NCBI GenBank assembly: GCA_022797115.1
Contig: JAAWKB010000006.1
Location: 1 to 49,189 of the forward strand
Direction: 5' to 3'
Length of the DNA stretch: 49,189 nt
Source: Oscillospiraceae bacterium
GTDB lineage: Bacteria > Bacillota > Clostridia > Oscillospirales > Oscillospiraceae
Position 1 is the stretch's first letter. Each line of letters opens with the position of its first letter. Below are positions 1-49,189 of the stretch, in pieces. A model generated the notes under the pieces. The model worked only from the letters and a program-made list of their open reading frames with translations, was not told the origin of the DNA and searched no databases. The translations under genes and the position numbers were made by a program.

Positions 1-396
1 CTGGGCGGCGGCCATTCCATCGGCGTACCGCTGGCCGTCGCACCCAAGGTCAGCCTGATTGTCCCCTCCGCCTCCATGACCATCCATCCGGTGCGCATGA
101 ACGGCACAGTCATTGCCGCGCCGCAGACCTTCAACTATTTTGAACGCATCCAGGAGCGTATTGTCAGCTTTGTGGCGAAAAACAGCGGCATCAGCAAGAA
201 AAAATTCCTCAACCTGATGCTGAAAACCGGTGAGATGGCGGCGGACGTGGGCAGCGTGATCTATGGGGAGGAGGCCGTGGAGCTGGGGCTGATCGACCGC
301 ATCGGCGGGCTCAGCGACGCGCTGGACTGCCTGTACGAACAGATCGCCGCCGCGCGCGGGGAGCGCGAGGAGGCTCTGGCGGAGATCCGGTCCTAG
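1..396 (+). CDS. tepA: TepA-like ClpP-family serine protease, 3' part
   Basis: The reading frame is open from base 1, so only the C-terminal part (about 131 residues) is present. The peptide starts with GGGHSIGVPLAVA, continues with IVPSASMTIHPVRMNG and ends with the helix-rich tail FLNLMLKTGEMAADVG...GLIDRIGG. This matches the TepA/YmfB branch of the ClpP/crotonase fold, where a serine nucleophile and a histidine in the MTIHP segment line the active site. Family knowledge: TepA-like proteins are cytosolic or membrane-associated peptidases that do not need a Clp ATPase for assembly; the substrate is unclear. The stop codon TAG is at 394-396 and a hairpin follows directly. The first possible internal ATG at 76 is not the real start because homology extends upstream of it. 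Confidence 0.85.
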   Translation: MGGGHSIGVPLAVAPKVSLIVPSASMTIHPVRMNGTVIAAPQTFNYFERIQERIVSFVAKNSGISKKKFLNLMLKTGEMAADVGSVIYGEEAVELGLIDRIGGLSDALDCLYEQIAAARGEREEALAEIRS

Positions 397-405
397 GCAG
401 AATGC

Positions 406-436
406 AGCGGGGCGGAACAGATTGTTCCGCCCCGCT
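406..436. terminator. Hairpin between convergent genes
   Basis: A 13-bp perfect stem (406-418 with 424-436, AGCGGGGCGGAAC arm) and a 5-nt loop lie between the stop codons of the tepA-like gene and the convergent ZIP transporter. There is no T-tract on either strand, so it may act as a processing or weak bidirectional terminator. Confidence 0.6.
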
Positions 437-448
437 CAGGCTGTCAAA

Positions 449-1231
449 CTATCCCAATGCCACATCCAGCGCCAGCATGACGGTAAAGCCAGCGGCGAAG
501 AAGATCGTACCAATATTCGAGTGGACGCCTGCGGACATTTCCGGGATCAGCTCCTCCACCACGACATAGAGCATCGCACCAGCCGCAAAGCTTAGAAGGT
601 ATGGCAGGGCCGGGAGCACCAGGCCCGCCGCCCAGATGGTCAGCGCCGCCGCCAACGGCTCCACCGCGCCGGACAGGACGCCGTATGCAAAGGCGTCCCG
701 CTTTTTGATACCGGCTGCCTGGAGCGGCATGGAGATGACCGCTCCCTCTGGAAAGTTCTGGAGGGCAATCCCAAGGGACAGCGCCAACGCCCCGGCTGCG
801 GTCATGCCGCTCTCACCGGCCATCCAGCCCGCCAGCACGACGCCGACCGCCATCCCCTCCGGGATGTTGTGGAGCGTCACCGCCAACAACAGCATGGACG
901 CTTTCCTCAGCTGAATGTGGGGCCCCTCCGGCTGGCTGCTGCCCAGATGGAGGTGCGGGACGGTTTTATCCAGAAGCAGCAGGAACAGAACGCCCAGCCA
1001 AAACCCGACGGCGGCAGGCAGCCATGCCCACTGGCCCATATCTGCCGCCTGGTCCATGGCGGGAATCAGCAGGCTCCAGATGGAGGCCGCTGTCATGATC
1101 CCAGCTGCAAATCCTGCCAGGGCCCGCTGTACCATGGAGTGCAGCCCATTTTTCATCAAAAATACGCAGGAGGCCCCCAGGCATGTCCCCCCAAACGGAA
1201 TCCAGATCCCCTGTATCACTTCTGCCGGCAT
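449..1231 (-). CDS. ZIP-family divalent metal transporter
   Basis: A membrane protein of about 260 residues with eight predicted hydrophobic segments. The metal-binding segments of the ZIP family are visible: LHNIPEGMAVGVVLAG in helix 4 (His-Asn-x-Pro-Glu-Gly) and LQNFPEGAVISMPL in helix 5 (here Gln-Asn-x-Pro-Glu-Gly), with the His-rich loop PHLHLGSS between helices 3 and 4. ZIP proteins import Zn2+, Fe2+ or Mn2+ across the cytoplasmic membrane. The frame is open further upstream to 1477, but that segment has no family similarity; the ATG at 1231 has GGAGAGG eight bases upstream and starts MPAEVIQGIW, so it is chosen. A promoter with a dyad operator and a terminator-like hairpin lie in the leader, suggesting metal-dependent control (inference). 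The ion cannot be told from sequence. Confidence 0.88.
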   Translation of the reverse strand: MPAEVIQGIWIPFGGTCLGASCVFLMKNGLHSMVQRALAGFAAGIMTAASIWSLLIPAMDQAADMGQWAWLPAAVGFWLGVLFLLLLDKTVPHLHLGSSQPEGPHIQLRKASMLLLAVTLHNIPEGMAVGVVLAGWMAGESGMTAAGALALSLGIALQNFPEGAVISMPLQAAGIKKRDAFAYGVLSGAVEPLAAALTIWAAGLVLPALPYLLSFAAGAMLYVVVEELIPEMSAGVHSNIGTIFFAAGFTVMLALDVALG

Positions 1232-1330
1232 GGTATCGTCCTCTCCCATCAAACTGCACAGTATATCAGTAGTGTGAGCCAGCACCGGGAGCGGCATACT
1301 GGGAATTTTTTTGATACAGCCGTCATACAG

Positions 1331-1361
1331 ATAAAAAGGAGCCGCTGTCAGAGACAGCGGC
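1331..1361 (-). terminator. Intrinsic terminator in the ZIP leader
   Basis: On the minus strand a 9-bp perfect stem (GCCGCTGTC with GACAGCGGC, 3-nt loop, 1341-1361) is followed by TCCTTTTTAT. It sits downstream of hpf but also downstream of the ZIP promoter at 1398-1426, so it could end hpf transcripts, attenuate ZIP transcription, or both. Confidence 0.75.
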
Positions 1362-1397
1362 CCAGGCGGGTGGGATATTGGAAAGCTTCCATAAAGT

Positions 1398-1426
1398 ATA
1401 ATACAACGGTTGTACTCAATTGTAAA
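1398..1426 (-). promoter_or_regulatory. SigA-type promoter with dyad operator for the ZIP gene
   Basis: Minus-strand -35 TTTACA (1421-1426) and -10 TATTAT (1398-1403) are separated by exactly 17 bp. Most of the spacer is a 13-bp palindrome TACAACGGTTGTA (1402-1414), positioned where a bound repressor would block RNA polymerase. The regulator is not identified; a metal-responsive one is inferred from the gene product. Confidence 0.65.
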
Positions 1427-1473
1427 TAGGAAGTTTTGCCTTATTTTAGGAACCTTTGTCGAAACAGCCCGGC

Positions 1474-2016
1474 TCACGCCCCAATACTGTCAGTCTCCAG
1501 CAGGCCATAGCCTCCGTTCTTGCGGCGATAGACGATGCTGACCACATTTTCCGCGTCACGGAAGACAAAGAAGTCGTGGTCCAGCAGGTTCATCTGCAAA
1601 ATCGCTTCGTCCACGCTCATGGGCTTGACGGCGATCTGCTTGGTGCGGACGAGCTGGAACTCCGTCTCCTCGCTGACGTCGAACTCAGCGGGAACGCTGG
1701 GCGCCAGGGCGTCCTGACGCAGGCGCTTGCTCAGGCGGGTCTTATTCTTTCGGATCTGGCGGTCAATGGTGGAAACAGCCGCGTCAATCGCGCCACGCAT
1801 ATCGCCGTCCCGGGACTCCTCCTGGGCACGGAACAGGGTGCTGCCGCTGACAATGGTAATCTCCACCACGCAGCGGTGGCCTTTTTCCACCGAGAAGGTC
1901 ACAAGTGCGTCGGCGTCCTCTCGGAAGTAGCGGTCCAGCTTGGAGATCTTCTTCTCGGCGTACTCCTTAATGGAGTCGTTCAGGGACACCTTTTTGCAGG
2001 TAAATGTGAACTTCAT
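1474..2016 (-). CDS. hpf: Ribosome hibernation-promoting factor, long form
   Basis: 180 residues. The N-terminal domain (about 1-100, MKFTFTCKKVSLNDSIKEY... with the RYFREDADALVTFSVEKG segment) is the YfiA/HPF RNA-binding fold that occupies the decoding centre. A basic linker leads to the C-terminal dimerisation domain (about 125-180, VRTKQIAVKPMSVDEAILQM...DHDFFVFRDAEN), which marks the long form that pairs 70S ribosomes into 100S dimers in stationary phase. The length equals that of typical Firmicute long HPFs. ATG at 2016 is preceded by AAGGAG. Its own promoter is at 2054-2082. Confidence 0.95.
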   Translation of the reverse strand: MKFTFTCKKVSLNDSIKEYAEKKISKLDRYFREDADALVTFSVEKGHRCVVEITIVSGSTLFRAQEESRDGDMRGAIDAAVSTIDRQIRKNKTRLSKRLRQDALAPSVPAEFDVSEETEFQLVRTKQIAVKPMSVDEAILQMNLLDHDFFVFRDAENVVSIVYRRKNGGYGLLETDSIGA

Positions 2017-2053
2017 AAAATCGCTCCTTTCTTCTCCTTAAAGGGATATGAGC

Positions 2054-2082
2054 ATTATACCAGTTTTTCCCTGGCTTGTACA
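2054..2082 (-). promoter_or_regulatory. SigA-type promoter of hpf
   Basis: Minus-strand -35 TGTACA (2077-2082), 17-bp spacer, perfect -10 TATAAT (2054-2059), about 38 bp upstream of the hpf start codon. Confidence 0.65.
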
Positions 2083-2179
2083 GTCCCATTTTCAGCAATT
2101 TGCCTGAAAAACTGCAAATTTGCTTTTTTGCTGAAAAACAGGAGGTTGGTCTAAAATTTCATCCGGCCCTCTACCGGCT

Positions 2180-3145
2180 TCAGTTGCTGAACGTCTCCGT
2201 AAAAAGATCCGCCATCCCCTGGGCATTGTCTGGATAGACAAACATCCCCACGCACTTGGTAACAGAGGTTGTGACGCCCTTCTCCCAGGTCTCGCAGGAC
2301 TCCGGATAGAACGCGCCGCCCTCTGCCTGGGCAGTTATGCGGTTCTGGAAAATATTCGTTACCGCCAGGACATCATCCAACGTGGCCGTATCGCTGAGCT
2401 TTACCAGACCCACGGCAACATTAGCGGTACTCATCATGGTCTCCTGAACCAGGATTTCCTCCACAGCAGCTATACTGGAGAGGCCGGGGTAGTAGTTATC
2501 CAAAAGCTCCCCCTCTATCACCATCATGGCGTCCAGCCCCTCATAGGAGCCCTGCAGCGTGGTGAAAAATTCCTCCAGGGTGGGCATCTGATTCGCCTCA
2601 CCGGAGCTGGGCAGCGTGGGCTCATCCTCGTCCCACACACATCGGACAATGCACTCGAATCCAAGTTGCTTACCGTTATATGTAACATGGGCGGTGATCG
2701 TTGTCATCCCCGGCGCAACCGCAGTGATCTCCCCGCCAGCCGCATCCACCTTGGCGATTTCCGGATTGGCAGAGGTATACTCACAGGCATCCGGCGCATT
2801 GCCATTCACATCCCAAACCGTCATACGGAAATTGTCCCCCTCATACCGGAGCGTCACATCCGTATGGCTGACATGGAGGGCCTCATCCCCACTGGTATCC
2901 GTTTTGTCTGTATCCTCACTGCCGGAGGGGCTTTCCGGCGGCAGTACCGGTTCCTCCCCTTTGCCCTCTGGTGTGTCTGGTGTGTCTGGTGTGGCGGGAG
3001 GGACCGGCTCATCCCGGTTGTCCTCAACGGGTTGACTGATCTCCTGATCCTCCCCTCCGGCAGGCTGGCTGCCCCCTTCCCCACCGCAGGCCGCCAGACC
3101 CAGCAGCAATACAGCGGACAACAGCAGCAATATCAGCTTTTTCAT
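2180..3145 (-). CDS. Lipoprotein with Big-like Ig domain and DUF4358-like domain
   Basis: 321 residues. A lipoprotein signal peptide with lipobox LAAC (Cys at about 20) is followed by a Pro/Asp/Thr-rich linker (about 21-88). Residues about 90-170 form a bacterial Ig-like (Big_2 type) domain: DVTLRYEGDN...EYTSANPEIAKVD...ITAVAPGMTTITA, ending in the cysteine pair FECIVRCVW. Residues about 185-321 (LEGELLDNYYPGL, EGGAFYPES) resemble the DUF4358 lipoprotein at 5926-6414. ATG 3145 has AGGAGG nine bases upstream. It is the last gene of the minus-strand acylation cluster, about 90 bp after the DHHW gene. An extracytoplasmic role in envelope modification is inferred; the reaction is unknown. Confidence 0.8.
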   Translation of the reverse strand: MKKLILLLLSAVLLLGLAACGGEGGSQPAGGEDQEISQPVEDNRDEPVPPATPDTPDTPEGKGEEPVLPPESPSGSEDTDKTDTSGDEALHVSHTDVTLRYEGDNFRMTVWDVNGNAPDACEYTSANPEIAKVDAAGGEITAVAPGMTTITAHVTYNGKQLGFECIVRCVWDEDEPTLPSSGEANQMPTLEEFFTTLQGSYEGLDAMMVIEGELLDNYYPGLSSIAAVEEILVQETMMSTANVAVGLVKLSDTATLDDVLAVTNIFQNRITAQAEGGAFYPESCETWEKGVTTSVTKCVGMFVYPDNAQGMADLFTETFSN

Positions 3146-3236
3146 ATCCTATATCCTCCTGATTTTCATTTCTTCATTCTCTCAGACCGCTCTGGCGTGC
3201 ATACAAAAAACCACTTCCCCATCCTTTCTGCGCCGC

Positions 3237-4340
3237 TTACTGCGCCAGGAAGATCACGTCCGCGTCCTTGACAAAATTATCCACACTATAGCAGACAAAA
3301 ATCCGGTCGATCCCGTTCTCCTGGGCATACTGGGCCACCGGAGTGCGGTAGTAGCGCAGATCCAGCAGATGAACCTCCTGGAACTGCTGGCTCAAAAAGG
3401 GGGCCAAGCTATCGCTGTAGCTGTCCCGGACCACCAGCAGCTTCTCATCCACAGCCGCCTGGGGATTGCGGATGATATACAAGGGCGCGTTGCCGCCCAT
3501 GAAGGAGGCGTACTGATCCTTTTGTCCCAAAAAGCTGTCCACATACAGCCCGCGGGTCTCCCCTGCCGCCACATCCTCCACAGTAACCCCTTCGCCGGAT
3601 ACATACCGCTCAATGGTATCCGGCTGTAGCCAGTGTACCCCTGAAGATGAGTAGAGCGTCCCTAAAAAGCTCTCGGATACCGTCTCCCCCTCCCCCAGAG
3701 GCAACGGGGTTTCCCCCAGAGCCGACAGGAGGGCGGTATATCCATAGTACGCGCCCAGGCTGGTCCAATGGTGGTCTGTCCGGTAGTAGATGTCCTCGCC
3801 GGCATGTTCCGCCAACACCCCGGACATATCCACCCAGATCAAATCCGGGCACAGCTCCTTCACCTGCTCCAGATAGGCAGCCTGATCAAAGGAATCCGCC
3901 CCATTTGGCAGATGATCCCGCCAAATCTCAGCCGCCGTGGGGATCAATCCCAGGTAAACCGGCAAGTCTGTCTTCTCCCCCAGGCGGCGGAGGTAGTCTG
4001 CGTTCTGCCCGGCCCGCTCGTTTTCCTCCACCTTGGAGATCAGCCGATCCCCACACAGATACACGCCATGAAACAGCCGCTTCCCTAACAGATATTCATA
4101 CCGGGTTTTCAGCCCCATCCAGCTGTCCCGCAGAGGGAACTGATCCGCCAGGTACTTCTCCAGCGCCGCTGTATAGCTGCCATCCGCCAGAGCAGACCAG
4201 GTGAATGCCGGCTTTCCGGACAAGTTCCGGTTCTCCACAGGGGAAAATGCCCGGTCCGGCAGCAGCAGATGCAGGCAGCCAAAGACCGCTAAAAATACGC
4301 AGAAAAGGATTACCGTGATACGCTGGGCTGCTTTTGCCAT
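3237..4340 (-). CDS. DHHW-family protein (AlgX/AlgJ-like acyl transfer partner)
   Basis: 367 residues from ATG 4340 (AGGAGG seven bases upstream; upstream in-frame codons lack a ribosome site). One N-terminal membrane anchor (ITVILFCVFLAVFGCLHLLL, about 7-26) precedes a periplasm-type SGNH-like domain. The family signature is visible in YYRTDHHWTSLGAYYGY (about 185), with a later serine segment VVRDSYSDSLAPFL that corresponds to the catalytic Ser region of AlgX/DltD-like proteins. These proteins accept acyl groups exported by an MBOAT membrane protein and pass them to a surface polymer; here the MBOAT gene lies 137 bp upstream. The polymer target is not visible from sequence. Confidence 0.85.
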   Translation of the reverse strand: MAKAAQRITVILFCVFLAVFGCLHLLLPDRAFSPVENRNLSGKPAFTWSALADGSYTAALEKYLADQFPLRDSWMGLKTRYEYLLGKRLFHGVYLCGDRLISKVEENERAGQNADYLRRLGEKTDLPVYLGLIPTAAEIWRDHLPNGADSFDQAAYLEQVKELCPDLIWVDMSGVLAEHAGEDIYYRTDHHWTSLGAYYGYTALLSALGETPLPLGEGETVSESFLGTLYSSSGVHWLQPDTIERYVSGEGVTVEDVAAGETRGLYVDSFLGQKDQYASFMGGNAPLYIIRNPQAAVDEKLLVVRDSYSDSLAPFLSQQFQEVHLLDLRYYRTPVAQYAQENGIDRIFVCYSVDNFVKDADVIFLAQ

Positions 4341-4477
4341 GAAAAAACCTCCTGATCTTCCGCCTGATTTTTCGGTGATCGCTCTTTTTGTTGTAAGAAA
4401 AAGAATCAAAAAGAACTTGATCTACCTTCCATCGGGTATGAACATTTTCTTTTGCCTCTTTTCTTTATTCACAACTA

Positions 4478-5863
4478 TTAAAATCGAAAATAGAGAAATG
4501 GGTTATAGCTGGCATCCACCAGGGACGCCGTACAGAGCACCAACGCCTCCAGTACCAGCAGCGGGGCCAGCAGGGAGCGGTCACGCTCCTGCAACCGCTC
4601 CCACAACGTTTTCGCCAGGGGCGTAGAGGCCACACACAGAATCACCAGCATGGGCAGATATGTGCGCAGCGTATAGCCGTCTGCGGCGCTGAAAAAAGCC
4701 GCCCCGCCAAAGAGCGCACGCAGATACTCAGCCAGCTGCCCCATATCCTCCACAGCGAAAAGAGCCCAGCCCACCAGCACGATAACCATCGTATAGACAT
4801 GGCGCAGGACCAGCGGCAGACGTTCCAGCCATTTCCCCAGGAAAAGCCGCTCTGCCAGCATCCAAAAGGCATAGTACAGCCCCCACAACAGGAAATTCCA
4901 GCCAGCGCCGTGCCAGATGCCGGTCAGAATCCAAACAACTAAGATATTCCGCACCCACTTTCCCCGGGAAACACGGCTACCCCCCAGCGGGAAGTACACA
5001 TATTCCCGGAACCAGGTGGTCAGCGAGATATGCCACCGCCGCCAGAACTCCACAATTGAACGGGAGAGATAGGGATAACGGAAGTTCTCCAGAAAGTCAA
5101 AGCCGAACATCCGCCCAAGGCCAATCGCCATGTCGCTGTAGCCAGAAAAGTCAAAATAAATCTGGAACGCATAGGCGGCCAGCCCCAGCCACGCGCCAGT
5201 TACCGTCCTGCCCTGCGCCGCCAGGGTGCTGTCCCACAGCTGGCCGATGGCATTTGCCAGCAGGACCTTCTTCGCCAGCCCCACGGTGAAGCGCAGGATG
5301 CCTGCGGTGAATTTCTCCAGGTTCTCATCCCGGCGCACCAGCTGCTCCGCTACAGTCCGGTATTGGATGATGGGGCCTGCGATCAGCTGCGGGAACAGTG
5401 TGACATACGCGCCGAAGGCGACAGCGTCCCGCTGGACCGGCGCGGCCTGCCGGTAGACATCAATGGTGTAGCTCATGGTTTGGAAGGTATAAAAGCTGAT
5501 GCCAATCGGCAGCGGAAGCCCCAGGACAGGGAGATTCATCCTTGTCAAGTGATTCACATTAACAGCAATGAAATCCCAATACTTAAAGAAGATCAGGATG
5601 GCGAGATTGCAAAAAACCGAGGATGCTACCACCCATCGGGCCCGCGGCCGATTATCCCGCCAATGTTCCACCAGCATACCATGGGTGTAGTCCACGACGA
5701 TGGAGAAAATCATGATGAGAACATACACCGGCTCCCCCCAGCCATAGAACAGGAGGCTGACTGCCAGCAGGCACAGGTTGCGCAGCCGCAGGGGCGAGAG
5801 CCGGTAAACTGCCAGCACGGACGGCAGGTAGAAGAACAAAAAAGGCAGGCTGGAAAAAACCAC
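4478..5863 (-). CDS. MBOAT-family O-acyltransferase (AlgI-like)
   Basis: 461 residues, polytopic. The MBOAT hallmark segments are present: EFWRRWHISLTTWFREYVYF and the catalytic histidine in LTGIWHGAGWNFLLWGLYYA. AlgI/DltB-type proteins move an acyl group across the membrane for O-acylation of a wall or surface polysaccharide. The start is a GTG (5861-5863), supported by AGGGGGG seven bases upstream and by the family N-terminus MVFSSLPFLFFYLPSVL. It lies directly downstream of an intrinsic terminator (5881-5920), so its expression depends on read-through or its own promoter. The DHHW partner follows on the same strand. Confidence 0.92.
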   Translation of the reverse strand: MVFSSLPFLFFYLPSVLAVYRLSPLRLRNLCLLAVSLLFYGWGEPVYVLIMIFSIVVDYTHGMLVEHWRDNRPRARWVVASSVFCNLAILIFFKYWDFIAVNVNHLTRMNLPVLGLPLPIGISFYTFQTMSYTIDVYRQAAPVQRDAVAFGAYVTLFPQLIAGPIIQYRTVAEQLVRRDENLEKFTAGILRFTVGLAKKVLLANAIGQLWDSTLAAQGRTVTGAWLGLAAYAFQIYFDFSGYSDMAIGLGRMFGFDFLENFRYPYLSRSIVEFWRRWHISLTTWFREYVYFPLGGSRVSRGKWVRNILVVWILTGIWHGAGWNFLLWGLYYAFWMLAERLFLGKWLERLPLVLRHVYTMVIVLVGWALFAVEDMGQLAEYLRALFGGAAFFSAADGYTLRTYLPMLVILCVASTPLAKTLWERLQERDRSLLAPLLVLEALVLCTASLVDASYNPFLYFRF

Positions 5864-5880
5864 TGGGATACCCCCCTATC

Positions 5881-5920
5881 AAAAAGGGGCACACACGCTC
5901 TGCCGGCATGTATGCCCCTT
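5881..5920 (-). terminator. Intrinsic terminator inside the acylation cluster
   Basis: On the minus strand AAGGGGCATAC pairs with GTGTGCCCCTT (11 bp, one wobble) and is followed by a run of T. It begins six bases after the stop codon of the DUF4358 lipoprotein and ends next to the MBOAT ribosome site, so it sets a lower expression level for the downstream genes (inference). Confidence 0.75.
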
Positions 5921-5925
5921 AACCT

Positions 5926-6414
5926 TTAGGCGAACAGATTGTTGAACGCCTCCATTGCTGCGTCCTGGCTTGCATCTGCGGAGATCAGGGCCACCACCCT
6001 GCCATGGGTGATAACGCTGGCCTTCTGCCACGCCTCAATGGACGCGGGGTAGAACGCCCCGCCGTTCACCTGGCTGTCAATGCGCTCCTGGAAAATCGCG
6101 GCCACTGCTTCGGCGTCGGACTCATTTTTCAGCTCCACCAGGGCAAACTCAAAGGGCACCATGGTGATGGCTGCCACCTTCAGCACGGCCTGGTTTGTCT
6201 CGTAGCCCTCCAGCCCGGGATAGTAGCCGGCGATCATTTCGCCCTCCAAATCCATCATAGCCGGTTCGTTGTCTGCGCCCAGGGTGGACATGAAGTCCTC
6301 ATAGTACTTATTGAGATCCGGGATGCTCTCATTAGACTCCCCTCCCTTGTTGCCGCAGGCGGCCAGGGCCAGCAGGCAGGTGAGCGCCAGCAGGGCTGTC
6401 AAGATTCTTTTCAT
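5926..6414 (-). CDS. DUF4358-type lipoprotein
   Basis: 162 residues. Signal peptide with lipobox LAAC (Cys about 20), then a single domain with LEGEMIAGYYPGLEGY, VPFEFALVELKN, IFQERIDSQVNGGAFYPAS. The same pattern recurs in the C-terminal half of the 2180-3145 lipoprotein, so the two are paralogues flanking the MBOAT/DHHW pair. ATG 6414 is preceded by GGAGG at seven bases. DUF4358 lipoproteins commonly sit beside MBOAT and DHHW genes in Clostridia (recalled from genome context). Function unknown. Confidence 0.8.
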   Translation of the reverse strand: MKRILTALLALTCLLALAACGNKGGESNESIPDLNKYYEDFMSTLGADNEPAMMDLEGEMIAGYYPGLEGYETNQAVLKVAAITMVPFEFALVELKNESDAEAVAAIFQERIDSQVNGGAFYPASIEAWQKASVITHGRVVALISADASQDAAMEAFNNLFA

Positions 6415-6538
6415 TTGTTACCTCCAGAATAGTATGTTGTACCGTCCAACTGCGGGCGGCATCACTATAGACGGATGGTAAAGAAGATTGTTCCCTAAAA
6501 TCAGAAAAAAATTTCTTGCGATGCCGTCAGCCGCTCTC

Positions 6539-8965
6539 TTACAGTTTGGTGATATGCGCCCCCGCCACCTTCAGCATCAGCTTTTTCGTGCCCACGCCGT
6601 CAAAGGCAACCTCGACAAGCGCGTCATTGCCCAGGGGGCGTACAGACAGGACCATCCCCTGGCCAAAGGTCCTGTGCTGGATGGCGTCCCCCTGCTGAAG
6701 CTGTAGAAGGCCGCCCGCCGGGGCTGCGCTGGAAACGGTGAAGCCCGTATCATGGACCGTGCGGGGACGCCGCTGCCGCCCCCCAGTGATCTGGCCGCCC
6801 CCGCCAGATGTACCGGGCTCGGCGCTCCCGCCAGGGATGCGGGGCTCGCTCTTGCCCTGCCAATCAATGGACGCCTGGGGCAGCTCATCCAAAAAGCGGG
6901 AGGGCTTATTGGTACTGGTGCGGCCATAGAGCATCCGTTGGCGGGCGGTGGTCATGGTCAGCGTCTCCCGGGCCCGGGTCATGGCCACATAGCACAGCCG
7001 CCGCTCTTCCTCCATCTCCTCTCCCTCTCCGATGGCACGGATACCGGGGAAAACCCCTTCCTCCATGCCGACCACGTAGACATGGGGGAACTCCAGCCCC
7101 TTTGCGCTGTGCATGGTCATCAGGGACACGCAGTTGTCATTCTCCGCTTTTTCGTCCAGATCCGTATACAGCGCCACGCTGTCTAAAAAGCCCGCCAGGC
7201 TGGGGTCCTCCGGCTCGCTCTCCAGGAAACCGATGATGCTGGAGCGCAATTCCTGTACGTTCTCGATCCGGCCCCGGCTCTCCATGTCCCCCTTGTCCTC
7301 CAGGGCCTTCACATAGCCGGTCTTTTCACACACCGCATCGTACAGCTCCGGCAGCTCCATGGTCCCCTCCATCGCCCGCAGCTCCTGGATGATGGCCCAG
7401 AAGCCCTTGAGCTTGCCCGCCGTGCTCTTGAGGGACGGGTACTCCTCCGCCCGCTCAATGATCTGGCAGAGGCTGGTCCCCTCCTGGGCCGCCAGCTGGG
7501 CCACCCGGTCCACGCTCGTCCCGCCGATGCCCCGGGCGGGCACGTTGACAATCCGGCGCAGCCGCAAGTCGTCATTGCCGTTGTGGATGACGCACAGGTA
7601 TGCCAGCATGTCCTTCACCTCGGCACGGTCAAAGAACTTCATGCCGCCATAAACCCGGTAGGGGACGCCGTTGCGCTTGAGGGCCATTTCCAGGGCGTTG
7701 GACTGGGCGTTCATCCGGTAGAGAATGGCGCTGTCCCGCCAGGAGCCGCCCCGGCCGTAGCTCTCCATAATCTTCCCCGCCACAAAATTGGCCTCGTCGC
7801 TCTCGCTGAACACGCTCTTCACCAGCACCTTCTCCCCCAGGCCGCTCTCGGTCCACAGGGTCTTCCCCTTGCGGCCCGTGTTGTTGCTGATGACCGCGTT
7901 GGCCGCGTCCAGAATATTCTGGGTGGAGCGGTAGTTCTGCTCCAGGCGGATGGTGCGGCAGGTGTCGTACTGCTTTTCAAAGCTGAGGATATTTTCGATA
8001 TTCGCCCCCCGGAACCGGTAGATGGACTGGTCATCATCCCCTACTACGCAGATATTCTCGTATCCGCCGGCCAGCAGGCGGGCCAGCATATACTGGAGAT
8101 GGTTCGTGTCTTGGTACTCGTCTATCAGCACATAGCGGAATTTGCGCTGGTAGTATGTACGCACCTCCTCGTCCTTTTTCAGCAGATGGACTGTATGGAG
8201 AATGATATCGTCAAAATCCAGGGCGTTTGCCTCCCGCAGCCGCCGCTGGTAGCCTGCGTAAATCTCCGCAATGCGGGGCATCCGCCAGTCGTGGGACGTC
8301 TGGTTTTCCTGGGCAAACTGCTCAGGGGACTGGTCCTGGTCCTTTGCGTTGGAGATGATGTGGAGGACGGAGCGGGGCTGGAATTCCTTCTCATCCAGGC
8401 TCATGGCCTTCAGGATATCCTTGATGACCCGCTTGCTGTCGTCGGTATCATAGATCGTGAAATTGCTGCTGAAGCCCAGGCCCAGCCGCTCAATATCCCG
8501 GCGCAAAATCCGGATGCAGGCGCTGTGGAAGGTGGCGGCCCAAATATCCTTTGCCACCGGCCCGCACATCCGCTCCAGCCGCTCCTTGAGCTCCCCTGCC
8601 GCCTTGTTGGTGAAGGTGATGGCGATCACCGACCAGGGCGCGGCGGGCTCCATGGCGCACAGACGGTGGGCCTCCCGCCAGTCCTCCGGGGAGGGGTCGT
8701 CCGGGAAACCCTCCAGAAATGCCAGCTCCTTTTCACCGGCCCAGGGCGGCAGCTCCTCCGTATCGCTGCCCCGGCCGAAGGTGAGCAGGTTGTCCACCCG
8801 GTTGATCAGCACCGTGGTCTTCCCGCTGCCTGCACCGGCCAGCAGCAGCAGGGGGCCCTCCGTGGCCATCACAGCCTCCCGCTGGCGGGGGTTCATCTTC
8901 CTGTAGCGTTTGGCGATGACCGCCCGGCGGGCAGCAGCGTACCGTTTTGTAAACTCTTGCGTCAT
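6539..8965 (-). CDS. pcrA: UvrD/PcrA-type ATP-dependent DNA helicase
   Basis: 808 residues, superfamily 1A helicase acting 3'-5' in repair and in clearing proteins from DNA. Motif I AGAGSGKTT (43-51), Ia AITFTNKAAGEL (about 115-126), II IDEYQDTNHLQ (281-291), III VVGDDDQSIYRFRGA (about 308-322), IV RLEQNYRS, V MTMHSAKGLEFPHVYV and VI EERRLCYVAMTRARETL are all intact. Compared with B. subtilis PcrA there is an insertion of about 45 residues between motifs I and Ia (about 65-110). The C-terminus ends in the Tudor-like RNA-polymerase-binding segment GDAIQHRTFGQGMVLSV...KLMLKVAGAHITKL. The ATG at 8965 has only a weak ribosome site, but no better in-frame start exists upstream. Confidence 0.96.
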   Translation of the reverse strand: MTQEFTKRYAAARRAVIAKRYRKMNPRQREAVMATEGPLLLLAGAGSGKTTVLINRVDNLLTFGRGSDTEELPPWAGEKELAFLEGFPDDPSPEDWREAHRLCAMEPAAPWSVIAITFTNKAAGELKERLERMCGPVAKDIWAATFHSACIRILRRDIERLGLGFSSNFTIYDTDDSKRVIKDILKAMSLDEKEFQPRSVLHIISNAKDQDQSPEQFAQENQTSHDWRMPRIAEIYAGYQRRLREANALDFDDIILHTVHLLKKDEEVRTYYQRKFRYVLIDEYQDTNHLQYMLARLLAGGYENICVVGDDDQSIYRFRGANIENILSFEKQYDTCRTIRLEQNYRSTQNILDAANAVISNNTGRKGKTLWTESGLGEKVLVKSVFSESDEANFVAGKIMESYGRGGSWRDSAILYRMNAQSNALEMALKRNGVPYRVYGGMKFFDRAEVKDMLAYLCVIHNGNDDLRLRRIVNVPARGIGGTSVDRVAQLAAQEGTSLCQIIERAEEYPSLKSTAGKLKGFWAIIQELRAMEGTMELPELYDAVCEKTGYVKALEDKGDMESRGRIENVQELRSSIIGFLESEPEDPSLAGFLDSVALYTDLDEKAENDNCVSLMTMHSAKGLEFPHVYVVGMEEGVFPGIRAIGEGEEMEEERRLCYVAMTRARETLTMTTARQRMLYGRTSTNKPSRFLDELPQASIDWQGKSEPRIPGGSAEPGTSGGGGQITGGRQRRPRTVHDTGFTVSSAAPAGGLLQLQQGDAIQHRTFGQGMVLSVRPLGNDALVEVAFDGVGTKKLMLKVAGAHITKL

Positions 8966-9122
8966 ATGTATGCCACATCTCTCTTTCCTATATTGGTAGT
9001 TCCTCCCCTATTTTAATATAGTTCCCGTCTGCGGTCAACCGGATTTTTCCATACCCGTCCTGCCCGCACAGGCCCTCTGCCCCGCTCATATACTGGATTA
9101 CCAAGTGTAAAGGAGGCCCGGC

Positions 9123-9755
9123 ATGGAACAATCTTTCCCATTTCAGCTTTATCCACTTCCCTACAGCTATATCGCCCTCATGCCCCACTGCGATGCGAAT
9201 ACGCTTTACTACCACCACGATAAATGCTACGCTGATTCCGTCTACGAGCTAAACAACCTGGTAGTACGCCACCGGCTTACCCACTTGAGCCTGTCGCAGC
9301 TGCTGGCGGAGGATATCAACCTGCCCACTGCCCAGCTCAACCGCCTGCGCAGCGCAGCCGGGGCGGTCTACAACCACCAGCTGTATTTTGAGGGCATTGC
9401 CTGCAAGGCCGGACAGCCCCCCTTCAACCGCCTGACCGAGGCCATCATCACCACCTATGGCTCCATGCCGGCCTTCCAGCAGCTCTTGACCGAGGCAGCA
9501 GCCAGCATCATCGGCTCCGGATGGGTCTGGCTGCTGGCGGAGGGGAGCAAGGGCATCCATATTGCCACCACGCCCAATAATGAGGTGGTGGATCTGCAAT
9601 CCGTTTCCCCCATCCTGGTACTGGATATGTGGGAGCACGCCTACCTCTCTGTGGATCACTTTGACAAGGCGTCTTATGTGGCCACATGGTTCTCCCTGAT
9701 CGACTGGGGCCGGGCGGAGCAGCGGTATCTCGCCGCCCTCGGCGCCGCTGCATAG
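9123..9755 (+). CDS. Fe/Mn superoxide dismutase homologue with altered active site
   Basis: 210 residues with the full two-domain Fe/Mn SOD pattern: LPYSYIALMPHCDANTLYYHH, AVYNHQLYFEGI, GSGWVWLL, PILVLDMWEHAYL. The four metal ligands are kept (His31, His85, Asp168, His172), as is Glu171 of the WEHAY motif. However, the second-sphere residues that normally gate and protonate the substrate differ: the positions of E. coli His30 and Tyr34 are Cys35 and Ser39, and neither canonical glutamine position (FeSOD Gln69, MnSOD Gln146) holds Gln (Ala81 and Asn152 by hand alignment). It should bind metal, but classical dismutase activity is uncertain. AAAGGAGG lies six bases before the ATG. It stands alone between pcrA and the sigE locus. 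Confidence 0.85.
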   Translation: MEQSFPFQLYPLPYSYIALMPHCDANTLYYHHDKCYADSVYELNNLVVRHRLTHLSLSQLLAEDINLPTAQLNRLRSAAGAVYNHQLYFEGIACKAGQPPFNRLTEAIITTYGSMPAFQQLLTEAAASIIGSGWVWLLAEGSKGIHIATTPNNEVVDLQSVSPILVLDMWEHAYLSVDHFDKASYVATWFSLIDWGRAEQRYLAALGAAA

Positions 9756-9760
9756 CAGCA

Positions 9761-9783
9761 GGCCGCCCGGAAACCGGGCGGCC
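9761..9783. terminator. Terminator hairpin between sod and sigE
   Basis: A 10-bp GC-only stem (GGCCGCCCGG with CCGGGCGGCC) with an AAA loop sits between the convergent stop codons of the SOD homologue and sigE. No T-tract. Confidence 0.6.
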
Positions 9784-9791
9784 CTGCCTGT

Positions 9792-10505
9792 TCAGCTCAT
9801 TTTGATAATTTCCCGCTTCAGCCGGTCAATGATCCGCTTCTCCAGCCGGGAGATATAGGACTGGGAGATCCCAAGCCTGTCGGCCACCTCCTTCTGGGTC
9901 TGCTCTTTGTTGCCACACAGGCCGAAGCGCAGGACAATGATCTCACGCTCCCGCTCCGACAGCTTGTCAATGGCAGCGGCCAGGAGCTGCCGGTCCACAT
10001 CGTCCTCAATGGGCCGCATGACCGTGTCCGCCTCAGTGCCCAGCACGTCGCTGAGCAGCAGCTCATTGCCGTCCCAGTCCGTATTGAGCGGTTCGTCCAG
10101 GCTGACCTCATTACGCTGGGATGAGTTCTTGCGCAGGTACATCAAAATCTCGTTTTCAATGCATCGGCTGGCGTAGGTGGCCAGCTTGATATTTTTGTCC
10201 GTGCGGTAGGTATTGATGGCCTTGATCAGGCCAATGGCCCCGATGGAGATCAGATCCTCTATGTTAATGCCCGTATTTTCAAACCGCCGGGCAATGTAGA
10301 CCACCAGCCGCAGGTTCCGCTCAATCAGGGTCTGACGGACTGCCTCCTCCCCCGCGTCCAAACGGGCGAGCAGCGCAGCCTCCTCCTCCCGGTTCAGGGG
10401 CGGCGGCAGGGTGTCGCTGCCCCCGATATACATGATCTTCCCCGGCCGGATCAGCCCCAGCCGGACCAGCAGGCGGCGAAGCGCCTCTCTCCACTTATGC
10501 AGCAT
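9792..10505 (-). CDS. sigE: Sporulation sigma factor SigE (precursor)
   Basis: 237 residues from ATG 10505, which has AGGAGG nine bases upstream; an in-frame TTG nine bases earlier would touch the ribosome site. The N-terminal pro-sequence (about 1-28, [18 protein letters not shown]) is followed by sigma region 2 ([26 protein letters not shown]...[17 protein letters not shown]) and region 4 with its helix-turn-helix ([20 protein letters not shown]). SigE is the first mother-cell sigma factor, inactive until SpoIIGA removes the pro-peptide. The gene overlaps the end of spoIIGA by 11 bp, so the two are translationally coupled. Confidence 0.95.
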
Positions 10506-11367
10506 GGCCGCCAACCTCCTTCCCTGTTTCCCCGCCCCATAAGGCGCTGTAGCCGCCGCCGTCAGATACCACCGTAGGCGACAACGCTACCGTCAGTCCC
10601 TTCCACTCCCCGCTGTCAAACATCACCCGGTCCGCCCGGAAACACAGCAGCAGCCCCCCGCTGACCCCGACCGCCTGATATGGGAGCAGGCGGAAGCCGC
10701 TCCCAGCCCCCAGCCGCTCCAGGCACTTGGCCGCGCCGTCCCGCTCCAGATGGGAGAGGATTTCCCGCTCCCCCGCCGCCAGCAGCGGCTCCAGGGCGGC
10801 ATAATGGACCGTCAGCACCGGCCGGCCGGTGAGGCCGTCGGTGAGGGTGTGCCCGGTATCCAGCAGCGCGGCAAACTGCGCCGACGCGCCCCGCCATTCC
10901 ACCCGACACCGGCAAAGCTGGCCCGCCAGCTGGTGGCGGGCCCCTCCGCGGAACACCACAGATAGGACAAGGAAACATCCACCGCCTGCAAGTAAAAATA
11001 CTTTCCAGTTCAGAGCAGCCAGCAGTTCTATCCCTCTCCCACTCTCCAGCAGGCGGCCAACGGCCACCACTACGCCGCCCATGGTACACGAGAGCATAAA
11101 AAACAGCAAAAACTGCCGCAGGAATGCCTCCCGCCTCCCGAAGGCCAGCCATACCAGCCCGGCGGCGGCGGCAAACTGCGGGAAAAAGGAGGCGGCAAAG
11201 CGCAGCCCCGGCAGGGCGCACAGCGCGCCATATGTACCGCCCGCCAGCGAAGCCGCCAGCAGCCGCTTCGTCCGCACCGGCAGGCCGGAGAGCTGCGCTG
11301 TCACATACAGCGCCAGGGCATCCGTCATGCAGTTGAGAAGAAAGGCCATATCCAGATAGACAATCAT
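10495..11367 (-). CDS. spoIIGA: SpoIIGA, pro-SigE processing aspartic protease
   Basis: 290 residues. Five hydrophobic segments fill the N-terminal half ([20 protein letters not shown] start, then four more to about 140), followed by a cytosolic protease domain with the catalytic aspartate in [19 protein letters not shown] (about 168). SpoIIGA sits in the septal membrane and cleaves pro-SigE after the SpoIIR signal from the forespore. ATG 11367 is preceded by AGGAGG. The order spoIIGA-sigE and the 11-bp overlap match the spoIIG operon of other endospore formers. A Spo0A-box promoter and a hairpin overlapping the ribosome site lie just upstream. Confidence 0.93.
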
Positions 11368-11379
11368 CCCCGTCCCCCT

Positions 11380-11406
11380 CCTGCCGGGGCAGGCCGCCCC
11401 GGCAGG
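11380..11406 (-). other. Leader hairpin overlapping the spoIIGA ribosome site
   Basis: An 11-bp perfect stem (CCTGCCGGGGC with GCCCCGGCAGG, 5-nt loop). The last three bases of the 3' arm on the minus strand are the first bases of the AGGAGG ribosome site of spoIIGA, so the stem could restrict translation initiation. Confidence 0.6.
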
Positions 11407-11410
11407 AAAT

Positions 11411-11445
11411 AGTATAGACCCTGTCCGGGGCGGGATTTTGTCGGA
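11411..11445 (-). promoter_or_regulatory. Spo0A-controlled promoter of spoIIGA-sigE
   Basis: Minus-strand -10 TATACT (11411-11416). No good -35 is present at 17 bp; instead TTTGTCGGA (plus strand 11437-11445) matches the Spo0A box TTTGTCGAA at eight of nine positions and is centred near -37. This is the arrangement of the B. subtilis spoIIG promoter, where Spo0A~P binds at the -35 region. Confidence 0.65.
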
Positions 11446-11490
11446 AGTGGGACAGGGCGTGGGGATTTTTCCGAGTCCTCCGCAGGCCGC

Positions 11491-11518
11491 AAAAAGGAGG
11501 GGGCCCGCCCCCTCCTTT
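11491..11518 (-). terminator. spoIVA terminator
   Basis: Stem GGAGGGGG (11496-11503) with CCCCCTCC (11508-11515), flanked by AAA/TTT; on the minus strand it ends in TTTTT. It lies 17 bp after the spoIVA stop codon. Confidence 0.8.
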
Positions 11519-11534
11519 CACGCCGCGATGGAAT

Positions 11535-13013
11535 TTATAGGATGATGCAGATAAGGCCGCCGCTGCCCTCGTTGACAATCCGCTGAAGCGTCTCCTGGAA
11601 TTTCAGCCGCGCATCCATAGGCATCCGGTAGAGCTTCGCCTGCAGATCCTCGTTGACCAGCTCGTGGAAGCTCCGGCCAAAGATGTTTGACTCCCAGATC
11701 TGGGTGGGGTCGCCGCTGAATTTCTCCATAAGGTAGTTCACCATGTCCTCGCTCTGCTTCTCGTTGCCTACAATGGGCGACACTGTGGATTCGATGTCCA
11801 CCTTGAACATGTGGATGGACGGCGCGCTGGCCCGCAGCTTGATGCCGTAACGCCCACCCTGCCGCATGACCTCCGGCTCCTCCAGCAGCAGCTCCTCCAT
11901 CGTGGGCATAACAATGCCATACCCCGTCTCATAGACATTGTTCAGCGCGTCGGACACCTTGTCAAACCGCGCCTTGACCCCCGCCAGCTCGGTCAGAAGC
12001 TCCATCAAATCCCCGTCGTCCGCCACCGTAAAGCCGGACTGGCTGGAGAGGGTCTGATAGAACAGCTCTCGGGGCAATTGCAGCTCCGCGGAGGCCACGC
12101 CGCACCCCAAATCGATGGACAGCACCCGGCTGAGGGAGATGTCCTCCTGCTCCCCCATCTCCTTGATCACCGGCTCTACCTCACGGATGTGGGCCATCTT
12201 GCTGCCGCCCTCCCGGATCACGCCGTAGACCGCCTGCTTGATGGGGTGGTCCATGGGCAGCGCGTCCACCCAGGCGGGCAGGAAAATCCGCATCTCCCGC
12301 AGGGGAAACTCATATAAGATACTCTTGATAATGTAGGTAATGGCGTCCTCTGTCAGCTCCAGGCAGTTCACCGGCAGGCACTGCACCCCAAACCGGCTCT
12401 CAATGTCCCGGCTGATATTGGTTGCCCGGCCGCCGTGGGGCTCGGTGGAGTTGAGCAGGACGATAAACGGTTTGCCCAGCTCCTGAAGCTCTGTAATAAC
12501 CCGCTCCTCCGCCTCCAGATAGTCCTCCCGGGGGATGTCGGTGATGGAGCCATCTGTGGTGATGACAATGCCCACCGTGGAGTGCTCCTGGATCACCTTC
12601 CGGGTGCCGATCTCCGCCGCCTCGGCCATGGGGATCTCATGATCCATCCAGGGCGTCATGACCATGCGGGGCGCGCCGTCCTCAAACTGCCCCATAGCCC
12701 CCCGGACCATGTAGCCCACACTGTCGATCAGCCGCACCGCGAAGGTCGCTCCCCCCTCCAGGGATACGTCCACCGCCTCCTCTGGCACGAACTTGGGCTC
12801 CGCCGTCATGATCGTCCGGCCGCTGCCGGACTGGGGCAGTTCGTCAATCGCCCGCTCCCGGCGGTAGACATTGTCGATGTTGGGAATGACGCAGGTCTCC
12901 ATAAATCGCTTGATAAAGGTGCTCTTCCCTGTCCGCACCGGCCCCAGCACACCCACAAACAGGGACCCGCCGGTGCGTGTGGCAATGTCTTGATAGAGAT
13001 CCGTATGTATCAT
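11535..13013 (-). CDS. spoIVA: Stage IV sporulation protein A
   Basis: 492 residues, the same length as B. subtilis SpoIVA. The N-terminal ATPase domain has Walker A GPVRTGKST (24-32) and the family segments LPQSGSGRTIMTAEPKFVP and LIDSVGYMVRGAMGQFEDG. The C-terminus (about 400-492) carries the middle/C domain ending GSGGLICIIL that contacts SpoVM and coat proteins. SpoIVA polymerises with ATP on the outer forespore membrane as the base of the spore coat. ATG 13013 follows GGGAGG at five bases. A near-consensus SigE promoter is at 13101-13129. Its partners sipL and spoVM lie about 7-8 kb away in this window. Confidence 0.98.
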   Translation of the reverse strand: MIHTDLYQDIATRTGGSLFVGVLGPVRTGKSTFIKRFMETCVIPNIDNVYRRERAIDELPQSGSGRTIMTAEPKFVPEEAVDVSLEGGATFAVRLIDSVGYMVRGAMGQFEDGAPRMVMTPWMDHEIPMAEAAEIGTRKVIQEHSTVGIVITTDGSITDIPREDYLEAEERVITELQELGKPFIVLLNSTEPHGGRATNISRDIESRFGVQCLPVNCLELTEDAITYIIKSILYEFPLREMRIFLPAWVDALPMDHPIKQAVYGVIREGGSKMAHIREVEPVIKEMGEQEDISLSRVLSIDLGCGVASAELQLPRELFYQTLSSQSGFTVADDGDLMELLTELAGVKARFDKVSDALNNVYETGYGIVMPTMEELLLEEPEVMRQGGRYGIKLRASAPSIHMFKVDIESTVSPIVGNEKQSEDMVNYLMEKFSGDPTQIWESNIFGRSFHELVNEDLQAKLYRMPMDARLKFQETLQRIVNEGSGGLICIIL

Positions 13014-13057
13014 AGCTACCTCCCATTCGGTTATTCAATCATAAAGAGCCTGCTGCG

Positions 13058-13091
13058 GAGTAAACCTCCGGCCTGGGAGGTTTTGATACTC
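13058..13091 (-). other. Hairpin in the spoIVA 5' leader
   Basis: AAACCTCC (13062-13069) pairs with GGAGGTTT (13076-13083), 6-nt loop, with GAGTA/TACTC ends outside. It lies between the SigE promoter and the spoIVA ribosome site, so it would be in the leader RNA. Possible stabiliser or translational control; not otherwise identified. Confidence 0.5.
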
Positions 13092-13100
13092 TTTGCTCCT

Positions 13101-13129
13101 ACTGTATGAGGGCATGGCCGGAAATATGC
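13101..13129 (-). promoter_or_regulatory. SigE-type promoter of spoIVA
   Basis: Minus-strand -35 GCATATT (13123-13129) and -10 CATACAGT (13101-13108) with a 14-bp spacer. This matches the SigE consensus (KMATATT, 14-15 bp, CATACAhT) at all but one position, and spoIVA is a known SigE gene. Confidence 0.75.
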
Positions 13130-13159
13130 CAGAGGCAGTCCGCAGCTTTGCATTTCCCG

Positions 13160-13633
13160 CTACAGGGCCTTCGCAACCAGGATATATTCGTCTGTGCGCC
13201 CGGCCTCCGCAAAGCCTGCGCGCTCGAACAGGCCCAGGGCGGGGTTATCCACCGCAATATTGTCCCGCAGCTCCCTCACCCCGTTTGCCTTGGCCGCGCC
13301 GCAGAGAAGGCGGAGCCCTGCGCTGCCATACCCACGCCCCCGGCAGGGGGCAGCAATGAGGATGTCGCATAAAAACGCCTGGAACGCTTCGTCATAGTGG
13401 TAGGACGCCTCCCCTACCCACTCCATTGTCTCCGCATCGCGGAGGTAGCGGTAAAACCTCGCCCCGTCCCCCTCCGCAACCCATCGCGCATACCAGTCCG
13501 CCCACCGCTCCCTGGGGAACGGAATCACACCGCCATAAGCGTGGTTATAGGCCATCGTCTCCGGGTCGCCCAGCAGCTTCTGGCGGAAAGCCAGCTCCTC
13601 CAGCTTGGGACGGTAGAATTGAATCGGTTCCAT
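13160..13633 (-). CDS. GNAT-family N-acetyltransferase
   Basis: 157 residues from ATG 13633, which has GGGAGG nine bases upstream; the frame continues further upstream without a ribosome site. The acetyl-CoA-binding motif is LIAAPCRGRGYGSAGLRLLCGAA (R/Q-x-x-G-x-G/A pattern as RGRGYG), followed by NPALGLFERAGFAEAGR, the typical beta5-alpha4 segment. It transfers an acetyl group to an unknown amine. Its 3' end overlaps the spoIVA upstream region but transcription is in the same direction. Confidence 0.88.
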   Translation of the reverse strand: MEPIQFYRPKLEELAFRQKLLGDPETMAYNHAYGGVIPFPRERWADWYARWVAEGDGARFYRYLRDAETMEWVGEASYHYDEAFQAFLCDILIAAPCRGRGYGSAGLRLLCGAAKANGVRELRDNIAVDNPALGLFERAGFAEAGRTDEYILVAKAL

Positions 13634-13783
13634 AGCCGGTTCCTCCCTTTTCTGTGATAATTGTACCAATATAGTACCCGCCGCCCCATTTGTCAAGAGA
13701 GCCCCAGCCCTCCCGGCGGGAAGGATCCCCCTCCTCTACTATTAAATTACTTATAAAATTCCAGAATCTATGCAGCCCGCATA

Positions 13784-13812
13784 TTGTATCCCTTTGGCAG
13801 GGTCGGTACAAT
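13784..13812 (+). promoter_or_regulatory. Candidate SigA promoter of the SLH protein gene
   Basis: -35 TTGTAT (13784-13789), 17-bp spacer, -10 TACAAT (13807-13812). It leaves a leader of about 140 nt before the start codon. Confidence 0.55.
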
Positions 13813-13818
13813 GGCTAT

Positions 13819-13958
13819 TGGGTACCTCTGCCTGCGGCAAGGCCCCTGGCCGGCCTGCGGGACGGAGGGCCGCTCCTGCCATACGCTGTTTCGATGGGGA
13901 GGTGATGGCGCGCGGGGAAGATGGCAGGAAAAATAAATTGGAAAGCGAGGAAATTTCA
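13819..13958 (+). other. Long GC-rich leader of the SLH protein gene
   Basis: No gene is supported in this stretch. It is rich in self-complementary GGCC/GCGG blocks (13840-13880) and ends in the ribosome site GCGAGG. I could not match it to a riboswitch class that I know; c-di-GMP-I was considered and does not fit. Confidence 0.35.
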
Positions 13959-16769
13959 ATGGGTACCCACAGCAAGGAACGAATGAAACGTCTTTTGTCA
14001 CTTGTGCTGTCCCTGGTACTGGCGCTGGGGACGCTGGGCACACCCGCTGCTTTGGCGGCGGATGCGGACAGTCAGGAGCCCACCAGCGGCGGGAGCAACG
14101 CGCAGACAGAGATGCAGCTCCCAACCCCCACCGGGAAACCGCAGGCTCTGGTCGAGTCAGGGGACTATTCCATCGGGCCGTCGGACGTTCCGGTGGCCGG
14201 CGGTATCCCCGATGACGCAGTGAACAAGGTCGAGGACCTGTGGCACGTGTCCTCCTCAGGCCAACTGGATGTGGCGAAGGCCATCCTGGCCTACGGCGGC
14301 GGGGACCTCTATGTCTCCAACGTCAATCCCTCCGGCACAGGCGCAGGCGGCAGCAGCACCAACCCCTTCAGCGCCAGCGAAATCTGGGTTTATGGAGCAA
14401 AGGAAGGCGTACAGAATTCCTTTGAGCTGACCCTGCCCAGAGCCGAAATCAAGGTCCACTGGCGGGCTAAGCTCACCGGCAGCAGCAGTACATCCCTGCT
14501 CTCCTTGAACGATGCCTCTGACCCGCAGATTGGCGGCGGGTTCCTTGTGGAAGAGGGCGGCGAGATCACGAACACGGATGGCCCGGCGATTGGCGTGCCC
14601 GATGGGCAGAACATTAACCTCATTGAGGTAAACGGCGGCTCTGTCACCGGCAGTACTGCTATCTGGATCGGCGATGAGACCAATGTCTTCTCAATCAACG
14701 TCAAGGATGGCTCCCTCATCTCAACAAATGGCAGTTACGCGATGTCCCTGCCCGGCGGGTTTGACGGCGCTAAGGTGTGTTTTGTGCGCATCAGCGGCGG
14801 CGAGATCTATGGCGTTATCGGTGTGCCTGTCAACTATTTTACCACCATCTCTGGCGGAACGATTATCCACTTCTCGGACACCACTGCCATGGGCGTAAAT
14901 GTACTCCCTGGTTCCGAGCTGACTGTCACTGGCGGCACGATCCACGCCGTTTCCTCGGGCGGGCCTGCCTACGGCATCTACACCGGGTCGCTGAATCTGC
15001 CGAACCAGAGCGCCGGCACCATGACAGGTGGAAAGGCCACGATAAAAGGCGGCACCATTGTCACTTCGGGTACCGCACTGTACGGCTGCGGCAAATTCAA
15101 GCTGGAAAATGTGGACGCACTGATTGCTCCCCGCACATCGCAGACCAGCCATAGCGGCACGAACATTGTGCTGCCCCATGGCACGATCCATCTGGGCTAC
15201 AGCGGCCAGACCAAGGCTGAGATAGAAGAGGAAGTCCTATCCAAGACGGAAGGCGTAACGGCCAAGTGGGTGGAGCGCGACGGCGTGATGGGCATTGAAT
15301 ACACCAAGGACGGCTCCGCCTCCTTTGTCGCAATGCCCTATGTCACAAAGTACACAGGCGAACCCGGCCCGGATAAGCCGGACAATCCCAACCCGCCGGC
15401 TACGGAAAAGACCGACCTATCCGGAGCGGCTATCACACTGGAGAAGGATTCCTGGGTCTATACCGGCGGCGAGATCAGGCCCGCGGTCACAGCTGTTACG
15501 CTCAACGGCGCAGCGGTGCCCGCCACGGGCTACACCGTGTCCTACAGCAATAACATCGAGGCCGGTACCGCCACCGTGACCGTCACCGGTACGGGCGATT
15601 ACACCGGCGCCGCCAGCAAGCATTTCACCATCACCAAGGCGGCAGAGCCCGGGAAACAGTATGCCATCCGCTACAACCTGAACCGCGGTGACTGGCGTTA
15701 CAACGCCTCCTATCCGACCGCCTATCAGGTTTCCGCCTCCAGCCAGACGCTGTCTATCGACTACCCTGTCCGGGATGGCTGCCGTTTCCTGGGATGGACC
15801 TATGGCGGCATGAGGGTCCCCAGCTACACAGTCACCCTGCCCGCCGGCTTCACCGGTGACTTGGTCCTTACGGCCAACTGGGACGACTACGGCAGCTACC
15901 GCGTGCATGTGCGCGGTTCCAGCCACGGCTATGTGAGCGCCTCCACGGACTACGCGGACGGCGGCGAGACCGTGACTCTCACCGTTGACCCCAACCGGGG
16001 CTATGAGCTGGGGAGCCTGTCTGTCTACACAGACAGCCAGGGCCGTGAGATATCCCTCTCCAGCCTGAGCAACGGCAAATACCGCTTCACGATGCCCTAC
16101 GACAGCGTAACCGTGGATGCCTCGTTTACGGCCATCCGGGAGTCCTCCCCCAAGCCTGAGACCAAACCCGCACCCAGCACGCCCGCACCTGCTCCTACCC
16201 AGACCCCATCCCCATCCCCGTCGCCTGTGCCCGCACCTACCCCTGCACCCAGCACGCCCGGCGGCGCGGTCAAGGTGTATTCAGATGTGAAGGAGACGGA
16301 CTGGTGCTATGCCGGCGTGCAGTATGTATCCCAGCGGGGGTTGATGCAGGGCGTATCCGCCACGGACTTCTCCCCCAACAGCAAGACCACCCGGGCCATG
16401 GTGTGGACCATGCTGGCCCGCCTCTCCGGACAGAATACCGAGGGCGGCGCAAATTGGTATGAGAAGGGCCAGACCTGGGCAATGTCCAACGGCATCACCG
16501 ACGGGGCCGACCCCAACGGCACCATTACCCGCGAGCAGATCGCAACCATGCTCTGGCGCAGCAAGGGCAGCCCTGCCTCCGGCGGGGATCTGGCACAATT
16601 CACCGACTCCAGCCAGATCAGTGCTTATGCGCAGGACGCCATCCGCTGGGCGGCAGAGCAGAACATTGTCAACGGCAAGGGCAACGGCATCCTGGACCCC
16701 CAGGGTCCGGCAACCCGCGCCGAGGTTGCGCAGATGTTCATGAACTTTATGATTCGTATGGGCGTGTAA
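13959..16769 (+). CDS. SLH-domain surface protein with beta-helix and Ig/InlB-like repeats
   Basis: 936 residues from ATG 13959 (GCGAGG eight bases upstream); the earlier in-frame starts are not followed by a signal peptide. A Sec signal peptide (MKRLLSLVLSLVLALGTLG, cleavage near ALA-AD) leads into a Gly/Thr-rich region of about 400 residues with repeated turns such as ISGGEIYG, ISGGTIIH, VTGGTIHA and IKGGTIVT, typical of a right-handed beta-helix. Then come an MBG-like Ig segment (about 484-565), two InlB B-repeat-like segments (about 566-715), a Pro/Ser/Thr linker (about 727-770) and three SLH modules (about 772-936) that bind pyruvylated wall polymer. It is a surface-layer-anchored adhesin or glycan-binding protein by architecture; the ligand is unknown. 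It has its own promoter and terminator. Confidence 0.9.
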   Translation: MGTHSKERMKRLLSLVLSLVLALGTLGTPAALAADADSQEPTSGGSNAQTEMQLPTPTGKPQALVESGDYSIGPSDVPVAGGIPDDAVNKVEDLWHVSSSGQLDVAKAILAYGGGDLYVSNVNPSGTGAGGSSTNPFSASEIWVYGAKEGVQNSFELTLPRAEIKVHWRAKLTGSSSTSLLSLNDASDPQIGGGFLVEEGGEITNTDGPAIGVPDGQNINLIEVNGGSVTGSTAIWIGDETNVFSINVKDGSLISTNGSYAMSLPGGFDGAKVCFVRISGGEIYGVIGVPVNYFTTISGGTIIHFSDTTAMGVNVLPGSELTVTGGTIHAVSSGGPAYGIYTGSLNLPNQSAGTMTGGKATIKGGTIVTSGTALYGCGKFKLENVDALIAPRTSQTSHSGTNIVLPHGTIHLGYSGQTKAEIEEEVLSKTEGVTAKWVERDGVMGIEYTKDGSASFVAMPYVTKYTGEPGPDKPDNPNPPATEKTDLSGAAITLEKDSWVYTGGEIRPAVTAVTLNGAAVPATGYTVSYSNNIEAGTATVTVTGTGDYTGAASKHFTITKAAEPGKQYAIRYNLNRGDWRYNASYPTAYQVSASSQTLSIDYPVRDGCRFLGWTYGGMRVPSYTVTLPAGFTGDLVLTANWDDYGSYRVHVRGSSHGYVSASTDYADGGETVTLTVDPNRGYELGSLSVYTDSQGREISLSSLSNGKYRFTMPYDSVTVDASFTAIRESSPKPETKPAPSTPAPAPTQTPSPSPSPVPAPTPAPSTPGGAVKVYSDVKETDWCYAGVQYVSQRGLMQGVSATDFSPNSKTTRAMVWTMLARLSGQNTEGGANWYEKGQTWAMSNGITDGADPNGTITREQIATMLWRSKGSPASGGDLAQFTDSSQISAYAQDAIRWAAEQNIVNGKGNGILDPQGPATRAEVAQMFMNFMIRMGV

Positions 16770-16786
16770 CGCGGCCATACGCAGCT

Positions 16787-16820
16787 AAAAGGAGGGACGG
16801 CCTTACCAGGCCGTCCCTCC
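16787..16820. terminator. Bidirectional terminator between SLH gene and HTH gene
   Basis: A 13-bp perfect stem (GGAGGGACGGCCT with AGGCCGTCCCTCC, loop TACC, 16791-16820). The AAAA before it forms a T-run for the minus-strand HTH gene, which ends at 16828. Confidence 0.8.
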
Positions 16821-16827
16821 CCAACTG

Positions 16828-17253
16828 TCAGAAGAGTGTCTTTTCGTTGTTGGCAAACAGCATATCATTGATCTGATTCAAATCCCGGCGATGGACAATC
16901 CCGTGGCAGATGATAGCCTCCCGCCTGATTTTTGGATAGATCTGGGCGTAGCCTGCCTGCTTGAGTATCCTCTGTGTTTCCTCCAGGTTGGACTGCAAGC
17001 CAATGCAGATGCAGATCAGCCGGTCCCGGGAGGGCTTACGCCGGCCGGAGAAAACCTGATGGAGGTATACCTCGCTTATCCCAGCCTGCCGGGCCAGCTC
17101 CGCCTTGCTGACCAGCTTGTCCTTGTACAGCGCGCCCAGCAGCTTCGCCACATTTTTATCGGCAAAGTGGGGCGCATTTTCCTTGAGATACGCGTCCAGG
17201 TTCGGCTGCTCCATCAAGCCGCTGTGCAGTTCGTTGGTAGTTTTGCTTTTCAT
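16828..17253 (-). CDS. Helix-turn-helix regulator divergent from a protein kinase gene
   Basis: 141 residues. A central XRE-like helix-turn-helix (VSKAELARQAGISEVYLHQVFSGRRKPSRDRLICIC, about 48-83) is followed by a helical segment (LEETQRILKQAGYAQIYPKIRREAIICHGI) and a short C-terminus ending NNEKTLF. GGAGG precedes the ATG. It is divergent to the kinase gene at 17417 with about 160 bp between them. From memory, HTH proteins of this design (SGxRxPSRD..., QAGY.xxYPKxxRxxxI) recur beside eukaryotic-like kinase genes in gut Firmicutes; no function is established. It may regulate, or be a substrate of, the kinase (inference). Confidence 0.8.
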   Translation of the reverse strand: MKSKTTNELHSGLMEQPNLDAYLKENAPHFADKNVAKLLGALYKDKLVSKAELARQAGISEVYLHQVFSGRRKPSRDRLICICIGLQSNLEETQRILKQAGYAQIYPKIRREAIICHGIVHRRDLNQINDMLFANNEKTLF

Positions 17254-17416
17254 GGCGATCCTCCTCTTTACTTTCGACAGAAAAATAGGTATACTTACTC
17301 TATAAAATTTTTTCTGAACTTACAATATGCTCTCTGCATAGTATGGCGGTTTTTTCCCTCCAGATGTGCAAATGTCATCTGCTGTGAGTATGGGGGGAGA
17401 GTATGGGGGGATTTCC

Positions 17417-18133
17417 ATGTACACTTGGCTTTTGAACGCATTGCAGGCGGAATATGAAACTGTCCGCCTGATCAAGGAAAGCAGCCGGGGCTGTGTGCGC
17501 CTCATCCAGCATTGCCGCACGGGCCAGCAGTTCATCCTGCGGCAGTTCTCCGGGAATGGCGCTATATACCAGCAGCTGATGCAGTTCCAATGCAGGAATA
17601 TTCCCCAGATTTTTGAGGTTGCGCATGGGGAGGACACTCTGGTCATCGAAGAGTTTATCAAGGGCGATTCCCTGGGTTTCCTCCTGAAGGGAGCCCTATT
17701 TACAGCGGCGGAGACCCGGAAGATCGTTTTCCAGCTGTGTCAGGCGCTGTGGGTGCTCCAATCCGTGGGCGCTGTCCACCGGGATATCAAGCCGGAAAAT
17801 GTAATCCTGCGGGGGAAGGAAGCGGTGCTCATCGACTTTGATGCCGCCCGTATCCAAAAACCCTGGACCGAAGCGGACACCCAGATCTTGGGGACAGTCG
17901 GCTTTGCTGCCCCGGAGCAGTACGGCCTGTCCCAGACTGATTTCCACACCGACATCTATGCCCTTGGGATTTTGATGAATATCATGTTGACCGGGGAACA
18001 TCCCACCCGGAGGTTGGCCCGCGGCCCGCTGGGCAGAGTGGTGGAACGCTGCACCCGCATAAACCCGGAAAAACGATCAGGCCGCCCCGCTGCTGGAGGA
18101 AACAGCCCCTCTATCTGGCGGCGGCGCTGGTAA
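17417..18133 (+). CDS. Eukaryotic-like Ser/Thr protein kinase domain, frameshifted at its 3' end
   Basis: 238 residues from ATG 17417 (GGGGGG six bases upstream). Kinase motifs: HRDIKPEN (121-128), LIDFDAARI (DFD in place of DFG, 140-142), GTVGFAAPEQYG (APE, 165-167), TDIYALGILM and the terminal Arg of RCTRINPEKR (220). The usual beta3 lysine (VAIK) is arginine here (FILRQF, Arg42) and there is no clear glycine-rich loop. After residue 220 the sequence becomes non-family-like and stops at 18133. In the -1 frame, from codon 18073 on, the reading continues through WRKQPLYLAAALVISALALG, a basic stop-transfer and membrane helix, into the beta-helix ORF at 18142. A -1 shift at the GGAAAAAC run (18067-18074) would join them into one transmembrane kinase. 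Confidence 0.8.
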   Translation: MYTWLLNALQAEYETVRLIKESSRGCVRLIQHCRTGQQFILRQFSGNGAIYQQLMQFQCRNIPQIFEVAHGEDTLVIEEFIKGDSLGFLLKGALFTAAETRKIVFQLCQALWVLQSVGAVHRDIKPENVILRGKEAVLIDFDAARIQKPWTEADTQILGTVGFAAPEQYGLSQTDFHTDIYALGILMNIMLTGEHPTRRLARGPLGRVVERCTRINPEKRSGRPAAGGNSPSIWRRRW

Positions 18134-18141
18134 TTTCAGCC

Positions 18142-19257
18142 TTGGCGTTGGGATGGTGGTTCTCCGGCAGGCCGCAGGTCTACGACAACGGTACCGCCGA
18201 AGCCATCTATCCCAGTGTGGACGGGGACTACCAGTTCTGCATCGCCTGGGCTAACACGCCTTTTCAGCCAGACGCCCCACGCCACACCAGCTGTGAGCTG
18301 GACATGGACCTCCGCTATACCTCTCTGCTGCATATCAACCATCTGGAAAGCAGAACCTGTGCCCCAGAGGCGTTCCTGCAAAAAATTGACAGTATCACAG
18401 CGGAATTTGTTGGGGCCGGCGGCCCTCTGGAGATCAGCTGCACGCAACCCCAGCAGGATACCAGCTATGTCCCCGACGCTGCCGCCATCACCTATGTAGA
18501 TTTCAAGCTCCGTGAAGAGGGAACCTATTCGGCGGATTTGATCTTTACAGTAACGATGAAAAATGGTGATATCATCCGGGTCCGCCAGGAGCAGACCTTC
18601 CAGAGCATCCCCACCTACAACTACACCAGCGAGGATGCTCCTATAGATACGATTGCAGATTTACAGGCGTTCGTAGACGAGCTCGGTGAGACGATACATG
18701 GCCAAGCGGTGGTCAACGTCCATCTCCCCCCTGTGGTCTATGAGGGAAATCTGACCCTGGACAAGATGCCAGTCAACTTCATTGGCAGCTTTGGAGCACA
18801 CGGAGAGCGCACCACCTTCTGCGGCACGGTCCTCCTGACAATCAGGGGAAACGGTCTCTCATATTTTGACGATATCGATTTTGTGGGCAGCGGAGGCCAG
18901 GTGGGACTGTCGGTTTCGTCCCGGCTCCATCTGACGGGATGCCGGATCAAGGGGTGGAGCACCGGTGTGCTATGTGGCACAAATGGCTTTGTCAACGCGG
19001 ACGAATGTGTCTTTGAGGACAACGGTGTTGGGTTCCATTTTAACAGTACAGACGGCAGTATCTCTGACTCCCGGTATGATAATAACATTTTCCGGAACAA
19101 TGATACAGCCCTTTTGTTGGAAAATGTGCCCACTGATGTTGCTTTGTCCTTCAATGGCAGCCGTTTTTCCGGCAATGGTGTGGATATTGACAACCAATGC
19201 CGTCAGGAGCTGGTCTTATCAAACGCGGTATTTGATCCGACTGAGGACATCGCCTGA
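18142..19257 (+). CDS. Extracellular beta-helix part of the transmembrane kinase (separate frame)
   Basis: 371 residues read from a TTG at 18142, but the frame is open back to at least 18073 and no ribosome site supports a start here, so this is best seen as the C-terminal part of the kinase gene. A membrane helix (LYLAAALVISALALGWWF) is followed by an extracytoplasmic domain of about 150 residues and then a right-handed parallel beta-helix: IRGNGLSYFDDIDFVG, LHLTGCRIKGWSTGV, NADECVFEDNGVGF, ISDSRYDNNIFRNNDTALLL, LSFNGSRFSGNGVDI. Such helices bind glycans or form sensor surfaces. The terminator at 19334 closes the unit. The frameshift could be genuine decay, programmed slippage or a sequencing error. 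Confidence 0.75.
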   Translation: MALGWWFSGRPQVYDNGTAEAIYPSVDGDYQFCIAWANTPFQPDAPRHTSCELDMDLRYTSLLHINHLESRTCAPEAFLQKIDSITAEFVGAGGPLEISCTQPQQDTSYVPDAAAITYVDFKLREEGTYSADLIFTVTMKNGDIIRVRQEQTFQSIPTYNYTSEDAPIDTIADLQAFVDELGETIHGQAVVNVHLPPVVYEGNLTLDKMPVNFIGSFGAHGERTTFCGTVLLTIRGNGLSYFDDIDFVGSGGQVGLSVSSRLHLTGCRIKGWSTGVLCGTNGFVNADECVFEDNGVGFHFNSTDGSISDSRYDNNIFRNNDTALLLENVPTDVALSFNGSRFSGNGVDIDNQCRQELVLSNAVFDPTEDIA

Positions 19258-19333
19258 CAGCCCCTCTGTCTTGGCGGCACTGTGTAAGAAAACCAGTCAT
19301 TTTCCTGGCTGCACCGCTCAAGAGAACAGCGAA

Positions 19334-19365
19334 AAGACCCGGCGGATGATGAACCGCCGGGTCTT
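19334..19365. terminator. Bidirectional terminator between the kinase unit and sipL
   Basis: A 12-bp perfect stem (AAGACCCGGCGG with CCGCCGGGTCTT, 8-nt loop), followed on the plus strand by CTATCTTTTT. It serves the converging kinase/beta-helix gene and sipL. Confidence 0.85.
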
Positions 19366-19400
19366 CTATCTTTTTCGTGGGTATGCTTTGGGGCGGACGC

Positions 19401-20933
19401 CTACCGCGCCCGTGGAATCAGCAGCAGCCGGTCCGGTGTAATCTGCGTCTCGTCCTCCAGCTCGTTGACCGCGAGAATCCCGCCGCAGGTGGCGCGGTAC
19501 TGCTTGGCCACAGACCACAGGGTCTCCCCTGCCCCCAGCTTTCGCAGGATCAGGGACGGCGCGGGCTCCCGGCCCGGGTCCTCTTCCTCCGTCTCTCCCC
19601 CGCTGACGCAGATATAGCGCCGCCGGCTGGATGCCGCCACCGCGCACTCCAGCGGGAAACGCAGCTCAATGCCCTCTGGCATGATATTGGCAATCACGTC
19701 CCCATGGCAGGCGGCCTCGGCCTGGCAGTCCGTCTCCCCCTCCGGCAGCTCCGTGGGGATAGCTGCGGAAAACTCCCGGTGGACAGATCCCAGCACGTCG
19801 TTCTCATCCAGGTACAGGCATCTGGCCCACACGGGCACCTTCAGTTCCCCGCCGCTCAGCTGGGCACCGCCGCAGCCAATCTCCATATCCACCACCGATT
19901 TGACGGCTACGCCGGTCTCCAGCAGCTCCCGCACATTCTGACGGCGGATGCCGCACTGGCTGTCCTCGCTCAGCTCCAGCTCCGCCGTCTGACAGGCGAC
20001 GGGGGCGGCGGTGCTGTAGAGATCGGCAATAAAGCTGACCTCATCCTCCCGCCAGACCGTCACCCGCGTGCGCAGCATCAGCTCCAGGGTGAGCACATAG
20101 GCGTCCTCCGGCGCACCTTCACTGCCCGGACGACACTCCACACTGAGCAGGCGGTATGCCGCCTCGCTCTCGCAGTCCTCGTCAAAGCCATTCCCCTCGA
20201 TGATCTGGGAAAAGGGCAGCTCCTGCTGAAGGACGGCCAGCCTGCCGCCCCCCTCCCGGTACAGGACGGAGACGGAGATCAGGCCCTTGACCACCAACTT
20301 GCTGCCAATGAGCTTGCTGTCCGTGCCCTTGATATCCACCCGCGTGGACAGGATCTCCTCCACACCGCCCCGGCCCGGGGACAGGGGCAGCTCCTCGGTG
20401 AAGGTAAACTCCTTCTCCCGCACGCCTGCCGCCACCCGCGTATGCTTCTTTTCGCACAGCAGCTGAACCCCCTCCCCCGTCCCCTCGTCCACACCCGTGC
20501 AGACAGACAGGGATACATGGCGGCAGCCACTGGGATAGAGGACCAGGTTGGCCCTGGTCAGCACCTTCCTGGGGTTCAGGACCCGGGTGTCAATCCCATG
20601 GAGCTCCCCGCGGATATCCAGGAATTCACACTCCGCGCCCCCCTGCCCCTCGCCGTAGCACTGGAAGGGGATCTGGAAATGGAGGGCCCGGGGGCCGTCC
20701 TCCTTCTCCGGTATGTACAGCACGGACACCTCTACCGAGCCGCTGGCGGAAAACCGCCCGTCGCCGGTCAGCTCCCGGTTGGTCAGGCACACCACCCCTG
20801 TGGTGTCCACAATCCGCGCGATGTCCCCGCAGCTGTCCGGCACAATATTCTCCCGCATGGCCTCACAGGAAAAGGGGGCAAAGTGGAGCGGCTCATAGTA
20901 GTCATGGCCGCTTTTTTTGAATTTCAATTCCAT
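19401..20933 (-). CDS. sipL: SipL, SpoIVA-interacting coat protein (SPOCS + LysM)
   Basis: 510 residues. Three DUF3794/SPOCS-type modules (roughly 25-150, 170-290 and 310-410) are rich in alternating beta strands such as GSVEVSVLYIPEK and VKGLISVSVLYREGG. A LysM domain closes the protein (about 463-508, LGAGETLWSVAKQYRATCGGILAVNELED). This is the architecture of Clostridioides difficile SipL, the functional counterpart of SpoVID, which binds SpoIVA through its LysM domain and is needed for coat encasement. The ATG has GGGAGG about nine bases upstream. spoVM lies 75 bp upstream on the same strand. Confidence 0.92.
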   Translation of the reverse strand: MELKFKKSGHDYYEPLHFAPFSCEAMRENIVPDSCGDIARIVDTTGVVCLTNRELTGDGRFSASGSVEVSVLYIPEKEDGPRALHFQIPFQCYGEGQGGAECEFLDIRGELHGIDTRVLNPRKVLTRANLVLYPSGCRHVSLSVCTGVDEGTGEGVQLLCEKKHTRVAAGVREKEFTFTEELPLSPGRGGVEEILSTRVDIKGTDSKLIGSKLVVKGLISVSVLYREGGGRLAVLQQELPFSQIIEGNGFDEDCESEAAYRLLSVECRPGSEGAPEDAYVLTLELMLRTRVTVWREDEVSFIADLYSTAAPVACQTAELELSEDSQCGIRRQNVRELLETGVAVKSVVDMEIGCGGAQLSGGELKVPVWARCLYLDENDVLGSVHREFSAAIPTELPEGETDCQAEAACHGDVIANIMPEGIELRFPLECAVAASSRRRYICVSGGETEEEDPGREPAPSLILRKLGAGETLWSVAKQYRATCGGILAVNELEDETQITPDRLLLIPRAR

Positions 20934-21008
20934 TGTTGGCGTCCTCCCTCAGTATGGTGTTCAAGCCCTCGTTGACTCCAGTCTATGAGCGGACGCGGCG
21001 GACTATGC

Positions 21009-21083
21009 CTACCCCTTGATCCCAAAGATTCTGCGCAGGATGCCGTTCAAAATTTTGGGCGACTTGATAACGACGATCTTCAT
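21009..21083 (-). CDS. spoVM: SpoVM, amphipathic forespore-membrane peptide
   Basis: A 24-codon gene on the minus strand. The peptide starts MKIVVIKSPKILNG and ends ILRRIFGIKG. Against B. subtilis SpoVM (26 residues, MKFYTIKLPKFLGGIVRAML...) it keeps Met1, Lys2, Ile6, Lys7, Pro9, Lys10, Leu12, Gly14, Ile15 and Arg17, including Pro9, which is critical for curvature recognition. AAGGAGG lies five bases before the ATG. It sits between a 49-residue membrane peptide (13 bp away) and sipL (75 bp), on one transcript. SpoVM inserts into the convex outer forespore membrane and recruits SpoIVA, and spoIVA is in this same window. It is short enough to be missed by automatic gene callers. Confidence 0.9.
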   Translation of the reverse strand: MKIVVIKSPKILNGILRRIFGIKG

Positions 21084-21096
21084 GGGCGCCTCCTTC

Positions 21097-21246
21097 CTAC
21101 TTGCGCATACAGCCGCAGCCGCAGCCGATCAGCAGAAATGCCACAAGGAACAGGAGGCACCCTGTTGGAAAGATGGCGGCGATCAGGATGCCCAGCCCCA
21201 GGGCCGTGGCGCAGATCCCCAGCCAGCGATAGTTTCTCATCCGCAT
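21097..21246 (-). CDS. 49-residue membrane peptide with Cys-rich tail, upstream of spoVM
   Basis: Reading from ATG 21246 (nine bases after AAGGAGG; a nearer ATG at 21252 is only three bases away) gives MRMRNYRWLGICATALGLGI, a second hydrophobic segment CLLFLVAFLLIGC and the tail GCGCGCMRK. Two membrane-spanning stretches are separated by FPTG. No family is recognised. Its position 13 bp before spoVM and its own strong ribosome site suggest it is co-expressed with spoVM and sipL during sporulation (inference). A TATAAT is found about 45 bp upstream (near 21280), without a convincing -35. Confidence 0.65.
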   Translation of the reverse strand: MRMRNYRWLGICATALGLGILIAAIFPTGCLLFLVAFLLIGCGCGCMRK

Positions 21247-21403
21247 TCTCATTCGCCTCCTTATCGCTTGGGTACTACTATTATATACAGCCGCGTTCCC
21301 GTTTGCGCCTGGCGGCGGGAGCCGCCGCGCCGAAAAATCAGTCCCCGCAGCCGCTCTATTCCTGGATAATTGCAAAAAACTAAGAAAAAAGTGACATTAG
21401 TTC

Positions 21404-21432
21404 TTGTAATTTCCAAAAATTAGGGTTAAGAT
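21404..21432 (+). promoter_or_regulatory. SigA-type promoter of carD-ispD-ispF
   Basis: -35 TTGTAA (21404-21409), 17-bp spacer, -10 TAAGAT (21427-21432), about 60 bp before the carD start. Confidence 0.6.
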
Positions 21433-21491
21433 AGATTATAAGGATAGTAAGTAACAGGATTTGTGTGTGATGTGTTAGAAAGGTGGGCAGA

Positions 21492-21989
21492 ATGATGTTT
21501 TGCGTAGGGGACAAGGTGGCGCACCCCATGCACGGGGCGGGCGTCATCGACCGGATCGTAACCGAGTCCGTAGCGGGCGCTGTGCAGGATTACTATGTAT
21601 TTTGTATGCCGGTGGGTGGGCTTGTGCTGAAAATCCCGACCGCAGCCAGCGCCGCTATCGGCCTGCGGAATATCCTGGACCCGATCCACGCGGCAAAGCT
21701 GCTGGCCGATTTGGCCGCCTTGGAGGTGGAAAAGTTTACCGGCAGCTGGAACCAGCGTTATCGGGATAATATGCAGAAAATTAAGAGCGGAGACCTCTAC
21801 CAGGTGGCCCAGGTGATCAAGAGCCTTGTCAGCCGGGACAATGAGCGCGGCCTGTCCACCGGGGAGCGGAAGATGCTCCGCACTGCCAAGCAGATTTTAA
21901 TCTCAGAGATCGTGTTATCCACGGATGAGACCTACCAGTTCATTGAAGACCAAGTCAATGCCGCCATGTCAGGAGGAATTGCAGTATGA
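21492..21989 (+). CDS. carD: CarD/CdnL-family RNA polymerase-binding regulator
   Basis: 165 residues from ATG 21492 (AAAGGTGG five bases upstream; an in-frame GTG at 21483 falls inside the ribosome site). The N-terminal CarD_CdnL/TRCF-like Tudor domain is clear: FCVGDKVAHPMHGAGVIDRI...DYYVFCMPVGGLVLKIP. The helical C-terminal domain follows (WNQRYRDNMQKIKSGDLYQVAQVIKSLVSRD and LSTGERKMLRTAKQILISEI). CarD binds the beta subunit and stabilises open complexes, often at rRNA promoters. It overlaps ispD by 4 bp, an arrangement common in Clostridia. Confidence 0.93.
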   Translation: MMFCVGDKVAHPMHGAGVIDRIVTESVAGAVQDYYVFCMPVGGLVLKIPTAASAAIGLRNILDPIHAAKLLADLAALEVEKFTGSWNQRYRDNMQKIKSGDLYQVAQVIKSLVSRDNERGLSTGERKMLRTAKQILISEIVLSTDETYQFIEDQVNAAMSGGIAV

Positions 21990-22726
21990 GCGGTCTGCTT
22001 TCCAAACTGTTCCGCCCAAAAGCCAAAGATGAGCACCCGTTTTGTAGCGTCATTGTAGCCGCCGCCGGCTGCTCCAGCCGGATGGAGGGCGCAAACAAGC
22101 TGATGCTGCCCCTGGATGGCATCCCTGTGCTGGCCAGGACCCTCTTGGCCTTGGATGGGGCCCTTCTGGTGGACGAGATTGTCGTGGCTGTCCGGGAGGA
22201 GGACCTCCTCCCCACCGGAGATCTGTGCAAGACCTACGGCATCACCAAGCCGACCAAGATCGTCCGCGGCGGGAGCACCCGGCTGGAATCCGTGCTGGCG
22301 GCGAGCCGGGAGTGCCGGGAGGATGCTGCCTTCCTGGCCGTCCACGACGGGGCCCGGCCCCTGGCGGAGCCGGAGCTTATTGACCGGGTCATTGCCCTGG
22401 CCCACAACACCAATGCCGCCGCCCCCGCCGTGCCGGTCAAGGACACCATTAAAATTGTGCGGGAGAATGTGGTGGAGCGCACCCCGGACCGGGCCAGCCT
22501 CCGGGCCGTGCAGACGCCCCAGGCCTTTGATGCGCAGCTGCTGCGGGCCGCCCTCCAGTCCGCCCAGACCTCCGGCATCGACGTGACGGACGACTGCTCT
22601 GCCGTGGAGCTGCTGGGCAAGGAGGTCTACCTCACCAACGGCTCCTATGAGAACATCAAAATCACCACGCCGGAGGACATGCTGCTTGCGGCTGAGCTGC
22701 TGCGGCGGCGGGAGGAACTGCAATGA
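21986..22726 (+). CDS. ispD: 2-C-methyl-D-erythritol 4-phosphate cytidylyltransferase
   Basis: 246 residues. The nucleotide-binding loop is [22 protein letters not shown] (about 28-49), with VHDGARPL (about 117) and AVPVKDTIK as further signature segments, and [11 protein letters not shown] near the end. It makes CDP-methylerythritol from MEP and CTP in the non-mevalonate isoprenoid pathway. The usual GxGxRM is GCSSRM, a variant that keeps the arginine. There is a short basic N-terminal extension (about 20 residues). It overlaps carD and ispF by 4 bp each, so the three are one operon. Confidence 0.95.
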
Positions 22727-23202
22727 GCACGCCGCGAATCGGCCAGGGCTACGACGTCCACCGCCTGGTGGAGGGGCGGCCGCTGGTGCTGGGCGGTGTG
22801 ACGGTCCCCTATGAAAAGGGGCTTCTCGGCCACTCCGATGCGGATGTGGTCCTCCACGCCCTGATGGATGCCCTGCTGGGTGCGGCGGCCTTGGGCGACA
22901 TTGGGCGGCACTTCCCAGACAGCGACATGCGCTACAAGGGCGCGGACAGCCGCCTCCTGCTGCGCCATGTGGTCCGTCTTCTGGCAGACCAGGGGTTTAC
23001 CATCGGGAATGTAGACGTTACCCTGGTGGCCCAGCGGCCAAAAATCGCCCCTTTCATCCCCCAGATGCGGGAGAACATCGCCGCCGACCTGCAAACCAGT
23101 TTGGACGCAGTCAACATCAAGGCGACAACGGAGGAGCATCTGGGCTTTACCGGTTCCGGAGAGGGCATGGCTGCTCAGGCCGTGGCCCTGATCTTTCGCT
23201 GA
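22723..23202 (+). CDS. ispF: 2-C-methyl-D-erythritol 2,4-cyclodiphosphate synthase
   Basis: 159 residues, normal length. Metal and substrate motifs: [12 protein letters not shown] (Asp and His ligands, about 8-19), [21 protein letters not shown] (His ligand, about 35-55), [11 protein letters not shown] and [15 protein letters not shown]. It converts CDP-ME-2-phosphate to MEcPP in the MEP pathway. Translationally coupled to ispD. The intermediate enzyme IspE is encoded at 27897-28775. Confidence 0.97.
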
Positions 23203-23293
23203 GCGGCGCCAGCTGTCCCACAGCAGGTCTTGTTCAAGGCGGCCCCCTGTTATCTCTATGATAAATTTTGTATGAATATTGTCTTTTTTGACC

Positions 23294-23330
23294 AGCAAAG
23301 GGCGCGGGATTCTCTCCCGCGCCCTTTGCT
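23294..23330. terminator. Strong bidirectional terminator between ispF and the merR-type gene
   Basis: A 16-bp perfect stem (AGCAAAGGGCGCGGGA with TCCCGCGCCCTTTGCT, loop TTCTC). The right arm abuts the stop codon of the convergent MerR gene. Confidence 0.85.
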
Positions 23331-24098
23331 TCAGTCCTTTTTTTCGTAGTACGCCTGAGCGGCCTTAGCAAAGAAAGCCGTGCATCCCGGCGCGATGGCT
23401 TCATAGTAATCTGCAAACCGTGGGTCCTGGCCATACATCTCTATGAGGGCAATATGTGCCTGGGGCGTCACTGCCTCCGGTTTCCAAAAATGCCCCAGCC
23501 ACTGGCCGTGAAGACGGACAGCCTCCTGCGCATCCACGCCCGCCGGGTCGCCTGACGCAGCGGCACGCCGGAGTGCCGCTTGATAGCCTTCCTCCTCCGC
23601 CTTCATCTGGTTCCATGCCTCCTCTGTCATACCTGTGACGCGGGCGGCGCAGCTGTCCGCCGCCTCATCACCATATTTCTCCCGGACCTCCTGGCCATAG
23701 GCCGCCTCATTCTCACGGACAGCCTGCCGTTTCATGCTCTCAAACCGTTCCTTGTCGCTCATATGCGAGCCTCCTTCCATATCCTCTAACGTGCGGCAGA
23801 CCATGTGGATGAGCTCCTCCACCTCCCGCCGCCGTTCCAGAAGGCGTTCCAGATGCCCCCGCAGTGCGCCGGCCCGGTCGAAACCCGGTGCGTCCAGCAT
23901 GTGGCGGATCTCCTCCAGCGGAACCCCCATTGCCCGGTAAAGCAGGATCTGCTCCAGCCGGTCGATCTCCTGAGGCCCATAAAGACGGTAATCATTCCCT
24001 GTAGCCCGGGCCGGGTGCAGAAGGCCAATCGCATCATAATACCGCAGGGTACGGGGCGTCAGCCCGGTTTTCTGCGCCAGTTCCTTGACCGTGTACAT
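23331..24098 (-). CDS. MerR-family regulator with TipAS drug-binding domain
   Basis: 255 residues from ATG 24098, which is preceded by AGGAGGTGATC, a full match to the anti-Shine-Dalgarno sequence. N-terminal MerR domain: YTVKELAQKTGLTPRTLRYYDAIGLLHPA (helix-turn-helix and wing, about 2-30), DYRLYGPQEIDRLEQILLYRAMGVPLEEI, then a dimerisation helix (about 75-110). The C-terminal half (about 120-255, with SGDPAGVDAQEAVRLHGQWLG and IALIEMYGQDPRFADYYEAIAPGCTAFFAKA) is the TipAS globin-like domain that binds thiopeptides or other multidrug ligands. It should twist its own elongated promoter (24119-24149). The ABC-F resistance-type gene lies upstream on the same strand. Confidence 0.93.
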   Translation of the reverse strand: MYTVKELAQKTGLTPRTLRYYDAIGLLHPARATGNDYRLYGPQEIDRLEQILLYRAMGVPLEEIRHMLDAPGFDRAGALRGHLERLLERRREVEELIHMVCRTLEDMEGGSHMSDKERFESMKRQAVRENEAAYGQEVREKYGDEAADSCAARVTGMTEEAWNQMKAEEEGYQAALRRAAASGDPAGVDAQEAVRLHGQWLGHFWKPEAVTPQAHIALIEMYGQDPRFADYYEAIAPGCTAFFAKAAQAYYEKKD

Positions 24099-24118
24099 CG
24101 GATCACCTCCTGTAGGAA

Positions 24119-24149
24119 AGGATAGGCCTTGACGCTGCGTCAATGTCAA
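24119..24149 (-). promoter_or_regulatory. MerR-type promoter with 19-bp spacer and palindromic operator
   Basis: Minus-strand -35 TTGACA (24144-24149) and -10 TATCCT (24119-24124) are 19 bp apart, the overlong spacing that MerR activators correct. The spacer carries a perfect 15-bp palindrome TTGACGCTGCGTCAA (24129-24143). It drives the MerR/TipAS gene itself, so autoactivation is expected. Confidence 0.85.
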
Positions 24150-24177
24150 GCACTTTTTTACGTTTCATGGCTCTTTT

Positions 24178-25737
24178 TTAAAAATGATCCTGCGTGAGGG
24201 TTTCCCGCTCCACTGGAAACAGCCCGTTCTCTGTCAAGTAATATAGCTTGTCACATACTTCCGCCAGGAACTTTCTGTCGTGGGACACGCTGATGATGGT
24301 GCCGCCGTAATCCCGCAGGGCCTGGCGTACCCGCGGGCCGGACATGGGAGAAAAATTCCGGGTGGGCTCATCCAACAGCATCACGTTTGTCCCATCCAGT
24401 ACCATCTTCGCCATCAGCAGCTTGGCCTTCTGCCCACCGGACAGCTCCCGAATCGGGTGTACCATCTCCTGCCGGGCATAGCGGAGGCTGCCCAGGTAGG
24501 TCCGGGCCCTCGTCTCGGTGGCAGTATCCCCCTCCGGAGCCAGGAACTGGAGCGGCGTCTGATCCATCGGCAGGGCCTCGGCGTAGTCCTGGGACATGTA
24601 CCCCGCCCGGAGATCCCGGCGACTACACAGCTCCTTCCAGATCTCCCGCAGCAGCGTGGTCTTCCCTGTGCCATTGGGCCCCATGATCCCCACCTTCTCC
24701 CCACCCGAAATATGCAGGCGCAGGTTTTCTGCCAGAACCCGGTCCCCAACCCGCAATTCCTCCCGGTGCAGATCCAGCACAGTTTTCCCCGCAGGAAGCC
24801 GGGCCTCCTCCGGAAAACGCAGGAAGACGGCCATCTCCACCTCCGGGAGCTTCGTCATCTGCTCCGCCTCTCGCTCGAACCGGCGGCCCATGGACTGTAC
24901 TGCGTGCATTTTCTTTTTTAAGAGCCGGGCCGTGCTGGGGTCCTGCCGGGAAACAACGTTCTGGGCGTGCTCCACGCTCTGCTGAATCCGGCGGTACTTC
25001 TCCATCTTCTTCCTGTACTCCTCCCGCTCCTTCCGCGCCTGGCGGTCCTGCGCGGCAATCCCGGCATCCCGCCGCTGGCGGTAGGTCTGGTAGTCCAGCC
25101 GGTGTGCCATACACCGGGGCGGTTTCCCCTCCCGGGGGTGCTCAATATGCAGCACCACGGTGGCGGTTCGCTCGATCAGCATTTCATCATGAGAGATATA
25201 AAGGATAATCCCTTGATACCCGTTGATGAATTCCTCCAGCCAGGCCAACACCGCCAAATCCACATCGCTGGAGGGCTCGTCCAGCAGCAGTACCGCTGGG
25301 CGGCTGAACAGCAGACGGCCAAGCTGGAGCTTGATCCGTTCCCCGCCAGAGAGGGTGGACACCGGCCGGCTGCTGTAGAATTCCTCTACAGGGAACCGGA
25401 GCTGCCGCGCAATCTCCCCCAGCTCCTTGGGCGTCAGATCATAGAAACATGGCGACGCGGCGCAAAAGTCGAGAATGCTCCCCGCCTTCTCCTCCTCCCC
25501 CAGCTCCTGGGCCAGATAGCCCACCGGGCCGGGATTCCCGGCCAGCTCCCCGCTCCATTGGCAGTAGCCCTCAATACGCTGCGGGTCATCAATCCACTGG
25601 AGCAAGGTGGATTTCCCATTGCCCTCCTCCCCGATCAGGGCGGCCTTGTCGCCGTCGTTGAGTACAAAAGAAAAATCCTCCACCAAGGTCCGCAGATCCT
25701 TTTGGTGGGTCAGTGTCAGATGGTTGATTTGTAACAT
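24178..25737 (-). CDS. ABC-F ribosomal protection ATPase (antibiotic resistance type)
   Basis: 519 residues from ATG 25737. Two ABC cassettes and no membrane segments. NBD1: Walker A GEEGNGKST (36-44), signature LSGGERIKLQLGRLL, Walker B VLLLDEPSSDVD. Linker: a long charged helix pair (QDRQARKEREEYRKKMEKYRRIQQSVEHAQ...) that reaches the peptidyl-transferase centre. NBD2: GPNGTGKTT, LSGGQKAKLLMAKMVL, VMLLDEPTRNFSPMSGPRVRQAL. The RNFSP variant after the second Walker B is typical of the clostridial resistance ABC-F group (recalled). These proteins bind the E site and dislodge lincosamides, pleuromutilins or streptogramins. The attenuator leader upstream (25774-25949) supports a drug-induced role. 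The ribosome site AAGGGGG is about 11 bases from the ATG. Confidence 0.88.
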   Translation of the reverse strand: MLQINHLTLTHQKDLRTLVEDFSFVLNDGDKAALIGEEGNGKSTLLQWIDDPQRIEGYCQWSGELAGNPGPVGYLAQELGEEEKAGSILDFCAASPCFYDLTPKELGEIARQLRFPVEEFYSSRPVSTLSGGERIKLQLGRLLFSRPAVLLLDEPSSDVDLAVLAWLEEFINGYQGIILYISHDEMLIERTATVVLHIEHPREGKPPRCMAHRLDYQTYRQRRDAGIAAQDRQARKEREEYRKKMEKYRRIQQSVEHAQNVVSRQDPSTARLLKKKMHAVQSMGRRFEREAEQMTKLPEVEMAVFLRFPEEARLPAGKTVLDLHREELRVGDRVLAENLRLHISGGEKVGIMGPNGTGKTTLLREIWKELCSRRDLRAGYMSQDYAEALPMDQTPLQFLAPEGDTATETRARTYLGSLRYARQEMVHPIRELSGGQKAKLLMAKMVLDGTNVMLLDEPTRNFSPMSGPRVRQALRDYGGTIISVSHDRKFLAEVCDKLYYLTENGLFPVERETLTQDHF

Positions 25738-25773
25738 AAGGAAACGTCCCCCTTCCGGCTGCCCTGGGGCAGC

Positions 25774-25804
25774 AAAAAACTGCTTCCGGACATGCCGAAA
25801 GCAG
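25774..25804 (-). terminator. Leader terminator (attenuator) of the ABC-F gene
   Basis: In the 5' leader on the minus strand CTGCTTTCGG pairs with CCGGAAGCAG (10 bp, one wobble, 5-nt loop, 25780-25804) and TTTTTT follows (25774-25779). It ends about 37 bp before the start codon, so transcription would stop unless the stem is disrupted. Confidence 0.85.
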
Positions 25805-25866
25805 CGGAGAACGCGGCGGGGCGCACCGAAGCAAGACGCTCCGGCCAAGTGCCCGGCATCCTCTGA

Positions 25867-25875
25867 CTTTCGGCA
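25867..25875 (-). promoter_or_regulatory. Antiterminator arm in the ABC-F leader
   Basis: The minus-strand segment TGCCGAAAG (25875 to 25867) is perfectly complementary to CTTTCGGCA (25801 to 25793), which forms the left arm and loop of the terminator. Pairing of the two would abolish the terminator. Confidence 0.7.
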
Positions 25876-25937
25876 ACAGGAACCGGCACACGCCTCCTGC
25901 GTGTACCCCGGAACACTCCTGTAACACGAAAATCAGA

Positions 25938-25949
25938 TTATCCGCGCAT
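25938..25949 (-). CDS. Three-residue upstream ORF in the ABC-F leader
   Basis: ATG CGC GGA TAA encodes Met-Arg-Gly and is placed eight bases after the ribosome site AAGGAAGG, about 25 nt from the predicted transcription start. In ARE ABC-F genes such as vmlR and Listeria lmo0919, drug-stalled ribosomes on short leader ORFs control a downstream terminator; the same is inferred here. Confidence 0.55.
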   Translation of the reverse strand: MRG

Positions 25950-25979
25950 TGTTTCACCCTTCCTTTGAAAGTTGTATTC

Positions 25980-26007
25980 AGTATAGCAGGTTTTTCCCCA
26001 ATGTACA
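25980..26007 (-). promoter_or_regulatory. SigA-type promoter of the ABC-F leader
   Basis: Minus-strand -35 TGTACA (26002-26007), 16-bp spacer, -10 TATACT (25980-25985). The start site would fall near 25973, giving a leader of about 235 nt. Confidence 0.65.
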
Positions 26008-26096
26008 GTTACAATTTTGTTACAGCTATCACATGTATAATTTTTGCCGCTGCCGGGCATCATAAGACGGATTGACCAATGGAAAGGAGGCGGCAG

Positions 26097-26330
26097 ATGA
26101 AGGAATACGAGGTGATCCGGGAGGAATTTGTCCCCTGCTCCGGAGATCAGAGGCCGAATACATGCGAGATCCTGGCCTTGGAGCTGGAAGACCCCTCCAT
26201 GTACGTGCAGGAGCAGTACATGCGCGAGCGGTCCGTGGAATTCCTCTCTACAGAGCGCAACGGCAGCCCCGTCATCGAAGCCCTGCTGGAGGGCGGGCGG
26301 AAGCACCGCTATACGTTTACGGAAATCTGA
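26097..26330 (+). CDS. Small hypothetical protein
   Basis: 77 residues from ATG 26097 (AAAGGAGG six bases upstream). Acidic, soluble, no membrane segment: MKEYEVIREEFVPCSG at the start, one Cys pair (about 14 and 23), then ALELEDPSMYVQEQYMRERSVEFLS and a C-terminal strand KHRYTFTEI. I do not recognise a family. It stands alone, with its own terminator, between the ABC-F leader (divergent) and the antiporter gene (convergent). The strong ribosome site and codon use support a real gene. Confidence 0.7.
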   Translation: MKEYEVIREEFVPCSGDQRPNTCEILALELEDPSMYVQEQYMRERSVEFLSTERNGSPVIEALLEGGRKHRYTFTEI

Positions 26331-26332
26331 AA

Positions 26333-26364
26333 CAGCGGGGACCGGTTTGGGCCGGTTCCCGCTG
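26333..26364 (+). terminator. Terminator of the small hypothetical gene
   Basis: CAGCGGGGACCGG pairs with CCGGTTCCCGCTG (13 bp, one wobble, 6-nt loop), followed by CTGTTT. Confidence 0.75.
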
Positions 26365-26434
26365 CTGTTTGGCTGTCACTCTTTTTTGAAGCGCACAAAA
26401 GAACTTAAAATAATATGTAATGCAACGCCTTGTT

Positions 26435-27400
26435 TTATGCCCCACAGGTCAATGCCAGATACACACCGTAGACTGCCAGCAGCGCCACCCCCTGCCACCT
26501 TTGAAAGCGTACGGAGAGCATCGCCGGGATCACCGCGATCCCGCCCACCAGCAGGCAGGCTGGCAGGTCGATCTGCGCGGAGGTCGGGGAGATCGGCAGG
26601 GGTTTCCCGGCAATCAGCCCGCTGAGGGGTAGGATCAGTGTCAGATCCAGGATATTCGCCCCCAAGATGTTCCCGACCGACAGGGCTGACTGCTTTTTTG
26701 CGATTGCAGTGACGGTTGTGACAAGCTCCGGCAGGGATGTACCCACCGCTACCACCGTAACGCCGATGATCCGCTCGGACACCCCCACCAGCCGTGCCAG
26801 CGCACTGCCGCTGTCTACCAGCAGGTCCGCCCCCAAAATGACGCCAACCGCCCCCACGGTGAATTTGATACAGTTGAAAAGGACCTCCCGCTTAGGCGCC
26901 TGGGCGCGGAAGGGCCCCAGCTCCCCCACGCCGCAGCAGCGCATGGACTGCTGGGCAGAACGCAAATTTTCATAGAGGAACGCCCCGAACACCGCCAACA
27001 GAGCAAGGGACAAAACCAAAGTTACCTCCCCCTGCATCCCCCCGGCCACGACAGTCCCGGCGGCGGCCAGCATCAGCACGGACTTCAGCAGGTAATCCCC
27101 CCGCCGGATCTTGACCGGCATACAGATGACGGAGATCGCCATAATGAGGCCCAGGTTGGCTGTGACACTGCCAACTGCATTCCCAATCGCCATGTCTGTT
27201 TTCCCCTGGACGGCCGCCATCACCGACACCAGCATCTCCGGCAGCGTGGTGGCCAGGCTCACAATGGTAGCCCCCACAATCAGCTTGGGAATCCCGCTGG
27301 CCTCGGCAATCCAAGAGGCCGCATCCACAAAGTAGTCGCCCCCCTTGACAATCAGGATGATACCGGCCAGGAAAATAGCCAGCATCAGCGCAAGCTCCAT
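26435..27400 (-). CDS. Calcium/sodium antiporter (CaCA family, YrbG-like)
   Basis: 321 residues from ATG 27400 (AAGGGGAG eight bases upstream; an in-frame GTG at 27409 is less well placed). Ten hydrophobic segments in two inverted halves. The duplicated ion-binding alpha repeats are visible: alpha-1 GATIVSLATTLPEMLVS...GNAVGSVTANLGLIM (about 43-90) and alpha-2 GVTVVAVGTSLPELVTT...VGNILGANILDLTLIL (about 205-255), each with the essential glutamate and the GN/SN elements. It exchanges Ca2+ (or another cation) for Na+ or H+ across the membrane. A cytosolic loop with a Cys pair (RCCGVGE) joins the halves. Confidence 0.93.
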   Translation of the reverse strand: MELALMLAIFLAGIILIVKGGDYFVDAASWIAEASGIPKLIVGATIVSLATTLPEMLVSVMAAVQGKTDMAIGNAVGSVTANLGLIMAISVICMPVKIRRGDYLLKSVLMLAAAGTVVAGGMQGEVTLVLSLALLAVFGAFLYENLRSAQQSMRCCGVGELGPFRAQAPKREVLFNCIKFTVGAVGVILGADLLVDSGSALARLVGVSERIIGVTVVAVGTSLPELVTTVTAIAKKQSALSVGNILGANILDLTLILPLSGLIAGKPLPISPTSAQIDLPACLLVGGIAVIPAMLSVRFQRWQGVALLAVYGVYLALTCGA

Positions 27401-27529
27401 GTCCTCCACTCCCCTTCCTAATTGAACACATGGCTACTGTACCACGCCCCGCCGGGGAAAGTTCCGGTTATTTTGTCGGCTAAGTTAAATTTTTTAGATA
27501 GCACAGGGCAGACAATCCGGCGAATCCGG

Positions 27530-27558
27530 TAGACATTTGCAAATCCTTGCGGTATACT
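27530..27558 (+). promoter_or_regulatory. Candidate SigA promoter of the zinc-ribbon/ispE unit
   Basis: -35 TAGACA (27530-27535), 17-bp spacer, -10 TATACT (27553-27558), about 30 bp before the zinc-ribbon start. Confidence 0.55.
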
Positions 27559-27591
27559 GGGCAACAGAGTGGAAGGAGTGTGAAATACAAG

Positions 27592-27879
27592 ATGGAACAT
27601 GGTTTACGCTGCCTTCGCTGCGGCGGGGAGATGCGCTTTGCCTGTATGGAGAATCTCCAACTGGGTAAAACCAGTTTCCTCCTGGGCGTCTGGCCCAACC
27701 TGCTGGCCGGGGCTATGCGGGTGGGCGTCTACTGCTGCCAGGACTGCGGGAAACTGGAGTTTTTTGCCGCAGGTGGAGAGGAACACTCCTCCGTACTGCC
27801 CCAGACCAACTGTCCCGCCTGTGGGCGGCGGTACGACTTCGATTACCCTCGCTGCCCCTTCTGCGGATACGAATACTAA
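27592..27879 (+). CDS. Zinc-ribbon protein
   Basis: 95 residues read from ATG 27592 (AAGGAG is 13 bases upstream, longer than usual; a GTG at 27580 is too close to it). Two zinc-ribbon type knuckle sets are visible: CLRCGGEM and CCQDCGKL in the first part, CPACGRRYDFDYPRCPFCGYEY at the C-terminus. The pattern suggests Zn2+ binding and a structural or nucleic-acid-contacting role; no specific function is known to me. The gene ends 17 bp before the ispE start and so is co-transcribed with it. Confidence 0.75.
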   Translation: MEHGLRCLRCGGEMRFACMENLQLGKTSFLLGVWPNLLAGAMRVGVYCCQDCGKLEFFAAGGEEHSSVLPQTNCPACGRRYDFDYPRCPFCGYEY

Positions 27880-27896
27880 TGTATGGGAGGTTTCTT

Positions 27897-28775
27897 ATGG
27901 CCTACACAGAACCGGCCTACGCCAAATTAAATCTCACCCTGGATATCCTGGGACGCCGTGAGGACGGCTACCACGACATGCGCATGGTCATGCAGTCCAT
28001 TGACCTACAGGATCTCATAACCTTCACCCCCCAGGCGGAGCCGGGATTCACGCTGACTACCAATCTGCCTTACCTCCCCCGGGACGGCGGCAACATTGCC
28101 GTCAAGGCGGCAAACCAGTTTTTTCAAGACAATCGGCTCCCTGTCTTGGGGATGTCCATTGATATCAAAAAAAATATCCCTGTGTGCGCGGGCATGGCCG
28201 GCGGCAGCAGCGACGGCGCGGCTGTCCTGCGGCTTCTGCGGCGGCTCTGCCTGCCGGAGCTCCCCCAAGGACAGCTGGAGGAGACTGGCGGCAGGGTGGG
28301 CAGCGACGTCCCCTACTGTGTCCGGGGCGGCACCGCCCTGGCCGAGGGCCGTGGCGAGGCGCTCACCGACCTCCCTCCCCTGCCCCCCTGCTGGATCGCC
28401 GTATGCAAGCCCCCCTGCTCCATCTCTACGCCGGAGCTGTTCGCACAGGTGCGCGTCAAACGCCTGCGCTGCCATCCTGACACCGCCGGTATGCTGGAGG
28501 CCCTCTCCAGCGGGGATCTGGAGGGCATCGCCCACCGGCTGTACAACGTCTTTGAGGACATCCTCCCCAGGCGGTACGCTCAGGTCTTCGAGATCAAGGC
28601 CGCCCTGCTGAATATGGGCGCCATGGCCGCTTCCATGACCGGCAGCGGCCCCACCGTGTTCGGCCTGTTCCCGGAACGGGAGCCTGCCGCCCGGGCCGTC
28701 CAGGCCCTGTCGGAGCGGTTCCCCGCAACATTCCTGTGCCGCCCCGCCCCCGCCTGCTTTCCCCGGCAGCCTTGA
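27897..28775 (+). CDS. ispE: 4-diphosphocytidyl-2-C-methyl-D-erythritol kinase
   Basis: 292 residues from ATG 27897 (GGGAGG six bases upstream). GHMP kinase fold: motif 1 PAYAKLNLTLDILGRREDGYH (substrate and catalytic Lys/Asp region, split here for length only), motif 2 CAGMAGGSSDGAAVL (ATP loop, about 97-111), SDVPYCVRGGTALAEGRGE, and motif 3 MTGSGPTVFGLF. It phosphorylates CDP-ME, the step between IspD and IspF, both encoded about 5 kb upstream. The unit continues from the zinc-ribbon gene. Confidence 0.96.
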   Translation: MAYTEPAYAKLNLTLDILGRREDGYHDMRMVMQSIDLQDLITFTPQAEPGFTLTTNLPYLPRDGGNIAVKAANQFFQDNRLPVLGMSIDIKKNIPVCAGMAGGSSDGAAVLRLLRRLCLPELPQGQLEETGGRVGSDVPYCVRGGTALAEGRGEALTDLPPLPPCWIAVCKPPCSISTPELFAQVRVKRLRCHPDTAGMLEALSSGDLEGIAHRLYNVFEDILPRRYAQVFEIKAALLNMGAMAASMTGSGPTVFGLFPEREPAARAVQALSERFPATFLCRPAPACFPRQP

Positions 28776-28931
28776 TCCGCCGCCCTGTCCATTACTTACC
28801 CTCTCTTTTTAAAATTTTTCTTCTCCTGCCTTTCATTGGAATCTCTGCCGTGCATAAGGGCGGGCGCAGGGGAAAAAATACGGACGTAAGGCTTACGACA
28901 GGCTTTTCAAAAAAGAAGGAGGTACGAGGAT

Positions 28932-29144
28932 ATGGTTTTGGATCGGATCGCATTGATCCTGGTGATCATCGGCGCACTGAACTGGGGACTGATCGGGCTG
29001 TTCGGGCTGGATTTGGTGGCGTTTTTCTGCGGCGGCCAGATGGCGGTCATCTCCCGGATCATTTACTCCCTTGTGGGGCTGGCGGGCCTGTGGTGCGTCT
29101 CCCTGCTGTTCCGGGAGAGGCAGCCGGAAGAAGCAACCGCCTGA
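28932..29144 (+). CDS. DUF378 (YuzA-like) small membrane protein
   Basis: 70 residues with two membrane helices: MVLDRIALILVIIGALNWGL and AVISRIIYSLVGLAGLWCVSLLF. The GALNWGLIGLF motif is the DUF378 hallmark. GGAGG lies nine bases upstream of the ATG. Function is unknown for the family. About 155 bp separate it from ispE, with no feature seen in between. Confidence 0.88.
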   Translation: MVLDRIALILVIIGALNWGLIGLFGLDLVAFFCGGQMAVISRIIYSLVGLAGLWCVSLLFRERQPEEATA

Positions 29145-29210
29145 GCCGCACACAGTACGCGCTAAATCCCGCCCGCCTGTCCGGGACGCGGGTCGGATTT
29201 TGATATATGG

Positions 29211-29238
29211 GGAGGGTGCGGCAGATGCCGGACCCTCC
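29211..29238 (+). terminator. Hairpin after the DUF378 gene
   Basis: GGAGGGT pairs with ACCCTCC and an inner CGGC with GCCG, around an AGAT loop; ATTTGTGT follows. Weak T-tract. Confidence 0.55.
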
Positions 29239-29260
29239 CATTTGTGTATCCAGATAAAGC

Positions 29261-29292
29261 AAGCCCCCGGATCGCAGGCCATCCGGGGGCTT
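29261..29292. terminator. livF operon terminator
   Basis: A 12-bp perfect stem AAGCCCCCGGAT with ATCCGGGGGCTT (8-nt loop), 22 bp after the livF stop on the minus strand. It may also act on the plus strand, where GAAAGATTTTTT follows. Confidence 0.8.
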
Positions 29293-29314
29293 GAAAGATT
29301 TTTTAAGGAGGAAT

Positions 29315-30022
29315 CTATCCCCCCAGGTACGCCTTGCGCACCTGGTCGCTGGCCATGAGCTCCGCACCCGTTCCGCTCAGGGAAATACGCCCCGTCTCCA
29401 GCACATAGGCCCGGTCGGCCACAGAGAGGGCGGCCTGGGCATTCTGCTCCACCAGCAGGATCGTGGTACCGGCGGCGTGGAGTTCCTTGATGATATCAAA
29501 AATCTGCTCCACCAGGATCGGGGCCAGGCCCATGGAGGGCTCATCCAGCATCAGGAGCTTGGGCTTGGACATGAGAGCACGGCCCATTGCCAGCATCTGC
29601 TGCTCACCGCCGGAGAGGGTCCCGGCCACCTGGCGGCGGCGCTCCTCCAGGCGGGGGAACCGCTTGTATACGTCCGCAATGCCGGGGGCAATAGTGGAAT
29701 TGGGCTGGGTGTAGGCCCCCATCTCCAAATTTTCCTCTACTGTCATTTGCAGGAAAACCCGCCGTCCCTCCGGGACCTGAGCCAAGCCGCGCTCTACCAC
29801 CTTGTGGGGGGCTACGCCCTTGAGATCCTGCTCCATAAACTGCACCGACCCCGTCCGGAGGTGCAGCAGGCCGGACACCGTATTCAGCACTGTGGACTTA
29901 CCCGCGCCGTTGGCGCCGATCAGTGTGACGATCTCCCCCTCGTTGACCTCAAAGGAGACGCCCTTGACCGCGTGGATACTGCCGTAGTACACATGGATAT
30001 CGTTTACCTTCAGCATAGCCAT
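29315..30022 (-). CDS. livF: Branched-chain amino-acid ABC transporter, ATPase LivF
   Basis: 235 residues, cytosolic ABC ATPase. Walker A GANGAGKST (about 37-45), Q-loop, signature TLSGGEQQMLAMGRAL, Walker B LLMLDEPSMGLAP and H-loop LLVEQN. The MLKVNDIHVYYGSIHAVKGV start and AYLGG end are typical of LivF. It powers uptake with LivG, LivM and LivH and is the last gene of livKHMGF. It starts 3 bp after livG ends. Confidence 0.95.
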   Translation of the reverse strand: MAMLKVNDIHVYYGSIHAVKGVSFEVNEGEIVTLIGANGAGKSTVLNTVSGLLHLRTGSVQFMEQDLKGVAPHKVVERGLAQVPEGRRVFLQMTVEENLEMGAYTQPNSTIAPGIADVYKRFPRLEERRRQVAGTLSGGEQQMLAMGRALMSKPKLLMLDEPSMGLAPILVEQIFDIIKELHAAGTTILLVEQNAQAALSVADRAYVLETGRISLSGTGAELMASDQVRKAYLGG

Positions 30023-30025
30023 GCC

Positions 30026-30883
30026 TTACGCCTCCTTCTGCCTGCCCAGATACGCCTCAATGACGGCTGGGTTTGCCTGGATATCGTCTGGCGTGCCCTT
30101 GGCGATAATCCTGCCGAAGTTGAGCACGCAGATGCCCTCGCACACGCCCATCACCAGATTCATATCGTGCTCAATGAGCATAATGGCGATCTGGAAGGTA
30201 TCCCGGATCTTGCGGATATTGTTCATCAGCTCCGCCGTCTCCGACGGGTTCATACCCGCCGCAGGCTCGTCCAGAAGCAGCAGGCTGGGCTGCGTCGCCA
30301 GGGCGCGGACAATCTCCAGCCGCCGCTGGGCCCCGTAGGGCAGAGAGCCCGCCTGGTAGCCCGCCATATCCTGCATGTCAAATATAGACAGCAGCTCCAA
30401 AGCTTTCTCATGGGCCTCCCGCTCCTTCTTCCAGTAGGAGGGCAGGCGCAGAATCCCGGACAGCGCGCTGTACTTGGTGTGCTCATGGAGCCCCACCTTC
30501 ACATTGTCCTCCACGGACAGGTTATTGAACAGACGGATATTCTGGAACGTCCGGGCCACGCCCATATGGTTGACCTGGATGGTGCTCTTGCCCGCGGTGT
30601 CCCGGCCGTCGATCATGACGGTGCCCCGGGTAGGCTGGTACACCTTGGTCAGCAGGTTGAATACCGTGGTCTTCCCTGCCCCGTTGGGCCCGATGAGGCC
30701 CGCAATCTCCGTGCGGCCAATCGCCATGTTAAAGTCATCCACCGCCGTGAGCCCGCCAAAGTCGATGCCCAGGTGGCGGCACTCCAAAATAGGCCGCTTA
30801 TCCACGTCCCGCTCTGGGATGATGTTTGTGCTGGGCACCGGCACCAGCTTGGGCTTGGGATAGCTGTTTTTATTCTCACTCAT
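30026..30883 (-). CDS. livG: Branched-chain amino-acid ABC transporter, ATPase LivG
   Basis: 285 residues from ATG 30883; the frame is open upstream but that part lies in livM. Walker A GPNGAGKTT (about 73-81), signature SLPYGAQRRLEIVRALA, Walker B LLLLDEPAAGMNP and H-loop LIEHDM. The FGGLTAVDDFNMAI start and NPAVIEAYLGR end are LivG features. An N-terminal extension of about 30 residues (SENKNSYPKPKLVPVPSTN) precedes the domain. The start overlaps the livM stop by 4 bp (ATGA). Confidence 0.95.
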   Translation of the reverse strand: MSENKNSYPKPKLVPVPSTNIIPERDVDKRPILECRHLGIDFGGLTAVDDFNMAIGRTEIAGLIGPNGAGKTTVFNLLTKVYQPTRGTVMIDGRDTAGKSTIQVNHMGVARTFQNIRLFNNLSVEDNVKVGLHEHTKYSALSGILRLPSYWKKEREAHEKALELLSIFDMQDMAGYQAGSLPYGAQRRLEIVRALATQPSLLLLDEPAAGMNPSETAELMNNIRKIRDTFQIAIMLIEHDMNLVMGVCEGICVLNFGRIIAKGTPDDIQANPAVIEAYLGRQKEA

Positions 30884-31935
30884 TGACCAGCACCCTCCTT
30901 TTTCTTCTTTTTCCGCAGCCGGGCATTGACAAAGTCCTGTACGGCCGGGCTGTTGGTTGCCAGCATCACCAGGATCATGACCACCGCGTACACCAGCATC
31001 CGGTAGTCCGCCAGCCCGCGCATGGCGGGGGTCTCCGGCAGGACGGTGAGGAAGGTTGCAGCCAGGATGGAGCCCCACATCTTCCCCTGCCCGCCCAGCA
31101 CAACAAACACAAGGATGAGGATGGAGGTATTGAAATCAAACTTATTGGCGGTGATGGTATTCTGCCCCAAAGCGAACAGCGTACCCGCCGCACCCGCCAT
31201 GGCGGCGGAGATGACAAACGCCATCAGCTTGTATTTCGTCACCGGGATGCCCACGCTCTCGGCGGCAATCCGGTTATCCCGCAGGGCCATGATGGCCCGC
31301 CCTGCCCGGCTGCCCACCAGATGGAAGATCACCACCAGAATCAGCATCACCAGGACAAACCCGGCAGTAAAGGTGGAAATTTTCTGAATGCCGTTGACGC
31401 CCATGGGGCCGTTGAGGACCATGCGCCCGCCCTCGCCCAGGGCCATCGTGTTGTTGAGGAAGTCGGCGTGGAGGCCCTTGCCGTCCATACCGATATACAG
31501 ATTTTCTACAATGGATTTGATGATCTGGCCAAAGGCCAGGGTGACAATCGCCAGATAGTCGCCGTTGAGGCGCAGCACCGGGATCCCCACCAGCACCCCC
31601 ACCAGAGCGGCAACCAGGGCCCCAGCAACCATGGCGCAGGCCAGCCGCAGGCCGTCAGACCCGATGGGCAGCGCCGCAGCGGCCACCGCCCCCGCGAAGG
31701 CCCCCACGCTCATGAAGCCGCCATGGCCCAGGCTCAGCTCTCCCAGCACGCCTACCGTCAGATTCAGGCTCAAGGCCATTGCCACATAGGCGCAGATGGG
31801 TACCAGCTGGCCCCGCATGGTGGAGGAAAGCATCCCCATGCTGCCCAGCAGCTGCAACACAAGGTATGCGGCAACGACCATGCCGTAGGTGGCAAAGTTG
31901 ACCCGGCTGGCCTTATTCAAGTGAATTCTCTTCAT
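30880..31935 (-). CDS. livM: Branched-chain amino-acid ABC transporter, permease LivM
   Basis: 351 residues, about nine membrane helices. Family segments: YVAMALSLNLTVGVLGELSLGHGGFMSVGAF and the cytosolic EAA-like loop GRAIMALRDNRIAAESVGIPVTKYKLMAFVISAAMAG, each given here as recognised stretches. It forms the membrane channel with LivH for Leu/Ile/Val or related substrates. It starts 10 bp after livH and overlaps livG by 4 bp. Confidence 0.95.
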   Translation of the reverse strand: MKRIHLNKASRVNFATYGMVVAAYLVLQLLGSMGMLSSTMRGQLVPICAYVAMALSLNLTVGVLGELSLGHGGFMSVGAFAGAVAAAALPIGSDGLRLACAMVAGALVAALVGVLVGIPVLRLNGDYLAIVTLAFGQIIKSIVENLYIGMDGKGLHADFLNNTMALGEGGRMVLNGPMGVNGIQKISTFTAGFVLVMLILVVIFHLVGSRAGRAIMALRDNRIAAESVGIPVTKYKLMAFVISAAMAGAAGTLFALGQNTITANKFDFNTSILILVFVVLGGQGKMWGSILAATFLTVLPETPAMRGLADYRMLVYAVVMILVMLATNSPAVQDFVNARLRKKKKKEGAGQ

Positions 31936-31944
31936 ATGCCCACC

Positions 31945-32829
31945 TTACACTTTCTCCCGGACCTGCTTGCCCAGCAGCCCGGTCGGCCTCACCAGCAGCA
32001 CCACAATCAGCACCGCAAATACGATGGCGTTGGAGAGCTGGGTGGAGATATATGCGCTGGCAAAAATCTCAATCAAGCCCAGCAGCACGCCCCCCAGCAA
32101 TGCGCCAGGGATGGAGCCGATCCCACCGAATACGGCGGCGGTAAACGCCTTGATGCCGGGCATGGACCCGGTGGTGGGGGTCAGGTTGGGGTAGGCCGAG
32201 CAGAAGAGCACCCCGGCGATGGCCGCCAGGGCCGAGCCGATTGCAAAGGTCATCGAGATGGTGGCGTTGACATTGATGCCCATCAGCTGGGCGGCAGCCT
32301 TGTCCTCGGAACAGGCCCGCATGGCCTTGCCCAGCTTGGTCCGGCCGGTAAACCAGGTCAGCACCAGCATAATCACCACACAGGCCAGGACTGTGGCAAT
32401 CGCGGCCATGGTGATCTTCAGCTCCCCGCCAAACAGCGCAATGGGCTCGTTGGAGAAGAGGGAGGGGAACATCTTGATATTGGAGGACCACAGCAGCTGG
32501 GCCCCGTTTTGCAGGAAGTAGCTCACGCCGATGGCGGTGATCAGCACCGCCAGGGAGGTCGCCTGCCGCAAGGGCTTGTAGGCCAGCCGTTCAATCACGA
32601 TACCCAGGGCAGTACATACCACCATGGCAAGCAGCACGCCCACCAGGGGCGGCAGGCTGAAGGAGGAAACGGCAAAAAAACAGATATACGCGCCCAACAT
32701 GATGACGTCGCCATGGGCGAAGTTGAGCATCTTGGCGATGCCGTAGACCATGGTGTAACCCAGGGCGATGATGGCGTAGACGCTGCCCAGGCTGATGCCG
32801 TTGATCAAATGGTTGAGAAAAATCAGCAA
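31945..32829 (-). CDS. livH: Branched-chain amino-acid ABC transporter, permease LivH
   Basis: 294 residues with about eight helices. LNHLINGISLGSVYAIIALG and YTMVYGIAKMLNFAHGD at the N-terminus are the LivH signature; the coupling loop GKAMRACSEDKAAAQLMGIN is present. The start is a TTG (32829) with GAGGTG seven bases upstream. It follows livK after about 195 bp that contain a long hairpin, and it heads the permease/ATPase part of the operon. Confidence 0.94.
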   Translation of the reverse strand: MLIFLNHLINGISLGSVYAIIALGYTMVYGIAKMLNFAHGDVIMLGAYICFFAVSSFSLPPLVGVLLAMVVCTALGIVIERLAYKPLRQATSLAVLITAIGVSYFLQNGAQLLWSSNIKMFPSLFSNEPIALFGGELKITMAAIATVLACVVIMLVLTWFTGRTKLGKAMRACSEDKAAAQLMGINVNATISMTFAIGSALAAIAGVLFCSAYPNLTPTTGSMPGIKAFTAAVFGGIGSIPGALLGGVLLGLIEIFASAYISTQLSNAIVFAVLIVVLLVRPTGLLGKQVREKV

Positions 32830-32939
32830 AAAGACACACCTCGTTTTCTATAAGGTTCAGGCCCATCGGAAGTCCGCCGGGTGCGGGCCGGGGGATTTCC
32901 GACAAGCCTGACGCAGGGCTGTGGGGAAAATGCAGAAGG

Positions 32940-33003
32940 GAGAGGGCTGCCGGGCTGCCGCCCAGCCAAAGGCTGGACGGACAGCCCCTCCGGCAGTCCT
33001 CTC
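32940..33003 (-). terminator. 64-nt hairpin between livK and livH
   Basis: Outer arms of 14 nt (32940-32953 with 32990-33003, one mismatch) enclose an inner stem of about 14 bp around a 3-nt loop (GGCTGG/CCAGCC core). It begins 22 nt after the livK stop and has no T-run. Such hairpins at the end of a binding-protein gene stabilise its mRNA and let only part of the transcripts reach the permease genes, which explains higher LivK amounts (inference). Confidence 0.7.
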
Positions 33004-33024
33004 GGGCAATTGGGAAAAATGGGG

Positions 33025-34245
33025 TTAGTCCATACCCACGTAAGCGCCATCCTGGATGTACATGCCCTTGGGGGTCTTGGAGACCGCACCGGTATCCGCC
33101 CAGGTCATGGACTCGCCGGTCAGGCCGTCAAAGGTCATGGTGGTGAAGTTGTCAATCAGAATGTCGCACAGGTCGCTGGCGCTGGTGTCGGCGGAGACCA
33201 CCTCGCCCTGCAGGGCGTTGTAGATGGCATACACACAGTCATAGGCGTCGGCGGCGAACTGGTTGGGGATGTCGCCGTACTTCTCCTGGTACTTCTTTAC
33301 AAAGCTCTTGGTAGCCTCGTCCTCAGCGTCGGCATTGAAGGGGGTCAGCAGCATGACGCCCTCGGCCAGGGAGGTATCAAAGCCCTGCACGGAGAGGATA
33401 CCGTCCATGCCGTCCACGCCGAAGTACTTGGGATTGTAGCCGGCAGCGTTGGCCTGGGTGAGGATCAGGGCGTTGGCCTCATAGTAGGTGGGCAGGTAGA
33501 CCAGATCCGCGCCGTTGTTCTTCGCGTCGGCAATCTGGACGGAGAAGTCGGTCTGGCTGTCAGTCGTAAAGGTGGTGGTGGAGACGATCTCCAGGCCCAG
33601 CTCGGCGGCCTTGGCGGCAAAGCTGTTGTAGATCCCGGTGGAGTAGATGTCGTCGTTCTTATAGATGACGGCAATCTTGCTGCCCAGGCCGTTGTCCTTG
33701 ATGTACTGGGCGGAGGCGCTGCCCTGGTTGGGGTCGACGAAGCACATCTGGAAGACGTTGTCCCGGCGGTTGATGTCCACGGTGCCGGTCAGGGGGTTCG
33801 CCACGCCGCCGATGACATCGGTGGAGGAAGCGGACGGGGTCAGGTAGAACATGTGGTCAGCGTTGCTCTCCGCAGCGGTGGCCGCGCCCGGGCCGGAGGT
33901 GACGGAGCCCAGGAACACCTGCATCCCCCAGTCCTTGAGGGTGTTGTAGGCGTTGACGGACTTCTCAGGGTCGTGGGCGTCGTCCTCATAGCGCAGATCG
34001 ATCTGGAGGCCGCCCAGGGCGTTGATCTCCTCGGCGGCGATCTCCGCGCCGCCCTTGGCCGCGTTGCCGTAGATGGCCGCACCACCGGTCAGGGGGCCTA
34101 CCCCACCGATCTTAATGGTGGCCGCGCCGCTGCCGGAGGGCTGGCTGCCGCCATCGCTGGGGGTTTTGCCCTGGTTGTTGCCGCCGCAGGCCACAAGGCC
34201 CATGGTCATAACAACCGCCAGAAGCATGGCAAGAAACTTCTTCAT
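33025..34245 (-). CDS. livK: Branched-chain amino-acid binding lipoprotein LivK
   Basis: 406 residues from ATG 34245 (AGGAG nine bases upstream; the frame is open further upstream but without signal or ribosome site). Lipoprotein signal with lipobox LVAC (Cys about 20), a Gly/Ser/Pro linker and a type I periplasmic-binding fold: IKIGGVGPLTGGAAIYGN, GGAEIAAEEINALGG, YLTPSASSTDV, IAVIYKNDDIYSTG, FAADAYDCVYAIY. It captures the substrate outside the membrane and delivers it to LivHM. It is the first gene of livKHMGF; a TTGACT/TATCAT promoter is at 34382-34410. Substrate preference cannot be read from sequence. Confidence 0.95.
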   Translation of the reverse strand: MKKFLAMLLAVVMTMGLVACGGNNQGKTPSDGGSQPSGSGAATIKIGGVGPLTGGAAIYGNAAKGGAEIAAEEINALGGLQIDLRYEDDAHDPEKSVNAYNTLKDWGMQVFLGSVTSGPGAATAAESNADHMFYLTPSASSTDVIGGVANPLTGTVDINRRDNVFQMCFVDPNQGSASAQYIKDNGLGSKIAVIYKNDDIYSTGIYNSFAAKAAELGLEIVSTTTFTTDSQTDFSVQIADAKNNGADLVYLPTYYEANALILTQANAAGYNPKYFGVDGMDGILSVQGFDTSLAEGVMLLTPFNADAEDEATKSFVKKYQEKYGDIPNQFAADAYDCVYAIYNALQGEVVSADTSASDLCDILIDNFTTMTFDGLTGESMTWADTGAVSKTPKGMYIQDGAYVGMD

Positions 34246-34381
34246 ACTGCATGACTCCTTTTCATAATGTATGTGTTCATCCAGGATGCGCCCGGGCCGC
34301 CGCCGGGACCGTGCCAATTCTACCGCACGCCCCCACAGGCGCACACGTCCCCTAGGGATACGCCCCGCAGATGGTAGGTAC

Positions 34382-34410
34382 ATGATAAAACCTAATCCCC
34401 TAAAAGTCAA
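34382..34410 (-). promoter_or_regulatory. SigA-type promoter of the liv operon
   Basis: Minus-strand -35 TTGACT (34405-34410), 17-bp spacer, -10 TATCAT (34382-34387), leaving a leader of about 130 nt before livK. Confidence 0.65.
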
Positions 34411-34537
34411 CTGTCATTCTATACACAAATTGTTCACGGTTTGCGCCCGGACTTTATTGCCATTTCACACAAAATCCCCCGTTTTTTCCCTCCAACTTGC
34501 CCAAGCACACAGATTCTCCTTCTAAATTTCGGCTTCT

Positions 34538-34562
34538 TATATATGAATTTTTCTCATATATA
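34538..34562. promoter_or_regulatory. AT-rich inverted repeat between liv and blaI-type promoters
   Basis: TATATATGA (34538-34546) and TCATATATA (34554-34562) are perfect 9-bp arms with a 7-bp centre. It lies between the two divergent promoters, 36 bp upstream of the blaI-type -35. It could be an operator or a divergent terminator-like structure. Otherwise the non-coding stretch 34246-34681 holds only the two promoters and the BlaI-type operator. Confidence 0.45.
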
Positions 34563-34597
34563 GACAAGGATTGGTCATAGACCCTGGAAAAGACTGG

Positions 34598-34644
34598 TTG
34601 ACAGCTGTAAATCTATGTGGTATATTAAGTTTACATATGTGAAC
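34598..34644 (+). promoter_or_regulatory. Promoter and BlaI/MecI-type operator of the blaI-M56 operon
   Basis: Perfect -35 TTGACA (34598-34603), 17-bp spacer, -10 TATATT (34621-34626). Directly downstream, at the start site, GTTTACATATGTGAAC (34629-34644) is a near-perfect 16-bp palindrome with the ACATATGT core of BlaI/MecI operators, so the repressor encoded next should bind it. Confidence 0.8.
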
Positions 34645-34681
34645 CGGCGGCGCAGGCGCACCGCCCGAGAGGATGAGAACC

Positions 34682-35068
34682 ATGTCCCACAATCAGATTT
34701 CCCTCTCCGCCGGGGAGTGGCAGGTCATGGAACGCCTGTGGGAGCAGTCCCCCCGGACCCTGATGGAGCTCGTCCGGGAGCTCTCCCCTGCCACAGGCTG
34801 GCACAAGTCCACCATTGTCACTATGGTGGGGCGGCTGGAGGCAAAGGGCGCCGTTACCTACCAGGAGGGCGGACGGGCACGGCTCTACAGCCCCACCATC
34901 TCCCGCAATCAGGCGGCTTTACAGGAGACGGAGTCCCTGCTGCACCGGATTTACCAGGGCAGCGTAGGGACGATGGTGAACACACTGGCGGACGGCAGGG
35001 GCCTGAGCGAACAGGATCTGGCTGAGCTGGCCGCTATCCTGGAAAAAGCAAGGGGGGAGCGGACATGA
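34682..35068 (+). CDS. BlaI/MecI/CopY-family transcriptional repressor
   Basis: 128 residues from ATG 34682 (GAGAGG nine bases upstream; an ATG at 34673 has no spacing). Winged helix-turn-helix: LSAGEWQVMERLWEQSPRTLMELVREL, then KSTIVTMVGRLEAKGAVTYQEGGRARLYSPTI. A C-terminal dimerisation segment includes the region that BlaR1/MecR1-type proteases cleave or trigger. It represses its own operon through the site at 34629-34644. It overlaps the M56 gene by 4 bp, a classic repressor/antirepressor coupling. Confidence 0.93.
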   Translation: MSHNQISLSAGEWQVMERLWEQSPRTLMELVRELSPATGWHKSTIVTMVGRLEAKGAVTYQEGGRARLYSPTISRNQAALQETESLLHRIYQGSVGTMVNTLADGRGLSEQDLAELAAILEKARGERT

Positions 35069-37641
35069 AGGAGATCCTCCTTACGTCCTCCTTCCTCATC
35101 CTTGCCCTCTCCCTGCTGCGCCGCCTGCTCCGGGGAAGGATCAGCCCCACACTGCAATACGCACTGTGGCTGCTGGTTGCGGCGCGGCTGCTGATCCCCG
35201 GCTCCCTGTTCCCCTCGCCGGTAAGCGTCGTGGGCGCTGCCAGCAATCTGCAAACCGCCCTCCAGGAGGCCGTCTCTGACCGGCAGACCGTCAGCGCGGC
35301 CCCGCGCCCGAATCTCCAGCCTAACGCACCGGCGGCACCCCCACCTCCGGAAAACATATCCTCTGGTGGGGATATCAGACGGACAGTCCCGTGGCCCGCC
35401 TTGGTTTGGGGGATTGGAGCGGGCTTGACCGGAACGGCGCTGGCTGTGTCCAACTTGGCCTTTGCTGTCCGCCTGCACAGGGGCCGGAAACGGATGCACC
35501 TGCCGCCGGAATTCGGGCGGCTCCCTGTGTACCTCATGGAGGGTCTGGTCTCGCCGTGCCTCTTCGGCCTGCTGCGTCCCGCTGTCTATGTCAATGAAAT
35601 GGCGCTGGAAAAGGCCCACTTTGTCCATATCCTGGTCCACGAACAGACCCATTTCCGCCATGGGGATCATCTATGGGCCGTCTTGCGGGGCGTATGCCTG
35701 ACCGTCTACTGGTTCAATCCCCTGGTATGGCTGGCGGCAGCTCTGAGCCGCAGGGACTGTGAGCTGGCCTGCGATGACGGCGCAATCCGCCGCCTGGGGG
35801 AGGAAAAGCGGCTGGACTATGGCGCGACACTGCTGCGCATGGTACCGGCAGGCCGCTCCCCGGCGGATCTGTTGTGTACAGCCACCACAATGACCGCCGG
35901 AAAACGCACCATGAAGGAGCGCATCTCCCTCATTGCCCACCGGCCGCGGATGCTGCGCCTGACCCTGGCCGCTGTGGCATTGTTGATCTGCTGCCTGGTG
36001 GCAGTCACCTTTGGCGGACGGGCGGCAGCTGTCGCGCCTGACCCTGCGCCGCCCGCCAATAACGGGGATGGACCCGCAGATGACCCGACCGCATCCCCGG
36101 TGGAACCGGCTCCCTCCCCTGCCCAGACGGCAACCGCTGTACTGCTGGAGAACGTCAGCTATCTCCATCCCAGCGGCCTCTTTTCCCTGGCCATACCAGA
36201 GCCTTGGCTTGGGGCGGTACTCTGTGTCCAGACGGAGGACGGCGCAGCCTTCTACGACGCAGATCGCTATCAGCCGGAAACAGAGGACGGCTGGCTCATG
36301 AGCGTAGTCCCCACCCCCACCAGCTGGGCGGACACATACCACCGCAACGACTACATCCTGGAGGGCTTCGATTTCAACGGCAGCCCCTATGTCTACGTCC
36401 TGGACATCAACCAGGAGACGGAGCTGGCAGACGAGCAGTACATGGGCCTGTTCACCCAGGCGGAAGGACTGGCGGGCAGTTTCCGGCTGCGGGCCGGCGC
36501 CGCTGCTTTCCCCCGTTTGATTCATGACAATTTCCTGGGCAATATGCCCCTGGCGGTGGCCTACCTTCCCTATCTCCGCTGGAGCGATTACCGGGACATC
36601 TATGGTGAAGATGAGCTGTCCAGGCTGCTGGAGGCGCTATACGCCTTTATCCGGGACAACGATGTCAGCTGGGGGCAGGTCCACGATATCCTCTCCAACC
36701 GTTTCTGGGATGACCCCACCATTGATGGGGCATACGCCACCGGAATTCAGGAAGGGATTCTATGGCAGCTGTATGAAAAGGACCCCCAGCGTTTCGTCTC
36801 CGTGCTGGGCAGCGTGTACCTGACAGAGGATGAGCGCGCCGGTGTGGTGAGCTGGCTGCGTTTCCCCCTCAGCGATACCCTGGGGCGGACATTGGACGCC
36901 CCCCTGACAGACACAGAAATCTATCAGCTCCTGGGCATCGCGCCCTCTGTCAACGGCGTGACTGCCAATTTTACCGACGTAACCCTGCGGGCCGCCGGGG
37001 AAAGTTTCCAGCTCCTCCCGGTGGGGACGGCGGGCATCTACGCCGTAACCTACGCCTCATCTGACGCTTCTGTCGCCGCCGTGGACAGCAGCGGCACCGT
37101 TACCGCCCTCTCCCCCGGCCGCACCGTCATCTCTATGCACTTTGAGGGCAATGCAGGCCAACAGGACTTCTCCTGCACCGTGCGGTGCGTATGGGATGGC
37201 GCGGACAGCCAGCAATCAGAAATACTTTACAGTGAAGAAATTGCAGACTGGGAAACGTGGTTGGAGGACTATGTGGCCGCTGCCCCCGCCTCCCCTGGCG
37301 GGGAGCTTTACTATGACAGTATGGATGAGCTGGGCCTGGATACTGCAATATCCCGGCAGCTCCATGAGGACGCGCTGGCCTATTTGGGCGGCGCATTAGA
37401 CGAAGATCTCCTGAATGTTACCCCCAACTGGTGGTATGTCTCTGATCCGGACCTGCCATCCCAGGTAACGGTCCGCTATGTTCTCAAGGTCACAGCCGGC
37501 CTGCCCCTGCCCAACGGGCTCTACAGCACCACGCGGGAGAGCGGTGAGCTGGAGGCAACCTTTTCGGCTATGTCCATCCTCAATGCCCAGAACATGATCC
37601 GGTTTGACGCGATGGCGCGGCAACATCCGCAGATCAGATAG
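35065..37641 (+). CDS. M56 (BlaR1/MecR1-like) membrane protease with Big-type extracellular sensor
   Basis: 858 residues. The membrane protease half has helices at about 5-20, 30-48 and 112-136, the zinc motif HEQTH (192-196) with the downstream acid region CELACDDGAIRR (about 232-243), and a fourth helix (299-316). This is the BlaR1/MecR1 M56 module that inactivates the cognate BlaI. The extracellular part (about 320-858) is not the penicillin-binding transpeptidase-like sensor: no SxxK/KTG set is seen. Instead there is a Pro/Asp-rich linker, a novel region (about 350-630), a Big-like Ig domain (about 635-710) ending FSCTVRCVW, and a C-terminal segment to 858. It overlaps the repressor gene by 4 bp and precedes a lipoprotein with a related Ig domain. 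The signal sensed is unknown. Confidence 0.88.
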   Translation: MKEILLTSSFLILALSLLRRLLRGRISPTLQYALWLLVAARLLIPGSLFPSPVSVVGAASNLQTALQEAVSDRQTVSAAPRPNLQPNAPAAPPPPENISSGGDIRRTVPWPALVWGIGAGLTGTALAVSNLAFAVRLHRGRKRMHLPPEFGRLPVYLMEGLVSPCLFGLLRPAVYVNEMALEKAHFVHILVHEQTHFRHGDHLWAVLRGVCLTVYWFNPLVWLAAALSRRDCELACDDGAIRRLGEEKRLDYGATLLRMVPAGRSPADLLCTATTMTAGKRTMKERISLIAHRPRMLRLTLAAVALLICCLVAVTFGGRAAAVAPDPAPPANNGDGPADDPTASPVEPAPSPAQTATAVLLENVSYLHPSGLFSLAIPEPWLGAVLCVQTEDGAAFYDADRYQPETEDGWLMSVVPTPTSWADTYHRNDYILEGFDFNGSPYVYVLDINQETELADEQYMGLFTQAEGLAGSFRLRAGAAAFPRLIHDNFLGNMPLAVAYLPYLRWSDYRDIYGEDELSRLLEALYAFIRDNDVSWGQVHDILSNRFWDDPTIDGAYATGIQEGILWQLYEKDPQRFVSVLGSVYLTEDERAGVVSWLRFPLSDTLGRTLDAPLTDTEIYQLLGIAPSVNGVTANFTDVTLRAAGESFQLLPVGTAGIYAVTYASSDASVAAVDSSGTVTALSPGRTVISMHFEGNAGQQDFSCTVRCVWDGADSQQSEILYSEEIADWETWLEDYVAAAPASPGGELYYDSMDELGLDTAISRQLHEDALAYLGGALDEDLLNVTPNWWYVSDPDLPSQVTVRYVLKVTAGLPLPNGLYSTTRESGELEATFSAMSILNAQNMIRFDAMARQHPQIR

Positions 37642-37655
37642 AAAGGATTGACAAC

Positions 37656-38549
37656 ATGAAGAAGCATATGATTATGTTCCTGTGCGCCCTGTTTTTTACA
37701 CTGACCGCCTGCGGCCAGAACCAGGGCATCCATACGCCGGAGACGGAACCGGAGCACCACCCCTCTGCCGGTGCTGCCAATACAGAAAAACACCACTCCG
37801 GCAGCGAGGAACCCACACATCATCCCTCCCCTGCGGAGCCCATCCTGCCGGACCCGTCCGCTGCCCAGTCCATCCGGGAGCAGCTCCGGCAGGGCATCAG
37901 CGCAAAGGAGTGGCTGCCCCTGCTGGCGGAGATCTCCTGGGGGGATCTGTATGTGCCGGGGGATGAAACGGATTGGACCATGGCTGCACTGGAGGCCATC
38001 CACAGCTATGCGGCGGAGACGGACTCTCCCCTGCCGGAGGAAGAGTACCGCCTCCTGCTCTCCTGCACCGGCGGGCTGGACGGGGCGTACTCCGAGTTCT
38101 ACGCAGGGGAGCTCTACAGCCTGTATGTCCGGAACCCCACCCTCTTTGCACGCATCACGCTGGACGAGCTGTCCCCGGAGCAGCAGGAGCAGACGATTGG
38201 CCTCCTGCTCTACGACTGGGGCTATTACCACAGCCTGGACGACAGCCTGCCCTACGAGGAACGGATGGCTGCTCTGACCAGCCGCCTGGAGGAAGACAAA
38301 CAGGGGGCGCTGAACGCCAGCCCGGATGTGATGCTCTTCTGGTACGAGGGCCAGAGTGCAGCCTTCCTGCCGGTGAACTCCACCGGGATCTACTCCGCCT
38401 CCTACAGCTCCGACCGTCCGGAGGTGGCCGTGGCGGACATGTCCGGCACCGTCACTGCTGTGGGGCCCGGCAGCGCGGTGATTACCCTGCATTTTGAGGG
38501 GGACGGCCTTACCCAGGACTTCACCTGCGCTGTACGCTGCGCCTGGTGA
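37656..38549 (+). CDS. Lipoprotein with Big-like domain, partner of the M56 sensor
   Basis: 297 residues. Lipobox LTAC (Cys about 19) and a His/Pro/Glu-rich linker (HPSAGAANTEKHHSGSEEPTHH) lead to a helical middle region (about 70-200) that resembles the region just before the Ig domain in the M56 protein (LYSLYVRNPTLFARIT against LWQLYEKDPQRFVSVL). The C-terminal Big-like domain (about 210-297) has STGIYSASYSSDRPEVAVAD, GTVTAVGPGSAVITLHFEG and ends FTCAVRCAW. It starts 14 bp after the M56 gene, so it belongs to the same operon. It is probably a surface ligand, co-sensor or decoy of the M56 sensor (inference). Confidence 0.82.
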   Translation: MKKHMIMFLCALFFTLTACGQNQGIHTPETEPEHHPSAGAANTEKHHSGSEEPTHHPSPAEPILPDPSAAQSIREQLRQGISAKEWLPLLAEISWGDLYVPGDETDWTMAALEAIHSYAAETDSPLPEEEYRLLLSCTGGLDGAYSEFYAGELYSLYVRNPTLFARITLDELSPEQQEQTIGLLLYDWGYYHSLDDSLPYEERMAALTSRLEEDKQGALNASPDVMLFWYEGQSAAFLPVNSTGIYSASYSSDRPEVAVADMSGTVTAVGPGSAVITLHFEGDGLTQDFTCAVRCAW

Positions 38550-38575
38550 GCGGAACCCAACTATACGATATCCCT

Positions 38576-38602
38576 GCCGCCGCATTTCTGCGGCGGCTTT
38601 TT
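38576..38602 (+). terminator. Terminator of the blaI-M56-lipoprotein operon
   Basis: A 9-bp perfect stem GCCGCCGCA with TGCGGCGGC (loop TTTC) followed by TTTTTAT. Confidence 0.9.
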
Positions 38603-38664
38603 ATCTGCCTGCGTTTGACTTCCAAGAAATTTTCAGAAGGAAGACATTGTTTTTTATTTTGCTG

Positions 38665-38693
38665 TTGATTATCTTCCCAAACTGTACTATACT
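38665..38693 (+). promoter_or_regulatory. SigA-type promoter of serC-serA
   Basis: -35 TTGATT (38665-38670), 17-bp spacer, -10 TATACT (38688-38693), about 55 bp before serC. No T-box or other leader structure fits in this short distance. Confidence 0.7.
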
Positions 38694-38747
38694 GAACCTG
38701 CTTGGAGAAGCAGCAAAAATTCGCTAATTTTGAGGAGGAAATGCGAC

Positions 38748-39836
38748 ATGAAGTACGAGCGCATTTATAACTTTTCCGCTGGTCCTGCCACGATGCCGGA
38801 GCCTGTCCTGGAGGAAATCCGGGATGAGATGATGAACTACAAGGGTTCTGGTATGTGCGTGATGGAGATGAGCCACCGCTCCAAGGTCTACCAGCAGATC
38901 ATCGACGAGGCCGAACAGGATCTGCGGGACCTGATGCACATCCCCGACAACTACAAGGTCCTGTTCATCCAAGGCGGCGCAACTCTGCAGTTCGCCATGA
39001 TCCCCATGAACCTGATGAAAAACGGCGTTGCCTGCTATGTGGAGACCGGCGCATGGTCCAAGAAGGCCATTAACGAGGCCAAAAAGTATGGCGAGATCCA
39101 TGTGGTGGCCTCCAGCAAGGACCGCAATTACAGCTACATCCCCGACTGCAGCGACCTGGACATCCCGGAGAATGCGGACTATGTCTACATCTGCGAAAAT
39201 GAGACCATCCACGGCGTCACCTGGCCCACGCTGCCCAACACCAAGGGCCATGTCCTGGTCAGCGACCAGAGCTCCATGTTCCTCTCCCGCCCCTGCAACG
39301 TGTCTGACTATGGCATGATCTACGCCGGCGTACAGAAGAATGTAGGTCCGGCCGGCATGGTGGTCGCCATCATCCGGGAGGATCTGATTCGTGACGGCCT
39401 GGACCCCAAGGTCCCCCTCTACCTCAGCTATAAGACCCACGCCGACAACGGCTCCATGTACAATACCCCCAACTGCTGGGCAATCTATGTCTGCGGCAAG
39501 GTATTCAAGTACCTCAAGAGCACCGGCGGTTTGGAGGCCATGGAGAAGCGGAACATTGAGAAAGCCCAGATCCTGTACGACTTCCTGGACAGCTCCAAGA
39601 TGTTCCATGGCACCGTGGACAAGGCGTTCCGCTCCCTGATGAACGTCCCCTTTGTCACCGCTAATGCCGAGCTGGACGCCCAGGTCATCGCCGCCACCAA
39701 GGCTGCCGGATATGACAACCTCAAGGGCCATAAGAGCGTCGGCGGCCTGCGCGCCTCCATCTACAACGCCATGCCCAAGGAGGGTGTGGCGGCCCTGGTG
39801 GAGTTCCTTAAAACATTTGAGGCGGAGAACGGTTAA
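38748..39836 (+). CDS. serC: Phosphoserine aminotransferase
   Basis: 362 residues from ATG 38748 (GAGGAGG nine bases upstream). YNFSAGPATMPEPVL at the N-terminus, EMSHRSKVYQQI, the PLP region VSDQSSMFLSRPCNVSDYG, and the Schiff-base lysine in IYAGVQKNVGPAGMVV are all as in SerC; the C-terminal GHKSVGGLRASIYNA is the substrate-binding segment. It converts 3-phosphohydroxypyruvate and glutamate to phosphoserine. serA follows after about 130 bp on the same strand, an arrangement common in Clostridia. Confidence 0.97.
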   Translation: MKYERIYNFSAGPATMPEPVLEEIRDEMMNYKGSGMCVMEMSHRSKVYQQIIDEAEQDLRDLMHIPDNYKVLFIQGGATLQFAMIPMNLMKNGVACYVETGAWSKKAINEAKKYGEIHVVASSKDRNYSYIPDCSDLDIPENADYVYICENETIHGVTWPTLPNTKGHVLVSDQSSMFLSRPCNVSDYGMIYAGVQKNVGPAGMVVAIIREDLIRDGLDPKVPLYLSYKTHADNGSMYNTPNCWAIYVCGKVFKYLKSTGGLEAMEKRNIEKAQILYDFLDSSKMFHGTVDKAFRSLMNVPFVTANAELDAQVIAATKAAGYDNLKGHKSVGGLRASIYNAMPKEGVAALVEFLKTFEAENG

Positions 39837-39965
39837 GGCAGTTATTCTATTCCCTTCAAAAAAAAGAATTTTGCTCAGTATGTTTTATTACAGACTGCCA
39901 ACTCTCTTTTTGTGCCTTTTCTCTGGAGAAAAAGGCCGGATACTGAAATAACAGGAGAATGATAT

Positions 39966-40877
39966 ATGAAAATTCTGGTTACAGATGGGATGGACAAAAC
40001 CGCTCTGGCGCAGCTGCGCGCCAATGGCCACGAGGTTGTTGAGCAGTTTTATGCCCCCGATGAGCTGGGCCAGGCCCTGCGCGGGTTCGATGCGGTAGTG
40101 GTGCGCAGCGCCACCAAGATCCGCGCCAACCATATTGACGAGGCCAAGGGCGGCCAGCTGCGCTTAATCATCCGCGGCGGCGTGGGCGTGGACAATATCG
40201 ACGTAAAGTACGCCGAGGGCGCTGGCATCACCGTGAAGAATACGCCCCGCGCCTCATCCAATTCCGTGGCGGAGTTGGCTATGGGCCACATGTTCTCCTG
40301 CGCCAGATTCCTGTCCATCGCCGGGCACACGATGCGCGAGGGCAAGTGGGAGAAAAACGCCTACGGCAAGGGCTTTGAGCTGAGCGGCAAGACTCTGGGC
40401 ATCATCGGCTTCGGCCGCATCGGCCGGGCCCTGGGCCGCATTGCCAAGGGCATCGGCATGGAGGTCATTGCCTATAATATCTCCCATGTCCCTGGCATTG
40501 ATGAGCAGATGGGCATGAAGTATGTGGAGCTGGACGAGCTCTTTGCCCGGTCCGACTTCATCTCCCTGCACACCCCCTCCCTCAACGGCGTGAAGATCAT
40601 CTGCAAGGAAAACATTGAAAAGATGAAGGACGGCGTTGTATTTATCAACACCAGCCGCGGGGACAATGTCAATGAGGCCGACCTGCTGGAGGCCCTGGAG
40701 TCCGGTAAGATCCGCGCCGCCGGGCTGGACGTCTACGCCGACGAGCCCGCCACCAACAGCGCCCTCTACAGCCATCCCAACGTCTCCTGCACCCCCCACA
40801 TCGGCGCCGCCACTAAGGAAGCCCAGCAGCGTATCGGCGCGGAGATTGTGGAGATAATCGAGAACTTCGGCAAGTAA
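39966..40877 (+). CDS. serA: D-3-phosphoglycerate dehydrogenase, short form
   Basis: 303 residues. Substrate-domain segment LIIRGGVGVDNIDVKYAE, NAD-binding GFGRIGRALGRIAKG (about 144-158), and the catalytic triad of the D-2-hydroxyacid dehydrogenases: Arg in INTSRGDNV (about 228), Glu in DVYADEPA (about 257) and His in CTPHIGAATKEA (about 279). The C-terminal ACT or regulatory domain found in longer SerA proteins is missing, so serine feedback control by that domain is absent. It performs the first step of serine synthesis and is the partner of serC upstream. The ribosome site (AGGAGAATGATAT) is modest. Confidence 0.93.
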   Translation: MKILVTDGMDKTALAQLRANGHEVVEQFYAPDELGQALRGFDAVVVRSATKIRANHIDEAKGGQLRLIIRGGVGVDNIDVKYAEGAGITVKNTPRASSNSVAELAMGHMFSCARFLSIAGHTMREGKWEKNAYGKGFELSGKTLGIIGFGRIGRALGRIAKGIGMEVIAYNISHVPGIDEQMGMKYVELDELFARSDFISLHTPSLNGVKIICKENIEKMKDGVVFINTSRGDNVNEADLLEALESGKIRAAGLDVYADEPATNSALYSHPNVSCTPHIGAATKEAQQRIGAEIVEIIENFGK

Positions 40878-40933
40878 CCGTGTGCGCCGCCCCCTGCTGA
40901 TGGGGACGGGAAAGCCTTTCATTTTTGTCTGAA

Positions 40934-40968
40934 CAGGGCCGCTCCAAGGAAATCTTGGGGCGGCCCTG
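40934..40968 (+). terminator. Terminator of serC-serA
   Basis: CAGGGCCGCTCCAAG pairs with CTTGGGGCGGCCCTG (15 bp, one wobble, 5-nt loop). The T-tract is weak. Between it and the next gene (to 41174) I see only a possible promoter (TTGCCA, 17 bp, TAAACT near 41012-41040). Confidence 0.7.
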
Positions 40969-41174
40969 CTTCCTGGATGGACAGCTTTGCGTAAAATTAT
41001 AAAGATAGGCTTGCCAAACCGCCCGCTTTTGTATAAACTGGTATTATCGTCAAAGCGATTGAAACAGAGTAACGTTCAAGGGGAAGATGTGTCAATAGCC
41101 TTGCTGGGGCCCCTCATCTCTTTTTACGCTTTCTCAACCGCGTTGACTATACGCAATGGCAAGGAGGCGGGTCT

Positions 41175-42455
41175 ATGGCAGAAGGGACTATCCAGAAAAA
41201 CGGGGAATTGCTGAGCCGGAAGCTGGAACGGCTGCTGTTTGCAGTGGTAGGGCTGCTGCTGGTTTTCGCGGTACTGGCCCAGCCAGAGCTGTCGCTGCTG
41301 GCCGGATTCCTGCAAATCCAGATCAGCGAGACAGGGCTGATTACCGACCCCATGGCTACCGGCGGCGTAGGTGCGGCCCTCTTAAACGCGGCTATGGTGC
41401 TGCTGCTGAGTACCTTGCTCATCCGATGGATGAAGCTCCCCTTCACCGGTACGACCCTGGCGTGCCTGTTTTTAATGGCAGGCTTCGCCCTGCTGGGGAA
41501 AAACCTGGTCAACATCGCCCCGATTGTTGTGGGCGGATGGCTTCACGCCCTGTACAGGCGGGAAAAATTTGCCAAATACGTCTATCTGACGCTGTATGGC
41601 ACCTGCCTCTCCCCTATGGTCAGTTTCTTGATGGTCCGGGCCCGTCCAGGCTTCCGGTGGGTAGCGATGGGGCTGTGCGGCCTGACCATCGGTTTCCTCC
41701 TGCCTGCCATCGCCCGCTTTACCACCAGAATCCACCAGGGCTACAACCTCTACAACGTGGGCTTTGCCGCAGGCATCCTGGGACTGGGCATGGCCAGTAT
41801 CCTCAAGGGCTTTGGGGTGGAGTTCGCCTCCGTGGGGAGCTGGAGCCAGGAGGGCCACTGGCTGCTGTGCGCGATGATGGTATTATTGCTGGGCGGCCTG
41901 TTTGCCTGCGGCGCGGCCTTGGGCTGCCGCAGCTGGCAGGATTACCGCCGCATCCTCCACCACTCGGGCCGTGCGGTAGCGGACTTTGTCGTCCTGGACG
42001 GGGCCGCCCCCACCCTGGTCAATATGGCGCTGGTGGGCGCAATTGGCCTGGGATACCTGCTGGCCCTGTATCCCCAAGGGGTGCGGCTCAACGGGCCGCT
42101 GGTCTGCTGCCTGTTCGCCATGACCGGGTTCGGGGCCTTCGGGAAGCACCCGCGCAACGTCATCCCAGTGATGGCGGGGGCTGTGCTGGCGGCGCTGATT
42201 ATGATCCATGTGCCCATCACCTCCCCGGGCGTGCTGCTGGCTACGCTACTGTGTACCTGCCTGGCCCCGATTGCGGGACAGTTCGGCTGGTACTGGGGCG
42301 TTGCCGCCGGGTTCGTCCACATGACCATTGTCCAGAACACCAGCATCCTCCACGGAGGAATGAATCTATACAATAACGGCTTTGCCGCAGGGCTTGTCTG
42401 TATCCTGATGATCCCCATCATTGAAGCGGTGAAGCCGGAGCCAACTGAGGAGTAA
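41175..42455 (+). CDS. DUF1576 polytopic membrane protein
   Basis: 426 residues with about 11-12 hydrophobic segments. Two internal halves repeat: the motif GYNLYNVGFAAGILGLG (about 195) recurs as GMNLYNNGFAAGLVCIL (about 395), and AGFALLGKNLVNIAPIVVGG (about 102) recurs as TGFGAFGKHPRNVIPVMAG (about 317). This internal duplication with conserved Asn/Gly is transporter-like and is typical of DUF1576; the substrate is unknown. AAGGAGG is seven bases before the ATG. The next gene starts 5 bp after its stop, so they are co-transcribed. Confidence 0.85.
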   Translation: MAEGTIQKNGELLSRKLERLLFAVVGLLLVFAVLAQPELSLLAGFLQIQISETGLITDPMATGGVGAALLNAAMVLLLSTLLIRWMKLPFTGTTLACLFLMAGFALLGKNLVNIAPIVVGGWLHALYRREKFAKYVYLTLYGTCLSPMVSFLMVRARPGFRWVAMGLCGLTIGFLLPAIARFTTRIHQGYNLYNVGFAAGILGLGMASILKGFGVEFASVGSWSQEGHWLLCAMMVLLLGGLFACGAALGCRSWQDYRRILHHSGRAVADFVVLDGAAPTLVNMALVGAIGLGYLLALYPQGVRLNGPLVCCLFAMTGFGAFGKHPRNVIPVMAGAVLAALIMIHVPITSPGVLLATLLCTCLAPIAGQFGWYWGVAAGFVHMTIVQNTSILHGGMNLYNNGFAAGLVCILMIPIIEAVKPEPTEE

Positions 42456-42460
42456 GCAAC

Positions 42461-42823
42461 ATGAAAAAACGCATGAACATGGCCCGCAGAAGGATGAACC
42501 ATGTCATTAATGAGCTCAACCACGCCCTGTTTCTGTCTGGCTGCCAGGAGATTTCCCTGCGGCTGCTCCGGGAGGAGGGCGGCCTGCGGCTGATCATCCA
42601 GGCGAGCTTCGCACCGGAGTCCGCCCACGCCATGGAGCGCACAGCCGCCCTGCTCCAGCCCGCTGTCAGGAACCCCGCCCTGGTGGAGACCTACTGGGAG
42701 CTGGCCGGAGAGGACCAGTACACCAGCGACAGCGAGATGGCCCTTGTGGGACAGATGCTGGATACCGCAGAAGTGCTGTTGGATGGCAATGATGTGCGCA
42801 TGGACCTGTATATTTCCTTTTGA
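42461..42823 (+). CDS. Small soluble protein linked to the DUF1576 gene
   Basis: 120 residues, no membrane segment. An arginine-rich start (MKKRMNMARRRMNHVINELN) leads to alternating strands and helices (EISLRLLREEGGLRLIIQASF, VETYWELAGEDQYTSDSEMALVGQML, DVRMDLYISF). I do not recognise the family. Its start codon is 5 bp after the DUF1576 stop, so a functional link is likely; a cytosolic regulator or accessory of the membrane protein is a guess. Confidence 0.7.
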   Translation: MKKRMNMARRRMNHVINELNHALFLSGCQEISLRLLREEGGLRLIIQASFAPESAHAMERTAALLQPAVRNPALVETYWELAGEDQYTSDSEMALVGQMLDTAEVLLDGNDVRMDLYISF

Positions 42824-42865
42824 CCGGCCTGCCTGCGGAGACGCACGCTCCCTTCTGTACGCCTG

Positions 42866-42898
42866 CCTGGAGAACCGCCTATGGTTCTCCAGGTTTTT
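42866..42898 (+). terminator. Terminator of the DUF1576 unit
   Basis: An 11-bp perfect stem CCTGGAGAACC with GGTTCTCCAGG (6-nt loop), followed by TTTTTCTTC. Confidence 0.9.
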
Positions 42899-43078
42899 CT
42901 TCTCTACCCCCATGCAGCTTGCTGATTCAGCCGCCCTCCATCCCGGAGAGGATTTCCGCCTCCGGAAGGGCTTTGTCAAATAGTGGGGCCGCGCCCCATC
43001 TTTTTCGTCCCGGCACCTATACATTGCGCGTCAAAAGAGGTACAATAGCAATACATCCACAGAAAGCGGAGGTTTCCC

Positions 43079-44785
43079 ATGAGAACAGCTGAAGAACTGC
43101 GCACCAGCCTGCGCGCCATCGACCGCCGGAGCTATCCCGCCTATAAGTCCCTGGCAGGCAGCTTCTCCTTCGGCCGGTATATCCTGAACATCGAGCACAT
43201 CCAGGGCGATCCCTTTGCCGCGCCCTCCCAGCTCAGCGTCACCGTGGACCGCCGGGCTGCCGCCTTCCCTGCCGCCTGCTATGACACCCCCTGGAACCGG
43301 GCCGCGCTGGAGGACTATCTGCTCCGGCGGTTCAGCCGCCAGGCCGGACGGTTCTCCCACCAGGCCAAGGGTTCCGGGAAAAGCGGCGTCCTCGCCGTCA
43401 ACATCCCCGGCCAGGAGGTGCTGGAACGGACGGACTGCGAGGTGCGCTCCGGGTCAGTCACCCTCCGCTTTGAGGTGGGGTTCCCCGCCAATGGGCGGAC
43501 GATCAATGCCAGGGAATTGGAAAAAATCCTGTTTGAGTTCATCCCTGTCTGCGTGGAGCAGGGCCTGCTCTATGCCACAACCCCCAAACCGGAGCTGACC
43601 CAGACCATCCATCTGTCAGAGGACCGGCATTTTATCCGGGACGAGCTGGCGCGGCTGGGACTGGCCGCTTTCGTGGCGGACGGCTCAATCCTGCCCAGGG
43701 AGAGCGGCGTCTCAGACCGGCCTATGGAAAACGCTGTCCCCTTCCAATCCCCCGCATCCCTGGCTGTCACGCTGGAGCTGCCCCACCGCGGCCCTGTCCG
43801 GGGTATGGGAATCCCCCGCGGCATTACCCTGATCGCAGGCGGGGGCTACCACGGCAAATCCACCCTGCTGAAGGCCCTGGAGCGGGGCGTCTACGACCAC
43901 ATCGCCGGGGATGGCAGGGAGTATGTCATCACCGACAGCACCGCCGTCAAAATTCGGGCAGAGGATGGCCGGAAGGTAACGGATACGGACATCTCCCTCT
44001 TCATCAACCACCTGCCCAGCGGACGGGATACGACCCGGTTTTCCACGCTGGACGCCAGCGGGAGCACCTCCCAGGCGGCCAACATCGTGGAGGCTCTGGA
44101 GGCGGGCAGCAGGCTGCTGCTGATGGACGAGGATACGTCCGCCACCAATTTCATGGTCCGGGATGAGCTGATGCAGGCGGTGATCTCCCGGGACCGGGAG
44201 CCGATCACACCGTTTTTGGAGCGTGCGGCGGACCTCTATCAAAAAGCCGGGGTGTCCCTCATCCTTGTCGTGGGGAGCTGCGGCGCATACTTCCACATTG
44301 CAGACCATGTGGTGCAGATGGACGCCTATTGCGCCAAGGATATCACCGCCTGCGCAAAGGCGGCGCTGGAGGGCCGGCCGGCCCCCGCGCTCTCCGCCCC
44401 GCATTTCCACCTGCCTGCCAACCGGCGGGCCATCGACCTCTCCGGCGCCAGTCAGACCCGGAGGAACTACCGCGGCGACAGCTATGTACGGGAACGGCTG
44501 AAGGTCAAGCGGTTCGGGAAAACAGCCTTCTCCGTGGGGGACCGGGAGCTGGACCTGCGCTATGTGGAACAGCTCGTGGACGGCGGGCAGACCCAGGCCC
44601 TGGCCTACATGGTGCGGTATGCCCGGGAAAACCTGGCTGGCCTGCACATGGACGAAGTGGCGGCGGCGCTGATGAAAACCGTGAAGGAAAAGGGGCTCGG
44701 CGGCATTTGCGGCAGCAATGTGATCCCCGCCGGGCTGGCCCTGCCCCGGCCACAGGAGATTTTTGCCTGTTTTAACCGATATTGA
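43079..44785 (+). CDS. ABC-class ATPase (COG3044/PF09818 type)
   Basis: 568 residues, soluble. The N-terminal region (about 1-240) has SYPAYKSLAGSFSFGRYILNIEHIQGDPFA, split here as recognised pieces, typical of predicted ABC-class ATPases; the ATPase core follows with Walker A GGGYHGKSTLLKAL (about 252-265), a signature-like DASGSTSQAANIVEALEAG, Walker B RLLLMDEDTSATNF (about 343) and the conserved C-terminal part (KRFGKTAFSVGDRELDLRY). The ATP site is unusual in being embedded in one chain without transmembrane partners; a nucleic-acid role is suspected from distant relatives (family knowledge, weak). GGAGG is six bases before the ATG. It stands alone between two terminators. Confidence 0.85.
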   Translation: MRTAEELRTSLRAIDRRSYPAYKSLAGSFSFGRYILNIEHIQGDPFAAPSQLSVTVDRRAAAFPAACYDTPWNRAALEDYLLRRFSRQAGRFSHQAKGSGKSGVLAVNIPGQEVLERTDCEVRSGSVTLRFEVGFPANGRTINARELEKILFEFIPVCVEQGLLYATTPKPELTQTIHLSEDRHFIRDELARLGLAAFVADGSILPRESGVSDRPMENAVPFQSPASLAVTLELPHRGPVRGMGIPRGITLIAGGGYHGKSTLLKALERGVYDHIAGDGREYVITDSTAVKIRAEDGRKVTDTDISLFINHLPSGRDTTRFSTLDASGSTSQAANIVEALEAGSRLLLMDEDTSATNFMVRDELMQAVISRDREPITPFLERAADLYQKAGVSLILVVGSCGAYFHIADHVVQMDAYCAKDITACAKAALEGRPAPALSAPHFHLPANRRAIDLSGASQTRRNYRGDSYVRERLKVKRFGKTAFSVGDRELDLRYVEQLVDGGQTQALAYMVRYARENLAGLHMDEVAAALMKTVKEKGLGGICGSNVIPAGLALPRPQEIFACFNRY

Positions 44786-44839
44786 CACGCTTTCCCCAGA
44801 TACCCGTTTTTTCCTGGGTGCTGCGGTATGTGAAAAATC

Positions 44840-44874
44840 AAGGCCAGCCGTACCACTGCGGTACGGCTGGCCTT
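44840..44874. terminator. Bidirectional terminator, ABC-class ATPase / GDPD
   Basis: A 15-bp perfect stem AAGGCCAGCCGTACC with GGTACGGCTGGCCTT (5-nt loop) lies between the convergent genes. Confidence 0.85.
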
Positions 44875-44916
44875 AGACCTGCCTCCATCTTCCTGGGGCG
44901 CCTGTTTTCCCGCCTA

Positions 44917-45951
44917 TCACAGCTTTACTGTGGTATCCCCCTGGATCTTTTTGCGCACCAGGTCGCCGGGCGTCAGGCTGTCTGTATATATGCCGCTGAC
45001 CCCCTCCTCCAAGAATGCACGGGCTTGTCCCTGGTCGTTGACCGTATGGGTGTAGACCTTGATCCCATATTCCTGGGCGATTGCGGCAAAGGAGGGCTTC
45101 CACCAGCTGTCCCACATGGTTATGCCCTCAATACCCCATTTGGCACAGAAGGCGGCCTTCTCCCGGAACGCAGCATCCGTGCGTGAGAAGCCCTCAGCGT
45201 ACAGCGTATAAATATAGTGGGGAAAGCGGTAGATATTGTTCAGTGCGGAGAGCATATTGCTGCTATAGATCTGGATAACGATCCGGTCAAACAGATACGT
45301 GAGCCCCAGCTCCCGTGCATCCCGCATCATGGCGTCGAACTGGATGAAAAACACATCCGAATCTGTAAACTTGGTGTCAGTAATGATACAGATATCCGGA
45401 TATTCCTCCATCAGCAGCAGAAGATCCCGGAAGGAGAGGGGCGTATATTGCCCCAGGATGGGCTCGGAGACAAACTTGTCCCGCGTGGGGATATTGGCCC
45501 AGCTGATCCCCCTCTGCCAGTCGGCGTGCCACCAGTCATGGCGCAGCACCACCTCCCCATCCCGTGTCAAACGCAGGTCCACCTCAAAAACCCGTGTACC
45601 TGCCGCATACTGCGCCTCAAATGCCTCCAGGCAGTTGGGTGTCGTCAGCTCTCCGATGGCCCCCATACCGTGGGCGATAATCTGTGTGCTGTCCAAAATG
45701 TCCACAGCAGACAGCGCCCCTTCCGGCGGCTCCTTTTCCTGGATTTCACCCGCCTCCTCCAAGGGGGATTCCTCTGTATCCGGCAGCTCCTCCGAAACCT
45801 CCTGTACAGCCGCTATGCGCATAGGCGCGGCGCTGCCTTGGCGGGCCGGGGGCGCGGGGATATCGCGGGGAACCAGGGCGCCTGCCAGCAAAGGGAGCAG
45901 GGCGAGCGCGCAGCCGGCAGCAGCCAACGCCTGCTTGTTTGCCTTTGTCAT
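44917..45951 (-). CDS. Membrane-anchored glycerophosphodiester phosphodiesterase
   Basis: 344 residues. An N-terminal hydrophobic segment (ALAAAGCALALLPLLAGALV, about 8-27) acts as anchor or signal; residues about 30-85 form a Glu/Pro-rich linker. The GDPD TIM barrel follows: His94 in IIAHGMGAIG, Glu123 and Asp125 in VFEVDLRLTRDG, His138 in VVLRHDWWH, and the later ITDTKFTDS and GVSGIYTDSLTP strands. The canonical HRG tripeptide is HGM here, so the arginine is absent; this variant occurs in the extracytoplasmic branch (recalled). It hydrolyses glycerophosphodiesters, perhaps from teichoic acid or phospholipid. ATG 45951 has GAGGAGG upstream. Confidence 0.88.
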   Translation of the reverse strand: MTKANKQALAAAGCALALLPLLAGALVPRDIPAPPARQGSAAPMRIAAVQEVSEELPDTEESPLEEAGEIQEKEPPEGALSAVDILDSTQIIAHGMGAIGELTTPNCLEAFEAQYAAGTRVFEVDLRLTRDGEVVLRHDWWHADWQRGISWANIPTRDKFVSEPILGQYTPLSFRDLLLLMEEYPDICIITDTKFTDSDVFFIQFDAMMRDARELGLTYLFDRIVIQIYSSNMLSALNNIYRFPHYIYTLYAEGFSRTDAAFREKAAFCAKWGIEGITMWDSWWKPSFAAIAQEYGIKVYTHTVNDQGQARAFLEEGVSGIYTDSLTPGDLVRKKIQGDTTVKL

Positions 45952-45986
45952 AAAAACCTCCTCAAGGAATCTGTTTGTTGCACCCT

Positions 45987-46016
45987 ATTGTAACACGCCC
46001 AGCGGGGGAAAGTCCA
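45987..46016 (-). promoter_or_regulatory. Candidate promoter of the GDPD gene
   Basis: Minus-strand -35 TGGACT (46011-46016), 18-bp spacer, -10 TACAAT (45987-45992), about 36 bp before the ATG. Confidence 0.5.
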
Positions 46017-46099
46017 GCATCTTTTCCATAGGTCCCTTTTGAGAAAAGCATTGCTGTTATCATCGGCTCAACAATCTGGAAGTTGTGAAGGAGTAAACG

Positions 46100-46383
46100 A
46101 TGTCTCTACACGATTTAATTGTCAAGGAATTTGAGCGAACAAAATCACTATCAGCGTTGATTTATTTAATCAACATGGGAGAGAAATCGAATTTTTATTT
46201 GAAGGAAACAGATATTTCTTGTCTCGCAGTAATTCTCAAAAAAGAGTCTCTCTTTGGAGTTGCCCGGGTCAAGAAGAACAAAGTTTTGATACTACAGAGG
46301 AACTGATTGAAAAAGCAACGATGCGAAATGATGTTATCCTGTTAGATGCCCTACCTCAAATTCAATTGGAAACCATATTTTAA
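46100..46383 (+). pseudogene. AT-rich small gene with a frameshift
   Basis: The ribosome site AAGGAG and ATG 46100 start MSLHDLIVKEFERTKSLSA and the frame reaches LIYLINMG, after which this frame becomes unlikely and stops at 46306. In the -1 frame from about 46177 the sequence continues as GREIEFLFEGNRYFLSRSNS, SLWSCPGQEEQSF, DTTEELIEKATMRND and ends QIQLETIF at TAA 46381-46383, giving a coherent protein of about 94 residues. One inserted base near GGGAGAG (46177-46183) would restore it. The DNA is visibly richer in A/T than the flanks, which suggests acquisition from another genome. I have no function for it; the design recalls small cytosolic proteins carried on mobile DNA. Confidence 0.75.
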
Positions 46384-46473
46384 CAACTGTGGACATTTAG
46401 GCAAATCGGCCCTCAGCAGCGCCAATCTGAAACGGAGCTCCGCAGCCGCGCAGAATGGCTGCCAATAAAATTT

Positions 46474-46537
46474 GCCCCTTAAGGGGCGGCCCGCAACGGC
46501 AATGCAGTCTGCATCCCTTTCGGGCCCCTTAAGGGGC
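46474..46537. repeat. Nested palindromic repeat element
   Basis: Two identical perfect 14-bp palindromes GCCCCTTAAGGGGC lie at 46474-46487 and 46524-46537. Between them are arms GGCCCG and CGGGCC and a central 13-bp palindrome ATGCAGTCTGCAT (46502-46514). The whole could fold as one cruciform. It looks like a dispersed intergenic repeat (REP/MITE type), located between the broken AT-rich gene and the M23 gene. Confidence 0.6.
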
Positions 46538-46573
46538 TTGGCCTGAAACAAGCTCTCATCGAGCCCACTCCAT

Positions 46574-46592
46574 CCACCGGCCCGGCCGGTGG
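46574..46592. repeat. 19-bp palindrome
   Basis: CCACCGGCC and GGCCGGTGG around a single C, with outer GAG/CTC. It lies 12 bp after the M23 peptidase stop on the minus strand and may end that transcript or belong to the adjacent repeat. Confidence 0.5.
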
Positions 46593-46603
46593 CTCCGGCC
46601 CAT

Positions 46604-47368
46604 TTATCCAAGAAACTCCGCAGGGTCCACAGCCTCCCCGTCCTTCGTGACGGAGAAATGGAGGTGTGCGCCCAGCCCGGCTTCGGACAGAGAGGTATTC
46701 CCCACTGTACCGATGACTGCACCGGCGGAAACTGTATCCCCAGCCAGAACGGCAGTCTCCGGCTGGAGGCTGGCGTAGGTGGTGACATAGCCATTGTGGT
46801 GATCCACCACAACTGTCGTGCCCAGCCGCCCGTCTTCCTCCACGGAGAGGACTGTGCCAGCGGCAGTGGCCGCTACCACAGCGCCTGCGGCGGCCTGGAT
46901 GTCGATCCCATCGTGGGTGCGCCAGTCGCCCAGGGTGGCGTCATAGGTCAGCTGATCTATAGAGAACACCGCCACCGTGTCCCCGGCCAGGGGGGAAACC
47001 ACCGCCATGGGTTCCTCCGCAATAGAGGGCTCCGTCCCTGCCGTGGGGAGGGCGGGTTCCTCACCGGAGACAGGTTCCGTCTCCTGATCGGGCTCCACCG
47101 CCGTCTGGACTGGGGGATGCTCCACGGCTACGGGGACGTCGGAGATCACAGGCCGGGCTGGGGGTTCCTCCGGCGCGGCCACGCTCTGGGCTGGGCCGGG
47201 GTCCGTCTGGCCCACGTTCTGGGCAGGTTCATTGTCAAGCTCCGGTTCATTGTTCAGCAGGGCGAAATAGCCAACCACTCCGGCTGCGACTACGCAGACG
47301 AGCAGGGCTATGTAGAAGCCCATGCCGCCGAAGAGGGAGGAAGCCTGCCGCTTACCTCTGTTGTCCAT
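46604..47368 (-). CDS. SpoIIQ-like M23 (LytM) peptidase
   Basis: 254 residues from ATG 47368 (AAGGAAG about seven bases upstream; two earlier in-frame ATGs are less well placed). One N-terminal membrane helix (MGFYIALLVCVVAAGVVGYFALL, about 16-38), a Pro/Glu/Thr-rich linker (about 40-125) and a LytM domain with the zinc motifs HDGID (His-x-x-x-Asp) and HLHF (His-x-His), both intact. The single helix, linker and M23 domain match clostridial SpoIIQ, which pairs with SpoIIIAH across the forespore membranes; a general wall hydrolase is the alternative. Given the many sporulation genes here I favour SpoIIQ, but no neighbour proves it. Confidence 0.75.
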   Translation of the reverse strand: MDNRGKRQASSLFGGMGFYIALLVCVVAAGVVGYFALLNNEPELDNEPAQNVGQTDPGPAQSVAAPEEPPARPVISDVPVAVEHPPVQTAVEPDQETEPVSGEEPALPTAGTEPSIAEEPMAVVSPLAGDTVAVFSIDQLTYDATLGDWRTHDGIDIQAAAGAVVAATAAGTVLSVEEDGRLGTTVVVDHHNGYVTTYASLQPETAVLAGDTVSAGAVIGTVGNTSLSEAGLGAHLHFSVTKDGEAVDPAEFLG

Positions 47369-47425
47369 GCATATTCTTCCTTTCATCATCCTGCCGCCCT
47401 GGCGGGCGGTTGTTGTGGAGGGAAG

Positions 47426-47464
47426 AAACCCCTCCAGCCACATTGTGCGCGGCTGGAGGGGTTT
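47426..47464 (-). terminator. Terminator of pyrB-pyrI
   Basis: AAACCCCTCCAGCC pairs with GGCTGGAGGGGTTT (14 bp, 11-nt loop); it sits about 50 bp after the pyrI stop on the minus strand and upstream of the M23 gene. Confidence 0.8.
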
Positions 47465-47510
47465 TTATGCAATGGCATGGGGAAAATTTTTCACTGGCGG
47501 GAAAGACGCC

Positions 47511-47930
47511 TTACCGGCCCGCCTGGGTCTCGCAGTAGAGGCAGCGGTAGACCCTCTTCTCCCGGTCCGTGAGCTTGAACACCTGGGGCAGCTCCTGCTC
47601 CACGGAGGTGATGCAGCGCGGGTTCTTGCAGCGGATGACGTTGGTGACGGTCTCAGGCAGCTTCAGCAGCCGCTTTTCTACCTGCTCCCCCTCCCGGATG
47701 ATGTTGACTGTGATATTGGGGTCTACATAGCCGATGAGGTCCCAGTCCAAGTCCAGATTGCGGTCAATCTTGATGATATCCTTCCGCCCCAGCTTGGCGC
47801 TGACTACATTTTTCAGGATAGCTACCGTACAATCCAGCTCCCCCAGGCCCAGAATCTGGTACAGATCCATGGCCTTCCCGGCGGCGATATGGTCGATGAC
47901 GATGCCGTTTTTGATGGAATCAATGGTCAT
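47511..47930 (-). CDS. pyrI: Aspartate carbamoyltransferase regulatory subunit
   Basis: 139 residues. Allosteric domain MTIDSIKNGIVIDHIAAGKAM, NLDLDWDLIGYVDPNITVNII and the zinc domain with four cysteines in CKNPRC and YRCLYCE. PyrI binds nucleotides and joins PyrB trimers into the regulated holoenzyme. It follows pyrB after 13 bp, and the ribosome site AAGGGGGAAGAG precedes the ATG. The presence of PyrI means feedback-regulated ATCase rather than the bare trimeric enzyme of Bacillus. Confidence 0.97.
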   Translation of the reverse strand: MTIDSIKNGIVIDHIAAGKAMDLYQILGLGELDCTVAILKNVVSAKLGRKDIIKIDRNLDLDWDLIGYVDPNITVNIIREGEQVEKRLLKLPETVTNVIRCKNPRCITSVEQELPQVFKLTDREKRVYRCLYCETQAGR

Positions 47931-47943
47931 GCTCTCTTCCCCC

Positions 47944-48858
47944 TTACTCGATTTCCAGCAGCTTCATGATGAGGGCCATACGGATATAGCGGCCATAGCG
48001 CACCTGACGGAAGTAGCAGGCCCGGGGGTCGCTGTCCACCGCAGTGGAGATCTCATTGACCCTGGGCAGGGGGTGCAGGATACTCAGATCCCCCTTTGCG
48101 TGGACCAGCTTCTCCGGCGTGAGGATATAGCTGTCCTTCAGGCGCAGATAATCCTCCTCGTTAAAGAACCGCTCCCGCTGGACGCGGGTCATATAGAGGA
48201 TGTCCAGCTCCGGCATGACTGCCTCCAAATCGGTGGTCTGGACATACTCGATGCCGTTCTTTTGCAGGACCTCCTTTTTCACATAGCTGGGCAGCTTCAG
48301 CTCCTCCGGGGAGACCAACACAATCCGCGTCCCCTCGTAGCGGCTCATGGCGCTGATGAGGGAGTGGACGGTGCGGCCGAATTTCAGATCCCCGCAGAAC
48401 CCCACGGTCAGATGGTCAAAGCGCCCCTTCTCATGGCGGATGGTCAGCAGGTCTGTCAGCGTCTGTGTGGGGTGGTTGTGTCCGCCGTCGCCGCCGTTGA
48501 TCACCGGGACCATGGAGTGGGACGCCGCCACCAGGGGCGCACCCTCCTTGGGGTGGCGCATGGCGATGATATCGCTGTAGCAGCTGACCGTACGGATGGT
48601 ATCAGCCACGCTCTCGCCCTTGGCGGCGGATGAGCTGCTGGCCTCGGAGAAGCCCAGCACCTGCCCGCCCAGGCTCAGCATGGCGGACTCGAAGCTGAGG
48701 CGGGTACGGGTGGAGGGCTCAAAGAACAGGGTCGCCAGGATTTTGCCGTCACACTTATGGGCGTAGGCGGCAGGGTTTTCCAGGATGTGGGTGGCGGTGT
48801 CCACCAGCTCGTCAATTTCGGCGGTGGACAGCTCCAGAATATCGATTAAGCTTCTCAT
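47944..48858 (-). CDS. pyrB: Aspartate carbamoyltransferase catalytic subunit
   Basis: 304 residues. Carbamoyl-phosphate loop [16 protein letters not shown] (about 46-61), [10 protein letters not shown] (80s loop with Ser and Lys), [33 protein letters not shown] and [10 protein letters not shown] are all intact. It catalyses the first committed step of pyrimidine synthesis. The start codon overlaps the pyrE stop by 4 bp (ATGA), so pyrE-pyrB-pyrI are coupled on the minus strand. Confidence 0.97.
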
Positions 48859-49091
48859 TTGTTTCCTCCCATCCAGCTCTCGTCCGACGGATTGTCCCGG
48901 AAAGCGAGAAGCCGGTCAATGTCCTCGGGCTTGATATATGCTTCCTCCGCCGCCACCTGGGCGATGGCGTCGAAGGTGGTCAGGCTGACGTTGCGCATAT
49001 TGGCGGCGGCCAGGCGCTCAAGGCCCTTTTTCATGCCGTAGGTGAAGATGCTGACAATGCCCAGCACCTCCGCACCGGCCTCCCGCAGCAT
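48855..49091 (-). CDS. pyrE: Orotate phosphoribosyltransferase, C-terminal fragment
   Basis: About 78 residues: [39 protein letters not shown] and [26 protein letters not shown] match the C-terminal third of clostridial PyrE. The expected upstream PRPP-binding motif (VxEDLISTGGSS) is not present: the bases above 49091 stay open in frame to the window end but read as an unrelated peptide (IPQTTPYYSAVNPNHIAGNE). The gene is therefore cut at about 49091 by an insertion, a rearrangement or an assembly join. The ATG at 49091 has no ribosome site and is not a plausible start. Confidence 0.8.
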
Positions 49092-49189
49092 GGTTTCGTT
49101 GCCTGCTATGTGGTTTGGGTTTACTGCCGAATAGTAAGGAGTCGTTTGCGGTATGCAGAGGGCAGCCTGATAGCGGAGGCATTTGCTGT
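49092..49189. other. Foreign or chimeric sequence at the window end
   Basis: This 98-bp stretch does not continue pyrE. No gene, tRNA or inverted-repeat end could be identified. It may be the end of a mobile or repeated element, which would also explain why the sequence stops here. Confidence 0.45.

Follow-up and report, generated by a model that had tools for sequence, protein, structure and literature searches.

The DNA analysed here (the window, 49,189 nucleotides) carries three genes in close succession on its minus strand: an ORF of 49 to 51 codons, then spoVM, then sipL, with gaps of 13 bp and 75 bp between them. The first gene of the unit (21097..21246, minus strand) encodes a predicted two-helix membrane peptide, an assignment drawn from the ORF itself, its pN/pS ratio, a family profile and an AlphaFold model. 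Its Shine-Dalgarno sequence AAGGAGG (21256..21262, minus strand) precedes the ATG at 21246 by 9 nt and another ATG, at 21252, by 3 nt. The 24-codon spoVM gene, MKIVVIKSPKILNGILRRIFGIKG (21009..21083, minus strand), has the same AAGGAGG motif 5 nt before its ATG (21089..21095, minus strand), and sipL occupies 19401..20933 on the same strand. When all coordinates were re-derived, the gene order, the spacing and both ribosome sites agreed with those claimed in an earlier, sequence-only reading of this DNA.

The three known sporulation proteins which that reading had placed in the window, SpoVM, SipL and SpoIVA, were rightly named. The sipL product combines a SPOCS domain (PF12673, 1.4e-22) with a C-terminal LysM domain (PF01476, 1.4e-5), as is expected of SipL. 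The spoIVA gene, a separate unit (11535..13013, minus strand), scores 674.6 bits against TIGR02836, whose cut-off is 459.9, and the 24-codon ORF passes NCBIfam NF033436. SpoIVA is a direct partner of both SpoVM and SipL in C. difficile, according to the accessible text of PMC5607322. The genes sigE (9792..10514, minus strand), a spoIIGA-like gene (10495..11367, minus strand; 114 bits, below the model cut-off of 209.55) and spoIVA are grouped near the sipL unit, within 9792-13013. The plus strand holds a 999-aa protein with SLH and InlB-type B-repeat domains (13770-16769), a Ser/Thr protein-kinase-like ORF (17366-18133) and an ORF without family matches (18142-19257), the latter two convergent to sipL.

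Against NF033436 (SpoVM_broad) the 24-aa ORF scores 35.7 bits, with a cut-off of 31. In comparison with B. subtilis SpoVM it scores 47; the next ORF of the window reaches 16, and no more than 26 was reached in 30 Markov-shuffled control windows. The ten residues claimed to be common to the two proteins are present, Lys7, Pro9 and Lys10 among them, and Gly21 brings the number to 11. Pro9 is given as the only invariant SpoVM residue in the available portion of PMC5607322; it stands in 34 of 34 rows of our SpoVM alignment A2, the rows of which had been chosen with a proline pattern. The pN/pS of spoVM is 0.187 among the genus loci. Judged by its sequence, the 24-codon ORF is spoVM, a member of the known SpoVM family. 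Its presence in relatives, as foreseen in the sequence-only reading, was found at all 21 loci of the genus that carry the peptide, whereas part of the genomes of the wider family lack it. The latter bears on the universality of spoVM, and not on the identity of the ORF in the window.

The peptide ORF has its stop codon ending at 21097 and can open at the ATG at 21246 (49 aa) or at 21252 (51 aa). An alignment of genus relatives points to the third ATG as the start (47 aa), so the true length may be anywhere from 47 to 51 residues. The peptide is carried by 21 of the 25 genomes of the genus, including all nine of the near-complete ones. Among 16 of the 21 genus loci (four missed the search pattern, and one had Ns), pN/pS was 0.242 in the peptide frame versus 0.39 to 2.8 in the five other frames, and variable sites fell 17/12/33 on the three codon positions of the peptide frame. 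The ORF is a protein-coding gene under purifying selection. The earlier reading had made its case depend on selection acting on the 49-codon ORF, and that selection is present.

Database searches gave the window peptide no match above a Pfam cut-off (best 15.9 bits versus 33) or an NCBIfam cut-off (best 9.1 bits versus 27.7), and none to an NCBIfam SpoVM model. The other 33 members of our peptide alignment A1 (34 rows; M1, P27 and G43 invariant) produced weak matches to assorted Pfam and NCBIfam families, the best with an E of 1.7e-4 in one member. The PHROGs contained no match for the window peptide at E<=0.1, and the best for other members was at E 0.0035. A PDB search with the peptide family found no relative.

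AlphaFold, run on A1, predicts helices at residues 5-24 and 29-48 around P27 in a model of middling confidence (mean pLDDT 71.2, pTM 0.37). The predicted shape is that of two short helices with a turn at the invariant proline and with basic ends. Over the 34 rows the mean net charge is +3.35 at the N-end (positive in 34/34), +0.09 in the loop and +1.35 at the C-end (positive in 30/34), and charged residues take up 6 of 952 positions in the core. By the positive-inside rule, basic ends are found on the cytosolic side, so both ends of the peptide would face the mother-cell cytosol. The GCGCGC tail of the window peptide, which had been stressed earlier, is not conserved across A1. SpoVM resembles the peptide as a small sporulation peptide and its direct neighbour, but it is a short amphipathic helix, unlike the predicted two-helix hairpin, and its model NF033436 is absent from the 49-aa peptide.

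A promoter-like −10 element, GTATATAATA (21279..21288, minus strand), precedes the peptide gene and is conserved in genus and family. The sequence GTATATAMT (the GTATATAAT element) occurs at one upstream place in 17 of 17 aligned genus loci. Of 37 family loci, 28 hold its strict form (mean of 0.3 in shuffled sequences), as do 8 of the 42 other loci (mean of 1.6 in shuffled sequences), for a pattern that was picked after inspecting those same upstream sequences; in the window alone it occurs twice against 0.65 expected, which is not beyond chance. A hand-made sigma-E matrix gave a mean of 10.1 upstream of the peptide, only slightly more than the 9.4 for shuffled sequences, with 72 of 85 upstream sequences above their own shuffles. 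The −35 side of the element reads AAC/CAC, unlike the ATA of the textbook sigma-E promoter. Sigma-E and sigma-K are both mother-cell factors, and we take the −10 element to be possibly of this sigma-E/K type. Upstream of spoIVA in the window stands GCATATT-14-CATACAGT, which fits the sigma-E consensus.

Distribution of the peptide family and its neighbours

When the single window peptide was used as a query on 150 genomes of the window's family, the better matches adjoined SpoVM matches. A family profile, built from 28 peptides of the window's family alone, was tested against 5,205 ORFs that came from 81 loci of other families. At E<0.001 it returned 31 matches, every one of them within 150 bp upstream of spoVM, and at E<=1 the same held for 41 of 43 matches. 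Alignment A1 found the peptide in 95 of the 150 family genomes (E<=0.01), with one match apiece in most of them. The stricter E<=0.001 gave 140 genomes with the peptide out of 391 for the class (88 of 223 genera) and 42 out of 249 for the phylum. Scanning of 19 phylum loci revealed a SpoVM-like ORF next to the peptide in 14 (L233 doubtful) and none in five.

For loci with gaps of no more than 70 bp, the median distance from peptide to spoVM is 13 bp in the window's family (38 loci) and 18 bp elsewhere (44 loci). A membrane ORF lies upstream of spoVM in 94 of 136 loci, a count which includes about seven ORFs of another hydrophobic kind. The SpoVM regular expression failed at 8 of 144 loci, and at four or more (L077, L102, L103 and the window itself, L040) it selected an incorrect ORF. 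The different hydrophobic ORF, of 41-62 aa and 75-107 bp before spoVM, was seen at L151, L156, L157, L158, L160 and L178 (families f11, f57 and f75), and the peptide profile does not match it.

The sipL gene follows on the same strand within 320 bp downstream of spoVM in 46 of 46 family loci compared, out of 55 family spoVM loci. By contrast, a tblastn search with the window SipL (E<=1e-3) on stretches of 1.7-3.1 kb gave no match in the 81 loci of other families. The wide association, met in many families of the class, is that of the peptide-spoVM pair, and an adjoining sipL is a trait of the window's family.

Thirteen family genomes carry a second type of upstream peptide (..FPASLITLGAGA.LGYRGR.WL..), which overlaps spoVM by 4 bp in nine of them (L039, L041, L051, L060, L098, L101, L105, L106 and L109). 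Profile comparison of this type with the hairpin peptide gave a probability of 48% and a P of 1.9e-4, with 0.26 for the reversed control; by this likeness the second type is perhaps a diverged relative. In a few cases (L067; genomes G231 and G259, family f27) the hairpin peptide is matched twice at close distance, in the manner of a tandem copy.

Loci without spoVM and co-occurrence with SpoIVA

Twenty family loci were picked by hand, mostly better-scoring peptide matches without an adjoining NF033436 match (E<=0.3), and represent a subset of such loci. At 13 of them the peptide lies 57-117 bp before sipL with no SpoVM-like reading in three frames, and at the other seven a divergent SpoVM is present; sipL is visible at 19 of the 20. 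The sensitive SpoVM alignment A2, searched over the window's family (E<=0.0022), detected SpoVM in 78 of 150 genomes and in none of the 13 genomes with a spoVM-less locus. NF033436 passes its curated cut-off in 13 of the 150 genomes. This difference between the NCBI model and A2 (family loci L032-L061 and L091-L116) indicates that many clostridial spoVM genes are likely unannotated. The accessible text of Galperin et al. 2012 (PMC3533761) likewise describes SpoVM as rarely annotated, and leaves open a distant SpoVM in clostridia where none was detected.

Another arrangement was seen in family f25, at the spoVM-rpmB site. At all five loci read, the peptide and an rpmB-like ORF face each other, and the stretch between the two shows no SpoVM-like ORF; the five genomes hold no NF033436 match at E<=0.01. 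In a SipL tree of 71 rows, which has long branches and unsettled bootstrap values, the 13 spoVM-less rows require nine label changes, at least six of them forced by well-supported branches.

The peptide, of either type, is present in 99 of 125 SpoIVA-positive family genomes versus 4 of 25 SpoIVA-negative ones (Fisher value 3e-9, a guide only, since related species are not independent). The four SpoIVA-negative genomes with the peptide also have SpoVM, so that SpoIVA may be missing from them for assembly reasons. One genome (G125, locus L008) is rated 100% complete and carries peptide, spoVM and sipL, yet has no SpoIVA match at E<=1e-10.

Among the 72 SpoIVA-positive genomes that are at least 95% complete, 38 have both peptide and SpoVM, 19 the peptide only, 11 SpoVM only and 4 neither. 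Eight of the 19 peptide-only genomes were read as loci. Of the 11 genomes with SpoVM only, nine had their SpoVM locus placed correctly and showed no hydrophobic ORF upstream of it; in the remaining two (L103 and L114) the locus was not placed. The 11 SpoVM-only genomes, together with the 4 that have neither, show that the peptide is not universal. These counts give no support to the idea that the peptide replaces SpoVM, because the two are distributed close to independently.

A homologue in C. difficile

In C. difficile, spoVM is cotranscribed after CD25622 in a sigma-E-dependent manner, as reported in the accessible part of PMC5607322. The same text (2017) describes CD25622 as a 50-aa protein of unknown function and takes it to be specific to Peptostreptococcaceae. 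Two named genomes of C. difficile each contain a 50-aa ORF 35 bp before spoVM and, as judged by eye, an rpmB-like ORF beyond the pair on the other strand. By its length and place this ORF is evidently CD25622. Genome G449 (locus L142) has a peptide of identical sequence, which the family-only profile, built without it, matches at E=3.1e-8 among the 5,205 ORFs. The A1 profile matches the C. difficile ORF at E=3e-11, a circular result because A1 contains that row; the non-circular evidence is the value of 3.1e-8 plus the identity.

CD25622 resembles the window peptide in being of 50 aa, directly before spoVM and related by profile. Its neighbourhood differs, since the pair lies beside rpmB in C. 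difficile and beside sipL in the window. Its range also differs from the one stated in the available text of PMC5607322: it was held to be Peptostreptococcaceae-specific, whereas our search of the class turned up relatives in 140 of the 391 genomes examined. Within the literature accessible to us, no account of the peptide beyond that paper was found. The peptide family is thus not wholly new, its C. difficile homologue having been known since 2017.

Insertion mutants of CD25622, which are polar on spoVM, lost heat resistance 3- to 5-fold, no worse than spoVM mutants, and the authors judged CD25622 to be of little impact beyond the loss of spoVM (PMC5607322, accessible text). Figures in that text for strain JIR8094, not stressed by its authors, put the morphological defect at 42% of CD25622-spoVM mutant cells versus 32% of spoVM mutant cells, which is a small difference. 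The equal heat resistance of the polar insertions and spoVM mutants in that account, together with the 11 SpoVM-only and 4 neither genomes, disfavours an essential role of the peptide.

Proposed role and alternative explanations

We propose that the machinery for building the spore surface probably includes this peptide as a component overlooked so far. This candidate role is supported by purifying selection, the place of the gene, the link to SpoIVA, retention at spoVM-less loci, the promoter-like element, the charge pattern, the predicted helices, the reported sigma-E-dependent cotranscription of the C. difficile homologue with spoVM and the small difference seen in strain JIR8094. The sequence-only reading had called the peptide a new member of the forespore surface; selection, position by spoVM and sipL, co-occurrence with SpoIVA and the promoter-like element speak for the membership, but the newness gives way to CD25622, which was already known. 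Against the role we count the C. difficile mutant results, the SpoIVA-positive genomes in which no peptide was detected, the middling confidence of the structure model and the lack of a PDB match, as well as that sipL adjoins the pair only in the window's family and that the −35 half is not that of textbook sigma-E.

As to the mechanism, we lean towards a mother-cell sporulation operon of hairpin peptide, spoVM and sipL, the peptide being a membrane component that works with the SpoIVA/SipL basement layer. It would insert as a hairpin into the mother-cell membrane destined to become the outer forespore membrane, keep both ends in the mother-cell cytosol, and act there with that layer. Our first choice for its action, which we put forward tentatively, is that it may help to keep the SpoIVA/SipL layer attached to the membrane, either alongside SpoVM or in its place.

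It is more doubtful, though still worth weighing, that the peptide would tie the SpoIVA/SipL layer to cortex-making proteins, serving as a membrane adaptor to cortex enzymes, and not as an anchor, by analogy with C. difficile SpoVQ (CD3457). The accessible text of PMC8265636 describes SpoVQ as a membrane protein of sporulation which has SipL and SpoIVA as binding partners, affects the cortex and occurs in Peptostreptococcaceae only, so that other clostridia may use another linker. In the available portion of PMC5607322, some spoVM mutant cells of C. difficile show uneven cortex, which also fits such a linker. However, the peptide has almost no soluble part for binding, and SpoVQ and a peptide occur together in C. 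difficile. By its description in PMC8265636, as far as accessible, SpoVQ is set apart from the peptide by an N-terminal membrane segment followed by a soluble part, and by its confinement to Peptostreptococcaceae.

The peptide gene might instead be a leader or translational coupler that merely sets spoVM output, a reading which the short median gaps to spoVM (13 and 18 bp) and the 4-bp overlap of the second type (9 of 13 genomes) would suit. We regard it as very unlikely. The amino-acid sequence itself is selected and conserved across families, and retention of the gene where spoVM is gone argues that it is not just a spoVM leader; the spoVM-less loci largely refute this reading. There is as little chance that the peptide is some other membrane-active peptide (toxin, holin or bacteriocin) placed there fortuitously. 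It is indeed small, hydrophobic and basic, and single members weakly match assorted small membrane families; but it has the same sporulation-gene neighbours across families, none of the PHROGs matched (best E 0.0035) bears a lysis or holin name, and it is under purifying selection and matched just once in most of the 95 genomes of the family, so the phage or toxin reading was rejected. Although both strands of the window carry open ORFs, it is next to inconceivable that the peptide is a chance ORF opposite the plus-strand ORF at 20985-21383 and not a gene, a reading refuted by the pN/pS of the peptide frame (0.24 against 0.39-2.8 in the five others, with the 17/12/33 codon-position pattern) and by its presence in 21 of 25 genus genomes.

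The very small coat and cortex protein CmpA of Bacillus, which acts with SpoIVA and SpoVM, is comparable to the hairpin peptide in its small size and in the role proposed here. It is set apart by description, being confined to Bacillales in the accessible text of PMC5607322.

A member of the spore-surface machinery of this kind would bear on the attachment of the basement layer in clostridia. In fixing their SpoIVA/SipL layer to the forespore, clostridia do without the Bacillus proteins SpoVID, SafA and CmpA. One speculative idea, which we rate as rather improbable, is that the clostridial basement layer has in the peptide a second small membrane element, which receives SpoIVA/SipL where SpoVM has been lost. 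If true, this would help to account for the ability of lineages to lose SpoVM and for its being largely dispensable in C. difficile. The peptide also provides a conserved candidate partner that was formerly set aside as lineage-specific. As a position marker, it reveals lineages in which spoVM appears to be lost and exposes divergent SpoVMs, as at 7 of the 20 loci.
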